A stretch of 64,000 bases of DNA from Brachionus manjavacas (taxonomy: Eukaryota; Rotifera; Eurotatoria; Ploima; Brachionidae): the NCBI GenBank assembly GCA_019054805.1, contig JAHQIY010000004.1, positions 1,302,001 through 1,366,000 on the forward strand. The letters run 5' to 3'. Within the stretch, counting starts at the first letter, position 1, and each line of letters starts with the position of its first letter. This document shows positions 1 to 64,000 of this stretch, piece by piece. The notes under the pieces were generated by a model. It was not told the DNA's origin and did not search any database. It saw nothing but the letters and a program-made list of their open reading frames with translations. The position numbers and the translations under genes were made by a program.

Positions 1-884
1 TATAAAGTAAAACAAAATCTTAATCAGTATTTTGAATTTTGCCATTCAAAATTAAACCTTGTTTCGCTGTAATATATTTTAATTGATATTGATATATCAT
101 TTGAAGACATAATTTGTATACCTTGATGCGAATTTTAAATTTGTCTTTAAAGTTTTCAACTAAAGATTTTAAAGAGAAGAGTCAATTAAAGATCAATCAG
201 AAAAAAAGAAAGTTTTTTTTTAAATTAAATAATTTTTTTGTGTTTAATTTAAAAAATATATTTCATCATTTTAATTAAGATCATCAAATCTATTAGGTTT
301 TGATCACGTGATCATGAACTTCAAGTTGCCAAAAAAAAGTTCACTTTGTTAGACGGTTTTACTATACTGATGTTCATAATTTTGACAGACAAAAAAAATT
401 TGTTCTATTGACCAAACTTTGTACAAATATTTAAAAATTAAGAAAATTAAAAATCTAGTTGTTCCATAGTTATCTAAAAGAAAAATAGCAATCATTCAAT
501 CAAGATTATGTATAATAAAGACATTATTTTAAAGAGCATTAAAAAATGATTAAAATGAACAATTCAATTTTAATTTTTTTTCCAAAAAAATGGCCTGCAA
601 TTCACCAGATTTGTATTCAGAATTTTTGTCAATAGAATAATTTGAGCAAATGAAGAGGAACAAAAGACACTCAAACTTGGAAGAATTTAAAAAAGGAATA
701 TAATTTTCCGTGAAGAAAAGTGCAAAAATAAGAGATAAGAAGCCGTGAAAAGATTTAGCTCTAAAGTAAGAAAAGTAGAAGATGTAAACTAGTTAAACCA
801 CAATGTGTTATATATTTTTTTAAAGCAAAGTTCAGACATAATTAATTGGTTTTCCTATTTCATTTACTTAAGTACTTTATTAAG
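1..884. other. AT-rich DNA without a gene
   Basis: No coding frame or RNA gene seen. A palindrome TGATCACGTGATCA lies at about 302-315; its core recurs at about 5992. Confidence 0.6.
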
Positions 885-892
885 GCATTATC

Positions 893-1016
893 CAGAGTTG
901 GTCAAAAGTTAAACTTTAAAGTCAGAATCGTTAAAAGTCAAACTCAAAGTAGACTTTGACTTCAAATAATTTTTAAGTCAAAGTCAAGTCTGGACTTTGA
1001 CTTTTGACCAGCTCTG
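893..1016. mobile_element. Short hAT-type MITE, CAGAGTTGGTCAAAAG family
   Basis: 124 bases with inverted ends CAGAGTTGGTCAAAAGT and ACTTTTGACCAGCTCTG. Flanks GCATTATC (885-892) and GCATAATC (1017-1024) agree at 7 of 8 bases. It is full of GACTTTGACTT/AAGTCAAAGTC boxes. Same family as 14393-14733. Confidence 0.75.
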
Positions 1017-1024
1017 GCATAATC

Positions 1025-3790
1025 TGTTACAAAGTGAGTACACACAATTTTAAAGTTTTTTTAAATATGATTAAAAAATTTATTGAAAAAAAAGAAAATT
1101 AATTAAAAGATAAATTTTAAAAGCTAATATTTTTCCAGCCTAAAAACTTCTATTTTAAAAGAGGACTTCTATCTTTTATCTTTATATTCTTTTAATTATT
1201 ATTTCGAAAAACTTAATAAATTTGACATTTAAAAGTTACAGGACGTCACTGAGCCGTAGTGCATTTCGGCCAAATATTTTTTTCGTATTTTAGTGATTTT
1301 ATCCTTTTTGTACTCTATGTAATATATTTTTTTATTTGTATTTTTTTTATGTTCCAGCAATTAAAAATGTTTGGCTGACCGGTGGATAACCACGAGTCAG
1401 TCAGTTTTATTAGATTAAAATAAAGAAAAATTTTGTTCTGTATTAAATATTTTTTTTTTTATATTTTTGTTATGTTCCAGCAATTAGAAACTTCCACACT
1501 ATCAAAACTTATCAATTATTCGGAATTGGAATATATAGCTCCTTTCTGCCTAGTTTAAAAAACAAGAGAAAGTTGATCAGCGTTTCTGATCCATACTTCA
1601 GCTATTTTATCATGGACCATATCCAATAAGCACATATATTGGAAGCTCATATTTTAATCTACAAGATGGTTTAATGTGGCGGATTAAGTATTTCATTCTA
1701 AAAAAAAAATATGGAAATATTTTTTATTTGGCTTAGTTTTGGTTAAAAAAAAGTACTTAAGTTAAAAAATTAAAAAGAAGATTTAAATGATAAGAATTTT
1801 TCAAAGTTTTTTAAAATTAGACAATCTAGCATTTTTAGTTATTTAGATTCAATTATAATTTTTTATTTAATTTAAGACCCATGGAAAATTGTAATTAAAA
1901 TCAGTTTTTTTTTAAAAATAATTTAATTTACACAAAAGGTTAATGATTACAAGAATTTAATTAAATTCAAATATAAAAAATGAATTCAAGCAGTTGAAGC
2001 CAGTCACTTGACACGATTCAATTGAAGCCAAATTTCTTTAATATCAGCTTGACAAACTAAAAAATTGAAAATTTTCAAAATCAAAATCAACTAGTAGACA
2101 AACCAAGTTCTTAGTCTAAGTAAGACCTTAATCAATGTTTAATAGATTACTTAAACAGTAAAAATTGTTTTATTTTATTTTTTTATTTAATAATTGAATT
2201 ATCCTCCTTTTGAGGAGAAGTAAATTTAAAAGTTTCAAAAAAAAGAAAATAAAGATAAAAATTGGATTTTTTAGTGAGAATAAAAAAAAATATATAAAAA
2301 TGTAAAAAAATAAATAAAAAAAGCATCTTTAGATAATTGAATTTTTGTGTAGTTTAATTAATTTATTTATCCAAATACTTTGTTAATTTTTTTTAAAAAC
2401 AAGTAAAAATTTCTAAATTCAATTTAAATTTTTGAGTTTATTCAAGGTAAAATTGGCATCGTGAAATTCTTCATTTTTTGATAAATTAGTATTAAAGATG
2501 TTTAAACCTCATTCATCATAAAAATAGAGGGACCAGTTTCGACTGAGTAATAATTGCGGTGTAGATGATCAACTCGATGCAGTAGCCTCTGTGTCAGATT
2601 GGAGCCGTTGCTCAAAAAGGTACTTGAAAAGGAGATGAGCGCCTCCCCATTATCCAATAGGATAGAATAGGGACAATTATTATTATAGTATTAAAGATAA
2701 TTAAAATTTAAAAAAAACAAAAATAAACCCAGAAAAGCGGGTTCAGACGAAGGTTTACCTGCCATTCGAACGTTCCTTGGGAATCCCAAAACATATTTAA
2801 AATAAATAAATAAAATAACCAAATATAATTTAAAAAGTACTTCAACATACTTTATTGCACCTTTAAAATATACAACAAAGTATGTTGCAGTATTTAAATA
2901 TAATTTATTTTTTATCTAATTTTAGTATTTATTTAAAAAAAAAAATCCGTTCAATTTGTTTTTCAATATCACAATACTAAAAAATTTAGAAAATGCATTT
3001 TATAAAATTTATACATGTAATTTTAAAAGAAGAAAAAATCAAAATTTGATTGATTTTATATTCTTTTTTTGAAAACGTTTCAATACTTGTTAATTTTTCC
3101 AAGTTTTACTTTTTACATCGTCAACAAGACTTTCATTAGAATAAATAGTAATTATTTTTTTTCAAAATCAATAAGATTTTATTTATCAAAATGGAATGAA
3201 TCAACAAAACAAATCGCCTCAATTTCAAAATAGCTTAAATTAGACAAGATCCATTCGAGTCTTTTGACAAAATTTTTTGTTCACACTCAAAACAAATTAG
3301 TTTTTTAAGATTCAACTTACCTTTTTTGGTGAATATGAAAGAATTTCTGCAATAGAAAAGACTCAAAAAAACTCTTGGTGATTATGTAACCAAATAACTA
3401 AATAAAATTCCAAAAATCAAAGGTAAAGTTTAAAATTCTCAGAAAAATAGAACTAAAATTAGTTTATTTAAAAAAAGCCTATTTTTTAAAATCCGTACCC
3501 AAAGACCGGACTTTCAAAGAAGCTTGGAACAAAGCTAATAATAGCTTAGAAGCAAAATAGCCTGAAAATTAAGCCTATTATGTCAGCTTTTGCTTCTTAG
3601 TTCATTTTTTATTTGTAAATTTTGATTTAAGGCAACAAAAATATATTTTAGTTTTTGAATTTAAAATTACGGTCATTTTTGGTCAAAAAGACAATAAATT
3701 TTTCATATTTTAGGTAAATACACATATTTATGATATGGACAAACAGATGAGATAAATTTTTATTTTAGTAATAGTAACATTAGTAGCAGA
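1025..3790. other. AT-rich DNA without a gene
   Basis: Apart from the 2525-2690 island, only short repeats are visible: two TATGTTCCAGCAATTA copies (near 1350 and 1470) and a GCGGGTTCAGACGAAGG box near 2738 followed by an AAATAAATAAATAAA tail. Confidence 0.55.
2525..2690. repeat. GC-richer SINE- or LINE-end-like segment with ATT tail
   Basis: A ~165-base island (GGGACCAGTTTCGACTGAG ... CCCCATTATCCAATAGGATA) ending in ACAATTATTATTATA, as at the 3' end of many non-LTR elements. No clear tRNA-type promoter boxes and no coding match. Confidence 0.35.
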
Positions 3791-3796
3791 ATATGC

Positions 3797-4315
3797 TGCG
3801 ACAGTATTGGGTTAAGCTTCTTCGAAGCTATGGTAGTAAATTGGACTGTTTTATCAGCCATGTCCTCTTAAGTTGTTAGACTGATTTCGAGAAAAATTAA
3901 TACCATTTTCAAAATTGATAGTTTCATATCCGTTAATAATTTTAAACAGTTGGATTTAGCCTCTCATCCGTCTTATTTTGAGCTTAGTTAAGTTAAACAT
4001 TTCCAGTCTTTTCGAGTCATATTTTCGAAGTGGAGGGATTATTCTTGCCACTCTTCTTTGGATATTCTCGATTTCAGAAATAACTTTTTCAAGAAATGGA
4101 CACCATGAGCTAATGGCAAACTTTTAGTGAGGTTTAACCAGTGCTGTGTAAAGCATTCTGAATGTATCAATGTTTAAATTCCTGAAAGTCCTAGCAATCA
4201 TGCCCAAAATACGGTTTCCACGACTAGTACAGTATTTTACTTGGTTTTTCCACTTCAAGTCATTTCGAATATAAATACCTAGATCTTTTTCAAGATTTGT
4301 GTTAGATTTGTTTTT
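3797..4315 (-). pseudogene. LINE reverse-transcriptase C-terminal fragment
   Basis: The minus strand reads DLGIYIRNDLKWKNQVKYC, then NRILGMIARTFRNLNIDTF, SSWCPFLEKVISEIENIQRR, RRMRG and KIINGYETINFENGINFS. This is the region after the catalytic domain of CR1/Jockey-type non-LTR reverse transcriptases. Stops replace a residue after LVKPH and after RRMRG. The upstream catalytic domain is absent: a 5'-truncated, dead copy. Confidence 0.8.
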
Positions 4316-4449
4316 TTTTCCGTATCAACTAAATATTGTATAATTAAATAAATGATTTTTTGAGCCAGCATGCATTACACCCCATTTTTCGATTTATTTT
4401 TTCAGCTGAATAAATTTTTGTTTTTTTTGGAATGAAAAGTTTTTGTTAA

Positions 4450-5016
4450 CACGCAAATTACTGTCGGGTTTTTCGGACCCTCTTTGGTGTTTTTATATCG
4501 ATAAAAAATTCTTTGTTCTTTCATGTCACAATTTTCTCAAAAGCTGTTAGCATTAGCATATTCTAAAGGATTTTAGTTAATAGAAAAAAAAATCAGAAAT
4601 TTTTTTTCTGCAAAAAAAAATATTTCATGAACTACCTTCGGGTTTTTCGAACCCGTTTTCTTATATTTCTTAAATAGATGTATTCAAAAGTGTTTTTTTT
4701 AGTTGAATTTTTAAATTTAATCAAACTAAAATATTTTAGAGCATTAAAATTCTAAAGTTAAAAAATTAAATTAAATATCTCTAAGATTTTCTGCCCCAAA
4801 AGCCCTTTAAAATTATGAGAAACGCTGATGAAACCCAATTAATTTACTCAAACAAAGAAAATTGGGATTTTAGCGATAGGGAAAATAATTAACAGGATTC
4901 TGAACCAGAAATATCAATTGATTGTAAAGAATTTGATAGTTATCTTGTATCTGATGATGATAATGATGATGATGTAGAGAGTCACATTCAATGGTTGCCA
5001 AAAGGCTTCATGTGAA
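4450..5016 (+). other. Possible piggyBac-like remnant
   Basis: Two similar boxes, CGGGTTTTTCGGACCC (near 4463) and CGGGTTTTTCGAACCC (near 4629), precede a frame from ATG 4815 (MRNADETQLIYSNKENW, one stop, then DCKEFDSYLVSDDDNDDDVE). An acidic N-terminus after CCC-type ends is typical of piggyBac transposases, but no catalytic domain follows. Confidence 0.25.
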
Positions 5017-6835
5017 TCATGTTTACATGAGATGCTAGTGAGAGCTTTGTGTGTTAAGCCATGAAATCCGAAAAAAACTCTAAAAGATTTTAAGATTATT
5101 TATTTATGACTCGTTTTTATCATTAAACCGTTTTATTAAGAAATAATTAAACAAAAATTTGGGGAAATATATCATTTTTATCCAAATTTTTATAAGCTTT
5201 TTTTTTGTTTTAGTTTTGTTTTTAAAAAAGGAAAATATGTTTTTTGAAAAATTAATATTAGAATTTTATTTTATTCTGTCAATGAGACTTAAAATTTTTT
5301 AATAATAATAAAAAGCTGAGTCATAATAAGCTAATTTATTTTTTTGCAGATTCTTTCGTGGAATTTTTTGAAATCTTTATTAAAATTTTGTAGAAACTTA
5401 GAGACCTTCTCTGAAAATATTTAGAAATAATACAAAAAAAGTATTGATTCCTAATCAAGTTTTCAACAAAAATCACTTTAAGACTCAAGTCTGAACTTAA
5501 TTAATTATTTTTTCACAAAAGTCAAAAATAAGTTCTTTAAATTTTACCAGCTTTCAATTTATCACTTTTTTCCATTTAAATTTACTTTGAATTTACATTC
5601 TTAGACGCTGTTCCAGAGTTATTTTAGTTGTTTTCTTAGTACAACATCTGCTAAAAATGGTAAAGACTTAATAAGAAGTTCTGAATATTTGAATATAAAG
5701 AACAAGAGACCAACATTTATTTTTTTTATCTAAATTTTTATATGAAATTTCGGCAAGGGGACTGAAAAGAAGGCGTTATGTCGTTCAGGTTAGTCCTGGG
5801 TTTTCCCAAATTAAAATTTCAAAAAAAAAAAATGAAATAAAATCTATTTTTATTTCAAATAAAAGAATTCATTTTGTACTATTAATTTTAGACAAATTTT
5901 TGTATCATCAGTTTATTTCTCACCCTTATTCACCAAACAGTTGACAGATTATTTATGAATATTAAGAATAAAAGGGGACGGCCAAAAACATGATCACGTG
6001 ATCGTAGATTTTACTGAAATTAGCTTTCACCACTTTTGTATAAGAAAATTGAAGCTAATTTTGAGGACCTGTTAGGTTCTGGTGGTGCTATAATAAGAAA
6101 TTAATAATGAAATAAACGGCCACTTCTAGCCAAACAAATAATAAAGAAAATTGAAAAAATAGGTAAAGAAAATAAAAAAAATCATATAATACTAATCCCA
6201 AATGATTATTTCTTTACACGGTGTTAATATTATTAAGTTGCTAAACGTTCGAAATCATAGTATTGCACTGTGAAACTATAGACATTTAGTTAACTGGGAT
6301 CAGTGATGTAGTCATTTAGAAAAGTTGGTAGAATTAGAGAAACATTTTTAAATTTCGGTCTAAAAATTCTAATTTTAAATATTTTTTTTCTAATTTTCAA
6401 AATTCCATTATTTTTTTGAAAACAGGTATTTGACTAAATTTTTTTACGCTAAAACTCCACAACAATGCTTTTTTCACCATTGAATTAAAATGAGATTCTG
6501 TTCAAAATTTGGCCCCAAATTTTTTTTATTGTCCAGATTCAATCTTGAGCAAGATCTTAATTAGGTTTAACTAGAAGGCGACCTTTGGAAATACTTTGAT
6601 TTAAGCACTTTTGTGGTCATTTAGAGGTCCTCGTATTTTAAATTAAAAAAACTAAATCAAAATTATCTAATCTTTATTCAACTCAAAATTTGTTATATAA
6701 AATTACATACAGGCTGAAAAGAAGGAGTTCTCTGTTCTAAGCAGCGCGGGGACCTCCCCTAAAATTATATTTAAAAAAATATTTATACTACAAATTATTA
6801 ATTAAAATTAAATTTTTTAGAAATTATTAATTATT

Positions 6836-7583
6836 GATCACCTAATATGTGATCAATAAAAGGGATTTATTTTTACTATTTTAAATAGGTGATCATAATT
6901 AAGTTTCGGTGATCAAAAAAATTTATTAAAATAAAAACTTTAGAGCCCAAATTTTAATATATTGATCGAGCAATTAAAAAAAAATAATTGTGTACTCTAC
7001 CTATATTGAGCCCACTCGTACCTGACATATACTTTCCACAATGTGGACAAGCAGTTGGATTTTAATAATAGTAATAAAAAGCTACAGCAGGAGACTTGTG
7101 GAGACTAGATGTAGTTTTGCTATGGTAGCTATCTTTTTTAAACTTTCATTAAATATGCAATATGCAGTTTGATTTTTAATTTTTTAATTTTTTTAAACTC
7201 TTTTATTTTTTTAGAAAGATGTATCAGACTAGATTGCATATTAAATTAAAACATTTTTTTGGTTGTGAGTGTCGATTTCACTCAAAAATAATTATTTACT
7301 GCTATAGCTTGTAAAAGCTTAACCCTTTTAGGGACGCAGTATTTTTTACTACTACTACTACAAGTTTTTTTTTACTACTGCAATTTTTAATGTGAATATT
7401 TTGAATTTGCAAGAATTTTTGTCCATCAAATAATTTATTAAATTATTTCTACTTTTCTAAAATATGTGACCAAATCTTAATTATGTAATCACTAGAAAGT
7501 TTTAGTGATCAATTTAAAATTTATGCGATCAGAAAAAAAATTGGTCACGATCACCGTGATCCTTGTTTGATCACATAACTTAG
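6836..7583. mobile_element. Possible MITE with TGATCA-rich ends
   Basis: TTGATCACCTAATATGTGATCA and GGTGATCA repeats on the left face GTGATCAA, ATCACCGTGATC and TGATCACATAAC on the right. The arrangement resembles the TGGTCACATAT boxes of the 10.0-kb MITE. Ends and target duplication are unresolved. Confidence 0.35.
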
Positions 7584-9912
7584 AAAACCCAGTTTTTCTA
7601 CTGTAGGTATTTAATTAGAAATGTAGACCATTAAAGTAGTTAAAATTTAAAAAGCTCTAAGTGTATTGAGCCAAAAATGTCCAATTTTTTCTTTTATTTT
7701 TTGGTATAAATTTCAATTTATTTGAAAATAAAATTGAAAAAAATAAATTTTATATTAAAAATTTTTTTATCGAAAGAAATATATTCCAAGCTCATTATAA
7801 AGTTAGCATTTTTCTTATTATTTATTTGCATATTTGAATTAAATTGTTATGCATTGATTTTGTTTTTCAAGACTGTCAATACTAATCGACCATTTATTAT
7901 TTTTTCACCAATATATAAAAATTTTACTTGCTCTATTTTCGAAACTTGTATTATTTTTCACGGAAAAATTAATATCCAAAATAAATTTGTTATCTACCAT
8001 TACATTAATTGTCAATTCAAGTTTGGATAAAAAAAAATTTTCCAATTTCAAAATGATTGATTTTAGATGTATTAGAGTTTTTATAAGAACTATTGTAGGT
8101 GATCGTATTTTTATGGATATTCTTTACTTTTGCCAATAAAAATAAAATTAATAAATGAGCTGTCATTTTTATGATGCATAATTGAAATTGGTGATTTTTC
8201 AGAAATGTTGGTGAATTAATTACAATAAGCCTTGCTAATCTTTTCAAATGTTTGCCATTTTATAAACAATAATTTTTATTTATTTATATATAAAAATTGG
8301 TAAGTTATAATATTAGTGATTTCTCTTTGTCTGAAAAAACCACACGAGGAATGGAATATTATGTAATTCTTTTCACTTTATTTTTTCATTTTTTTTTATT
8401 TATCTACTTCTTTTTTATCAATTATGCAATTTTTATATTCTTCAAATTTAAATCTCTAAATCACATATGTCTCCAATGAGGAGCTTATTATTTGGGTACT
8501 CTCTAATTAAATTAATTTTAATTTTTAATTTTTTCGCTTTACCTGAGATGTTAAGCAACAAAAAAAAGTGTAAACAATATTAACTGGATACCCTTTTAAT
8601 AGGACTTAATTATTTTTGGGAGATTTGTAAAACAAGAAATTATTCTAGCTTGAACGAAGCCTATTTTTACAAACATTTTGAAAAATTACCAGGATCTCAG
8701 AAAAACATGCTGTTTCAAAATTTTATATTAAAATTTTTCTTCACAAATTATGTTCAATAATTTTTTTTTTAAGCAGCTTCATCGTGGGCTGTTTGAAAAA
8801 GAAAAACTTTAACTTTCTGCGACTGAAAATTTTCTTGTTTAATTTTTGAAGAAAATTAATTTTTATGGTTATTTTGAAATATGAATTAAATTTTTATACA
8901 TATACTTTTTTTTGGAATTTCTTACACCTTGCAGTTAGTAATAATTATGAGCTTTTTTTTGCACTGTTTATCAAGAAAAAATTGGAGCCTGTCTGGCCCC
9001 AAAAATAAATTTTCCAAAAAATTGCTTTAATTTACTTAAATCAAGTATGTAACTAGCAAAGTTTTTTTGCATAAATCCCATGGATCAGAAGCGTTTTCTT
9101 GATTAAAATTTTTTTTCTTAAATTTTGATTTAAATTTTAGAAAAAATTTTGTTTTTTGAGTTTTTTATTTTTTTAATTTGATGCAAAAATCACAGTATAT
9201 TGCTGCATAAAGAAAACAGTATGAAAAATGTTAACATTCTAATGTGTACAATGCATTTAACCAGCGTTCTCATCAATATTTGCATATTCTCCAAGATAAA
9301 CAAGAGTTGGATTCTTTTCAAGTTTGCATGATTGCTATTAATTCTGAATCATAAGACAAGTGTTTTGACAAAGTAGAAAATATCAAACAATTCGAAATGT
9401 TTGGATAAGGATCATTTCATTATTTTCTATTTTGACACAAAACATAAATATGTTTTGTAAATATTTATTTTAAATTTAGAAAAATTAAGTTTAACCTTAC
9501 TCTTGGAAAGCTAAATAAAGAAAACTTCTCTAACTTGGATGATAATTTACGTGTCTTTTAATTAACTGGCAAACAAATATGTCTAATCACGTTCTTTTTA
9601 TGAGTCCGTTAAATGAACCCTTTTTTTCCTTTCCTATTAAGGTCATTCAATTACTTGTCTAGCACAACTAATTGAAAAGACATTGCATGAAGCATTTGCA
9701 GTGTATGTTTAGAAAACATATCAAGTCGATTCATTGAAAATTAGAGCTAAACTCTCTTTTAATCCATTATAATTTATGAATAGTTTGAAAATTTTAAATT
9801 TTTTTTAATTATGCTTCAACAATGAACAGAAATGTGGCTTCTAAGCAAAGTAGAACCCATTATAAAATTTTACCATACCATTCTATTGCATTTCAAATCA
9901 ATAATCAAACTA

Positions 9913-9946
9913 CCCTAAACACTGGATTTAGTTCCAGTGTTTAGGG
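9913..9946. repeat. Perfect 14-bp hairpin
   Basis: Arms CCCTAAACACTGGA (9913-9926) and its exact complement (9933-9946), loop TTTAGT. A related half-site CCAGTGTTTAGG occurs near 21958. No gene lies nearby for it to terminate. Confidence 0.8.
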
Positions 9947-9999
9947 AAAGTGTTTCCAAAATTTAACTATCTCTCATCTCAAATCTCCATCAAAAAAGC

Positions 10000-10584
10000 G
10001 GGTCTATTGTACTAGGTGGTCACATATTATGTGACCAATTTCCTCAATGGTGATATGTGACCAAAACTGGTCACCTAATTTTTGGAGGGGTAATATGTGA
10101 CCAAAAAGATTATTTAAAAAAATTTGGAAAAAATTACGTGACCAAAAATTTTATTATGTTACCAAAAAAAAAGATAAAATATTAGTGAAAATTATTGTCC
10201 AATTTAAATAATAAAAGTTTAGTGTTTTCTTGTCATGTGTATTTTAAGCCCTCGGCGCTCAAAATAATTGTCACATTCAGTACACTTCACTGGGCTTTTT
10301 CGTAGATTAAGCTTTTAAACTTAATCTAAGATGATGAATATTTCTTCAAAATTAAGTTTACTTTTATACAATCTCAAAATTTTATAGTATAATTGCTGAA
10401 ATTAATAAAATTATAATTAAATTAACAATCTTAATATTAGGTGACCAAAGTAGAAATTATATGACCAAATCCTGGTCACATATTACCCCTCCAAAAATTA
10501 AGTGACCAGTTTTGGTCACATATCACCATTGAGGAAATTGGTCACATAATATTTGACCAATTAGTCACCAAGTACAATAGACCC
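10000..10584. mobile_element. 585-bp MITE with perfect 8-bp target duplication
   Basis: Inverted ends start GGGTCTATTGTACT and extend over 100 bases (GGTCACATATTATGTGACC; CAATGGTGATATGTGACC). AAAAAAGC flanks it at 9992-9999 and 10585-10592. An 8-bp duplication suggests a hAT- or P-type transposase acting in trans. The ends are rich in repeated TGGTCACATAT/ATATGTGACCA boxes. No coding capacity. Confidence 0.85.
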
Positions 10585-10592
10585 AAAAAAGC

Positions 10593-11970
10593 TCCTTTTC
10601 TATTCGCCTTACTCTCAATACACTTTTAGACAAATTTTTCGACCATTTTTAAAAATATTTTTTAATTAAAATTTTTTTTTAAAATGGCATTAATATCAAC
10701 AGATGGTAATTCTGATTCCATTGAGCTCAGATTAAATACTATTTGTTTAAGCTCAATGAAATGATTGTAAATGAACTAATAATGAATAAGCGAGGCTCTT
10801 TCTTATTTTCTTACTTTTACTTGTCATATGATTTTTTTCTATATGAAAAATTAAATTTCTTTTTTTTTATTTTCTTAATTTTTATGCCTTTGCTAATTAA
10901 TTTTTTTTTTCAAAATTATTTATTATATTTTTCTTATCTGTATTCGGTTTTTTCAGTTGTCCCCCTCAATGTTCATTTTGTCACTGGACATTGTTTTCCT
11001 CAATTTTGGTTAGCTCCATTATTTAACATTAAGAAATTTTTTCTAGTTTTTTTTGTTGTTTAGATTTTGTTAACCTCTGTTTTCGAACCGCATATTTCCA
11101 TTCGAGTTTTCTTTCTAATAATCTTTGTCTTACCAGAGAATCCTTTGATTTTCGGTCATTTCACAATTTCCATTTATCTGCTAGAATGTTTGATGGCCAA
11201 GTTCTATTTTTTTAACCAAACGCACTGATCAACGATCATCGTTCTCAGTTAAAATCTTGGGTTTTTCATATCTTGGACTATTGTTGCATGAATTTGTTTG
11301 GTTAAGCCGACCAACAATAGCCCTAATATTTGATTTAGACCTGTTTTGAACATTTCTTATTTAGAAATGTGATTTTCGCAAATTAGAAGTGAATTAAGCA
11401 AAAGATGAGGGTTCGAATCGTCTCTAAGGAAATCGAAGAAAAGTAAAACACCAAAGGTTTTTCTGAAAGCGCATAATTACCTTCAAGTATGTAAATTAGT
11501 TACAAAGAAATCAAAAACTCAGTTAGGGCGATGTTAGACTGAAAGCCTACGGGAAGGTTGCAAACAGAAAATTAGAATATTTACAGCGAAACACAGATGT
11601 AGAGCCGGAACTATATCCGAAACATCAAGATGCGCTCAAACCGGTTAAAGAGTGTTAGGTATATGTGAAAGTGGCTGGACAGGGTCAGGCCAAATAACAA
11701 CAGTTCAAAGACCTTCCTTTGTTCTTTTTCTGAAATTTTCATGGTCCTATGCTCCACAAGGAGTGAATAAGGAAATTTAAAAAAAAAGAGCATTTTGGCT
11801 TTTTTTAGTTTTTAATAATTGTTATTTTATTTTTATTTGTTTTCTGTACCGAGCTAGAGATTCTTCAAAATAAATTATAACATAAAAAATAAATTTAAAT
11901 TAGCTAAAACTAGATGAAAAGAATGTTAAAAAGACATAAATTGAAATAGAGTGCAACATGTGACACATGT
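10593..11970. other. AT-rich DNA without a gene
   Basis: The frame at 10743-11063 is phenylalanine-rich low complexity. A less AT-rich part at 11080-11340 has no recognisable protein. Confidence 0.5.
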
Positions 11971-12411
11971 TTACATAGTTGAAGCTTCGGGAAAAAAAGA
12001 GAGAATAGTAATGTAAAAATTACTCAATGGTGTTGGATATTCAATATATCTCGATTCGAAACCTTCTTTGTATTCCTCCACCAGTCTTACAACCAATGGA
12101 ATAGAATGACCCAGTCCTGTCCCAACATATCTCTCGCTCAACTCAAAAAGCCGATTTGAGACTGTTAGTAATTTAAGTTTATTAAAAGCTTCATGATGCA
12201 CGATGTCGGAGGGAGTATCATATTTTAACTTAAGGATAGATCTTACTGCTGTATTCTGAATTGCTTGTAGTTTTTTGATATTATTTTCTGAAAATGAATT
12301 TAAGAAAGAAAAAGAATAGTCTAAAATTGATCCGACTAAAGATATGTTTAAATTTCCTAGTGTGTTTTGATTAAGACTCCATTTTTTGTTTGAAAAAGCC
12401 AATAAGTTCAT
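11971..12411 (-). pseudogene. LINE reverse-transcriptase C-terminal fragment (second family)
   Basis: Open for 146 codons: ISLVGSILDYSFSFLNSFSE, NIKKLQAIQNTAVRSILKLK, DIVHHEAFNKLKLLTVSNRL, FELSERYV. It matches the post-catalytic part of Jockey/CR1-like reverse transcriptases (LIRSxLDY...LQxIQNxALR...RLxxLxERY). No ATG is meaningful here, as the piece is internal. 5'-truncated insertion. The 400 bases on either side are AT-rich with no gene. Confidence 0.75.
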
Positions 12412-13094
12412 TTAATTCTGGTCCGAATAAAACATATTTTTGAGGGATTGCACTTGTCGCCAAGAACAAAACTACTAACCGTTTCTTAACTTTTTTACAG
12501 TTTAAAAAAAATTGAATGATTCGGATAGTCTTTATCTAATTAGATAAACAAATGAATGGATTGTCATTTCAATCCAATTTTTTTTTAATTTTGATCCAAG
12601 AGAATAAAAAATTTAGCCGACATAAAATTGTTTCAAAATCATGATCCTAACATTCTTTGACAGTTCTAATCAAAATAGAGACAAAAAAATCAAGCGTTTT
12701 TTAACTTTTTCACAATACTGTAAATATACTGTAAATTTCTTTGTTCCATTTGAGTTAAATTCTAGGTTTGATGATGACGATTTATGTTTATAGTGACTAG
12801 GTCACTTGGGTACTGCGGGACTTTGATTGCTTTGAACCCAAAGCAGGTCAATTAGATTCTTTTGCAGATGAAAATTTATGAATCCTTCTTTATCATCTTG
12901 AAGATATTCCTCAAGATCAACAAAGAGACTTTTATTGACATCGTTTTCAAAGAATTTCATACAACTCATTTTTTCTGATTATGCCAAAAATAGTTTTTCT
13001 AACTTTTGCCTTAGACAGTGTACCATCCTGTAAGTACTGTGCAAGATTATATTTTTTTAGGTCATTCCTAATTAAGTTGATTGTTCTGGTGGCT

Positions 13095-13330
13095 TTATGT
13101 TTTAGTCATAAAGCCAAATCTTTTAATAATAATGCATAGAAAATCTGCCGGGTCGTCTCTTGGTCGGTTAAAAGCGTATCTTTTAAACTTTCTCTGGATT
13201 GTTACCAAGGGTTTTCTGGTTCGATATAGACATCGTTAGAGTTGCAAATGGGGCATATTCTATTACCGGTCTGATCAATCCTTAATATGTAGTCATTTTT
13301 GTTCTACTAGAAGCTTCCCAGTTTTTACCA
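13095..13330 (-). pseudogene. Small LINE reverse-transcriptase fragment
   Basis: Minus-strand pieces RPVIEYAPFATL and RYAFNRPRDDPADFL in neighbouring frames match the RPxLEYA...LRxxFxxPRDTP stretch of LINE reverse transcriptases. Heavily frame-shifted. A hairpin with 11-base arms TACCACCTTTT/AAAAGGTGGTA lies at 13326-13356. Confidence 0.45.
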
Positions 13331-13515
13331 CCTTTTGATTTGATTAAAAGGTGGTAGATTTGAGCCGAAGAGTTGTTCTTTCTTTTATATTTTTAGCAAG
13401 TAAGGCATATTGGTTTAGCCTTAGTCCAAGACCAAGTGTTATTTCGAGTATTTTTCATGGATAAATTGCTTCCTGTCATTTATTTAAATTAAGTCACGTT
13501 AATTTACAGATCAAA

Positions 13516-13544
13516 TATTAATGAGCAAATATTGCTCATTAATA
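13516..13544. repeat. Perfect 13-bp hairpin
   Basis: Arms TATTAATGAGCAA and its complement around a 3-base centre. AT-rich, with no gene next to it. Confidence 0.7.
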
Positions 13545-14392
13545 ATTATTATTTATTCATTAAATTACCATTCATGGACAATAATTTGTATTATGCAACT
13601 TAAACATCTTCAAGTGAACTATTCAATTATTCTTTTATTAAACTTTTCATTTATTTAATTTTTCAACTTTTCTATTATTTTTTAAAAATTATTCAAATAT
13701 TCAATTTATCAACTTACTTTTTTACTATTTCAAATGAAAGATATATTATGAAACGCATCTAAAAGATAAAACATAAGGCGAATTATCATTTGAAGTAAAT
13801 TTGATAATTGATGCAATAAAGTCAACTATTCAACAAAATAAACTTTAAGTTAAAGAAACCTGATTTCAAAATAAACCATATTTTGGCAATGCGTAAAAGA
13901 TCGACACAAAATATTACTTAAAATAAAGCTGTCCGGGCGTAGCTCTGGTTTAGGGAGTTCGGTTCAGCAAAAAGTAAATACTGCTAAATTTTTTCAAATT
14001 GTCAAGTCCCGGATTTGGGCTTAAGAGATTTAAACCAAGAAATAAATAAAACAATTAAATTTAGTTAAAAGTTTATATAGTGGTATCCAAAGTTATAACA
14101 ATAAAGTAGTTGTTTAAATAGTAGTAAGAATATGTGTTCCAACTGCAGTTAATCTCAAAGCGCGCAGCTCTAAAGATAGGGAAGCACGGCTTTATAATTG
14201 CGAGTAACGAGGCGTTGACTTTTAACTTTAATGGTATGTTTTATTTGCATGTTTATTATAATTTATTAGTTTCGAAAAAGTAAAAAATTACATGTAAATT
14301 ATCAATTAATGTGTATGCTCTATTGACGATTTACGTCCAGAATTTTTTTATTAACTATTCAGTATTTGTTTTTTATTCACGTGTGTCTATAC

Positions 14393-14733
14393 CAGAGTTG
14401 GTCAAAAGTCAAAGTCATGAAGTCAAAGTCAAGTCTGGACTTTGACTTTAAATTTTATTTTTTTCAAATCAAGTTAAAATTAAAATTTACGTTTAAAAAT
14501 ATTTATTTTAAATAAAGTTTAGTACTCGAATTTTAATGTTTTCAAATTACATTTTATCATTGTTAATTTTTCCAAGTTATTTGGTGTTAATCTTGAATTT
14601 TATTGTTAATAAAATTATTTTAGACTCAAGTCAAAGTCAGACTTTGACTTTGAAATTATTTTAGACTCAAGTCAAAGTCAGACTTTGACTTTTAACGATT
14701 CTGACTTTAAAGTTTGACTTTTGACCAACTCTG
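14393..14733. mobile_element. hAT-type MITE, CAGAGTTGGTCAAAAG family, longer copy
   Basis: 341 bases with inverted ends CAGAGTTGGTCAAAAGTCAAA and the complement ending CCAACTCTG. Flanks GTCTATAC (14385-14392) and GTCTATGC (14734-14741) agree at 7 of 8 bases. It contains a direct repeat of TTTTAGACTCAAGTCAAAG (near 14620 and 14660). Confidence 0.8.
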
Positions 14734-14957
14734 GTCTATGCTTAATATGCTCGTTCCTCGCAAAATATATGTAGATACATGTCAAGGCTTGGGTCTTAAC
14801 AAAATAAATAATTGCTCATTGATTTTAAATAGTTTAATAATTGAATAGTTGAATAAGTTAAAAACTTGAAAAAAAGAATAGAGCACATAGTTAGCACAAT
14901 ATAATAATCAAAAAATGATAGTTGTAAAATTGAATAATACAAAAAGTTGTCCATTTG

Positions 14958-15185
14958 TCACAATTACGCCAGATTCGGCGATGTTAAAAAAAGAATGCAA
15001 AAGAAGGAAGTTTTGTACTGTTTGTTTTCCCTTTTTTAAATTTACAATTATGTTTAAGAAATTAAAATAAAAAAATAAATTTTCTTTTTTTTTTTACCAT
15101 TTTTTATTGCCACAAAAGTTTCGAATTTAGATTAAATATTCCTTGAGTGAAATTTAGAAAAAAAATAAAATCTTTTTGAGCTAGT
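14958..15185. repeat. Copy of the CGCCAGATTCGGCGATGT dispersed repeat upstream of the F-BAR gene
   Basis: Shares with 53505-53790 the core, the ACTGTTTGTTTTCC segment and the AAATTTACAATTAT segment. It ends about 210 bases before the F-BAR gene start, so it may lie in or next to that gene's promoter. Confidence 0.6.
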
Positions 15186-15394
15186 ACTTTTCTTAACATT
15201 GGTCATAAATTAGATGCAAACGCAAGTCTCGCTGAACTTGATATGAACTCGAAATATGAAGCTTTCAATTAAGTTGTGAATAAATTATACATTTTGCAAA
15301 AAATTCCGGCCATCATCATAATTTTGTACTAATTAAAATTTAACCCAAATAGATAGATGATAAATCTGCTAGCGTGAGCCGAACAGACAAAAAA

Positions 15395-17259
15395 ATGCGC
15401 TGGGGTACCGAACTTTGGGATCGCTTCGAGGACATATCCAACCATGTCCACAAGGGACTGGACTTTTGCGAAAAGTACGAAGACTTCTGGAAGAAAAGAT
15501 GCTCCATAGAGAACTCGTACGCCAAGAGTCTGCGCAAGCTCATCGAATCGTACGAGCCGAAAAAAAAAGAGCTCGACGACAGGTAAACTAATCGACTTAA
15601 ACCGCCTAAATTTGGTCACATGAGTCAACTTTTTTTTAAAGTCCCACTTACATTCAGTGCTTTGTGCGGATGCTGAGCGAGACGCGCGACATAGCCGGCC
15701 AGCACGAGCTGATCGCCGAGAACGTGCAGGAGAAGGTGCTGGGCCGGCTCGGCCACATTGTCAAGGGCCTGAAGGAGGAGCGGCGCAAGTGCGTCGAAGA
15801 CAAGGACAAGTACTTGGCCGAGCACATGGCCTACGACGAGCTCATGGAAAAGTGCCGCGTCAAGTACGAAAAATCGTTCAGAGAGATGGAAAAGGCCGAC
15901 GAGCTGCTGAACAAAGTGGAAAACGACGACTCGGCCAGCAAGAACGACATCAAAAAGCAGAAATGCATCTGCGAGCAAAAGAAGCGGCACTTCGACGCCA
16001 TGGAGGCCGACTACGGCAAGCAGCTGTACGAGGCCAACCGGGCCAAGAACTCGTACTACACCGAGCAGCTGCCGGCCGTGTTCGACGCCCTGCAGAGCAT
16101 CGAGCAGCGCCGCATCCTCCAATTCAAGCAGTGCGTCACCGACTGCGCCAACATCGAGCTCGAAGTGATGCCCAGGATCAGCAAGTGCTTGGGCGAGATC
16201 GACGCCGCCTCGCACTCGATCGACTGCTCGCACGACTCCGACATGCTCGTGTCGCTCTACAAGACCGGCTACTCGATCCCGGCCGACTACGTCTTCGACG
16301 ATCTGAAGCAAGCGAGGCCCAAAGACAGCCGCTCGCTGCACACCACAAGCCTAAATCAAACAGTCCTCTCGAACAACTCCAATTCGTCCAGCTCCTCCAT
16401 CAGCAACACGCACACCATCAATCGGCACAAAAAGTACCGCACTCTGAACCGCATCAAGGGCTTGTTTGCGGTGGCGGGCGCGATCACGCGAGCCGACGAG
16501 CCCGGCGAGCTGCCGCCGGCCCAGATGAAAAACGACCTGGTGAAGAAAATCGCCGCCGCGCACGCCGACATTGACAAGCAGCAGAAGGAGCGCGAAGGCC
16601 TGCTCAAGCTCAAGGACATCTACTCGACGAACGAGAAGTTCGGCGACTCGAACTCGGCCGAACAAGCGCTGCGCAACAACGACCAGAAGCTCAGCAACTT
16701 GCACAAACAGCTGCTCATGTACGAGGAGATGCTGGCTCAAGTGGAGCAAAGCCTGCTGCAAGGACAAACCAGTGTGTACCATCAGTACGATTGTTCGAGC
16801 TCGAGCTCGTCGGGCACTCTGTCCAAGCACCATCACATTTACCAGTCGCCGAGCAGGGCGTCGGTGACGAGCGCGGGCTCGTCGGCGCCCGGCACCCCGG
16901 CCGCTCACACTCAGTGCGACAATGCGTACGCGGTGAGCGGCGTCGGCATGGCCCCGCTGGTCAGCAGCAACAACAGCGAGTCGTTCGACGACGAGGACGA
17001 CGAGAACTACGACTCGCCGAGCGCCGATCACGTGGACCACGCGCACGCGCACTACCATTCGGACGTGGACGGCGTGATCGGCACCGCGCTAGTCATGTAC
17101 TCGTTCGATGGCAATGTGCAGAATTCGATCTGCATCGACGAGAACGAGTCGCTCAATGTGCTCGAGAGGGACAGCGGCGATGGATGGACTCTTGTGCAAA
17201 AGCTCAACGGTGACCGAGGCTATGTGCCCACTGATTACATTCAAATTGTGTACTACTAG
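15395..17259 (+). CDS. CIP4/TOCA-1 family F-BAR, HR1 and SH3 adaptor, two exons
   Basis: Likely a membrane-bending adaptor that links Cdc42 and actin regulators (WASP) at endocytic sites, as known for CIP4/TOCA1/FBP17. Exon 1 is 15395-15582 and exon 2 is 15642-17259. The 59-base intron 15583-15641 begins gtaaac and ends tttaaag. This acceptor is preferred over the AG at 15657 because it keeps frame and restores the family alignment up to the RDIAGQHE block. The model gives 601 residues, the usual length for the family. The start is the ATG giving MRWGTELWDRF, matching the conserved CIP4 start; the reading frame is open a little upstream but without an ATG. F-BAR domain is about residues 1-260, HR1 coiled coil about 358-432, a Ser/His/Asp-rich linker follows, and SH3 is about 545-599 (MYSFDG; GYVPTDYI near the end). 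AATAAA at 17438 is a plausible polyadenylation signal. Coding sequence is strikingly GC-rich compared with its surroundings. Confidence 0.93.
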
Positions 17260-17920
17260 GACAATTTGAGTGTGTGTGTGTGTGTATGTAAACAACAGTT
17301 GGTTTGACTTGGTTAATGGAACATGTAAAGCTGTAATTTAACTTAAAAGAGAACGGATTTTGCTAGTCTTGATTTAATTAAAATATATATATATATATAT
17401 ATGTGTGTGTGAATTTTTATATATTTTTCTAAACATTAATAAATAATTACCAATAATTTTTTTAATTCAGAAAAAATTAGTTTCAATTTTATTTTTAGAC
17501 TTTATTTTTTACAAAGGCAAATGAGAGACTTTGGGATTTTTATTTTTTAAATTATTATTTTGGATTTTTTTTAAACCTTAAGCATTTTCACCACTCGATT
17601 TGTTAGAAAGTTCTCTCTAATCTTGATCCTTGTCATTTGCTTGTTCAATCTTCTTTGATGTCCTCGGACTCCGCCAGCTGGACCATTGCTAGTTAGTGCA
17701 TGGCTTTCAATTTACTTTTAAAAATATCTAAAAAGTTAAATATTCAAATGAGAAATTATCATTTCAGAAAAATTTATTTTCAGTTTAATTTTTAGATTTT
17801 ATTTTACAAATAAAAATTAGAGACTTGGGAATTTTTATTTTTTAAAAGATTATTTTGGATTTTATTTTTTTGCAAAACTTTAACATTTTCACATATAAAT
17901 CATATAAATCAGAATTTTAG

Positions 17921-18412
17921 ACTAGAGAAACCATTTTTTTGTAAATGATGTGGACAATGAATTGGTTTTAAGAACTATGGAAATTTTAAGACCTACCGTA
18001 AATCCTTGCAAATTATCCCGTGGGTCTGGTGAATAATTAACCATAAGCCCAGTACCTAAGACAACCAATTTTTTTTCAATTTCACTTCACTTTAACTCCT
18101 TGGCTTATAAAGTAAATTAGAAACAAACCTTTTAATTATCAACATATAATTTCAAATATAATTTCAACTGTTACCACAGTCTGTTTTTTTTTAATTTATC
18201 ATATCGTAAGCTTATACTTTTAAATTTTTTTTCTCATTTAAATCCATGCCAAAAATTGCTTGATAAGCTGTAGTCTTTTTAATTTAGTTTCCATCATTTT
18301 TTATTGTTTCAAATATTTTGTTTAATTTTAGAAATCAAAATACTAAAAATTCACTGAATTAAATAAAAAATTTTGATTTTTATCCTGAGTTAAATTTAAT
18401 CTATTTATTAAA
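17921..18412 (+). repeat. Left copy of an inverted ~480-bp repeat
   Basis: Reverse complement of 36208-36685 with scattered differences. The outer edge is at ACTAGAGA and the inner edge at TTTAATCTATTTATTA. The inner edge is followed by an A-rich run, so each copy may be a dispersed element of its own rather than the end of one large element. Confidence 0.85.
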
Positions 18413-18602
18413 AAAATAAAAAAAAAAGTTTATTAACTTATCAACTCAACCATTTTACACCTGAACCATTTAAAAATTTTCTTCTTTTTTTTCCTAAACT
18501 GTCAAACGTGTCTAACCTTTAACTTTATTTATCCTTTTTTTTAATTTATCTTTATTAACTTTAATTTTTTGGTTTTTTCTATATATTTTTTATCTATTAA
18601 AA

Positions 18603-19900
18603 AAATCTGAGGGACCATTAGCGGGTCCTACTACACCGACCCCCATTTTTTTTGCAAAACAAAAATTTTTTTAAAGTTTTAATTTATTTTTTCCCATTTT
18701 TCTTGAAGTGAATTTAAAGAACTTTCTAAAAATGTGCTTAATTTTTCTCCAGGACGTGTCGCCAGGTTAGTCGGCCACGTTCTCTTATTTGGCTCTTGAT
18801 AAGAGAAAAACTCTTATTATTTAAAGTGCCGTTAAAATTTAATTATGTAATTTTTTTTATCGATTCTCAATATTTATAATCATTTTATCATTATAGATAA
18901 TCGATCACCGTCCGGACAATACAATGCCATCAACTAGTGAATCAATATTTGATACAATAATTTTAGTTATTGTGCAAGAAAAGAAAATTAAAGAGTTTGC
19001 ATCGTCATTAAATCTGGATTCCGAGGGAAAATTATTTTAATAGTCCTTAATTTTATTAATTTTATTTTTTGTTGTGTTTCCAAAACGAGGACTCCGAGAT
19101 TTTTTATGCTGAGAACACTAATTTTGAAGTATAATACGACTTAAAAGATTAAATATTTATTATGTAATTAATTTTTGTTAAATTTTTTAAACAAGTTGAA
19201 AAGATTGTGGGTCATTTACTTCGAGTTAAAATGAAAGTCAAAAAATGTTCGTAATTTTTTGGAGTAAGTTTTTTCTTTGAATTAAACTTTTAAAAATATC
19301 TCATTTAAAGTTCAGCAGAAAGTGCTTCCTTAGTTCAGTGTAACGAACTAATTGATGATTATTTAAAGAAAAAAAGAAAAAGTTAAAGTTGCCTAATAAG
19401 TAAAAAAGCAAAAGTTCATTAGAAACAGCCGGTTTGGATCGTTTTTGATCTAATGAACAAGAGAGACTTCTAAATAAGAACGAGTCACTAAGACATGGTA
19501 AGAAGACATCGGACTCTCAATATAAACGAAATTAAAAAGTTAAGAAAACAAAAAAACAATCAAAAATCTTTTAAAATTCGATTTCAATGATAAGGTCCAA
19601 GGTCTTTTATTTTAATTTCAAATATTATTCTTCCTGGAGAGAAACTAAGCACATTTTTAGAAAACTCGTTAAATTCTCTTCAAGGAAAATAGGGGTCAGC
19701 AGGGAGTCAGGTTTTTAGAAATACAAAATTATTCAATTTTCACAAAAAAATAAAAATTGTGGAGAAAACTAATTTTTATTTTAAAGAAATAGAGAAAAAT
19801 TCAAACTAAATGATATATTTAAACTTTTAAAAATATTTTTCTTTTAAAAAAAAATATGGGTTAGGAAATTTTAAAAAATTGGAGGTCAGTGTTTTAGTAT
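18603..19900. mobile_element. Non-autonomous element with inverted subterminal arms
   Basis: The segment 18690-18755 (TTTCTAAAAATGTGCTTA...TCTCCAGGA) is the reverse complement of 19633-19700. The outer parts (ACCGACCCCCATTTTT versus ATGGGTTAGG...GGAGGTCAG) are weakly complementary. Nothing protein-like lies between. Exact ends are not resolved. Confidence 0.45.
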
Positions 19901-20039
19901 TACCCGCATTAGCTCGGTACAGATTATTTTAAAAAAATTTGTACATCTTTAATATTTTGATAATATCTTTATTGTAATCATTATGAAATAGTCTACATTA
20001 TGTTTTCGTAAATTTAACTTTATTTCGGAGAATCTAGTA

Positions 20040-21080
20040 CTAGTGTTGGGATCTATACAAGTGGACATTTTACCGGCAAAGAATTTTCAGAAACCGTGAC
20101 CGTGTCCGCATAAGCCGGACAACCTTTAAACGGGCGGTTATTTTGCCGGTCAGTCAGGCGGTCTAATTTTTGGACCGCCAAAATAAACGGGCGGCCATAA
20201 AATAGGTATTTAAAAAATTTTTTCCGTCTAAATTTTCCCATCGTAAAATTTACCCCTTTTTTCCCCGTAAATTTTCCCGCTTTTTTTATTTTCCCCTTTA
20301 ATGAAATTCCCATTTTTAGAACAAAAGTTGATTAACCAATAAAAAAATTTATTAAAAAGAAATAATTCGATTGTGTAATATTTATTAATAAAAAGAAAAA
20401 ATTACAAAAGAATTAAAAAAATCGTTGATTGAACCAATTTATTTTGCTGTCTAATTTAACTGCATCAAATTCAAGCAAAAGACCACTTTGAATTTAAAAA
20501 ATTGTAATATTTTCTCATTTTTTTTGATCAAATAGGTAATTGAATGGATCTTGATAAGTTGATAACATTTGTGCGTAAGCAATGCAAAATAAACCGCAGT
20601 CATTAATTCTAACTTGTTGTTCAACGGCTACTACCTTAATTATTGATTATCGCTTTTTTAAACTTTTTTTTTATCGGAATCGCAAAACTATAAAGTGTTT
20701 TTTAATTAGATTATTTTTTTATCTTTCGCTTTTTTTTCAAATTAATTACTCAAAAATGTTTAAAAATAATATATTTGATTAATTAAAAAAGGGCAATTTT
20801 TTATAGAGGAAATCAATTAGGAGGGAAAATTAATAATGGGGATAATCTTTAATTGGGAAATTATAAAAGGGAAATCAAAAGGGGGAAAATTCATGTAAAA
20901 TCCAAAAAATCGGTCAACTTTTTGGCGGGCGGTCATCCAGTTAATCAGCTGAGCGGTCAAAAATTAGGACCGTTTAATAAACAGGTCAAAAATTGACGGG
21001 CGGTCAAAGAAACGGTCAAATTTTTTGGCGGGCGGTCATCTAGCCGGTCAGCTTAGCGGTCAAAATTTTTGCCCTATGAA
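20040..21080. mobile_element. Non-autonomous element with repeated GGGCGGTCA subterminal motifs
   Basis: The right side (20930-21075) has several GGCGGGCGGTCA and GCGGTCAAA repeats. The left side (20060-20200) has GGGCGGT, GGCGGTC and their complements. Further in, AATTTTCCC arrays on the left (20220-20300) face GGGAAAATT arrays on the right (20820-20900). Such GC-rich repeats in AT-rich DNA resemble transposase-binding subterminal repeats. The 86-codon frame at 20053-20313 is a by-product of these motifs. Ends are approximate. Confidence 0.5.
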
Positions 21081-21399
21081 AAAACTGCTTAAAAAAGAGG
21101 AGAATAGACGTTAAAAATTAAAAAATCTAGATAATTTAAAATGTTTATTGATTATAAAAAAACAGTTTTTTAATTAAAATAAAAATAAATTCAAAATAAA
21201 GTTTAACTAAATTAAAGAATAATATCTTGCAATACAATATTTCTCAGACGTTTTATAAATCTAAAAGAAAAATAAAATAAAAGAAGAAATTCACGTTTTT
21301 ATTACTTTATGATTTTTATTGAATCATTGAAGTTTAAGTTTTTAAGTTTACTATTTAATGGAATTAGATTTAGGGAGAAATAAGCAAACAACTACAACC

Positions 21400-21490
21400 T
21401 TCAACTACTACCAACCAGTCCCAACGGCCAACAACCAGCAACCAAAAACTACTACCACCAATAACAACAACAAACAATTACTACCAACAA
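21400..21490. repeat. CAA/CTA-rich low-complexity tract
   Basis: About 90 bases of imperfect ACAACTAC/ACCAACAAC units. Not translated by any credible gene. Confidence 0.7.
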
Positions 21491-21529
21491 CTGATATCAT
21501 TAAATTTTTTATGTATTTAATTTCCTTTT

Positions 21530-21905
21530 AAGATATCAACAACCAACTGCCTCGTGTCCTCCGAAGCTATTGAAGAGTCTGAATTGCAAATGAAAAATGT
21601 ATCCTCTTTTATGGTTGTTCTTGAAAAAATAAGCAATGACGGCATTGTGAATTTTGATACAAAAAACAAATACAAAACATAAAAAATGCCAAAGCTCAGC
21701 TTTTAGAGGAGCAAAACATGTTTTGTAAATAGTAGCAACTGATAAATCCTTTGTACCCCCTATATACTGATTCTGCAAAATTCAGAATTTTGTGAATTTT
21801 AGTACAAAATCAGAAACAAAATATAAAATACACCATAAATTTAATTTGGACAAGAGAAAAAATATTCTGTAAAATGTAGCAACTGGTACATCCTCTGTAC
21901 CACCA
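21530..21905. repeat. Diverged tandem repeat
   Basis: Two units about 146 bases apart share TTTTGTAAATAGTAGCAACTG.ATAAATCC.TTGTACC-type sequence (21721-21760 and 21868-21904). The 80-codon minus-strand frame here is not protein-like. Confidence 0.45.
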
Positions 21906-22429
21906 TTTAATGTAAAAATAATAATCTAAAATTCACAATCTAACAAAGCATTAAAACCAGTGTTTAGGCAACCTAAAGTATAGAATTTTAAATTTTTGTT
22001 ATGTTTTAAATGTGTCTTGAAAATATTTTTTTTATTTAAAAAATATTGAAAATAAATATTTTGAAAATTGCTGCGCACTGTAATGGAATTTTCAAACCAG
22101 TTCAAAAAGAAGATAGCCAGGAGTCTAATTCGGGTGACGAAAACTTAAATGAAACCTTCTTAAAAATATTTTTTTTGGTCTCATGATAATCATATTTAAA
22201 AACAAAAATTTAAGTATGGTACAACGAGATCAACATTCTTCAATTCACTTTGAATTTATATATTATATTATCAAAAATTTATATTAAATTATAATTTTTA
22301 AATTGGAAAAATAAATAAAAAAATAAAAATATTCTTAAAAAATTTATTTATTTTGAAATAATTCTTATCATTTTCTCACGAAAATCTGAAATGAATATTT
22401 AAGAAGTAATTAAATAATCCGACATTATG

Positions 22430-25400
22430 GATCAGCATTCCTAGAATCTCCAGCTTTTTCAATCTCTTCCTAAAAAAACGAAAATGGTAAATAATATCTT
22501 ATAACCTTGATGGTTATGCAGATCATTAATTGATCAAAATATTTAACACTTCCTTTTTTGAAAGAAAATGAAAAAGCTTTTGACTGATTCTAGGAAAAGG
22601 AGGGTTCATGCCGAATTATATTAAAAACTTCTTCTATATTCATATCAAATTTTCGTTTAAAATGATAAGAAAAATTTCAAATTAAAAAATACAAAACAAT
22701 AAAAATATAAAAATTTAATCCGAAAAAAACTCTATGCACGATTCAGCCCGACGAGTAATGTATACTCGATATTTTCCGGAGCTTTCATAATTTTATCCGC
22801 TCCTTTTCCCCTTAAATACAATACTTTCATTTGCTGAACCGTTGCTTCGATAAGTATCTACAGGATCGTCTTCGTTTTCGTTTTTTATTACTTAATCTTT
22901 TTTTAAACGGGAATAATTCAATTAGAAAACAAACTTAAATTTTGAGTTTTAGCTCTCTTTTCGGATGATTCTAGATTTAATTTCAAATCTTTAATTGAGG
23001 TATTTTTTCCTTAATTTCTTCCTGTAATTGTAACATTTTAAAATTCATCTCAGCTTTTAAATGAATATTAATCAAGATAATGAAAAAATAAAATTTCCAT
23101 AGTTAATTCATTTTTTAAATTTTCATTTGAAATTTTGCAAATCGTCATAATCCTGCCTGAGTTCAATTAGTTGTCTCTGATTCTGATATTTCGTTTTTTC
23201 ATTCCGTAGAAAAGTATTGAAGTATCGCCATCAAAATTTAGATCGATGAATTGTTTTTTAAAACTGATTAATTCTTTCGATCTAGAAAAAATATAATAAT
23301 AAGAAGTTTAGAAATATAAAATCTTTTTATCTAAAAATGAGTTTTCAATACCAAGAACAACTATTTTTTTCTCCATCATCTTTCTAATAAAAAATTTATT
23401 AAGGTAAGAAGATTTCAAAAAAAATTAACATTTCATCCTGAAGTTGAATCTTCACAATTTCTTGCCTACTTAGTTTTAGTTTATTTTCTTCAGCAGTACC
23501 GTTCAGTTTTTCATTCAGATTTTGCCTTTAAAATAAAAAAAAAAAAATTTTGATTATAAAAATCATTTTATTCTTACACTTCAGCCTCAAAATGAGCTTT
23601 CAATGCTTCACACTTGCTGAATTTTTCGACCCTATTTTCTCTTTAAAAAATTAAAATTAATATTTTAAAACTTCTTCTGTATCACTAACTTTTTTCATTA
23701 GATTTTTCTTTTTCTTTGGAAAAAGCATTTAAATTTCCCTTTAATGCTTTTGCTTTTATTATAAAAAAAAATTCTTTATAAATTCATTTGTATCATTTTT
23801 AAATCTTACAGTTCAACTTCTAGATCTTTTTTCTTTGATTCATTGCTGTTGAATTTTTAAGACAATTTTTCACTTAAAAACAAAATATTTATTTAATTTA
23901 AGACTTTTTTCAATAGTATTTTTCCGCAATTAATTTTTTATTTTCTTCAGCAGTACCGTTTAGTTTTTCGTTCAGACTTTGCCTTTAAAATAAACAAAAA
24001 AAAATTTTTGATTATAAAAATCATTTTATTCTTACACTTCAGCTTCAAAATGAGCTTTCAATGCCACGAGTTTTTCAGTCACATTTTCTCTTTAAAATAT
24101 TTGTTAAAAACATTTTTTTTACATAATCTGATATCCTTTTTCTTAAATTACTTTTCTTCTTTTAACTCTTGGGCTTCTTCCCGTAAATTTTCAGTCGTCT
24201 CCATTAATCTTTTTCTTAAATAAAATATTTTTAATAAAGCAAAAAATAGTTCTTTTTTTCTTTACATTTGAATTTCTTGAGAAAGGTTTTTTTTGAAAGC
24301 TGGTCTAATATTTCAGATTTTTCAGAATCAGTTTGAGAATATTTTCTGATTATTTCAAATTTCCTTTCATTAAAATTAAATTTTTTTCTTTTTATTTTAG
24401 TTAAAATTTCTCGTTCAATATTTTGCTTTTCTGTATTAATTTCAGTTCTATTATTTCTTTTTCTGCTTTTTTTTTTTGAAATCTCATTTCGCTTGATTCA
24501 ATTTTTTAATCTAAAGCTTTCTTCTAACTTTATATTTTCTTGAATCAGTCTTTGATTTTCTTCTTTTAGTTTTTCATTTTCTTCTCTTTGCTTGAAAAAA
24601 TTTAGGTGAAAAAATTTTTTTAAAATAAATTCAAAAATCTAAACTTTATTATAGAAGGGACAGTTTTTGATTACAAAGTGTGATGATAGTCCTCTTTTAA
24701 TGTTTCCTTTGCCATTACATTCTTTAATTAGAAGACATGACCTAGTTGTTTTTTCTTTAAGTAATTCATTTTCTTGAATCAACTTCTCAACATCTTCTTT
24801 TAAAGACTGTTTTGTGTAATCTTGCCTTTCTCTTTCTTTTTTCTCCATCTCATTTCTAAAAATAAATATTTTAATTTATTTCCAATATCAAAGTCAGTCG
24901 ATTTAGTGATTCGTTCTTTTGCCTTTAGTTTTCTTTTAATGCTTCATTTTCATTTTGAAGAATTTCCTCATTTAAAATACATTCAGTATAAAATTGTTTC
25001 CATTGATCAGTCTTAGATCTTAATGCAGCCTTTCAAGAAGATTAGATTTCATCATCTATGAAATAAAAATTTTTTTACTCGTAAGTTATCAATCTCTGAT
25101 TCCATATCATCATTTTCATGATTTATATGTGAAGCATTTTGATTTTCGGAAAAGCTTCCTTTCAAAAGAGGAGTTGACGATTGGAAAATTTCGTCGATCT
25201 AAATAAATTTAAAATTTTGCTTATCAAATACTCAGAAATACTCACAGTATTTTGTTCATCCCGCTTTTCAGCAACATTTTCAAAAACATTTTGAAAAAAA
25301 TTGGAAATTCCATTTGAAATTGGAAATTCCTATTCTCAATTAGCTCAAATGATTTATTCTTAAGATAATATTGTTTAAAATTTTATAAACAAAAATTTTA

Positions 25401-25712
25401 AAAAAAAAGACCACAAATGTCTCTATCTAAACTATTTGAATGTTCTTCGCCAAAATCAAAGAATTGTTTGCATTCTTTTGGACTTTCCTTCACTTTGATA
25501 CATTTTTTTGGTCCATTATCAATTTTCACTAGCTGAGATTCGACCAGATCGCTTTTTAGTGAGAATGAAATTACATATGTTTAAACAATGATTTTATCCT
25601 TTGATTCATTATTGAATTCAACTTTGGAATAATTCACATTGTCTGATCCATCCTGAATTTCAACGTATTGATCACATTTTGAATTTGATCTTTTTTTTAG
25701 GTTTTCGGACAT
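22430..25712 (-). CDS. Multi-exon coiled-coil protein with one MYT1-type C2HC zinc finger, possibly decayed
   Basis: From an ATG at 25712 (MSENLKKRSNSKC), exon-like blocks are joined by short introns. Clean in-phase junctions include ...AEKRDEQNT / IDEIFQSSTPLLKG (donor gtgagt near 25243, acceptor tttatttag), SEIDNLR / AALRSKTDQW, and NCPFYNK / QREENEKLKEENQ (donor gttta near 24643). The block 24648-24848 carries C-x5-C-x12-H-x5-C (first Cys in RSCLLIKEC, last in KNCPFY), exactly the MYT1/ST18 C2HC spacing. The flanks are heptad-like and rich in E, K, L and Q (VEKLIQENELLKEK). Two in-frame stops (after NEALKEN and after RLKN) suggest decay or missed exons. Blocks below 24.4 kb stay coiled-coil-like but could not be joined. 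It could be host-derived or a second gene of the neighbouring transposon. Confidence 0.5.
23490..24062 (-). repeat. Duplicated exon-intron segment inside the coiled-coil gene
   Basis: Bases 23490-23604 and 23946-24062 match closely, including CTTCAGCAGTACCGTT, the intron-like AT stretch and CAAAATGAGCTTTCAATGC. They are 456 bases apart and in the same orientation. This looks like internal exon duplication lengthening the coiled coil. Confidence 0.75.
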
Positions 25713-26108
25713 TTTAGAATTTAAGATATTCAAATATTGTATAGGTTTTGTCAAAATTACAGTTTTAAAATTTTTTTAAATTTTAAATTAATTTTTAAAG
25801 TTTTAAAATTTATTTAAATTTTAAATTAATTTTTAAAGTTTTAAAATTTAATTTAATACTTTGTGAATAAAAAAGACCTAAAATAATTCTAGTTTAACTG
25901 TATTAAAATTTTAATTAGCTTCTTTAGTGAGCACACTCGTTGGATAGCCAAATTATCAAATTATCAAATGTTATCTTATATACTTTTAGTAAAATAGGGT
26001 TAATAATCTTATAACCATTGTCATTATTTAGTTAATATTTACAATTTAATTTAACAGATTTATTTGTTAAATATTGATTAAAAAAAAAATTTTGACAAAT
26101 AATTTATT

Positions 26109-26287
26109 TTATAAACAAATTGGACATGACTGATTTAATTCATAATTTTCAATACATGATTGGTGAAATTTATGAAACCTTTCACAATATTTTTAAATGT
26201 TTTGATTTCTGAACCACATTTGGAACAGAAATTTTCACTTGAATTTTTTCTGAAGATACAAATCATTTCTGAACGCAATTTTTGAAG
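26109..26287 (-). pseudogene. RING-finger domain downstream of the Ulp1-like domain
   Basis: After one stop in the same frame as the peptidase comes ENFCSKCGSEIKTFK. A one-base frame change leads to KYCERFHKFHQSC, then NQSCPICL and a stop at 26109-26111. The pattern C-x2-C...C-x3-H-x2-H-x2-C...C-x2-C is that of a RING-H2 finger, a domain typical of ubiquitin or SUMO E3 ligases. Linkage to the peptidase is inferred from frame and spacing. Confidence 0.55.
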
Positions 26288-26965
26288 TTAACTATTCAAC
26301 GTATTGAAAAAAAGCGGTTTTCCCTCTACAAGACATTTTAGAAAGAAGCTCACAAATACCCCACAATTATTAGGATCATTTTGAAGTGCATTTTGAGTCA
26401 CATTTTGCTTGTTTCCAATTTCTTTTATTCAGTGATTCAACGGTAGAAGCAAATCTTCTTTAAAAAAAAATATACAGATACATTTTTGATAAAATACTGA
26501 CTTAGAATTACTTCCAGTATTCAAATGATTTTCTCTGATTTTATATTTTTTCTCCCAATGGATCAACATAGTAAAATTTACTTCCGTTTAATTCAATAAA
26601 CATCAATGACCAATGATTTGAGTTTTCATTAATAAAACCAAAAATTACATCAAAATTTTCAAACTTGAATAATTTTTAAATTAGAGCTTTTAGTTTTTAA
26701 TGAAAAACCTACCTCAAAATTACTTCCAAGTCCAATTTCACTATTTAAATTTCCTTCATTAAAAATCTGAGTTGAATGAAAACAGTCCAGAATTAAAATT
26801 TTCTTTTTAGAGTTACGAACAACGCATTTTCCAAAAGTCATTAATTCCTTAATTTAGAAGTAAATAAATTTATCTTATTATTTTTCGAAATATTTACATT
26901 ATCAGTAAGCCATTTATTTGTTAAAATGTCGTCAATTGCCTTTTTGCGGATTAAAAATTTTTAAT
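26288..26965 (-). pseudogene. Ulp1-like (C48) cysteine peptidase domain of the transposon
   Basis: C48 peptidases cleave SUMO or related modifiers; transposon-borne copies exist in several families. Four exon pieces read in order: AIDDILTNKWLTDN (near 26900-26950), ELMTFGKCVV...GSNFE (about 26713-26848), FENFDVIFGFINENSNHW and ELNGSKFYYVDPLGEKI (about 26545-26660), and QNVTQNALQNDPNNCGVFVS (26288-26465). The introns (about 50-60 bases) begin gtaaat or gtaggt and keep frame. The catalytic set is visible: His in NHWS, Asp in VDPLG, Gln in LQNDPN and Cys in NNCGVF. One in-frame stop after GEKI is the only clear lesion, so the domain decayed late or is a recent loss. Confidence 0.7.
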
Positions 26966-27011
26966 ATTAAAATAGATTTTTTGACCCTTCACTAAGAATG
27001 TCAACAAAAAA

Positions 27012-28921
27012 TTATTCCTTAAATTTTGGTATATCATCCTCATAGTTTTGATTGTCAATATTGAAAACAACATCATGGTAACCAACACAATTTTTTGCCT
27101 GTTTCTTTAAATTCCACATTTCTCTATGGTCTGAATTTTCTCTCTTTCGAAGTGTGCCGAGCCTAATATTTGCTATGTCTTCATAGTATCCCTTATACTT
27201 ATGATTAATATAGAAATACAGAGGCGTAGAAATTTCACTTAGGAATAGTAAACGACAAGATCGAACACGCTTATTTATATTTAAGGCACTATTTTTCAAA
27301 AGTTTAAACCAACTCTCAACGTTATTATTTGAAAAACGAGTTTTGCCATGAAATTCGCTATTAATCATTAAACCTGTCCATAAAGGCGCCAAATGAAGCT
27401 TCTTTTTTATTATTTCAAAAATTTTAGGTGAATAAAATATGTTCTTTAGCATCAAGACATTGTTTTCATTAATATTATCAATATTTTTCTGATTTTCTCG
27501 TAAAAGATCGAGAAAAAATTTGGCAAAATGTGATTCCTGCAATAAATTTTGATCATTTTTTTCGAAAAAGAAAATTTGTTTCTTGATATCATTTTCCATC
27601 TTTTTCTTATCATAGCATATGTTATTTAACCATTTAGCATTCCTATTGGATAAAAAGAATTATAGCTTTTGGATCTTTTTGGTTAAAATTTCGCTTTCGT
27701 ATTTTGTCATGAATATAACTTGAATACATTCAAAAATTTGGCAAAGTTCCTCGATTGATGTGCTATTCTGAAGTAAGCTAAAGCTACATATAAGAGTTTT
27801 TTAACTTGACCATTTGATTGTAAACTTCCACTCCCAACAATTTTTTCGGTTTCATCAATAACATTTTTTAAGCAAATGAGTCGAACAAATATAGACACAT
27901 GTTTTTATTCGTAAAGAGGCCGACATGTTTTTTTTTACTATGAGTTCGTATGCAAGCACTAAATAATCCATGATTTCTAGATTATTTAAAGCCCTCAAAG
28001 ATGCATTAATGTTAGCTCATGATAAGTCGGGAATGAAAAATTTCGGGTCCGAAAAAAAGAATATTTATGAAATCTTTCGATAATTTTTTTTAAAAAACAG
28101 TAAATTATTATGGTGTCATTTGAACTTGATAAAAAATCGGCTATAGGGATTAAGTTTTTAAAAGTCTGATCATGGCAATCAATAGAATAAAATTTCTTGT
28201 TGATCCTTTAGCTTTAGCATTAATTTACCAGTTGCATCAAAAAACCAAACTGGGTTGTTTTCTTGAATAACACCCCACATTTTTGCCTGTTTTTCTGATA
28301 CCAAAAGCGCGCCAAAAGGATTTGAAACCACTTCTTGTATGTATCCTTCATTTAAAGACTTTGATGTTTTCGGTACCAAAAGATCAAATACTAGTTTTGT
28401 AGCGTCAGAATCAATTCGAAGATCATTATTTAGCTGAAATCGGTGTCTGAATTGACTTTTGAGTTTTCTTAGAGACTCATAACTAATTTCACATTGATTA
28501 AAATCTTCATTTTCTAAAAAATCGTTTTCGGTTTGAAAACTGATAAGACCTTTAGAACAAATATCTTTTTGAATGGCTTTTCGTTTAATTCTCGATAGAT
28601 TATTTGATAAAATTGCAAAATTTACTTTTTCTTTACAAAAATTTGTCTCTGAAATTAATATCAATTTGCAATTGGAATTTTCAAATGGTTCTGTCTTAAT
28701 AAACGATTTAAACTCTTTGCTAGAACGAACACACTTCATAGTTCCAATCCAAAAATTTTTTGAATAATTATCACATCTAATAGAACAAAAATAATTGTTT
28801 TTGAGCTTAAATAAGCAATTTATTCCATCTGATTTAATTTTCTTTGATATTATTGAATTTGCTGCTGATAAAAATTTTTTCCTTCTTGCTGAAGTTATTG
28901 TTTTTTCTAAATTTTTCCATG
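27012..28921 (-). pseudogene. DDE transposase-like protein, MULE-type fold (relic)
   Basis: Open pieces are 28179-28921, about 27900-28178 with one stop, 27707-27898 and 27012-27599. Motifs in order: NPVWFFDATGKLML (first Asp, near 28240); FFIPDLS-stop-ANINASL (second Asp, near 28040); YICSTHLLKNVIDE across a frameshift (a C..H pair between second Asp and Glu, as in MULE-like transposases); and APLWTGLM then NNNVESWFKLLK (third acidic residue, near 27320). This order fits an RNase-H-fold DDE transposase. The N-terminal part before DATG is not recognised. The 33 or so residues upstream of CPWKNLEK belong to the terminal repeat of the neighbouring MULE, not to this protein. One stop and at least two frameshifts suggest a dead copy. 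Confidence 0.6.
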
Positions 28922-29271
28922 GACAGTAATAAACTAGTATCTCAATAATAATAAAAAATACCACAATTTTAATAAAACATCCACAATTTTTATAATTTTT
29001 CACACTTTTTCCACTAATTTAATTAAATCGCAACTATTATAGTACTTTTGACACAATTTTAATAAAATGACAATATATTCATTAAAAGTGCCACAAATTT
29101 AGTTAATTATTAATTGATAATTACCGATAAGTTTTTTTCTATTTAATGATAAATTTTTAAAAAAAATATTGTCAGAAAATCCAAAAAAATGAGTGAAACA
29201 CTATCTAAGGAGAGTGTATTAGAAGATCCAGCAAACCAAACATTAGAATATGTTGATCAAGATTGGACAGA
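28920..29271. repeat. Left inverted end of the MULE
   Basis: Reverse complement of 30858-31188, apart from small indels. It includes a + strand copy of the transposase start. Confidence 0.8.
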
Positions 29272-29294
29272 TGTTCTCAAAACAGCTAATGAGA

Positions 29295-30940
29295 TTACAA
29301 ACCAGCTTTTTTCTTCTTATTACTAATTGGTAGGTCCATAAAAACATCATTGAAATTTAACAAATTGAGTCTGTAAGCTACTGCTATTGTATGTGAACAT
29401 TTGTAATTTTTCAACCAGTCTACACATGTACAAGTACTATTTTTCCAGTTGTTATTGTTCATTTTAATCAAATGAATACTGAAGTCATCTGTTATCATTT
29501 CATCAAATTTTTTCCATGGTTTATTTTGTAATCGTTGTAAATATTGTTTACATTCATCTCTTGACAGTTAACAATTTTTTTTGTCATTACCATCGCTAAC
29601 CATATAATATTCACCTACATGCTGAATTGTTTTTCCCAAATTATTCCAATTATGAGCATCTAAAAGATCATCATTCTCAATGATTGGTTCAGTGTGGAAT
29701 TTTTTGAGATTCAAATTTACAAGTTCTTTTGGTTCATTTGTATCTGGATCGATTGTTCTGTTATTTCTGCTCTAGCTCTCGACCAATCTGCAACCAAATT
29801 TTCACGGCATGCATTCAAAAATTCAATTAACCCAAGTCTTTTTCTATTTAATGCCGTCTTAATTTTGTCATGACTTGATTCAATACCATTACTTGTCGAT
29901 GGATAACATATCCCTTCAACATAACCTTCATACCAGCCATTATTTGTGTCTACCCATTAAGAAAAAAATAATCAATAAATTCGTTAATTGATTGACTTTT
30001 TTTTTCTTGCCATTTTTTTTTTGAATAATTGTGCTGCATATACAAATAAATCTTCACGAAATAATTTTTGAATAGTTTTGATATCTTGTATAATTTCTTT
30101 TTTGATTGGAAGCACAAAATGATTCAATCTCTTATCTAAATTTCTGATCACATGAGCCCAACAATTTACACGCTTTGACGTTTCAAATACTTTTTAGAAT
30201 CCGATTGTTATTGCGTCAGCACTGTCTGTTTCCAAAATTGAAGGACTAATTGTTTGATCAAATACCCTGAAACAAATTGATTTTAAGGCTACGAAAAAAA
30301 ATGTAAAATTGAAATTATTTTCAGATGAACATAAAGCTAAACCAAATGGATGAAAATTTTTGTTTATAACAGTTGTACCACCTGTTAAAGCAGGAAAACC
30401 ACCATAATTTAATTTGTAAGTTGCGTCTGACAATATATATTTTGTATCCAAAGCGTTTCTGATTAGACGTTTAGTAGTTAATAAAACACGAAATTTTTGT
30501 TCAGGAATTGCTTGATATTCGTAATTCAGCTACAAATACTTGATCATCATGTTCAGGTATTTCGTTGTATTGATCACACCATTCTTTTAAGCCATTCATA
30601 GTCGGTTGATTGTTAACTTTTTTTGCCTTTCGAATAACTTTCAAAATATTATTTATTTTTGTTTTTTTTGGGGGTTGCAAGCCAGCTTTTATTAAATTTG
30701 TTATGATGGCTTCAGGTTTTTGACCAAAATTTTCATTTTCAACTATTTTTTGATATATTAATGAATCAATCTTGCAAATATCTTCATCATCATTTGGATG
30801 ATTTGTATGCTCATCATCTGATATAAAACAATTACCTTTTGATCCGTCTGTTAATTATCTGTCCAATCTTGATCAACATATTCTAATGTTTGGTTTGCTG
30901 GATCTTCTAATACACTCTCCTTAGATAGTGTTTCACTCAT
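29295..30940 (-). pseudogene. MULE transposase with SWIM zinc finger, broken
   Basis: Starts at the ATG at 30940 (MSETLSKESV), with a stop about 30 codons later. Downstream: YILSDATYKLNYGGFP (first Asp, near 30420), FHPFGLALCSSE, DSADAITIGF (second Asp, near 30200), WAHVIRNLDKRLNHF (C/H region), STSNGIESSHDKIK in another frame (third acidic residue, near 29890), and CTCVDWLKNYKCSH (SWIM finger, C-x-C-x(n)-C-x-H, near 29400). The order is that of MULE transposases. Several stops and frame shifts make it inactive. Confidence 0.75.
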
Positions 30941-31188
30941 TTTTTTGGATTTTCTGACAATATTTTTTTTAAAAATTTATCATTAAATAGAAAAAAACTT
31001 ATCGGTAATTATCAATTAATAATTAACTAAATTGTGGCACTTTTAATGAATATATTGTCATTTTATTAAAATTGTGTCAAAAGTACTATAATAGTTGCGA
31101 TTTAATTAAATTAGTGGAAAAAGTGTGAAAAATTATAAAAATTGTGGTATTTTTTACTATTATTGAGGTATTAGTTTATTACGGTCCA
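30858..31188. repeat. Right inverted end of the MULE
   Basis: Reverse complement of 28920-29271. The ATG of the transposase frame lies inside it at 30938-30940 on the minus strand. Confidence 0.8.
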
Positions 31189-31719
31189 AATTTAAATTTT
31201 TTTAATTTTCCGATGTAAAGTGTTTCCTTTAAAGAAAATAATTTCTTTAAAAAATCTTAAAAAAAAATGAACAGGATTCAATTTAAAAATATTTATTAAT
31301 TGTTTAATTTTTTTAATTATTTATTGGTTATAAGGATTAAAATAAAAAAATAAACAATTTTTTTTGTCTTCTGGTCTGCCTGATCTATTTTTAATTATTT
31401 ACAACGCTATCATTCTAGAGTTGATTCAAATTGTATTTAATTGGGTTTAAAATTTTTTAAAATTCATTTTAAAAATTTTTGATTAAAAAATACATGTTTC
31501 CTTTGATTTTTGGTTTTAGATAAAATTTTTTAAATTTTTTTCAAGACCTTAATGATTGCTTTAAGCATACAAGATTAATAAATTCTTTTATAATGAAAAT
31601 TGATACAATTGAAGGCTTTTAGTTAAAAGTGAAAGCGAAATAAGAAAATTCTAGAAGATGACGATACAGGATCAATATTTTATTTAAAAATAAAGCTAAA
31701 AATAAAATTTATTCATTTA

Positions 31720-33101
31720 AAATTTGTATTTCGGCCTTTTTTTGAATTTATTCAAAGTTTCTTTCTGACTTTGCATGTCAGAAATATGGACAATTGCACT
31801 ATCTTCTTGTGCTGGTTTTTCAGGTCTTTCATTTTGAACTCCAGGATTTATCATCGAAAAATTCTCCCACGTGCTTTTGAAAAAGAATTAAAAAACTAAT
31901 AACGAAATTTTTTTTTTTTTAAAATAAATATTACGGTTTAAAATCGATCCCGCCGAGTTTGGACCACTTAATTTTTGTTTGACCCTTATTTTTTCGGACC
32001 CTAGTGTCCAAAATTTCATCAAAATCGAGTTAAATGTCGTCTGGGTGGACATATTCGGGAATAACCTAAAAATATTTAAAGTTTATTATTATTTGAAATT
32101 TATTTAAGCTTATTTTATTTCAGTTGTCTTTTCTTTGGAATTTTTTCTGTTGCGACAATAATCTCAGGTAGTTGATCTTTTTTATCATGCGAACTAATTT
32201 CTTCCTGTAATTTTCTATCATAGCTTTGAAATTCACTTAATTTTGATTTTTTGATGCTCGATTTGACATTTTTATTCGCAATTCTAATCGATTACATTTC
32301 AACTTCGGTTTTATCATTTCTTTTGATGGTAAAGATGCCTTGAAAGATATCAAAGCCGAAAATATATTTCTTGAATAAATTGAATCATTCATTTGAAAGC
32401 CTGGAAGTTCAATATTATTGACTTAATTAATAAATTTTAAAAATTACAAAAAAATTCTTTTAATAATGTTAAACTTACTAGTGCAATATTCGTTCATTTC
32501 ATCAATGTTTTTAATGCCTAGCTCATTTCCCATCAGCTTTTTGCATTTAAGGAAACATTTTTTGATTCGTTCCTTATCCAGATCACGATTAGACATCTAT
32601 TACATAATAATTTAAAGAAAAATAAAATTAGTTGATAAAAAATACTTTTTTGGAATCCCAAACAGTACTTAGCGTCAGTTTTCCTAATACAAAGATTCAC
32701 TCTTAACAAAAAATTATTAAAAATTTACCAAAAGAAAAGTAATTTTAAATTTACCTCTAAGTCAATTTTATGACTTTTGAATTTAAGGACATCTGAAACC
32801 GTCTCGTCATATTCTCCTATTTTAAAAGTTTCTTTACCATCGTACTCCACCCAAAAATTGACCAACCTTTTTCTTTCGATAAGTTGGCTATTTCTTCGTC
32901 ACTTTTGTCGAATTTTAAACCTTTTTCTAATTAAATCAAAAATTATATAATTAAAATAATGAAAAATAGGATACCTTTCATTAATTCTTTGAATTTTCGA
33001 GCGTTTAATGCGCCAATCCCATGAATTTTGTTGAATTCATGAAAAGCTTTCCGGAGCAGGGCTCTAATATCCCTTTTTATAAGTTTCGCTGGGTTAACCA
33101 T
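31720..33101 (-). pseudogene. Multi-exon gene relic with a chromodomain-like C-terminal part
   Basis: Starts at ATG 33101 (MVNPAKLIKRDIRALLRKAF), then a 47-base intron (donor gtatcc near 32972). Later blocks are EKRLVNFWVEYDGKETFKIG, KTDAKYCLGFQK, and RDLDKERIKKCFLKCKKLMG (near 32580). A lysine-rich block with LQEEISSHDKKDQLPEI (near 32180) follows. The last two exons give FDEILDTRVRKNKGQTKIKW and then, over an in-phase intron, PTWENFSMIN. The latter resembles a chromodomain (I-L-x-x-R...Y-L-V-K-W...T-W-E), a module that binds methylated histone tails and is common in transposon proteins. One stop (after PDDI) and small A-run frame changes disrupt it. Function and whether it belongs to the neighbouring transposon are unknown. 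Confidence 0.45.
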
Positions 33102-33104
33102 TTT

Positions 33105-34900
33105 AATTTTTGTATAGATAAGATCTAAAGCAAAAAAATACAAACGATTTATAAAAGAGGTGATAAAAAAAAAATTTAAAAAAGTTTGTTAAAACCGTAA
33201 ATAGAAATAAAAAAAATTATTATTTAAAATCATTTATTAACAAGTGATTCAAATATATAAATTAAAAAATGAATATTTGTATTCACGGTAACAAGAAAAT
33301 AATTCTATGAGTGATAATTGACACAGCATCGATTTACTTTTCTATGATGTTTTTTCATTAATTTTCTACGATAAATAGCAATTGATTTAATATAAAAAAA
33401 AAGATTTAATTTAATATTTATTTATTTTTCAAACTAAATTTAATTTAAAATAATTAAAATTAAAAAAAAACAAAAAATTTAAAATTTAACAAAAACAATT
33501 AATAAAAAAAAATCAAAGAAAGGCAAAGATTTAAGTAAAGAGCGCATTTGGGTATTTGGGATTGTTGAAAGGGTAATTCCAAGTCAACCAGATCAGAGCA
33601 AATTCTCAGCTATTTTTAAAGCTCCTTCAAATTTAAGAAAAAAATATTAACTAATTTTTATATCAGATTCGAGAATTTAGAATTCTTTTAAATAGCTTTA
33701 TTCAATTTGTTCACTTAATTCTATTTTGGCTCACCCAAATTATATTTTGAACAAAAATATTGGGTGAACCAATAGTTCACAAAACCTGAGAACAAGATTT
33801 TTTTGGATAATAAGTGAACTATGGTTTACCTAGCCGAGTAGACCCAGTTTTTCAACAATTGAATAAAAACTTTATTCTAGGTGAATTATTTATCTTTTTT
33901 TTGTATTCATTTTTTATTTTATTTTACATTACTTAACTTTATTTTTCGTTTTTTCATGTATTTTTATTCTGAAGGAGCATTTGCTCGGTAAAAATAAATA
34001 AATGAATTGTTTAAAAGTTAAAAAATAATATTCAAAATTTTTTTCAAATTTCCAAACAAAAATTTAACTCATTCTATTTCACCAAAGAGTTTAATTTCAA
34101 ATATGAAAATGTTTGCAATATTAACTTTAAATTATTTTTTTTTTGAAACTGAAAAAATATTTGAAACATCGGACTTTTTCAATGTTATTTCAACATTGGA
34201 TACATTTTGTTATTCAAACACAAAAAATTAAACCAATTATTTTTAAATTTTAAATTTCAAATGATTTATTAAAAGTGGGCTTTTATATCTACAGTTTTGT
34301 GAAAAACTTAAGAAACAACTGATATCTTTATTGAAATCGAACATCAAATGAGAACAAATTGTGAAAAAATTGAATAAATATATTTAAACGAATGCCTAAT
34401 TCTCGAATTTTGTAATTCAAACACAAAAAATTAAACCAATTTGAACTAAATTTTTTTTTAATCTTGAACACATTTTTTACCAAGTCCACCAAACCACGTT
34501 TCTTATACTTGAACAAAAATTCAATCATCTAAATTGAAGTCTTTGCAGCATATTCTATTAAATCAATGTAAATTTTTTTTTCTTTAGTTTGTAATTGCAA
34601 ATTTGTGATAAAAAATATAATTCTTCATATAAAAAATATGCATGCATAAAATATATTTTGTTTGCAGATAAAAAAATTAACTGTATAAAAAATATTTAGC
34701 CGGTGAAAAGAAACTTTTCACTTGATTGAGTAATTTCTTCACTTGACTTGATCTTTGTTTAAGAAATTCTCTAAAAAAATTACAAATAATTTTAAATTTT
34801 AGCTGAAAAATGCATATTGATAAATTTGGAATCATTTGTTGATTTTTAATATTAAATAATCTGCAATGAACATAGCTCGCATCTGCGGCTTTGGCAGATG
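33105..34900. other. AT-rich DNA without a gene
   Basis: A ~30-base segment with TTCAAACACAAAAAATTAAACCAAT occurs twice (near 34211 and 34417), suggesting a small diverged tandem duplication. Frames here are lysine/phenylalanine low-complexity. Confidence 0.5.
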
Positions 34901-35009
34901 AGAAAAAGAAAGGCGAAAAGAAGGGAACAAAGTTAAAATAAAAATAATAAAATAAAATAAAATTGAATGACAATAAAAAAGTAAATAAATTAATATTTAA
35001 ATAAATATA

Positions 35010-35430
35010 AAGTCCAGAATGAAAATGTCGTATCTGTTCTTGAAAGTATTATTTGAAACATCATTCACTAGATCATCGGGTAGTTAATTCCATTGATTCC
35101 ACTGTTCTGTTCGTAAGAAAGTTTTGTCGAGCCGGACATGCATTAACTAGTTATCGATATTTACTCTTATTACCTCTTGTTGAACTTGAAGGTCCATAAA
35201 GTCTCGAATTAGGAACTTGTACAAGAGGGTAATACCATTCTACGATTTTGAAATTTTTGAATGTATTCGGGTCCCAAGCTGTAAATGTTCGGTTAAGTGT
35301 AGCTATTGCAAAATAAGCTTTTGCTCGTCCCATTTATGGTCATTTCTAATTCATATACCAAGGTCCTTTCTGAATTTGTAGTTCCTAAGACGTGTATCGA
35401 ACCTTGGGAGTCTAGGCCACTACTAAAATT
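35010..35430 (-). pseudogene. LINE reverse-transcriptase C-terminal fragment (deleted)
   Basis: The minus strand reads KAYFAIATLNRTFTAWDPNT (near 35300) and FRTEQWNQWN-LPDDLVND (near 35100) across frames, matching the KAxxxLGMIKRTF and FFxxRVxxxWNxLPxxVV ends of CR1-type reverse transcriptase with the middle deleted. An AGGCGAAAAGAAGGGAACAA box at about 34910 may belong to its 3' untranslated end. Confidence 0.6.
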
Positions 35431-35449
35431 ATATTCTATATTTTGATCA

Positions 35450-36205
35450 ATTTGAAGGTGATATTATGCGCACCCGATCTACGCACATCAGCGCCCAGAA
35501 AGTTTTGCCACTGAACTGTTGCAACGCATCACAAAGAAGGGCACACGCGTAGCTGATGTGCATGCTTACGCCGCATACAGCCTTCATTTTAAGCATGCAT
35601 GGCACAAGTGAATTATATGTGGATCGAATGAAGCAAGAAAACATCATTCAACTACACTTCTATTCTAGACTTTAGGCCTTACTAAAACTCGACCGAATCG
35701 ATTAGATCGGCCGATTTCATATTACCTTTTTAGATAAATAAAAATGTTCGAACCATCAGACTTAAGTCTTTATATTTTTATCCATCCAAACTAGCAACCC
35801 AGAACTAAACCATAAAGGATAGAATATCTGGCGACGAGGATAAAAGCCCCCCAGAAGACTAATAAAGTGCTTCTCGGTGGCAGTAATGTTTATAGTTCGT
35901 GCAACGGCTACCTGACTAGGTTAAGTTAGTACCTGGGAAAAATAATAGTCTATGGCTGGTCCCGGTCATTGGTGATCCGGCAGTGGTCACAATAGTCGAC
36001 AGTTCCCTAGCATTCGCTTTATAATAGCGGGGGAAGATGTGATATAGCGACATCGTTGTCGATATCACTGGAAAGTTGATTGACTTAACCATGAGCGTTT
36101 AAGTTAACAAGGAGCATAAATAGCTGCTCCAATACGTCTTACGAGGAGATCGGATAGACGGGCCCAAGGGTACTAATGTAAACATTACAGGTGATCAAGG
36201 TTCAA
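35450..36205. other. GC-richer stretch, possible LTR-retrotransposon fragment
   Basis: More GC-rich than its surroundings. TGGCGACGAGGA at 35829-35840 resembles the primer-binding region just inside the 5' LTR of some Ty3-type elements. No gag or pol protein was recognised and no second LTR is visible. The frames at 35447-35647 are not convincing genes. Confidence 0.3.
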
Positions 36206-36207
36206 TT

Positions 36208-36685
36208 TAATAAATAGATTAAATTTAACTCGGGACATTATCAAAATTCTTTATTTAATTAAGTAAGCTTTTTGTATTTTGATTTCTAAAATTAAACAAA
36301 ATATTTGAAACAATAAAACATGATGGAAACTAAGCAAGCTAATAAAGAAATTTTTGGCATGGAATAAAATGTGAAAAAAAAAATTAAATAGTATAAGCTT
36401 ATAAGCTTATTTATTTTTTTAAATTTTCGTTCTATGAGACGATATGATAAATTAAAAAATAAACAGACTGTGGTAACAGTTGAAATTATATTTGAAATTA
36501 TATGTTGATAATTAAAAGGTTCGGTTGAAAAAAAATCGGTTGTTACCGAGTCTTAGGTACTGGACTTATGCCTAATTATTCACCAGACCCACGGGATAAT
36601 TTGAAAGGATTTATGGTATGTCTTAAAATTTCCATAGTTCTAAAACCCAATTCATAGTCCACATCATTGGGCTCTCTAGTTGTTT
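36208..36685 (-). repeat. Right copy of the inverted ~480-bp repeat
   Basis: Pairs with 17921-18412 in opposite orientation. The conserved core includes ATTATCCCGTGGGTCTGGTG and the CTGTTACCACAGTCTG segment (read on the left-copy strand). No matching target duplication is seen at the outer edges. Confidence 0.85.
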
Positions 36686-37727
36686 TCAATTTTCTTTATA
36701 TTTTAGTTAAAATTATTTAACCTTTTTTCCTTTTATTCCTTTTTTTCCTTTTATTCCTTTTATCTTATTGTTTATTTTTTTTAGAATAATTACACACTTA
36801 TTAAAAATATAAAGTTATATTTCTTCTTTAAATCAAAATGAACGTGAGTATGGCTAAAAGTAAAAATAAAATTTTTGTTTTTTTAAATCATAAAAAGTAA
36901 AATATAAATTAAAATTTCATTTAACAAATTAATTTTTCATAGAATCATTTATTGAATTTTAATGTTGTTATCTTTGAAAAGCCTTTCAAAAACTCTAATT
37001 TAATAACATTGAATTTACACAAAGTTTTAGTAAAATTAAATCAAAAATAGTATTTAATTTTTTAAAAAGTTTAAAAAAATGTAAAATCTAACAAATTTTC
37101 TTAAAAATATACCGAAAAACTTTTCTATTTATCCCATGAGCTCTTCAATAAAAGATGCTTCGTCACGTATTTTACCACTGATTTAAAAAATACTAATTAG
37201 CCCGTGGTAACAGTTTGAAAATTTATTCATTTAAATGGGGCTGTATATTAATAGAAAAATTTTAATTTAACTCAGCTTCTAAAGATTTTGTTCAATTTTT
37301 GGTTCCAAAAAAAAATTCGGATTTTTTTAAGGCTAGTTATTTTTTTTAGTGTTTTCACTTTCTGCTCAATTTTAGATAATTTTCGAGTAATTTTAGGTAA
37401 ATTTTAGTAGAAGCACAAAATCGGACCAATGCTGTATATCTTTAAATATCACATTGACAAATTTGTCCAGACATATGAATCGAACAAATGCTTATCACTC
37501 ATTTAAAATAAATCTCATGATTAAAGGTAATTAAAAGATAATGCTTACATTTATCTAATTTAGATAAAAATTTCAAAATATTTCAAGTGTTGTTTTCAAT
37601 AGCTGAAGAGGCGATAAGTCTCTCTTTCTCTAGAATGTACATTAGACTTAGGTGAATCAGCTTTAATTTTTTTAATAAAAAATGCTAAAAAAATGAAATC
37701 TAATTTTTTTTTTAAATTTATTTAGAA

Positions 37728-38790
37728 ATGATGATCAAGTCCAGTGTGGTGATATTGATTGGAATTTTATCAATACAACAGTCACTTGACGCATTTAAAA
37801 TACGTTCCTTAAATTCTAGACCAAAACTTGAATGTAATCTTAATCATCGTGTCTCAATAGAGTGGACTCAATTTTAAGTCTCGTTCTTATCTATTCATAT
37901 TGATCAGCAATATTCTCTAGATTTAAAATTAAATTTGTTCTATAGTGTAATGGTCAGCACTCTGAAATAAATTAAATATAATTAAAATTGGGTTGACTCT
38001 TTGAATTTTTATGCTGTACTTATTTGCGTTTTGTGATTAAGCCAGAGCAAGGCAACACTTTGGAATTAATTGTCTCCTAAATCGGTATTTACAGCATGAG
38101 TTTGAACTGGGCATGGAATATTTGAATGCAGTGGGTTTTTTAATTAAAATTTTTGTTTGAAAAATCAAAAAGGTTTAAAACATTTAAAAGAGTATTTATA
38201 TGAGACATGATAGAGTTGCTTTGTATGGATTTGGAAAGATGTTCAAGGAATTTTGGCAAACACAGCTTAATCATGTGGAAAAAATATCAGACTACATTGT
38301 GCACAGAGGGGGTAGTTTGGAGACGCCAAGCTACAGATTCTACAACACTCTGAACAAGTACGACTATTTTGCCAATGAGAGTTCGATAGTGAGAAAATTT
38401 CTAAATGCCGAAAAACGCCTGAACAGGTACTTGCTCGAGTTGCACCAGGCCACAAGTCAAAACACAACTGAAATTCATTGTGTGCAAAAATACAATGAAC
38501 GCTTGAGAGGATTCTATGAGCTTCCGTCAGAAAATGATGTTTATGTAGATTTTTTTTTCTTTTTTTTTTTTCTTTTTTTTTTTAATTTTTAATTTTAAAT
38601 TTTAAAGTCTGCTCATTTTTTGGACGGAAATTTGGTGAGCCAAAAAGTGCACAGAATCAAATTTATGGCTGACTTATTCCGTAAAATTATCCGCTTTGAT
38701 CAGCATCCAGGCAATGTTGCCGGCGTAAGCCACAACTTGAACCAAATTGGCATTCACTTGTTAGATAAAGAACTTGATGAAAAATTTTAA
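37728..38790 (+). CDS. Secreted ferritin-like subunit, four exons
   Basis: Ferritin subunits assemble into a 24-mer iron store; a signal peptide points to the secretory pathway, as in many invertebrate ferritins. Proposed exons: 37728-37833, 38042-38130, 38191-38544 and 38608-38790 (243 residues), all junctions in phase. Exon 1 gives a hydrophobic signal peptide (MMIKSSVVILIGILS...). Exon 2 carries helix A (LLNRYLQHEFELGMEY). It aligns without gaps, through the exon 2/3 junction, to human H ferritin from the NR pair to the VAL motif and on to RGG. Against H-chain numbering E27, Y34, H65 and probably E107 are kept, but E61 is T, E62 is Q and Q141 is K. About 17 extra residues separate helices C and D. 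Introns 2 and 3 are 60 and 63 bases; intron 3 is nearly all T. AATAAA lies at 39011. The first exon is the least certain part, with a 208-base intron and no homology to test it. Confidence 0.8.
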
Positions 38791-41700
38791 TTAATTTTTT
38801 GGACTTTTATAAAATTGAACTTTATTTTAAAAAAATTAGTAGCTTTGAACGAAAATCTGATTTTTTTTGAGAAGCTTTTGGATCTATTGAGTTAACTTGA
38901 TTTTTAGGAAAGCGGCTTAATTTCGAGATTTCTATTGACAATCTCGCTAATTAATTGCTTTTTTGTAAATTTAGATTTTCTGAGAGCCACTCAATCTAGT
39001 TTTATATCGAAATAAATATTTGTTGTCTAATTGTGATAACATTATATTCTTAAATTTACTTAATTATCTTCTTTTTGCCTAGCTTTTTTAAAACATTGGG
39101 GAAAAATGATTATTTTAAATCCTTGGCTAATTTCTAGGCTATGATTTTTGGCTAATAATTGTTATTATCATTTTTATTTTATATATTACCAAAGGAATAA
39201 AATTTAAAAAGGAAAATTATAAGAGAAAAAAAATATTAAATCGAAGTAAAAAAATTATTACCTAAAAACAGTAAAATATTTTAGTCAACAATAGAACCAT
39301 TTTAGATTCATTTTATCAAAATAGATTTTTTCTTGCTCTTATTTTTAAGCAGAAAGTATTTTTATCAAATTAGACTTAACTTTAATTTATGGGTTATTTT
39401 TATTAAAATTTATTTTATTTATTTTTTTTTAATTTAGGCAAAGCCGGTTGGAATGGAGACTTAGCCCTTCCTTTGACCCACATGATTGATTTTTGATGCT
39501 GCACAATGTAGCAAAATAACAAATAAAGTTAATTTAGTTTGAATTTAGCGTTTACTTATGTAAACTTTAAGTAAAAAAATTTGAATTTAAATTTTTATTG
39601 TTAATTTTTATGAATTATTATTAAAATAGCGGTGAGGGAAATAATGGGCCTTAAAAAAATGCAAAAAATTATCAAAAAAATTTTAAGTTTAAAGAGAAAA
39701 TGTAAAAAATAAGACGAAATAAAATTTCGGTTTGACCACCGACCTTCTCTTGCATTAAAATTTTGATTACTTTTTGTTCATAAATTGTTATTAAATTTTT
39801 TTTTTCCTTTTTTTGATTTAACTATTTCTACGTGAGTAAAAAAAAAAAGAGTTCGCAAAAAAACTGTTCTTTTTTGGACTGGTTTTCACCTTGATTTAAA
39901 CAAAACTGTTGCACAGAGTTGAGCGAGTAAGAAAAATAAAAAAAAAAAAAAGTTTAAAAATTAAAAAAGAATAAATAAACATATTGATTATTTTAAATTA
40001 CATTTTATGAGTCCAGTGAAAGCATTCCAAGGTAGTTATGATTTTTTGTGCCTGGGATTGAAGTATGGGGAAAATATTGTTGATTTGACAATTATTTACG
40101 CAACTTTTACTTTTGAGTCAATTTTTTTTATTTGTTTTTTTTAATAAAAACGGCAAGAAGGCTATAAAAAAGTAAAAATTACAGTTAAATTTATTTATTT
40201 ATTTAACTAAAGTTTAAGCCTTGGACAAATTGTAATAAAATATTATACATAAAAATGGTACAAAAATTTAAAAGACAATTAAATATCTATTTTACAATTA
40301 AGTAAAAAATTCAGTTTGTTATATTGATTAAGATTATTATGCATACAAAATCGATAAGTTACAAAAGTATAAATAGAATTTTACCATTCAATCAAAAAAA
40401 CACTAAAAAATTATCAGAGCAATTTTTAAGAGTTAAATCTTCTACTTTTGACATTTGTTATATTTTATTTTTTTTAATTTAAATTGAGCCTCATGCAAGT
40501 TTAAAATAAAAAAAAAAGATCTATCATTAAGCTTATTTTACTATCTTATAAAAAGCAGAAAAAATAAAAAAGAATAAAATAAAATATATCTAGAAAAATC
40601 GACTTTTAGTAAGTCATTTAAAATATTAAAATAATGATAAAAGTTTTGTTTTTGTGACAGTGATAATCTTTGTGATAATCTTCAATTATAACAAGTGATG
40701 CTTTCGGACTGTAATCTAATGTTTCAATATGTATTTTTTTACTCACATTATTTAACTGTTTTCAAAATGAGATATTTTTTGTCAAAAGAAATTATAATGG
40801 TTAATCAAAAAAATCATTAAATCATTGCCCTTTGACGTAGTTGTTTCAGGAAATTTTAATATTTATCAAGTTTTTTTTAAATTATATTTATTATTCTCAT
40901 AGTTATATTGTTAGTTTCATTTGATACAAATTCTTTTATTAATTAAATTTGGAATTCGAACCAAATTTCAAATTCTAATGTATTTTAAAAATATAATATT
41001 TCCTTGAGTTATTCTAGAAAGAGTCTTCCGATTTTTCTCGAAAAATTGAAATTTTTGGAAAAAAACTTTTTTTTAAGAAAAAATTCAATTCAATTTTATT
41101 TATTAATTAGAAAAAAATCGGTTTAAAAAATCACCTTGTAATTAGAAAAAAAACTTTTTTTTTATTTAAAATTATCCAAAAAATTGAAATGACTTTGAAG
41201 AGAATAAAAATAAATTTGACAAGAAGTTAAAGATGACGTTTATTTGGCTTTTTTGCTTTGAATCTGTTAGTGGCAAGGTTCTTTAAATTTTATAAATTTA
41301 TGTCACATTTAAATTCTTTAAATTTTTTTATAAAATTTAATTATTAAAATTTTATTTTTAACAAAATGTTTTGCTTACTCAACAAACTGTGGTCAAAAAT
41401 TCGAAAAGGTTAAGTTTTTATATATCTCTGAATTTATAAAAATAAAGTTACTCAAAAATATCCTCAATTTATCATGAATAATGATATTCTACCTGAACAA
41501 AGGTAAATTTATCGTTTCGTCGTTGGAAATTATTGAATGGAAATAGAGAATGATATAAAAGAAGAGTCATTTAGGTAATAAATTAATTGGGGTGGTGAAG
41601 TTTGGATCAAAAATTGTTGCAAAGTGTATTTATCAAGTTAAAAGTATTAATTGAACAGATCTTTCTTTAAAAAAATTGTTTATTATGATAGAAATAATAA

Positions 41701-44700
41701 TAAATGTAGTTTTCGATTGGTTCTTGTTGTTATTATATATTTTTTTAATATTTATTTCTCATATATCTTTATCGAGCAAAAGCTCCTTCAAATAAAAAAT
41801 TAAAATTAAAAAAAAGTCTTCCCTCTTGCAAATAAGCAGTTTTGAGTTTACTGCCTAACTATAAATGGGACTCTAATAATATATATTAAGAAACCTCTAT
41901 ATATCTTTCTTTATTTATTTGAAAATAATCTAGGAAAATTTTTTCCAGGAGCAGTTCAGAATGCCAGCGCCTTCTTTATATCCTTCATGATTGCAAAATG
42001 AAAAAAAAATTTATAATAAATAAATGTGTTAAATTAGAGTTTAAAGTAAATATTTATATTGTATTTACATTGTTAATTAAATTTATAAAAAAATTCTGCT
42101 AAGAAGATAGTTGGATCTTAGATTATTCTTTCCCTTGTCTTAACTCATTCTCATTAAAAAATGGTATAGGGAATAGAAGCTTAGGTCAAAGGGGTCTGGG
42201 CCCTGGCTAAGGATTTCTTTTAAGCAGAAGGTTAGGGAATTTTTAATAAATTAGTCTTGACTTTAATTTAGGGGTTTAATTTCAGTAAAATTGGCGGTGA
42301 GTAAAATAATGTGTCTTAAAAAATGAATAAAATGAATAAAAGACCTTTAATAAAATTAAATTTTAGAGTTTAATTTGTTACCAATTTTCTACTATTACAT
42401 TTTAAAAAAAGACAAAATTTCAGATATTTTTTGATTTTCATTGAAAGATTTGATTAATTTTAAATATTATTTTCAAAGATATACTTTAGATTATATCAGA
42501 AAGATCCTGCGATAGATCCAAAACCGACAGTTATATTTAATGAAGTTTAAATAGGCTAGAATAAAAATAATTTTGTATTTTATTTTTACAAAAATAGTCT
42601 AGCGGTGAGTGAAAACTTTTACCAATTTGGTGCCACCAAATCTTTCGAAAAGATTTACTGATTATGCACAGTTTGATAATTTTGCGCAAAAATCTTTTAC
42701 ATTCAATTCTCATATTTAAGATATATTTTTTAGTTGAATAAATTTTATCTAGATTTTTATTAAAGCATGTGGCAAGTTTTTTTTTCTGTTTTATATTTCT
42801 AAAAATAATTGCGTAATTAAATTTCAAATTTTAACATGCTTAAGTATTGAGTTTTAATGAAACAACGTAATTTCAAAATTTCAAAAAAGTTAAATAGAAA
42901 AAAAAACTTGCCATTTTATTTATTTATTTATTTAATTAATATTAATATTATTATTAAAACTTTGTAAAAAAATCAATCAATTATTCAATCAATTAGCTTA
43001 TTATAAAAAAAAAAACAAAATCATTAAAAGATGAAGAAGGAAGAGTTTGAGTGTTTAAAGTGGAAAAGTGACAAATCCGGCAAATAATTTAAAGCCATTG
43101 TATCAAACAAGTCTAAATCTATAGAAAAATTAATCGTAGCATCAAAATCAACCAAAAGTAAACGATATTTTGAAATTTTTTTTTAATTCTTAAAAAGTAA
43201 TGTAAACAAGAATTTTTTTTTTGCTTTTAAAAGATTTATGCATTTTGAAAATCTTGTTGTTTATATTTTTAAGAAAATAAATATTAACCAAATAAAAATT
43301 AATTGTGATAATAATTATTCATTACTTTCATTTGGGCTAAGTTTAATCAACTTAAATTATTTTATTCAAACCATTATCTAAAATTAACTTTTTGTAATAA
43401 AGAAGGTCTAAACTGGGACTTGGAGAATGGCTAAGGTTTCTAAATTAATTGTCATTGAAAGAGATCGAAAGTAGTTGAAATTTTAATTCAGGTGGATCAT
43501 TAAATAGATTATGAACTCATTTTTATTACAGTAATTATTACAACTTTCATTTGGTGTGTATAATATTGACTAAGTTTTGTAAAGCTAAACAACTTAAAAA
43601 TGTGTTTAATCTGTTTATTTTAAGAAAAAAGTTTCAAAATAAATCCAACTAAATCAAATTACACTTTAGCTAAGAACATTTTAGGCTTAAGCAATATATT
43701 ATGAAAAAAATAAAAATAAAATGTTCAAGTAAGAGCTCATTAGAATATAAGAATAAAAATGAAATTTTGTTTAGTACATTTTTAAGGCATAAGCAAATGC
43801 TATTTTATTAAATTAATTTATTTCCAGATTCTATTTTGTTTGGCGAAAAAAATTGATCTAAAATAAAATTTGGATTTATTAATAGAACTCTGGAAAGACC
43901 CTGTCTCATCTTTCAAGAAAATTTTTTTTTATTAATTGTTGAAAAATAAGCTTAAGGTGAATTCTAATTTGGAATCAAAAATTAAAAAAAAATCTTAATT
44001 TAAATTTTGTTTAAATTGTCTTGAATATTTCTTTTTAGATATTTTAATATATTTTTTTTTTAATCGACATTTCTGTACCAAGAGTTTGTTAAAATTTCCA
44101 AAAATTTATTTTTTTTAAACTTTTTTTTTTTTTAAATTCAAATTTTTTGAATTTAAGTCTTTCTACTCGAAAGAATTCTAACTCGACAAACTTTAATATT
44201 TTTATCTAGTCCTTGCTTCCAGTCATGATAAAATCTTTTTAGCACGAAGATTTGAGTCTCATTTTGTGACATTAGATTTATCGCCCCACTTTTTTTATAA
44301 CAACCACCAAAAACAGGACTTGATTTTGTTCATTACTCAAGCTTTTAAGCGAATTAAAGCGTTTTTTAGCGAATAAATAGTTTTGATAAAAAATTTAAAT
44401 TAATGTATTTTTCCAAAATAAACTAGACGTAAATCTTTTTTGTACTTTATTACTTTATGGTTATTTTAGTTTTTTTGAACCTGCTCCTTTTAGTACTTTT
44501 TGATAATTTAATTAAAGATTTTAATTATTAATTTCAATTTCAACTACAAGTTCTCTAATTTATAACATACCCGAAACCCTCAACTAGGGCTCCGTCTCAT
44601 GAAATAAAGAATTTAATTTTTCATTTATTAAATTTTCTGTTGGTCATCTATTTATTTATTTTTTTTTTAATATTTTTTAAGTTAAGTCTTGGTAGATTGG

Positions 44701-46670
44701 AATGGAGACGTAGTTCTTTCTTTTGGTCCCACGATAAAAATTTTAAAAATTGTTAACTCCAATTTAATTTATATAAATGTTTTAATAAATTAAAAAAACT
44801 AAAAAATTTTATTATATTTAAAAAAAAAAGTTTTGGGTAACCCCTCAGGGTAACAAGAAAAAAGGTGGAGTAGTATTTTGAACAATTTGTGATTACCTCT
44901 TTGTGAACTAACAAACAGATTGTGCAATTCTATTTGGCTCTATTTTCGACTGTGTCTTGCTTCAAAACCTTCTGTATATTTATTCTAAATTTTTAATTGT
45001 AAAAGGATTTAAATTTTTATAATGTTGATTTTTAATTTTTGAAGTGTGGCTTTGATCTATCCTTTTCCACATTTATTATTATTTTTATTATTTATTTATT
45101 TCATTTAGCCCCAATTCTGGCGATGTATTAAATTTTAAAATGCAAAAGAAAAAGAAAAATTATAATACAAATTAGAAATTGTTTTCTTTAAATTAGTTTA
45201 TTAATTTAAATTCGAATAAAGGCAATATTAAGAAAATGTACATTAATGAGATTTAATTTTTCCAGTGAACAAGCTTTTGAGAAACTTCATGGATATCCTT
45301 TGAAAGTTTTTTCTTTTAGCGTAATTTTAATTCTTACCAGAAGTGGTAAAAAATTTTGAATCTTTTCTAGACTAAATACTCATGAAAATTATCAGAACTT
45401 TTTAATAAAATATTTTAAAGGGAAAATTTTGTTCGAATTTAGATCAAAAAATATACAAATGGATTTAAATAGTAAAAAAAAGAGGAAGTAAAGGGGCAGT
45501 TAAAAAATGAAGAATTGGCCACACAATGCATCTTGTTTCTAATAATTCCAATTTTTTTTTTAATTAAAATGACAATTTTATTTCAATTTTTTTCTACAAG
45601 AGGGCTTAAAAGTGATACCCAAAACTATTTAACACTAGAAGACCTAAATTTTTTACCGAAGAGTTGAAAAACTTCCTTTTCTTAATGGAAACAGAAAGAA
45701 TGATGGATAAGGTTTTCCTTTTAAAAATTTTAATCAAATAAAATTTTTGTTATTAATTTTAAAAATTGTTGACTCAAAAGAATACAAAATGCTTGGAATG
45801 TCAAAATAACTTCTCGGGTCTTTTTGTTGATTTTTTTATGGTTTTTTATTAAAAAATTTATTAATTTATTTGAAAAAAATTATTTGAGGTCAAAGAAATT
45901 TAGAAAATTTTTTTTTTGGTTTTCTTATATTTTATTTTTAAATGGTGCAAAAAATGAGAAAAAGAATGGAATTTTTATTTAAAATTTTTGAAAAAAATTA
46001 ATAAAAAATTTTGAATTTATAAAAAAAAATAACATCAACTTAATTGAATAATAATGTAGACACAAAACTAATTCAGTTGACCACTACTCTGAGTGAATGG
46101 AATAATTCAATTAATCAATTAAGTTATTTTATTTTAGTGGTCAATTAGCAGAAGCAATCTTGTGTTACTAATTAAAAAAGTATCTGGGAACAGTGTTCCT
46201 TTTTGACAAACTCAGGGACGAAGAACTTTTTGGGATTGGCCAAGCATTAAACATTCTAATTGACAATTAAAATTAATTTAAAATAAGTCTATTCAAAAAA
46301 TATTGTCATAATAGTGAAAAATTATTTTTTAATTGGATTAGATCTGCTGCAACATGGTCTTGTATGCATCCAAATGAGATTATCTATACGAAATTTCTCA
46401 ATGTTACACTGATAATATCCTTCTATATAAACAAACCATTTCGGGCCTATCTCCGCTCACAATCTATTCACCATTGTATACAAATCGGCCTCGAACATCT
46501 CAAAGGCCTTAGACAGGTTCAGCCGGTCAATTAGTGCTAAATTTCTTAGTTTTTTTTTTCGGTACAATATTGATCATTATCTTGTACTAAGCACATTGGC
46601 TTGTTATTATGCTGGATTATGTCGAATTAGTCGTCTAATCCAGCAGAATTTTCACTTCATTCCAAAAAAA
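38791..46670. other. Eight-kilobase gene-poor AT-rich stretch
   Basis: Contains AATAAA for the ferritin gene at 39011, the repeat fragments at 39.3-39.7, 42.2 and 44.7 kb, and a diverged CCCAATTCTGGCGATGTA box near 45113. The 96-codon frame at 42537-42827 is not recognisable. No other structure seen. Confidence 0.55.
39345..39700. repeat. Dispersed repeat fragments shared with 42.2 kb and 44.7 kb
   Basis: TTTTAAGCAGAAAG...TTAGACTTAACTTTAATTTA and AGCGGTGAGGGAAATAATG match 42220-42330 (TTTTAAGCAGAAGG..., GGCGGTGAGTAAAATAATG). Between them 39436-39481 (GGTTGGAATGGAGACTTAGC) matches 44691-44735 (AGATTGGAATGGAGACGTAG). Likely one transposon fragment split by the end of another. No coding sequence. 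Confidence 0.45.
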
Positions 46671-46675
46671 AAATT

Positions 46676-46696
46676 TCTCTCTCTCTCTCTCTCTCT
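46676..46696. repeat. CT microsatellite upstream of the RhoGEF-like gene
   Basis: About ten CT units, some 140 bases before the start codon. Other simple repeats are GT at 17271-17286, AT at 17383-17402 (both in the F-BAR gene 3' end) and AT at 61874-61892. Confidence 0.85.
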
Positions 46697-46837
46697 CGAA
46701 CACAATCAATTAACTAATTAATTTTAATTAATTGATTAAAATTACTCAAAAGATCAGACAGTCTAATCAAATTGCTTATCAAATATAAAAGATTTTCTAT
46801 TTTTGTCTTTTTTACTTATCAATTTACTAGTTTTAAG

Positions 46838-47644
46838 ATGAATATGAAAATATTGAAAAAAAGTTTTGCCAAAGCTTGCCAAAAAGTGCGCGACATTTCG
46901 GCCCGCACCGCCACAGTCTCTCCTTCATCGAGCTCCTCTTCCATTTCAAAGTCATCGGGCTATGGCACTTCTGTGTCAAGCGAGAACATTTACATGGACG
47001 ACCAGCGCTTCAAATTGGCCAGCAACTTGTTCTCATCCCAGAGCAAATTCAACAACAAGCTAAAGCGAGACTTGGAGCGCTATGTTCGGCCCATGGGCGC
47101 ACTTCTATCCGAGCAGCACTTTTTGGTCATTTTCCAAAATGTGGAGAAAATTTGCTCCATTAGCGAATTCATGCTTAGTCTGGCGGATGAAAGCGATTTC
47201 TATGAGTCAATGGTCAGCGGCGTGTGGGAATGCGTCGGTGTGTTGACGGACGCGTACACAACCTATGTGAATGGTTTTGGCGCGTCCATGCAATTACTGC
47301 AACAGTTGAGCATTGATTTGAGTGAGTGCTTTGACATTAGGAGATTTTTGGCGCTGCCGATTTGCAACTGCAAGAGGCTGTATCAATTTTGGACAAGATT
47401 GGAAAAGTTGGACTCCAGGGCCAGCGGGCTGAGGCGAGCTTTTAAAGCTGTTTGTGAGCAGTTGGCCGAGATGGAAGTCAAAGTTGAATCGATGGTTCAC
47501 ATTGTGCCTAACCAGTCGCTGATAAGATCTAGAAAGTTGGTCAACAAGTCAAGAAGGCTGCTGGTCAAAAAGAAAAAGTCTCAAGTCAACGTATTGCCAA
47601 GTGATTTTACCGACTATGAGGGAAATAAACACTACTTTTTGTAG
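46838..47644 (+). CDS. Small protein with a divergent RhoGEF (Dbl-homology) domain
   Basis: Single-exon, 268 residues from the ATG at 46838 (MNMKILKKSF). The frame is open further upstream but that part has no ATG and looks random. A serine-rich N-terminus (about residues 25-50) is followed by an all-helical region, about residues 57-220. It resembles a DH domain: KLKRDLERYVRPM resembles the first conserved helix, FQNVEKICSISEFML the CR2-like segment, and LALPICNCKRLYQFWTRLEKL the final conserved helix with the usual 'EPVQRLPRYxLLL' pattern altered. DH domains catalyse GDP release from Rho-family GTPases. No PH domain follows, so the protein is much shorter than typical Dbl proteins. The C-terminus is basic (residues about 240-258). 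AATAAA at 47708 lies 64 bases after the stop. Codon use is moderately GC-rich against AT-rich flanks, supporting a real gene. The fold assignment is by eye; a scaffold or inactive GEF is possible. Confidence 0.7.
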   Translation: MNMKILKKSFAKACQKVRDISARTATVSPSSSSSSISKSSGYGTSVSSENIYMDDQRFKLASNLFSSQSKFNNKLKRDLERYVRPMGALLSEQHFLVIFQNVEKICSISEFMLSLADESDFYESMVSGVWECVGVLTDAYTTYVNGFGASMQLLQQLSIDLSECFDIRRFLALPICNCKRLYQFWTRLEKLDSRASGLRRAFKAVCEQLAEMEVKVESMVHIVPNQSLIRSRKLVNKSRRLLVKKKKSQVNVLPSDFTDYEGNKHYFL

Positions 47645-48088
47645 TAAAAGTCTTTTTTGTCGATCGAAATTTTTCTTATTTTTTATCCGTTTTTCCCATT
47701 TTTTGTAAATAAAATTTAATTTTTTAATTTTTTTTTATCATTATTTTGAGGATTATCAATATAAAGCGACTGTTAATTACCCCTTCTTCGAAAATAATTA
47801 ATTTTTTTATTGAAAAAATGAAAATTCTATCTTAGACAAGAACAGAGCCAATTTAATATTTTATTAAAAAAATCCTTTGAATAACTTAATTTAAGCTGGA
47901 ATCAGTAAAACAAATTACAAGTAAGTCAGAGAAAGTTAATTGCAATCTAGAATTAGAAAACTCAATTTACATTTTTTAAATTTATTTAAAATATGACAAG
48001 GTTTTGCCTGTTGCTCCGCTGAAAAAATAAAATAGAATTTTTTTGATTTTTGAATTAAGGAAAAATATTAAACCGTCATATAAAAAAC

Positions 48089-50054
48089 AAAATTGATTGT
48101 CATATAAAAATTAAACGGGGTCCGGGGCAGTGCCCTGGTTTAGGGACTAGGGTATGTTGTAGATTAGAGAACTTTTAGTTAAAATTAAAATTAATAATTA
48201 AACTTTATATGAATTAAAATCTTTAATTTAATTATCCATATGAAGTTTTTATTTATTTTCATTTGACAATTTAATTTTTGATATAGATTCTTAAATTAAA
48301 TGATAATTTTTTTATTGTATTGAAAAATTATTATTAAAAATTGATATAAAAAAAATTTTAACAGTTAAATTAAATGTCTGTATAAACACCATTTCTTGTA
48401 AGAAAAACTTGAATGATGAATTTGAATTTTTTTTCTTAAATTTTTTTTATTTCTTTTTTTATGATGATTTTTATTTTTAAGTTGTCAAGAAATTTTTATA
48501 TATAATAAATAGAATATAATTATTGTAGTAGCAATTTTATTTTCTTTAAGTAGCAAAAAAAGTGGTGAATATTAATCAAACTGGAGCAAAAATATTTTTT
48601 TTAGTAAATATTTTTTTAACGATTCGTTTCTTTGTTTCGCACCATTTAAAATCAAGTGCCTATTAATGGGTTAATATTTCAGGCATTGTTTTGAACTTTT
48701 TTGTTAAAAAATTTGGAGTCCTGTCACGTGACCAATTTTCTGTCAAATTGTCCAAAAATTTGTGATGGTTTAGATTTAAAGTACAAAACACCCTTTGATT
48801 CAATCATTAACACGCCAAACTCAAACTTTTCGCAATAAAAAATTAACAAAGAGATAGCGATACATTTTTTAATTATTTTATTTTTTTACTGGTTAAATTT
48901 TTTGTAGGAACATGCTAAATGTTAAATATTAGCAAAAAAATCACAAATAAAATATATATCAAAGTCGAAATTAATTTCGCTTTTCGTAAATAAATAATTA
49001 TCAATTAATGAACAAGAAAATAAAGTAAGATCTAAGTTATGTACAACTAAACTTAGATCTTAACGAATTCATATTGTACGAAACGAATAACAATCCCAAA
49101 TTTAATTCATTGTTCCAAAACTTTAATATTTTCCTAAATGGAAGATAGTTCTGGGTCAATACGCTTATCCAACAACAACCGCTAATCTTTATATTTATTT
49201 ATGTTTTTTATTTTATTTTTAATTTTTACTCGAAACACATTTAAACAATATTTGATCCTTTTTAATAATAATTAGGCTAAAAAGAAGGACTTTGTTCCAT
49301 TCTGAGTAAAGTAAGTGATTTAGGTTGAATTATAAAATTGAACTCACCCTAATATTTTTTGATAAAAAATTAATTTACTCGGATCAATATCCATAACATA
49401 TATTATTTTTTAAATTGAAGCTAAAATAAAAATGAAACCAGCATCCGCAAATTTTTGAATTTTCATAAGTGATGATTATAGCCTGAATGATGATTATAGC
49501 CTGAATGATGATTATAGCTAACTCAAAATCAGTGAGAGTTTTCTGTACGTTAAGCGTATAATTATTACGAAACAAAATGTCTTTTACGCTTGTAAAGGCT
49601 TTGATGAAAGTTTCTCGCTCTTTGTTTTGGAGCAGAATACAACAATAGAAATAGAAAAAACAATGGAAATTATTTTTTTCATTAAATATTAAATATTTGA
49701 AATTAAATATAGAGAAAGCGATGTGATTAAAAATTTAAACATGGACGAGAAGTTTTAAATGCAAAGTTGTGTTTTGTTTTACAACGCTGCAATATCCAAC
49801 AAGTGAATAGTAGATTCTATCGAGTAAGGGATAAATAGGTTAATTTAGATTAGAATGGGTGAGTCTTTTGGCAAAATTTGGTGAAACCCTTTTTACCCCT
49901 TAAGCAAATAGAATAACTATTTTAGATAAAGTTCGCGAGGAGCAAAACTACAGCACTATCTGAATTTCGGCAAACCGACTTTAAAATATTAATCTGCATA
50001 CTTGAAAACCTAGAAAAACGGTTTTTTATGTGGGGTCAAAAAATATTTTTTGAC
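48089..50054. repeat. Block A, first copy of a ~1.97-kb direct repeat
   Basis: Nearly identical to 50574-52558, with only scattered single-base and short indel differences. The second copy has 13 extra bases in the region of 50770-50785. No credible gene inside: the 63-codon minus-strand frame at 49384-49575 is a three-fold repeat of a 15-base unit reading IIIIQA and is not protein-like. The block includes an AGGCTAAAAAGAAGG motif at about 49274, shared with other repeats in the window. Confidence 0.95.
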
Positions 50055-50573
50055 AAATTAATTTGAATATATAAAATCACAATAAAAAGATTAGAACATT
50101 TCCAAGTTGAAATCCCGTTTAAGGAATGATTTATGTATTTAAAATTTAAGTTTTCAAACAAGTTAACTATGCTGGATGGCAAAGCCGACAATGCAGTGTG
50201 TGGGAATTCAGCCTCGAGAGTGTGAAATATTTGTGGAGCAACTCCAGTTGAGATGAACCAGATGAAAATTTTATATAATAAAAAAATTAATCAAGATGCT
50301 ATTTTACTCGGTATTTCACCCCTCCATATGTGGATTCGTTGTTTCGAATTTTACACCTTTCATATAGACTGGAATTTGAATGTTGGCAAGTCAGAAAATC
50401 AAATGAAGAGCATCATTTATAATGTATAAACTTAAGAAATCAAAAGTTCAAAAAGAATTTAGAGAAAAAATGGGGCTAATTGTTGACATGCCAAAGATTC
50501 TGGGTTTGGAACTTCAAATGATGGTAATACATCTAGAAGAGCTTTTCGAAATTATAGAATCTTTTCAGAAATA
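50055..50573 (+). repeat. Block B, 519-bp transposase fragment duplicated from the Transib element
   Basis: Matches 56158-56676 along its whole length. It encodes the zinc-binding CNICGATP and SPLHMWIRCFEFY part of the RAG1-like transposase. It joins block A directly at 50054/50055 and stops abruptly at the start of the second block A, so it is a rearrangement fragment and not a separate insertion. Confidence 0.9.
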
Positions 50574-52558
50574 AAAATTGATTGTCATATAAAAATTAAA
50601 CGGGGTCCGGGGCAGTGCCCTGGTTTAGGGACTAGGGTATGTTGTAGATTAGAGAACTTTTAGTTAAAATTAAAATTATTAATTAAACTTTATATGAATT
50701 AAAATCTTTAATTTAATTATCCATATGAAGTTTTTATTTATTTTCATATGACAATTTAATTTTTGATATGACGGGTTAATATAGATTCTTAAATTAAATG
50801 ATAATTTTTTTATTTTATTGAAAAATTATTATTAAAAATTGATATAAAAAAAATTTTAACAGTTAAATTAAATGTCTGTATAAACACCATTTCTTGTAAG
50901 AAAAACTTGAATGATGAATTTGAATTTTTTTTCTTAAATTTTTTTTATTCCTTTTTTTATGATGATTTTTATTTTTAAGTTTTCAAGAAATTTTTATTTA
51001 TAATAAATAGTATATAATTATTGTAGTAGCAATTTTATTTTCTTTAAGTAGCAAAAAAAGTGGTGAATATTAATCAAACTGGAGCAAAAATATTTTTTTT
51101 AGTAAATATTTTTTTAACGATTCGTTTCTTTGTTTCGCACCATTTAAAATCAAGTGCCTATTAATGGGTTAATATTTCAGGCATTGTTTTGAACTTTTTT
51201 TTGTTAAAAAATTTGGAGTCCTGTCACGTGACCAATTTTCTGTCAAATTGTCCAAAAATTTGTGATGGTTTAGATTTAAAGTACAAAACACCCTTTGATT
51301 CAATCATTAACACGCCAAACTCAAACTTTTCGCAATAAAAAATTAACAAAGAGATAGCGATACATTTTTTAATTATTTTTTTTTTTTACTGGTTAAATTT
51401 TTTGTAGGAACATGCTAAATGTTAAATATTAGCAAAAAAATCACAAATAAAATATATATCAAAGTCGAAATTAATTTCGCTTTTCGTAAATAAATAATTA
51501 TCAATTAATGAACAAGAAAATAAAGTAAGATCTAAGTTATGTACAACTAAACTTAGATCTTAACGAATTCATATTGTACGAAACGAATAACAATCCCAAA
51601 TTTAATTCATTGTTCCAAAACTTTAATATTTTCCTAAATGGAAGATAGTTCTGGGTCAATACGCTTATCCAACAACAACCGCTAATCTTTATATTTATTT
51701 ATGTTTTTTATTTTATTTTTAATTTTTACTCGAAACACATTTAAACAATATTTGATCCTTTTTAATAATAATTAGGCTAAAAAGAAGGACTTTGTTCCAT
51801 TCTGAGTAAAGTAAGTGATTTAGGTTGAATTATAAAATTGAACTCACCCCTAATATTTTTTGATAAAAAATTAATTTACTCGGATCAATATCCATAACAT
51901 ATATTATTTTTTAAATTGAAGCTAAAATAAAAATGAAACCAGCATCCGCAAATTTTTGAATTTTCATAAGTGATGATTATAGCCTGAATGATGATTATAG
52001 CCTGAATGATGATTATAGCTAACTCAAAATCAGTGAGAGTTTTCTGTACGTTAAGCGTATAATTATTACGAAACAAAATGTCTTTTACGCTTGTAAAGGC
52101 TTTGATGAAAGTTTCTCGCTCTTTGTTTTGGAGCAGAATACAACAATAGAAATAGAAAAAAAAACAATGGAAATTATTTTTTTCATTAAATATTAAATAT
52201 TTGAAATTAAATATAGAGAAAGCGATGTGATTAAAAATTTAAACATGGACGAGAAGTTTTAAATGCAAAGTTGTGTTTTGTTTTACAACGCTGCAATATC
52301 CAACAAGTGAATAGTAGATTCTATCGAGTAAGGGATAAATAGGTTAATTTAGATTAGAATGGGTGAGTCTTTTGGCAAAATTTGGTGAAACCCTTTTTAC
52401 CCCTTAAGCAAATAGAATAACTATTTTAGATAAAGTTCGCGAGGAGCAAAACTACAGCACTATCTGAATTTCGGCAAACCGACTTTAAAATATTAATCTG
52501 CATACTTGAAAACCTAGAAAAACGGTTTTTTATGTGGGGTGAAAAAATATTTTTTGAC
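50574..52558. repeat. Block A, second copy
   Basis: Copy of 48089-50054. It is followed by 3.6 kb (52559-56157) that is absent after the first copy, and then by the intact counterpart of block B. The 52559-54302 part of this insert is AT-rich, includes a short C-rich run (CCCCACCCCC near 52560) and GGGGTTTACCCCCCGACCCC near 52784, and has no recognisable gene. Confidence 0.95.
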
Positions 52559-53504
52559 CCCACCCCCTCAAAAATCGAAAAAAAAACAAAAGTTAGTTAC
52601 CTTTGAGCTAAAATATCTCATGTTCTAATAGACATAACCTTATAAATATATATATATTCTGAAAGCAAATAGTCTCATCAACAAAATGGTGTATTAATTT
52701 AATCTAATATTTTACCAATAGATCGATATTTTGGCAAAAAATGGTAAAAAAATGGTATTTTTTCACTATTTTTGTATCTAGTCCGGGGTTTACCCCCCGA
52801 CCCCTACTTTTTTATACAGATTCTGAAACTAGAGAAAATTCTGAACAAAATGTTGGGACCACTTTATTTAAAATAAAGCATTCTATCAATTTTTTTAGCA
52901 ACTACAGTATAGCTTTTTGATGCAATACTTAATCCTATTAACAAGTCAATCCATATTTTCAGCGCACCAATTTTTCTTGTATTCAGTTCTGCTTTCAAAA
53001 TTCTCAAAAGTCATCGATTGGTCTTTGTAAAAAAAAAAAAAGTCCGGGCTTGGAATTTTTTTTCAAAGACTTTTAAACAACTCTGCATTGACAAAACTGT
53101 CAAACTGTGCAAGTAATCATATAGCATCCAAAGAAAATTTAACACAGCAATCACAAACAGCTTTTAACACAGAAATCGTATAAGAAGTAAAGAGTCTGGT
53201 GGAGCATCAGCTAATCCAAAGAGTTTAAAAGAAATTGTGATACCAGAAAAATTAAAGTTAACTTATTCAAATCAAAATTTTCAATGTTAAGTCCATCAAT
53301 TCGAACAGCATTAAAAAAGGTTTTAAGTCTTTGATTCTCGAAATCAGAGGGCAAGAAGTGAAAACGAAAAGTACAATACCTTCTGAGATTCGTTTAGGTA
53401 TTGTTTTCAAAAGACCAAAATAGATTTTAGAATAATATAAAAAAGAAGATTTAATTGGCATTTGATACTAATAAATTAATTATTATTATTATTATTTATT
53501 CATA

Positions 53505-53790
53505 AAATTACGCCAGATTCGGCGATGTAAAAAATAATATAAAATTGAATACAAAGGAAGGTAGTTATGTACTGTTTGTTTTCCTTTTTTAAATTTACAA
53601 TTATTTTTAAGAAATTAAAATATTAAAATAGATTTTCATTTTTTACATAAATACCACTAAAGATTTAATTTTAAATTAAATATTCAAAGATTTAGATTAA
53701 CACAAAAAAAATAAATAAAATCTTGTTCAAATGTCTTAGGTAAGTATTTTTTAAATTTTATTTATCTTTTTGAGATAGGGTTGAGCAATC
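53505..53790. repeat. Dispersed repeat with ACGCCAGATTCGGCGATGT core
   Basis: The core and about 250 following bases resemble 14958-15180. A diverged core (CCCAATTCTGGCGATGTA) also occurs near 45113. Each copy is preceded by an ATT-rich run or by ATTTATTCAT-like sequence, as expected for the 3' end of a minus-strand LINE or SINE with a simple-repeat tail. The family itself is not identified. Confidence 0.6.
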
Positions 53791-54302
53791 AAACACGATC
53801 ACAGCACAATTAAACAGTCAAACAGTTGAACGGAAGAACGGTTGAGCAGCGTTGTATTCAGCATCAATCTGAGTTGTTCCAATTTTTAAACGAATTCTGC
53901 ATTTGGTTCAGTTCAAGGTAAGTACGCCTTTAATAATAGTTTAAGCTCTTCTTTTCTAATAAATTAAAAGAAGGAAAAAATTTGGAAAGGAATGAAAGTG
54001 ATTAGATTATGTATATTTTTCAATAAATTATTTCTTACATTTTTCTCTAATTATTTTTTTCTCTAATTAATATTTAATAAAAAAATTTTCTTAGAAAACA
54101 CAAGTTTTTCTCATTAATTTTTCTCAGATAATTTTTTCTCAGAAATGAAAGATGCCAAATTAATTATGACGTGTTTTTCCTAGTTAGGTTCATTTCTTAA
54201 AAATGTCCCGACATTGTTTTGCTCAATGAATTAAAGATAGATTTGAGTGAGACAAATTTTTATCTTGATTTATAATTATCAGTTCGTTACAAAACCACGC
54301 AG

Positions 54303-54307
54303 CAATT
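54303..54307. repeat. Left target-site duplication CAATT of the Transib element
   Basis: The five bases CAATT directly precede CACAGTG. The same five bases follow the right terminus at 57526-57530, which supports transposition rather than chance similarity. Confidence 0.8.
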
Positions 54308-57300
54308 CACAGTGATTTAATTTAGACCAAAAATGGTCATTTAACAAAAAATATCAAATTTTGAGATAAGATACTTTTTAAAATAGTAATTAACCCAAAA
54401 AAGTCTATATTTTTATTTAAAAAAAAAAACTTGATATTTCATAATAGACATCTAAAAAAATCTCATTGAAAATGACTAAAAATCAACTTTTTTTTTCAAA
54501 AAAATGACGCAATTTTTTAAATCTAAATAAAAATAATATGCATTAACATAAAAACTTTTATTTTTTCATAGTATATAGATTTTAATTTCTCGTTTTAAAA
54601 AAATATTTTCTTTTTTGATTTTTATTTTTTCTTTGGTCTGTTATTTGGCCAAAACTCATCTAAAAAATCGCGTTTTTTCAAAAGTTTGATGGTATATTAT
54701 GTCACGTTCTCCACATTTCTCCAAGCTGAGTTTTAAAAGAACTTAATCTACTCTGATTCAAGTTTATGGGAATATATAGGTTCCCGCCGGATACAGCTAT
54801 TTTTTAATCTAAATATGGTCTTTTATCAAAAATTGCATTTTTAGAAAATTTTTAAATTGAATTAAAATAATTGTTTTAAGTTAAATTTTTTGAAGAAAAA
54901 ATATAAAAAAATAGTAAAAATCTAAAAAATGTTTTTAATTTAGAACCTTTTAATTAAAAAACTCAAAAATAATTCTCAAAACTTAAAATGATAACAGACA
55001 TTTCTCGCCGTGAATTGTACGAATATGCTTTCAACAATAATTTGATATTTAAGCATACGTTTTTTGATGCTAATTCTAAGAAGGCAACAATAAATTTTCT
55101 TAAAAAATTTGAAATTGATTGCAATGAATCCAATGAAAAAATGTTACAGAAAATATCAATTTCACCTTTTATAAAATTTATGAAAAATTAAAAAAAGTCT
55201 ACTTTAAACATGATGTTTTTAAAAAATCGAATGAAAAGTGGCTTTCTAGTAAAATTAATTTAACCGATAAAAATTTAAGATGACAAGAACGTCAAAATCT
55301 AGTTTGAAAATAAATAGTAAACTTTTTTGTAAAATATAAAAATTTCAACTTCAATTTTATTTTTAAAGAGAAAAAGCGAAAAGTTAAATCGTGGGAATTT
55401 TTAAAATTTTTAAAAATCTGCTAAAGAAAACGAAAACTTGTTGCTGATCTCGCTAAAGGAAATTCGTATGAAAAGCTGTTTAGGGCTTTAATTTATAATG
55501 CCAGAGTAAATAATCGTTTAAATCTTGTGAGAGTATTAAAATATTCATATAAAAGACAAGATGGAGATAAAGAAATTTGTAAAATGATTGATTCGAAATT
55601 TTTAGTTAAATTGACTGCAAATGAAGCACTTTCGATTTTTATTTCTTGCAACTTAACTCAAGCGTCGTATCAATTAATTCGAAACATAGCTAGACAAAAA
55701 AAAGCAGACATTTTTCCGACATTTGACGAAGTTTTATGTGCCAAAAACGAATGTTTTAACAAAGAAATTAATGTAGACGAGTAAAAGCTGAGGTTAATGT
55801 TCAAGATCTTTTAAATATAACTGCTCGTCGTCTCATTCAAATTGAATCAGTTTCAAAATCGTTTTAAAAAAAGCAGAGGATATGTCACAAAATGGGGTTA
55901 ATGCCAGATTAGAAATTGATTTAAATTTAATTTCAAAATGGGGATTCGATGGAGCTAGTGGTTATGGTAAATTTAAACAACGTTTCGAAAATAGCCCTTT
56001 TGAATCATCGGATGAAAGTTTGTTCACGTCATCATTGGTTCCGCTTTTTTTGTGTGACGAAAATAACAAAAATTTGTGGATTAACAATATACCATCATCT
56101 CCGCGTTTTTGTCGGCCTATTAGATTTCAATTTATAAAAAAAATATCAAATCAGATAAAAATTAATTTGAATATATAAAATCACAATAAAAAGATTAGAA
56201 CATTTCCAAGTTGAAATCCCGTTTAAGGAATGATTTATGTATTTAAAATTTAAGTTTTCAAACAAGTTAACTATGCTGGATGGCAAAGCCGACAATGCAG
56301 TGTGTGGGAATTCAGCCTCGAGAGTGTGAAATATTTGTGGAGCAACTCCAGTTGAGATGAACCAGATGAAAATTTTATATAATAAAAAAATTAATCAAGA
56401 TGCTATTTTACTCGGTATTTCACCCCTCCATATGTGGATTCGTTGTTTCGAATTTTACACCTTTCATATAGACTGGAATTTGAATGTTGGCAAGTCAGAA
56501 AATCAAATGAAGAGCATCATTTATAATGTATAAACTTAAGAAATCAAAAGTTCAAAAAGAATTTAGAGAAAAAATGGGGCTAATTGTTGACATGCCAAAG
56601 ATTCTGGGTTTGGAACTTCAAATGATGGTAATACATCTAGAAGAGCTTTTCGAAATTATAGAATCTTTTCAGAAATAACTGGTATTAGCGAATTTTTCAT
56701 CCGTCGGCTTTTCCTCACTTTGTGTGCTATCAATTCTACAAATAAAATAGATGCAAATAAATTTTAGGATTACAATCAAGAAACTTTTAATTTTTACATA
56801 AGAAATTACAATTGGTTTTACATGCCAGTATCTGTGCACAAATTGCTATTTCATGGGCCTGAAGTAGTCACTCAACTTTTATATCCAGTTGGATTATTCA
56901 GTGAAGAAGCACAAGAATCTCGAAATAAGGATAGTAAAAGCATTCGTTTACATCACACACGAAAGGCAAATAGAGTATTAACTAATTTAGACCATTTTAA
57001 ACATTTGCTTGTTACTAGTGATCCTTTATTATCAACAATAAGTTCAAATATTGGTAGATGTCGTAACAAAAAAAAGGAGAAAATTGTAAATATTGTTGAA
57101 TTAAAACGGAGAGTATTATGAGCAAGATGAATAAATAGAAGACCTTGATGAACCTGACTATTTAGAAAACTGTCAAATTCAAAATACTGAAGAAAATTTA
57201 ATTCATGAAGAACAATTTGATTTACCATATTATTTTTATGATAACTATAATAAAATTTTATGATTGAAAAAATTTTTTATTTTTATTAAAACTCTGTTAA

Positions 57301-57525
57301 TTTCATATAATTTTAAAAAAAAATTAACTTAATATTTTGATGCTAAAAAAATTATTTAAAATTAAATATCAAAAATACTTTTAAAATGAAAAAAATCCAA
57401 AATTTATAAAAACTAACCAGAAATTCGAAATCTACACATTTTTTTACCAAAAGGGACTCAAAATTAAGAGAAAATAATTAATTTTTAAAAATTTGACCAT
57501 TTTTGAGAAAAATTAAATCACTGTG
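54308..57525 (+). mobile_element. Transib-type DNA transposon with RAG1-like transposase
   Basis: Both ends carry inverted repeats starting CACAGTG (left 54308-54314; right, on the minus strand, 57525-57519), continuing ATTTAATTT and, after a 13-base spacer counted from the heptamer, CAAAAATGG (54328-54336 and 57505-57497). The flanking bases are CAATT on both sides (54303-54307 and 57526-57530), a perfect 5-bp target duplication. Transib elements are known for 5-bp duplications and for termini resembling the V(D)J recombination signal heptamer CACAGTG, and their transposases are related to RAG1. The internal coding region (54988-57260) encodes such a protein in broken frames. Total length 3218 bases, within the usual Transib range. 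The right end was later duplicated in tandem (57416-57745). Confidence 0.85.
54988..57260 (+). pseudogene. RAG1/Transib-like transposase, broken by stops and frameshifts
   Basis: DDE transposase of the Transib/RAG1 group, which cuts and pastes DNA at CACAGTG-type ends. Starts at ATG 54988 (MITDISRREL). Open pieces lie at 54988-55188, 55500-55781, 55882-56178, 56250-56530, 56570-56765 and 56822-57118. Recognisable parts in order: KWGFDGASG (about 55936-55962, corresponding to the first catalytic Asp region, RAG1 D600); SPRFCRPIRFQF; a zinc-binding CNICGATP segment (near 56325), matching RAG1 CTLCDAT; SPLHMWIRCFEFY (near 56420), matching the RAG1 region around D708; GFGTSNDGNTSRRAF; and LFSEEAQESRNK (near 56900), matching RAG1 SEGNESGNK with the catalytic Glu. 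At the D708 position I read Trp, so either the second Asp lies elsewhere in this family or it is lost. Several stops and frame changes separate the pieces, so the copy is probably inactive. Confidence 0.75.
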
Positions 57526-57745
57526 CAATTGAATGCAAGATTTTTCTTATGAGGAATTCAATTCCGAACTCCTTTGTATAACCAGAAATTCGAAATCTAC
57601 ACATTTTTTTACCAATAGGGACTCAAAATTAAGAGAAAATAATTAATTTTTAAAAATTTGACCATTTTTGAGAAAAATTAAATCACTGTGCAATTGAATG
57701 CAAGATTTTTCTAATGAGGAATTCAATTCCGAACTCCTTTGTATA
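57416..57745. repeat. Two tandem 165-bp units spanning the Transib right end
   Basis: Units 57416-57580 and 57581-57745 are nearly identical; one differs by AAAAGGGAC versus AATAGGGAC and TCTTATG versus TCTAATG. Each contains the CACTGTG terminus (57519-57525 and 57684-57690), the following CAATT and 50 bases of flank. The duplication therefore happened after the transposon inserted. Confidence 0.9.
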
Positions 57746-58980
57746 CAACCAAATTTAGGAAAGAATAATGAATTAGTCATTATAATCCACCCAATGTGCT
57801 TCTGAACTTTGAGCTTTTTAAAATAAAGGGTGTTCATAAAATCTCGGTGCTTTTTTTGAATTGATAAAAAAATATGCTTGCGGTAGACCGATCCCCATAA
57901 AATTTTACACAGGGTTACTTTGGGGTATCTAGAATAAAAATACATGGTCATCTTTTCAGTTTAAGCCTTCCTGAAATAAGCAGTCAAATAACCTTGAACT
58001 TCCTCAAACCCTCAAAATATCCTCTAGCCTTTCGATTTTCAAAATGTATTTTTACATATTGTCGAATAGATAATTGAATGAGGATTACAACGATATATAG
58101 ATTATGTCTGTACGATGTTCTGTTCAAAAGTTATGGTCAAAAAACTCTTGATATTACCTTAATTTCCGAGGGGTGAAAAAAAAGGGGTAATTTCACTTTA
58201 TTAGCAATAACTTTTGAACGCAATAAGCTATCCTCTTAAAATTTCAAACTTAAGTAAAAATGAAACTAAGTAATAAAATAAAATTTAAATCAAGTTCATC
58301 TATATAACTCTTCGCCTTTTAGACCTATTTTTCTATCTTTATTAATCAAATTGAATTTAATTTTGTAATTTTTAGAAATTTTGAGTAAAAATTTTATTCA
58401 AATACTATTTATTTACGGCTACTATATATTTTTTGCCAGCACAATAAATTTATTTTGTCAGTCCAAAATAGATTTAATAGTTCACTTAAATCAGTTTTTT
58501 TGTCATCCCCAAAAAATTAACCCCTTTATTTACAACATTAGTCTAAATCTTAAAACTGTTACTTTGGACCTTTTTTAGATTTAAAAAAAATTGATTTTAC
58601 TGACTGTGTGGCTGTAAGAAAGCTACATAACATTCGTATTTATCATTATAGAAATAATTAAAAGGCATTTGTATTTGGTGAAACTAAAATTTTTTTAGAA
58701 CAATAATTAGGCAAAATACGGATCAAAAAACTATTTTAGATTTAAAATTAAAAGCAAGAGATAACCTTTAAATTTCACACATTTCAGAAGACCAGAAAGA
58801 GATTTTTCGAACTGTTTAAGAGATGACGCTGAAAGAGCTGTAATAGTTTGGACACAATAAATCAGCCGATGAATCGAGAGAAATGGCACCTCATATTTAA
58901 ATCACAAACAGGAAAAAAGAGGATTTGCTAATCTAGTTATGATTCTCGTTTAAGTTTCTTAAATGATCATTAATCTTATT

Positions 58981-59592
58981 CATAGTTGTTTAAAAGTCAC
59001 AAGTCTCAAGTCAAGTCCAAGTTCGGTGTTTAAAATAAAAAAAAGTTTGAGTCAAAGATTTTTATTTTTAATTTTATTTTTAAAAACTTTTTGATTTTTT
59101 CACGATGAATATCATCGCTAGAAAATTCTAGAAATATTTTAAAATAATATTTGTCTTGATCTTGATGACTCGAAATCCCGATATCCCAACATAAATTTTT
59201 TCTCCAGTTTTATAAATTAATCAAATAAATTTTGCAGTTTTTCCATTTATGTAGAGTAATTGTTACAGGAAAATTGTGTTTAACGAAAGATCACAAAAAT
59301 TTGCGCATAATTCAAAACTACTTTCAAAAGCATTTTTTCCAGTCATATTTTATTGCTTGACATGATGGTAAGATTTTTTTTTGCATTCAATGAATGTGAA
59401 GACTTTTTTGCCAAAATTGCAAGAAAATTCTAAAATATGGCAAATCTATATTCATTAGATAACCCATTAGTAAATAAATTTTTTGATATAAAGCCTGATT
59501 TTGCAAATTTGAAAAAAAAATTTTAAAGTTATTTAAAATTTTGACTTTTTTTAGTGACTTGGACTTTAGTTTGGGACTTTTAAGCAACTCTA
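58981..59592. mobile_element. Related hAT-type MITE with AGTTGYTTAAAAGTC ends
   Basis: The left end reads CATAGTTGTTTAAAAGTCAC and the right end, complemented, TAGAGTTGCTTAAAAGTCC. Flanks ATCTTATT (58973-58980) and ATCTTCTT (59593-59600) agree at 7 of 8 bases. A lone right end of the same family lies at about 61228-61305. Confidence 0.6.
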
Positions 59593-61227
59593 ATCTTCTT
59601 CAAAAAATAATTTACATTTTTTTAAGGTTTCCACAAGATAATACAAGAAAAAATAAGAATTGAGTTAAGAGAAATCTTAAGAATTTTTAATAAATAGTAT
59701 CATTACCTGTGAAAATATAAATGAAAATGAACTTTACTTTTTTTAATTATTAAATTTTTCTAATATTCAACTTCACTATGAGATCTGAGTTTTATTTTAT
59801 GTTCTTATTTGTATTCGTATTTTAAGGCAACTAAGATAAGATCTAAATAAGAATCTTTAAGATTTTCGAAAATTACTTAATAATTCTTAAACAATTTCTA
59901 ATAAGTTCTTCAAAATTCCTTAAATACATTCGTAAAAAATTTCTGAAAAAAGATTATCGTTTAAGATTACTAAACAGACCCCTGATTCATAAAGGAACCC
60001 TGATTATTTTTGTAAAGCTCAATACAGTAGAACAGAACACGATGAAAAAAATCAAAAAATTTTTGTTTGTAGGAGTTTAATTTTTTTTAGTTTAATATTA
60101 AAATTATATCCAAGAAAAAATGAATTTTTTATCTATTTTTTATCTGACTTATTATTAAGAATGTCAACGTTTAAGTAAAAAAAAATTAAACTGGAGCTGC
60201 ACAAAATCAATTAAAAATTTGGTACAAATTAAAACTCACTTTAAATATTTCTTTTTCTTCTTTATTCTTCTTCCGTTTTTCTTTTTCAATTCGTCTTTTT
60301 CTCTTTTTCTAATTTAAAAATTGATCTTCAAAATTATCATTTGAAATAATAAAAAGTTTAAAGTTATATTTCTCATACACTTAACTAATTATATACCTAA
60401 AATTGGGTAAACAAATTTTTAAGTTTATTTTACTAAACTATATTATTTATTTTTAAAAACAAAAAAATAGGAAAATTGTTTTGTACTAAATTTTGTGTTC
60501 AGCATTTAAAGAAAATTCAAAACTTGGTTATTTGTGTAAATGCAAGAGTATTGATAAATAAATAAGAAATTTTACAATAAAAAATCCAACTAGACCTTGG
60601 TACAAAATTTTTATGTTTTCCCTTATGTTTTTGTATTTGGTAACGAAATTGAAATTTTCGGGGATTCTTAAACATTCATGTTTTGTTGTTGAATCAGCAT
60701 TTATTTTCTATAAACTATTAAATACGTTTTGTCCACGAAGCATAAATTCAAATCTAGAATTAACAGTCATTGTATTTTCATATTTTTGAGTTTTTAAATT
60801 AAAAAAGTGCAAATAATTCTTTTAAGTCACGAACACTTTAATTGATCTACTAAAGCTCAAGTTTTTTTTTTAATTATTTTTTACTTTTTAGGAAATAATT
60901 TTTTTGAATATTTTTTTCACTATTTCAAAAAATATTTATTGCGAATATTAGAAAATATGAAACTATAATTCACTCTTATGATACAAATTTTTTTTTCTCT
61001 TATCAGACATGGCTATTTAAGGCACTCTTACATCAAGATTTACATTTAATACATAAATACAATCACATTAACGTAAAGCAAATTAAAGAAGACTTTATTA
61101 CTGGAGACACCAAAGCCATGTTTTCTTAGCCGAAAATTATATAATAAAAACTCTAGTGAATAAAACCGGAGAAATACTTTAAAAATTTTTCTAGTCATGA
61201 TATTCATCATGAGAAAAAAAAATAAGA

Positions 61228-61305
61228 CTCTTTGACTCGGACTTTTTGAAAAAAAAAATCAGAACTTGGACCTTACTTGAGACTTGTGACTTTTAAGCAA
61301 CTCTG
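61228..61305 (-). repeat. Solitary end of the AGTTGCTTAAAAGTC MITE family
   Basis: Reads, complemented, CAGAGTTGCTTAAAAGTCAC and continues with ACAAGTCTCAAGT like the left end at 58985. No partner end is seen nearby. Confidence 0.55.
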
Positions 61306-61744
61306 GCCCAAATTAAACTTTTACTCTTACAAAAAAATAAATCGATGAATGAAAAAATTGTAGAATTAATTTAGAAAAGAAATGAAGTCATACTAATGCT
61401 TTCTTCTATTTTTGAACTTTTTTTAACTATTGCTTTTAATTACGTTTAAAAAATAATAAATTTCAATCTACTTGAATGACTTTTTTTCAAAAATTAAAAA
61501 CTCTGTTAAATAACAAATTTTTTCACATAATGAAAAGTTTTTTTGATATATTTTATTTTAAAGGGCCAAATTTTTTATTCTTTGAGAACACTTTTTAGCT
61601 TTTAGATTATTTATTTTCAATTGATTTTATTTTTTCTTTAATTAAGAAATAACTTTAATGCAAGAACTTGCTTTTCAAGCTGGGTTTATCCCTTCTTCGT
61701 TTAGTTTTTTTATTATATTATGTTAGTTTAGGAAATGGCTTAAA

Positions 61745-62285
61745 ATTTTTGGCGGTGACAAATTTAATTTTTTATAAGACGACAAAAATAACTAAAAGTA
61801 GTGACTAATTTAATCTATTTTATCTGACTTTAAAAAACTAATTATTCTGACAAAAAAAATAAACGACTGACAAATATATATATATATATATATTGAGATG
61901 ACTTTTTAATAATTTTGCACCGACAAAATAAAACCTATTCTATTGATAGGTTTTATTTTTATTTTATTTAATTTTTTTTTTATTTAACTATTTAATAATT
62001 TAATTCTCTAAGATTGAGGAATGAGATTAAATTGTGACGTTTTCTCATAGTTGACTCTAGCTTGATGATGAGATTTGGACAAAACGGTTTGTCATAATCG
62101 TCTGGAGCTTCCTTCCAATTTTGGTGCTATAGTTCAAGATTTTGATTTTTATGGTCACCTCACAATCATTTATTTGTTGTAAAAATAATTAATTAGTCAA
62201 AAAAGTATTTTTGTCACTCAAATCATTATTTTATCAGTCAATAAGTTTATTTGTCATCAAATGTAGTTTTTTTGTCAGTCCATTA
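61745..62285. mobile_element. Possible MITE with repeated GACAAA motifs
   Basis: TGACAAA, GACGACAAA and CTGACAAA repeats on the left face TTTGTCA and TTTGTCAGTC repeats on the right. An AT microsatellite (61874-61892) and a strong hairpin (61925-61959) lie between. Ends not defined. Confidence 0.3.
61925..61959. repeat. Perfect 14-bp hairpin
   Basis: Arms AAAATAAAACCTAT and its complement with a 7-base loop TCTATTG, inside the GACAAA-rich region. Confidence 0.8.
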
Positions 62286-62604
62286 ATTGATGGCCTTAGG
62301 AAATTAATAAAATGATGAAATTTTAGTCTTTTGTTATTTTAAATTTTTTATTTATTTGACAAAAATTTAAAAGTGAATTTTTTTTAAATTCTTTATTAAG
62401 AACAAAAGCAATAAAATACTTTTTAATTGATTAAATCCGTCTAATTTGATTATAATAAGCTAGCATAAGTTACTCCAGTTTATTTTTTTTTGAATCTTAT
62501 AAAAATTTTTGAAAATACATTTAAAGAGACAAAAAAATATCCAAATTAATGATTAAGCAAATGAAAATTTATTTCTATTTGAAAATTCTAGCAAAAAATT
62601 CAAA

Positions 62605-63434
62605 TCAAAATTTAAAATAAAGCTCCTCAATTGTGTAATACTTCATATATTTTAATAGCAATGTATATTCTTCATACTTAATAAGTATTTTTTGAACTCC
62701 CCTTTTTAATAATAAAAAAAAAATTGTCATCAAAATCGGAAGCGAAACAAAACTTAGGAAATTTGTCGCAACAGACAATGAATATCCCGCGATTCTGGCT
62801 ATATCATCTATTGAATTTGCAACAGTTATTCCGATAGCTGGCAGGGTACTATTAATTGTATATATTATCCATTCTTTTAAACCATCTATATCTCTTATAT
62901 TCGATTGATCAAAGAGCGAATCTAGAATTTTGATTGTTTTATCTTGATCTATTTGATCAAATATTTTATTGATTTTCTGTATTTTTTCACAATTACCGGA
63001 AATCAGACTTGGATCTGTTCTCAATCTATCTTTTAATTCTTTAATTCCAAATTTTTCGAAGAATTCCTGCTTATAGGATTTATCTTTAATTCATCCAGAA
63101 AATGTTGAATGTTAGTATTATTGTTGTCCTGAAAACCGGTCGTATCAAAAAAATTAATTGTATACTCCAAGTTTTCTTTAATAAGTTTATGCTGGAACTT
63201 GGCTCTTTCAATTAGGACTTTACATCCTTTTGCATCTGCACTTACTTTTGCTGCATTATCTTCATTATTTAAAATACCTCGAAATGCATTCAAAAATGAA
63301 CTTTTTCCACTTCAAGTCTTTCCAATGATAGCAATATTCAGACAATCAGAAAAACTCGTCACCATTTCAAGATCACTTAAAATTTTACCAAGCACTATTT
63401 CGCTTTGTTCATTTGCTTCAAGATGTTTGTCCAT
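62605..63434 (-). pseudogene. Immunity-related GTPase (IRG-like) gene, disrupted
   Basis: The product resembles the p47/IRG dynamin-like GTPases, which act in cell-autonomous defence on membranes in vertebrates. From the ATG at 63434 the frame reads MDKHLEANEQ..., then a Walker A of the form IGKT-stop-SGKSSFLNAFRG, where the second glycine codon (63314-63312) has become TGA. NEDNAAK matches the IRG region after the P-loop, and FFDTTGFQD is the switch II/G3 motif. A one-base frame change near 63040-63075 joins this to a second open part (62605-63024) with two hydrophobic segments (TLPAIGITVANS; FLSFVSLPILMTIFFLLL), suggesting membrane association. The G4 (N/TKxD) region and much of the middle of the usual ~400-residue protein are missing. 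The stop, the frameshift and the truncation make this a pseudogene unless the assembly is wrong. Confidence 0.6.
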
Positions 63435-64000
63435 ATTTTCTTTAATTTTTATTCCTATAAATTAAATGTTCGCTATTATTAGGTAAAAAAAATAAGAAAA
63501 CTTGTGAAAAAAATTTATTTTATACACTAAACATGACTTTTATCTATTGAAAGTCAACAATATTTATAATCATAATGCATTGATAAAATTTTAATTTCAA
63601 TTTATTTAGGAATTATTTCAAATAATTCTGTTGAACAAAATGGCAAAAATATGAAGATAAACTTTATCGTGTTTTAAAAAAATTGATAAACATGCTTTGG
63701 GAAAAACTTAAAGTAAAAAAATAAGAAATAAAATAAAACGTAATTATTAAAAAAAAATGCATAAAAATAGAATTTGGATTGAAAAAAGAACTAAAACAAT
63801 TAAAGATAAATATAATTTTTTCAAAGAAAAAAACTAACTTTTAATATTTAAAATGAACACTGTTTATTGTTAATATTAAAAGTGATTTTTATTTAAATTT
63901 GAAAAAAAATAAGCTTCTTTTCAAACACTCAGAAAATGGTTTGAAAATTAAGCATTTTGAATTTTGAGAATTTCGACTGTGGCTTAAAACAAACTTTTTT
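63435..64000. other. AT-rich DNA upstream of the GTPase relic
   Basis: Nothing recognisable; it would hold the promoter of the minus-strand IRG-like gene. Confidence 0.5.

Follow-up and report, generated by a model that had tools for sequence, protein, structure and literature searches.

What is the 3.2-kb element with CACAGTG-headed ends in the genome of the monogonont rotifer Brachionus manjavacas, and is it still a working transposon? The element lies within a stretch of 64,000 nucleotides (hereafter, the window), and an earlier note drawn from the sequence had described it as a near-complete Transib transposon with a RAG1-like transposase. With a probability of about 97%, we consider it an inactive copy of a cut-and-paste transposon of the Transib superfamily, residing in a Brachionus genome. 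Its transposases are related to the recombinase responsible for antibody gene rearrangement in vertebrates. The Transib identity is secure and the activity is gone; a known family gains a member, which is no surprise. The coordinates of all features are collected in Table 1.

Table 1. Features of the element and its surroundings, in window coordinates
Feature	Position	Strand	Remarks
Transib transposon copy	54308..57525	+	3,218 bp, full length from end to end; protein frame decayed
Left target site duplication, CAATT	54303..54307	+	
Right target site duplication, CAATT	57526..57530	+	
Left terminal inverted repeat, CACAGTG at head	54308..54352	+	heptamer 54308-54314
Right terminal inverted repeat, CACAGTG at head (minus strand)	57481..57525	-	heptamer 57519-57525
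Tandem duplication of right end, CAATT and ~50 nt of flank	~57410..57749	+	165-bp period; edges approximate
Transposase coding remains	54988..57260	+	several frames with stops; limits from the earlier note; tblastn homology ~55428-57103
N-terminal-side piece, 119 aa	55425..55781	+	tblastn alignment to relatives P0052 and P0055
FDGASG piece (first catalytic Asp region)	55882..56175	+	6PQN match, E 3e-17
LDGKA motif (second catalytic Asp region)	56276..56290	+	aligns with IDGK of 6PQN via the sister copy
NICGATP piece	56330..56530	+	stop codon directly before; weak 6PQN match alone, E 0.2
C-terminal piece, SEEAQESRNKD (catalytic Glu region)	56768..57118	+	6PQN match, E 9e-21
Host repeat, left part (LINE-like, endonuclease region)	54196..54305	+	
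Host repeat, right continuation	57531..57823	+	interrupted by the tandem duplication
520-bp fragment	50055..50574	+	100% identical to element 56159-56678; direct orientation, ~6.1 kb upstream

The boundaries proposed in the earlier note proved exact, with CACAGTG at the head of both inverted ends and a perfect duplication of CAATT abutting them; the description "near-complete" holds for the length of the element and fails for its reading frame, which is in many pieces. Read inward, both ends equal CACAGTGATTTAATTT (16 nt), and the two 45-nt arms pair at 35 positions, being identical over positions 1-16 and again in a block at 21-32. Taken alone, the 16-nt perfect inverted pair is near chance level (mean 12.3 and maximum 17 in 40 first-order Markov shuffles) and is unimpressive because the window is AT-rich, the base composition of the element being 25.5% G+C versus 26.6% for the whole window. 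The heptamer CACAGTG occurs four times in the window versus 1.55 expected, a count reached in 8 of 100 shuffles, and a second CACAGTG end, at 57684-57690, results from the tandem duplication of the right end. Chance is excluded by a combination of observations: the perfect abutting duplications, the transposase homology inside, and the recurrence of these ends in two further copies. The target sites of the window copy (CAATT) and of one of those copies (TTCAA) are AT-rich rather than GC-biased, as judged from two sites in an AT-rich genome; GC bias of Transib targets, as stated in PMC8289069, is a reported tendency and no defining rule.

The interior of the element contains the remains of a transposase. 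Two of the four window pieces and the open stretch of a sister copy elsewhere in the assembly (C7, below) gave significant matches in PDB sequence searches, and in each case the only significant match was HzTransib (PDB 6PQN and five further entries), a protein that we take to be from Helicoverpa zea and that the PDB lists as a DNA-mediated transposase. These matches bear out the Transib identity and favor Transib over an unrelated DDE family. The next PDB match of interest, to the C-terminal piece, was the RAG1L chain 6b40 at E 0.49, while the N-terminal-side piece returned no match in the same database. The alignment of the sister copy with 6PQN (E 1.1e-71) covers 348 core residues (chain residues 127-464), including the FDGAS, DGK and SEEA-E-RNKD blocks. 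FDGASG (55945-55962), LDGKA and SEEAQESRNKD (56900-56932), which we take to enclose the catalytic acids D, D and E, are still legible in the window copy and aligned with 6PQN; the frame of FDGASG differs from that shared by the other two. Among the motifs named in the earlier note, FDGASG and SEEAQESRNK are present and CNICGATP is literally absent, with a stop codon preceding NICGATP (56330 onward); the whole CNICGATP motif is readable in the sister copy. No intact frame was found among the family copies listed from the assembly: stops and frameshifts interrupt the window copy, and neither the C7 copy nor the C3 copy is complete.

The RAG1 profile check that had been suggested for the element gave no support, as the Pfam RAG1 model matched none of seven window pieces and did not match the C7 stretch. 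This model is too narrow to decide Transib membership, since among four relatives it matched the moth protein P0116 (1.1e-7) and missed P0052, P0053 and P0065. The scan of the seven window pieces against Pfam produced only sub-threshold matches, namely APOBEC4_like (E 0.021), treated as chance, and DUF1280 (PF06918, E 0.0058), which may mark a true N-terminal similarity because some relatives, such as P0071 and P0082, carry it as a precomputed label. For the C7 stretch, too, no Pfam family passed its cut-off. Another precomputed label, PF26100, is attached to many relatives, and the Pfam scan did not return it for P0053 or P0116. Counted against the Transib reading are the silence of the Pfam RAG1 model, the two of four window pieces that are weak or absent in PDB searches, and the AT-rich targets; furthermore, the ends are defined from three copies, a small sample, and the target duplication is perfect in just one case.

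A search of the assembly (114.2 Mb, 61 contigs) with the element yielded at least 14 matching stretches, distributed among the window copy (one), the C7 copy (one), the C3 copy (four), the 520-bp fragment (one), the duplicated right end (one) and six short stretches of 69-93% identity. The C7 copy (C7:2378306-2380939) is 94% identical to the window copy; it lacks the first ~585 nt, and with them the left end, runs into unrelated sequence there, and has CACAGTG at its right end and an open stretch of 378 aa. On the minus strand of the corresponding locus (L021, 3626-4484) lie adjoining open frames (100 aa, 114 aa and others) of another element or gene. The C3 copy (C3:753309-754586) is internally deleted and has CACAGTG at both ends, flanked by TTCAA and TTCAG. 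The ends anticipated for other copies were therefore recovered in both, on one side in C7, and the anticipated 5-bp duplication recurs in C3 at four of five positions, with one mismatch. The 520-bp fragment is far closer to the element than the other copies are and so reflects either local duplication in the recent past or an error in the assembly. Protein searches added a diverged relic on C14 (63% over 41 aa and 49% over 78 aa) and a single match on C12 (E 0.3). Judged by sequence, the window, C7 and C3 copies, the 520-bp fragment and the diverged C14 relic constitute one low-copy family. The window copy differs from C7 by substitution at 96 of 2,601 aligned positions (3.7%), and substitutions separate these two from C3 at 7.8-7.9%. 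Looking genome-wide for the 16-nt end was uninformative when as many as two mismatches were allowed (389 matches versus 637 in a reversed control). Exact matches number seven, six of them in known copies; the seventh, CACAGTGATTTAATTT at C13:3112718-3112733, is possibly a solo end or a chance occurrence.

Several other readings of these data have to be weighed. A RAG-like (RAGL) transposon, with a RAG1L gene and a lost RAG2L gene, would share the CAC-headed ends and 5-bp duplications, which are common to both groups according to PMC7204232, and would agree with the weak similarity of the C-terminal piece to 6b40. However, HzTransib matches that same piece at E 9e-21, and the sister copy, with its far stronger HzTransib match, shows no RAG1L chain up to E 1. 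The C7 stretch is also 38-52% identical to the 120 relatives listed (of 235 found), whereas Transib is reported in that paper as <22% identical to RAG1 and RAG1L. On the minus strand, the side expected for a convergent RAG2L gene, no stop-free stretch of the element exceeds 107 aa, the length of the longest one, and a RAG2-like partner appears unlikely in an element of 3.2 kb; a genome search with the Pfam RAG2 model gave no matches, as it did in 14 control genomes, and was hence uninformative. On balance, the RAGL reading is very improbable.

More remote still is a domesticated Transib-derived gene in place of a dead transposon. The 378-aa open stretch of the sister copy could be read in that sense, but stops and frameshifts break up the window copy, and the differences between the window and C7 copies number 16, 7 and 10 at codon positions 1, 2 and 3 (~370 positions each, within the C7 open stretch). 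Between C3 and C7, the corresponding numbers are 31, 24 and 30 (~288 each). There is no excess at third positions, as in pseudogenes, and therefore no sign of protein selection since the copies split. Divergence of this kind would also suit a Transib copy that was dead before its insertion and was mobilised in trans by the transposase of another copy; the internally deleted copy points in the same direction, as any move after the deletion must have been in trans. Yet the assembly matches listed include no intact source copy, and such a history is indistinguishable here from decay after insertion, so that we grant mobilisation in trans a small but real chance and favor a Transib copy that decayed where it had inserted.

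The placement of this copy among its relatives was explored with a tree of 54 rows, comprising the C7 stretch and 53 of the 120 listed relatives (the best 45 and eight named lower ones); resemblance to the C7 stretch governed the choice of rows, and the midpoint root serves for drawing only. The listed relatives include insect, Hydra and Brachionus calyciflorus proteins, the last represented by P0065, an unnamed protein with 49% identity over 74% of the C7 query. In this tree the C7 stretch, P0053 and P0065 form a group with a support of 94/77, which is under the starred level, and a 13-row clade containing these three is set apart (99/93) from a clade of 41 rows to which Hydra and all named insects of the tree belong. 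To call the smaller clade "rotifer" is a guess, P0065 being its only organism-named row besides C7. P0065 resembles the present element in its genus and its grouping with the C7 copy and differs in that the branches are long: it belongs to a separate family and is no copy of this element. Compared with Hztransib, with which it shares the core homology described above, the element in the rotifer has diverged and lost its activity, and it goes unrecognised by the Pfam RAG1 model.

The heptamer of the element is identical to the consensus of the vertebrate recombination signal sequence (RSS), CACAGTG, as cited in PMC8289069, where the Hztransib ends are likewise said to resemble the RSS heptamer. 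The likeness to vertebrate RAG1 and RSS ends there, as the pieces have no Pfam RAG1 match and the ends no convincing 12/23 nonamer arrangement. With a spacer of 12, each end agrees with ACAAAAACC at 6 of 9 positions, a level reached by 2.5% of all 9-mers in the window; this spacing is weak because 19 spacers were examined and the two ends repeat each other. Transib ends have symmetric spacers of 20-22 bp, and a few have a 12/23 asymmetry, according to PMC8355894; the symmetric 12-bp spacing hinted at here fits neither type. There is only a slim chance that Brachionus harbors an old Transib lineage of its own, apart from those of insects and Hydra, with ends in which the exact RSS heptamer and an A-rich block stand 12 bp apart, on the left as on the right. 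If true, such a symmetric RSS-like end would be of use in studying the origin of the 12/23 signals.

The sequence surrounding the element belongs to an old, high-copy repeat. The left flank (54196-54305) matches 39 other places at ~92% identity (292 candidates at first look, of which 40 were scored), and in all four element-free copies of the repeat that were compared (L075-L078) the sequence of the right flank comes after that of the left, as it does here. The repeat is a LINE-like retrotransposon, since an open frame in L077 carries endonuclease domains (PF14529, E 3.5e-16; PF03372, E 1.1e-10). Between the two flank matches, the element-free copies contain 46-49 nt that are missing or changed at the window locus. 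A 37-bp deletion between two AAT repeats of an L075-like copy, together with a 4-bp difference, would yield the junction CACGCAGCAATTGAATGCAAG, and CAATT would be the target duplicated on insertion; the host-repeat copy had thus probably lost ~40 bp before the Transib insertion, although the deletion may instead have followed it. When an empty site carrying this deletion was sought with up to three mismatches, two matches came back, one being the right flank of the element itself and the other the duplicated copy of that flank. Because an element-free site with the deletion was not found, the deletion-first order is drawn from the junction sequence itself. Beyond the host repeat, ~57818-57990 matches another repeated sequence at 82-91% identity in many places.

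By analogy with studied relatives, from which the cutting and joining chemistry is borrowed, a RAG1-core-like DDE transposase, supplied while the family was alive, would have recognised the CACAGTG-headed ends. The element would have been excised by nick-and-hairpin cleavage, after the manner of Hztransib and RAG, and its joining to staggered target DNA would have produced the 5-bp duplication. What the locus itself displays of this mechanism is the pair of ends and the duplication. Insertion would have taken place in a copy of the LINE-like repeat, probably one already shortened, and would have been followed by decay through stops and frameshifts and by the tandem duplication of the right end.

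The locus documents Transib in a monogonont rotifer, together with the ends of the element, its target duplication and the repeat that hosts it, and contributes one spiralian record to the distribution of transposases related to RAG1, leaving the picture of the origin of V(D)J recombination unchanged. The record of the lineage is extended, as had been claimed, only modestly, given that the B. calyciflorus relative P0065 is already in public protein databases. Transib in a rotifer or in Brachionus was not encountered in the titles or abstract openings of the matching literature, where a passing mention elsewhere in the text is possible, and the word "Transib" is absent from the main text of the rotifer genome and transposon papers PMC11954553, PMC7943196 and PMC6555955.

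Elsewhere in the window, positions 15664-17259 contain a frame of 531 aa resembling formin-binding protein 1, 84% identical to a Brachionus plicatilis protein; this one protein points to a host in Brachionus or a very close relative. On the minus strand, open frames of 195 and 274 aa (27012-27599 and 28179-29003) are perhaps remnants of another transposon.
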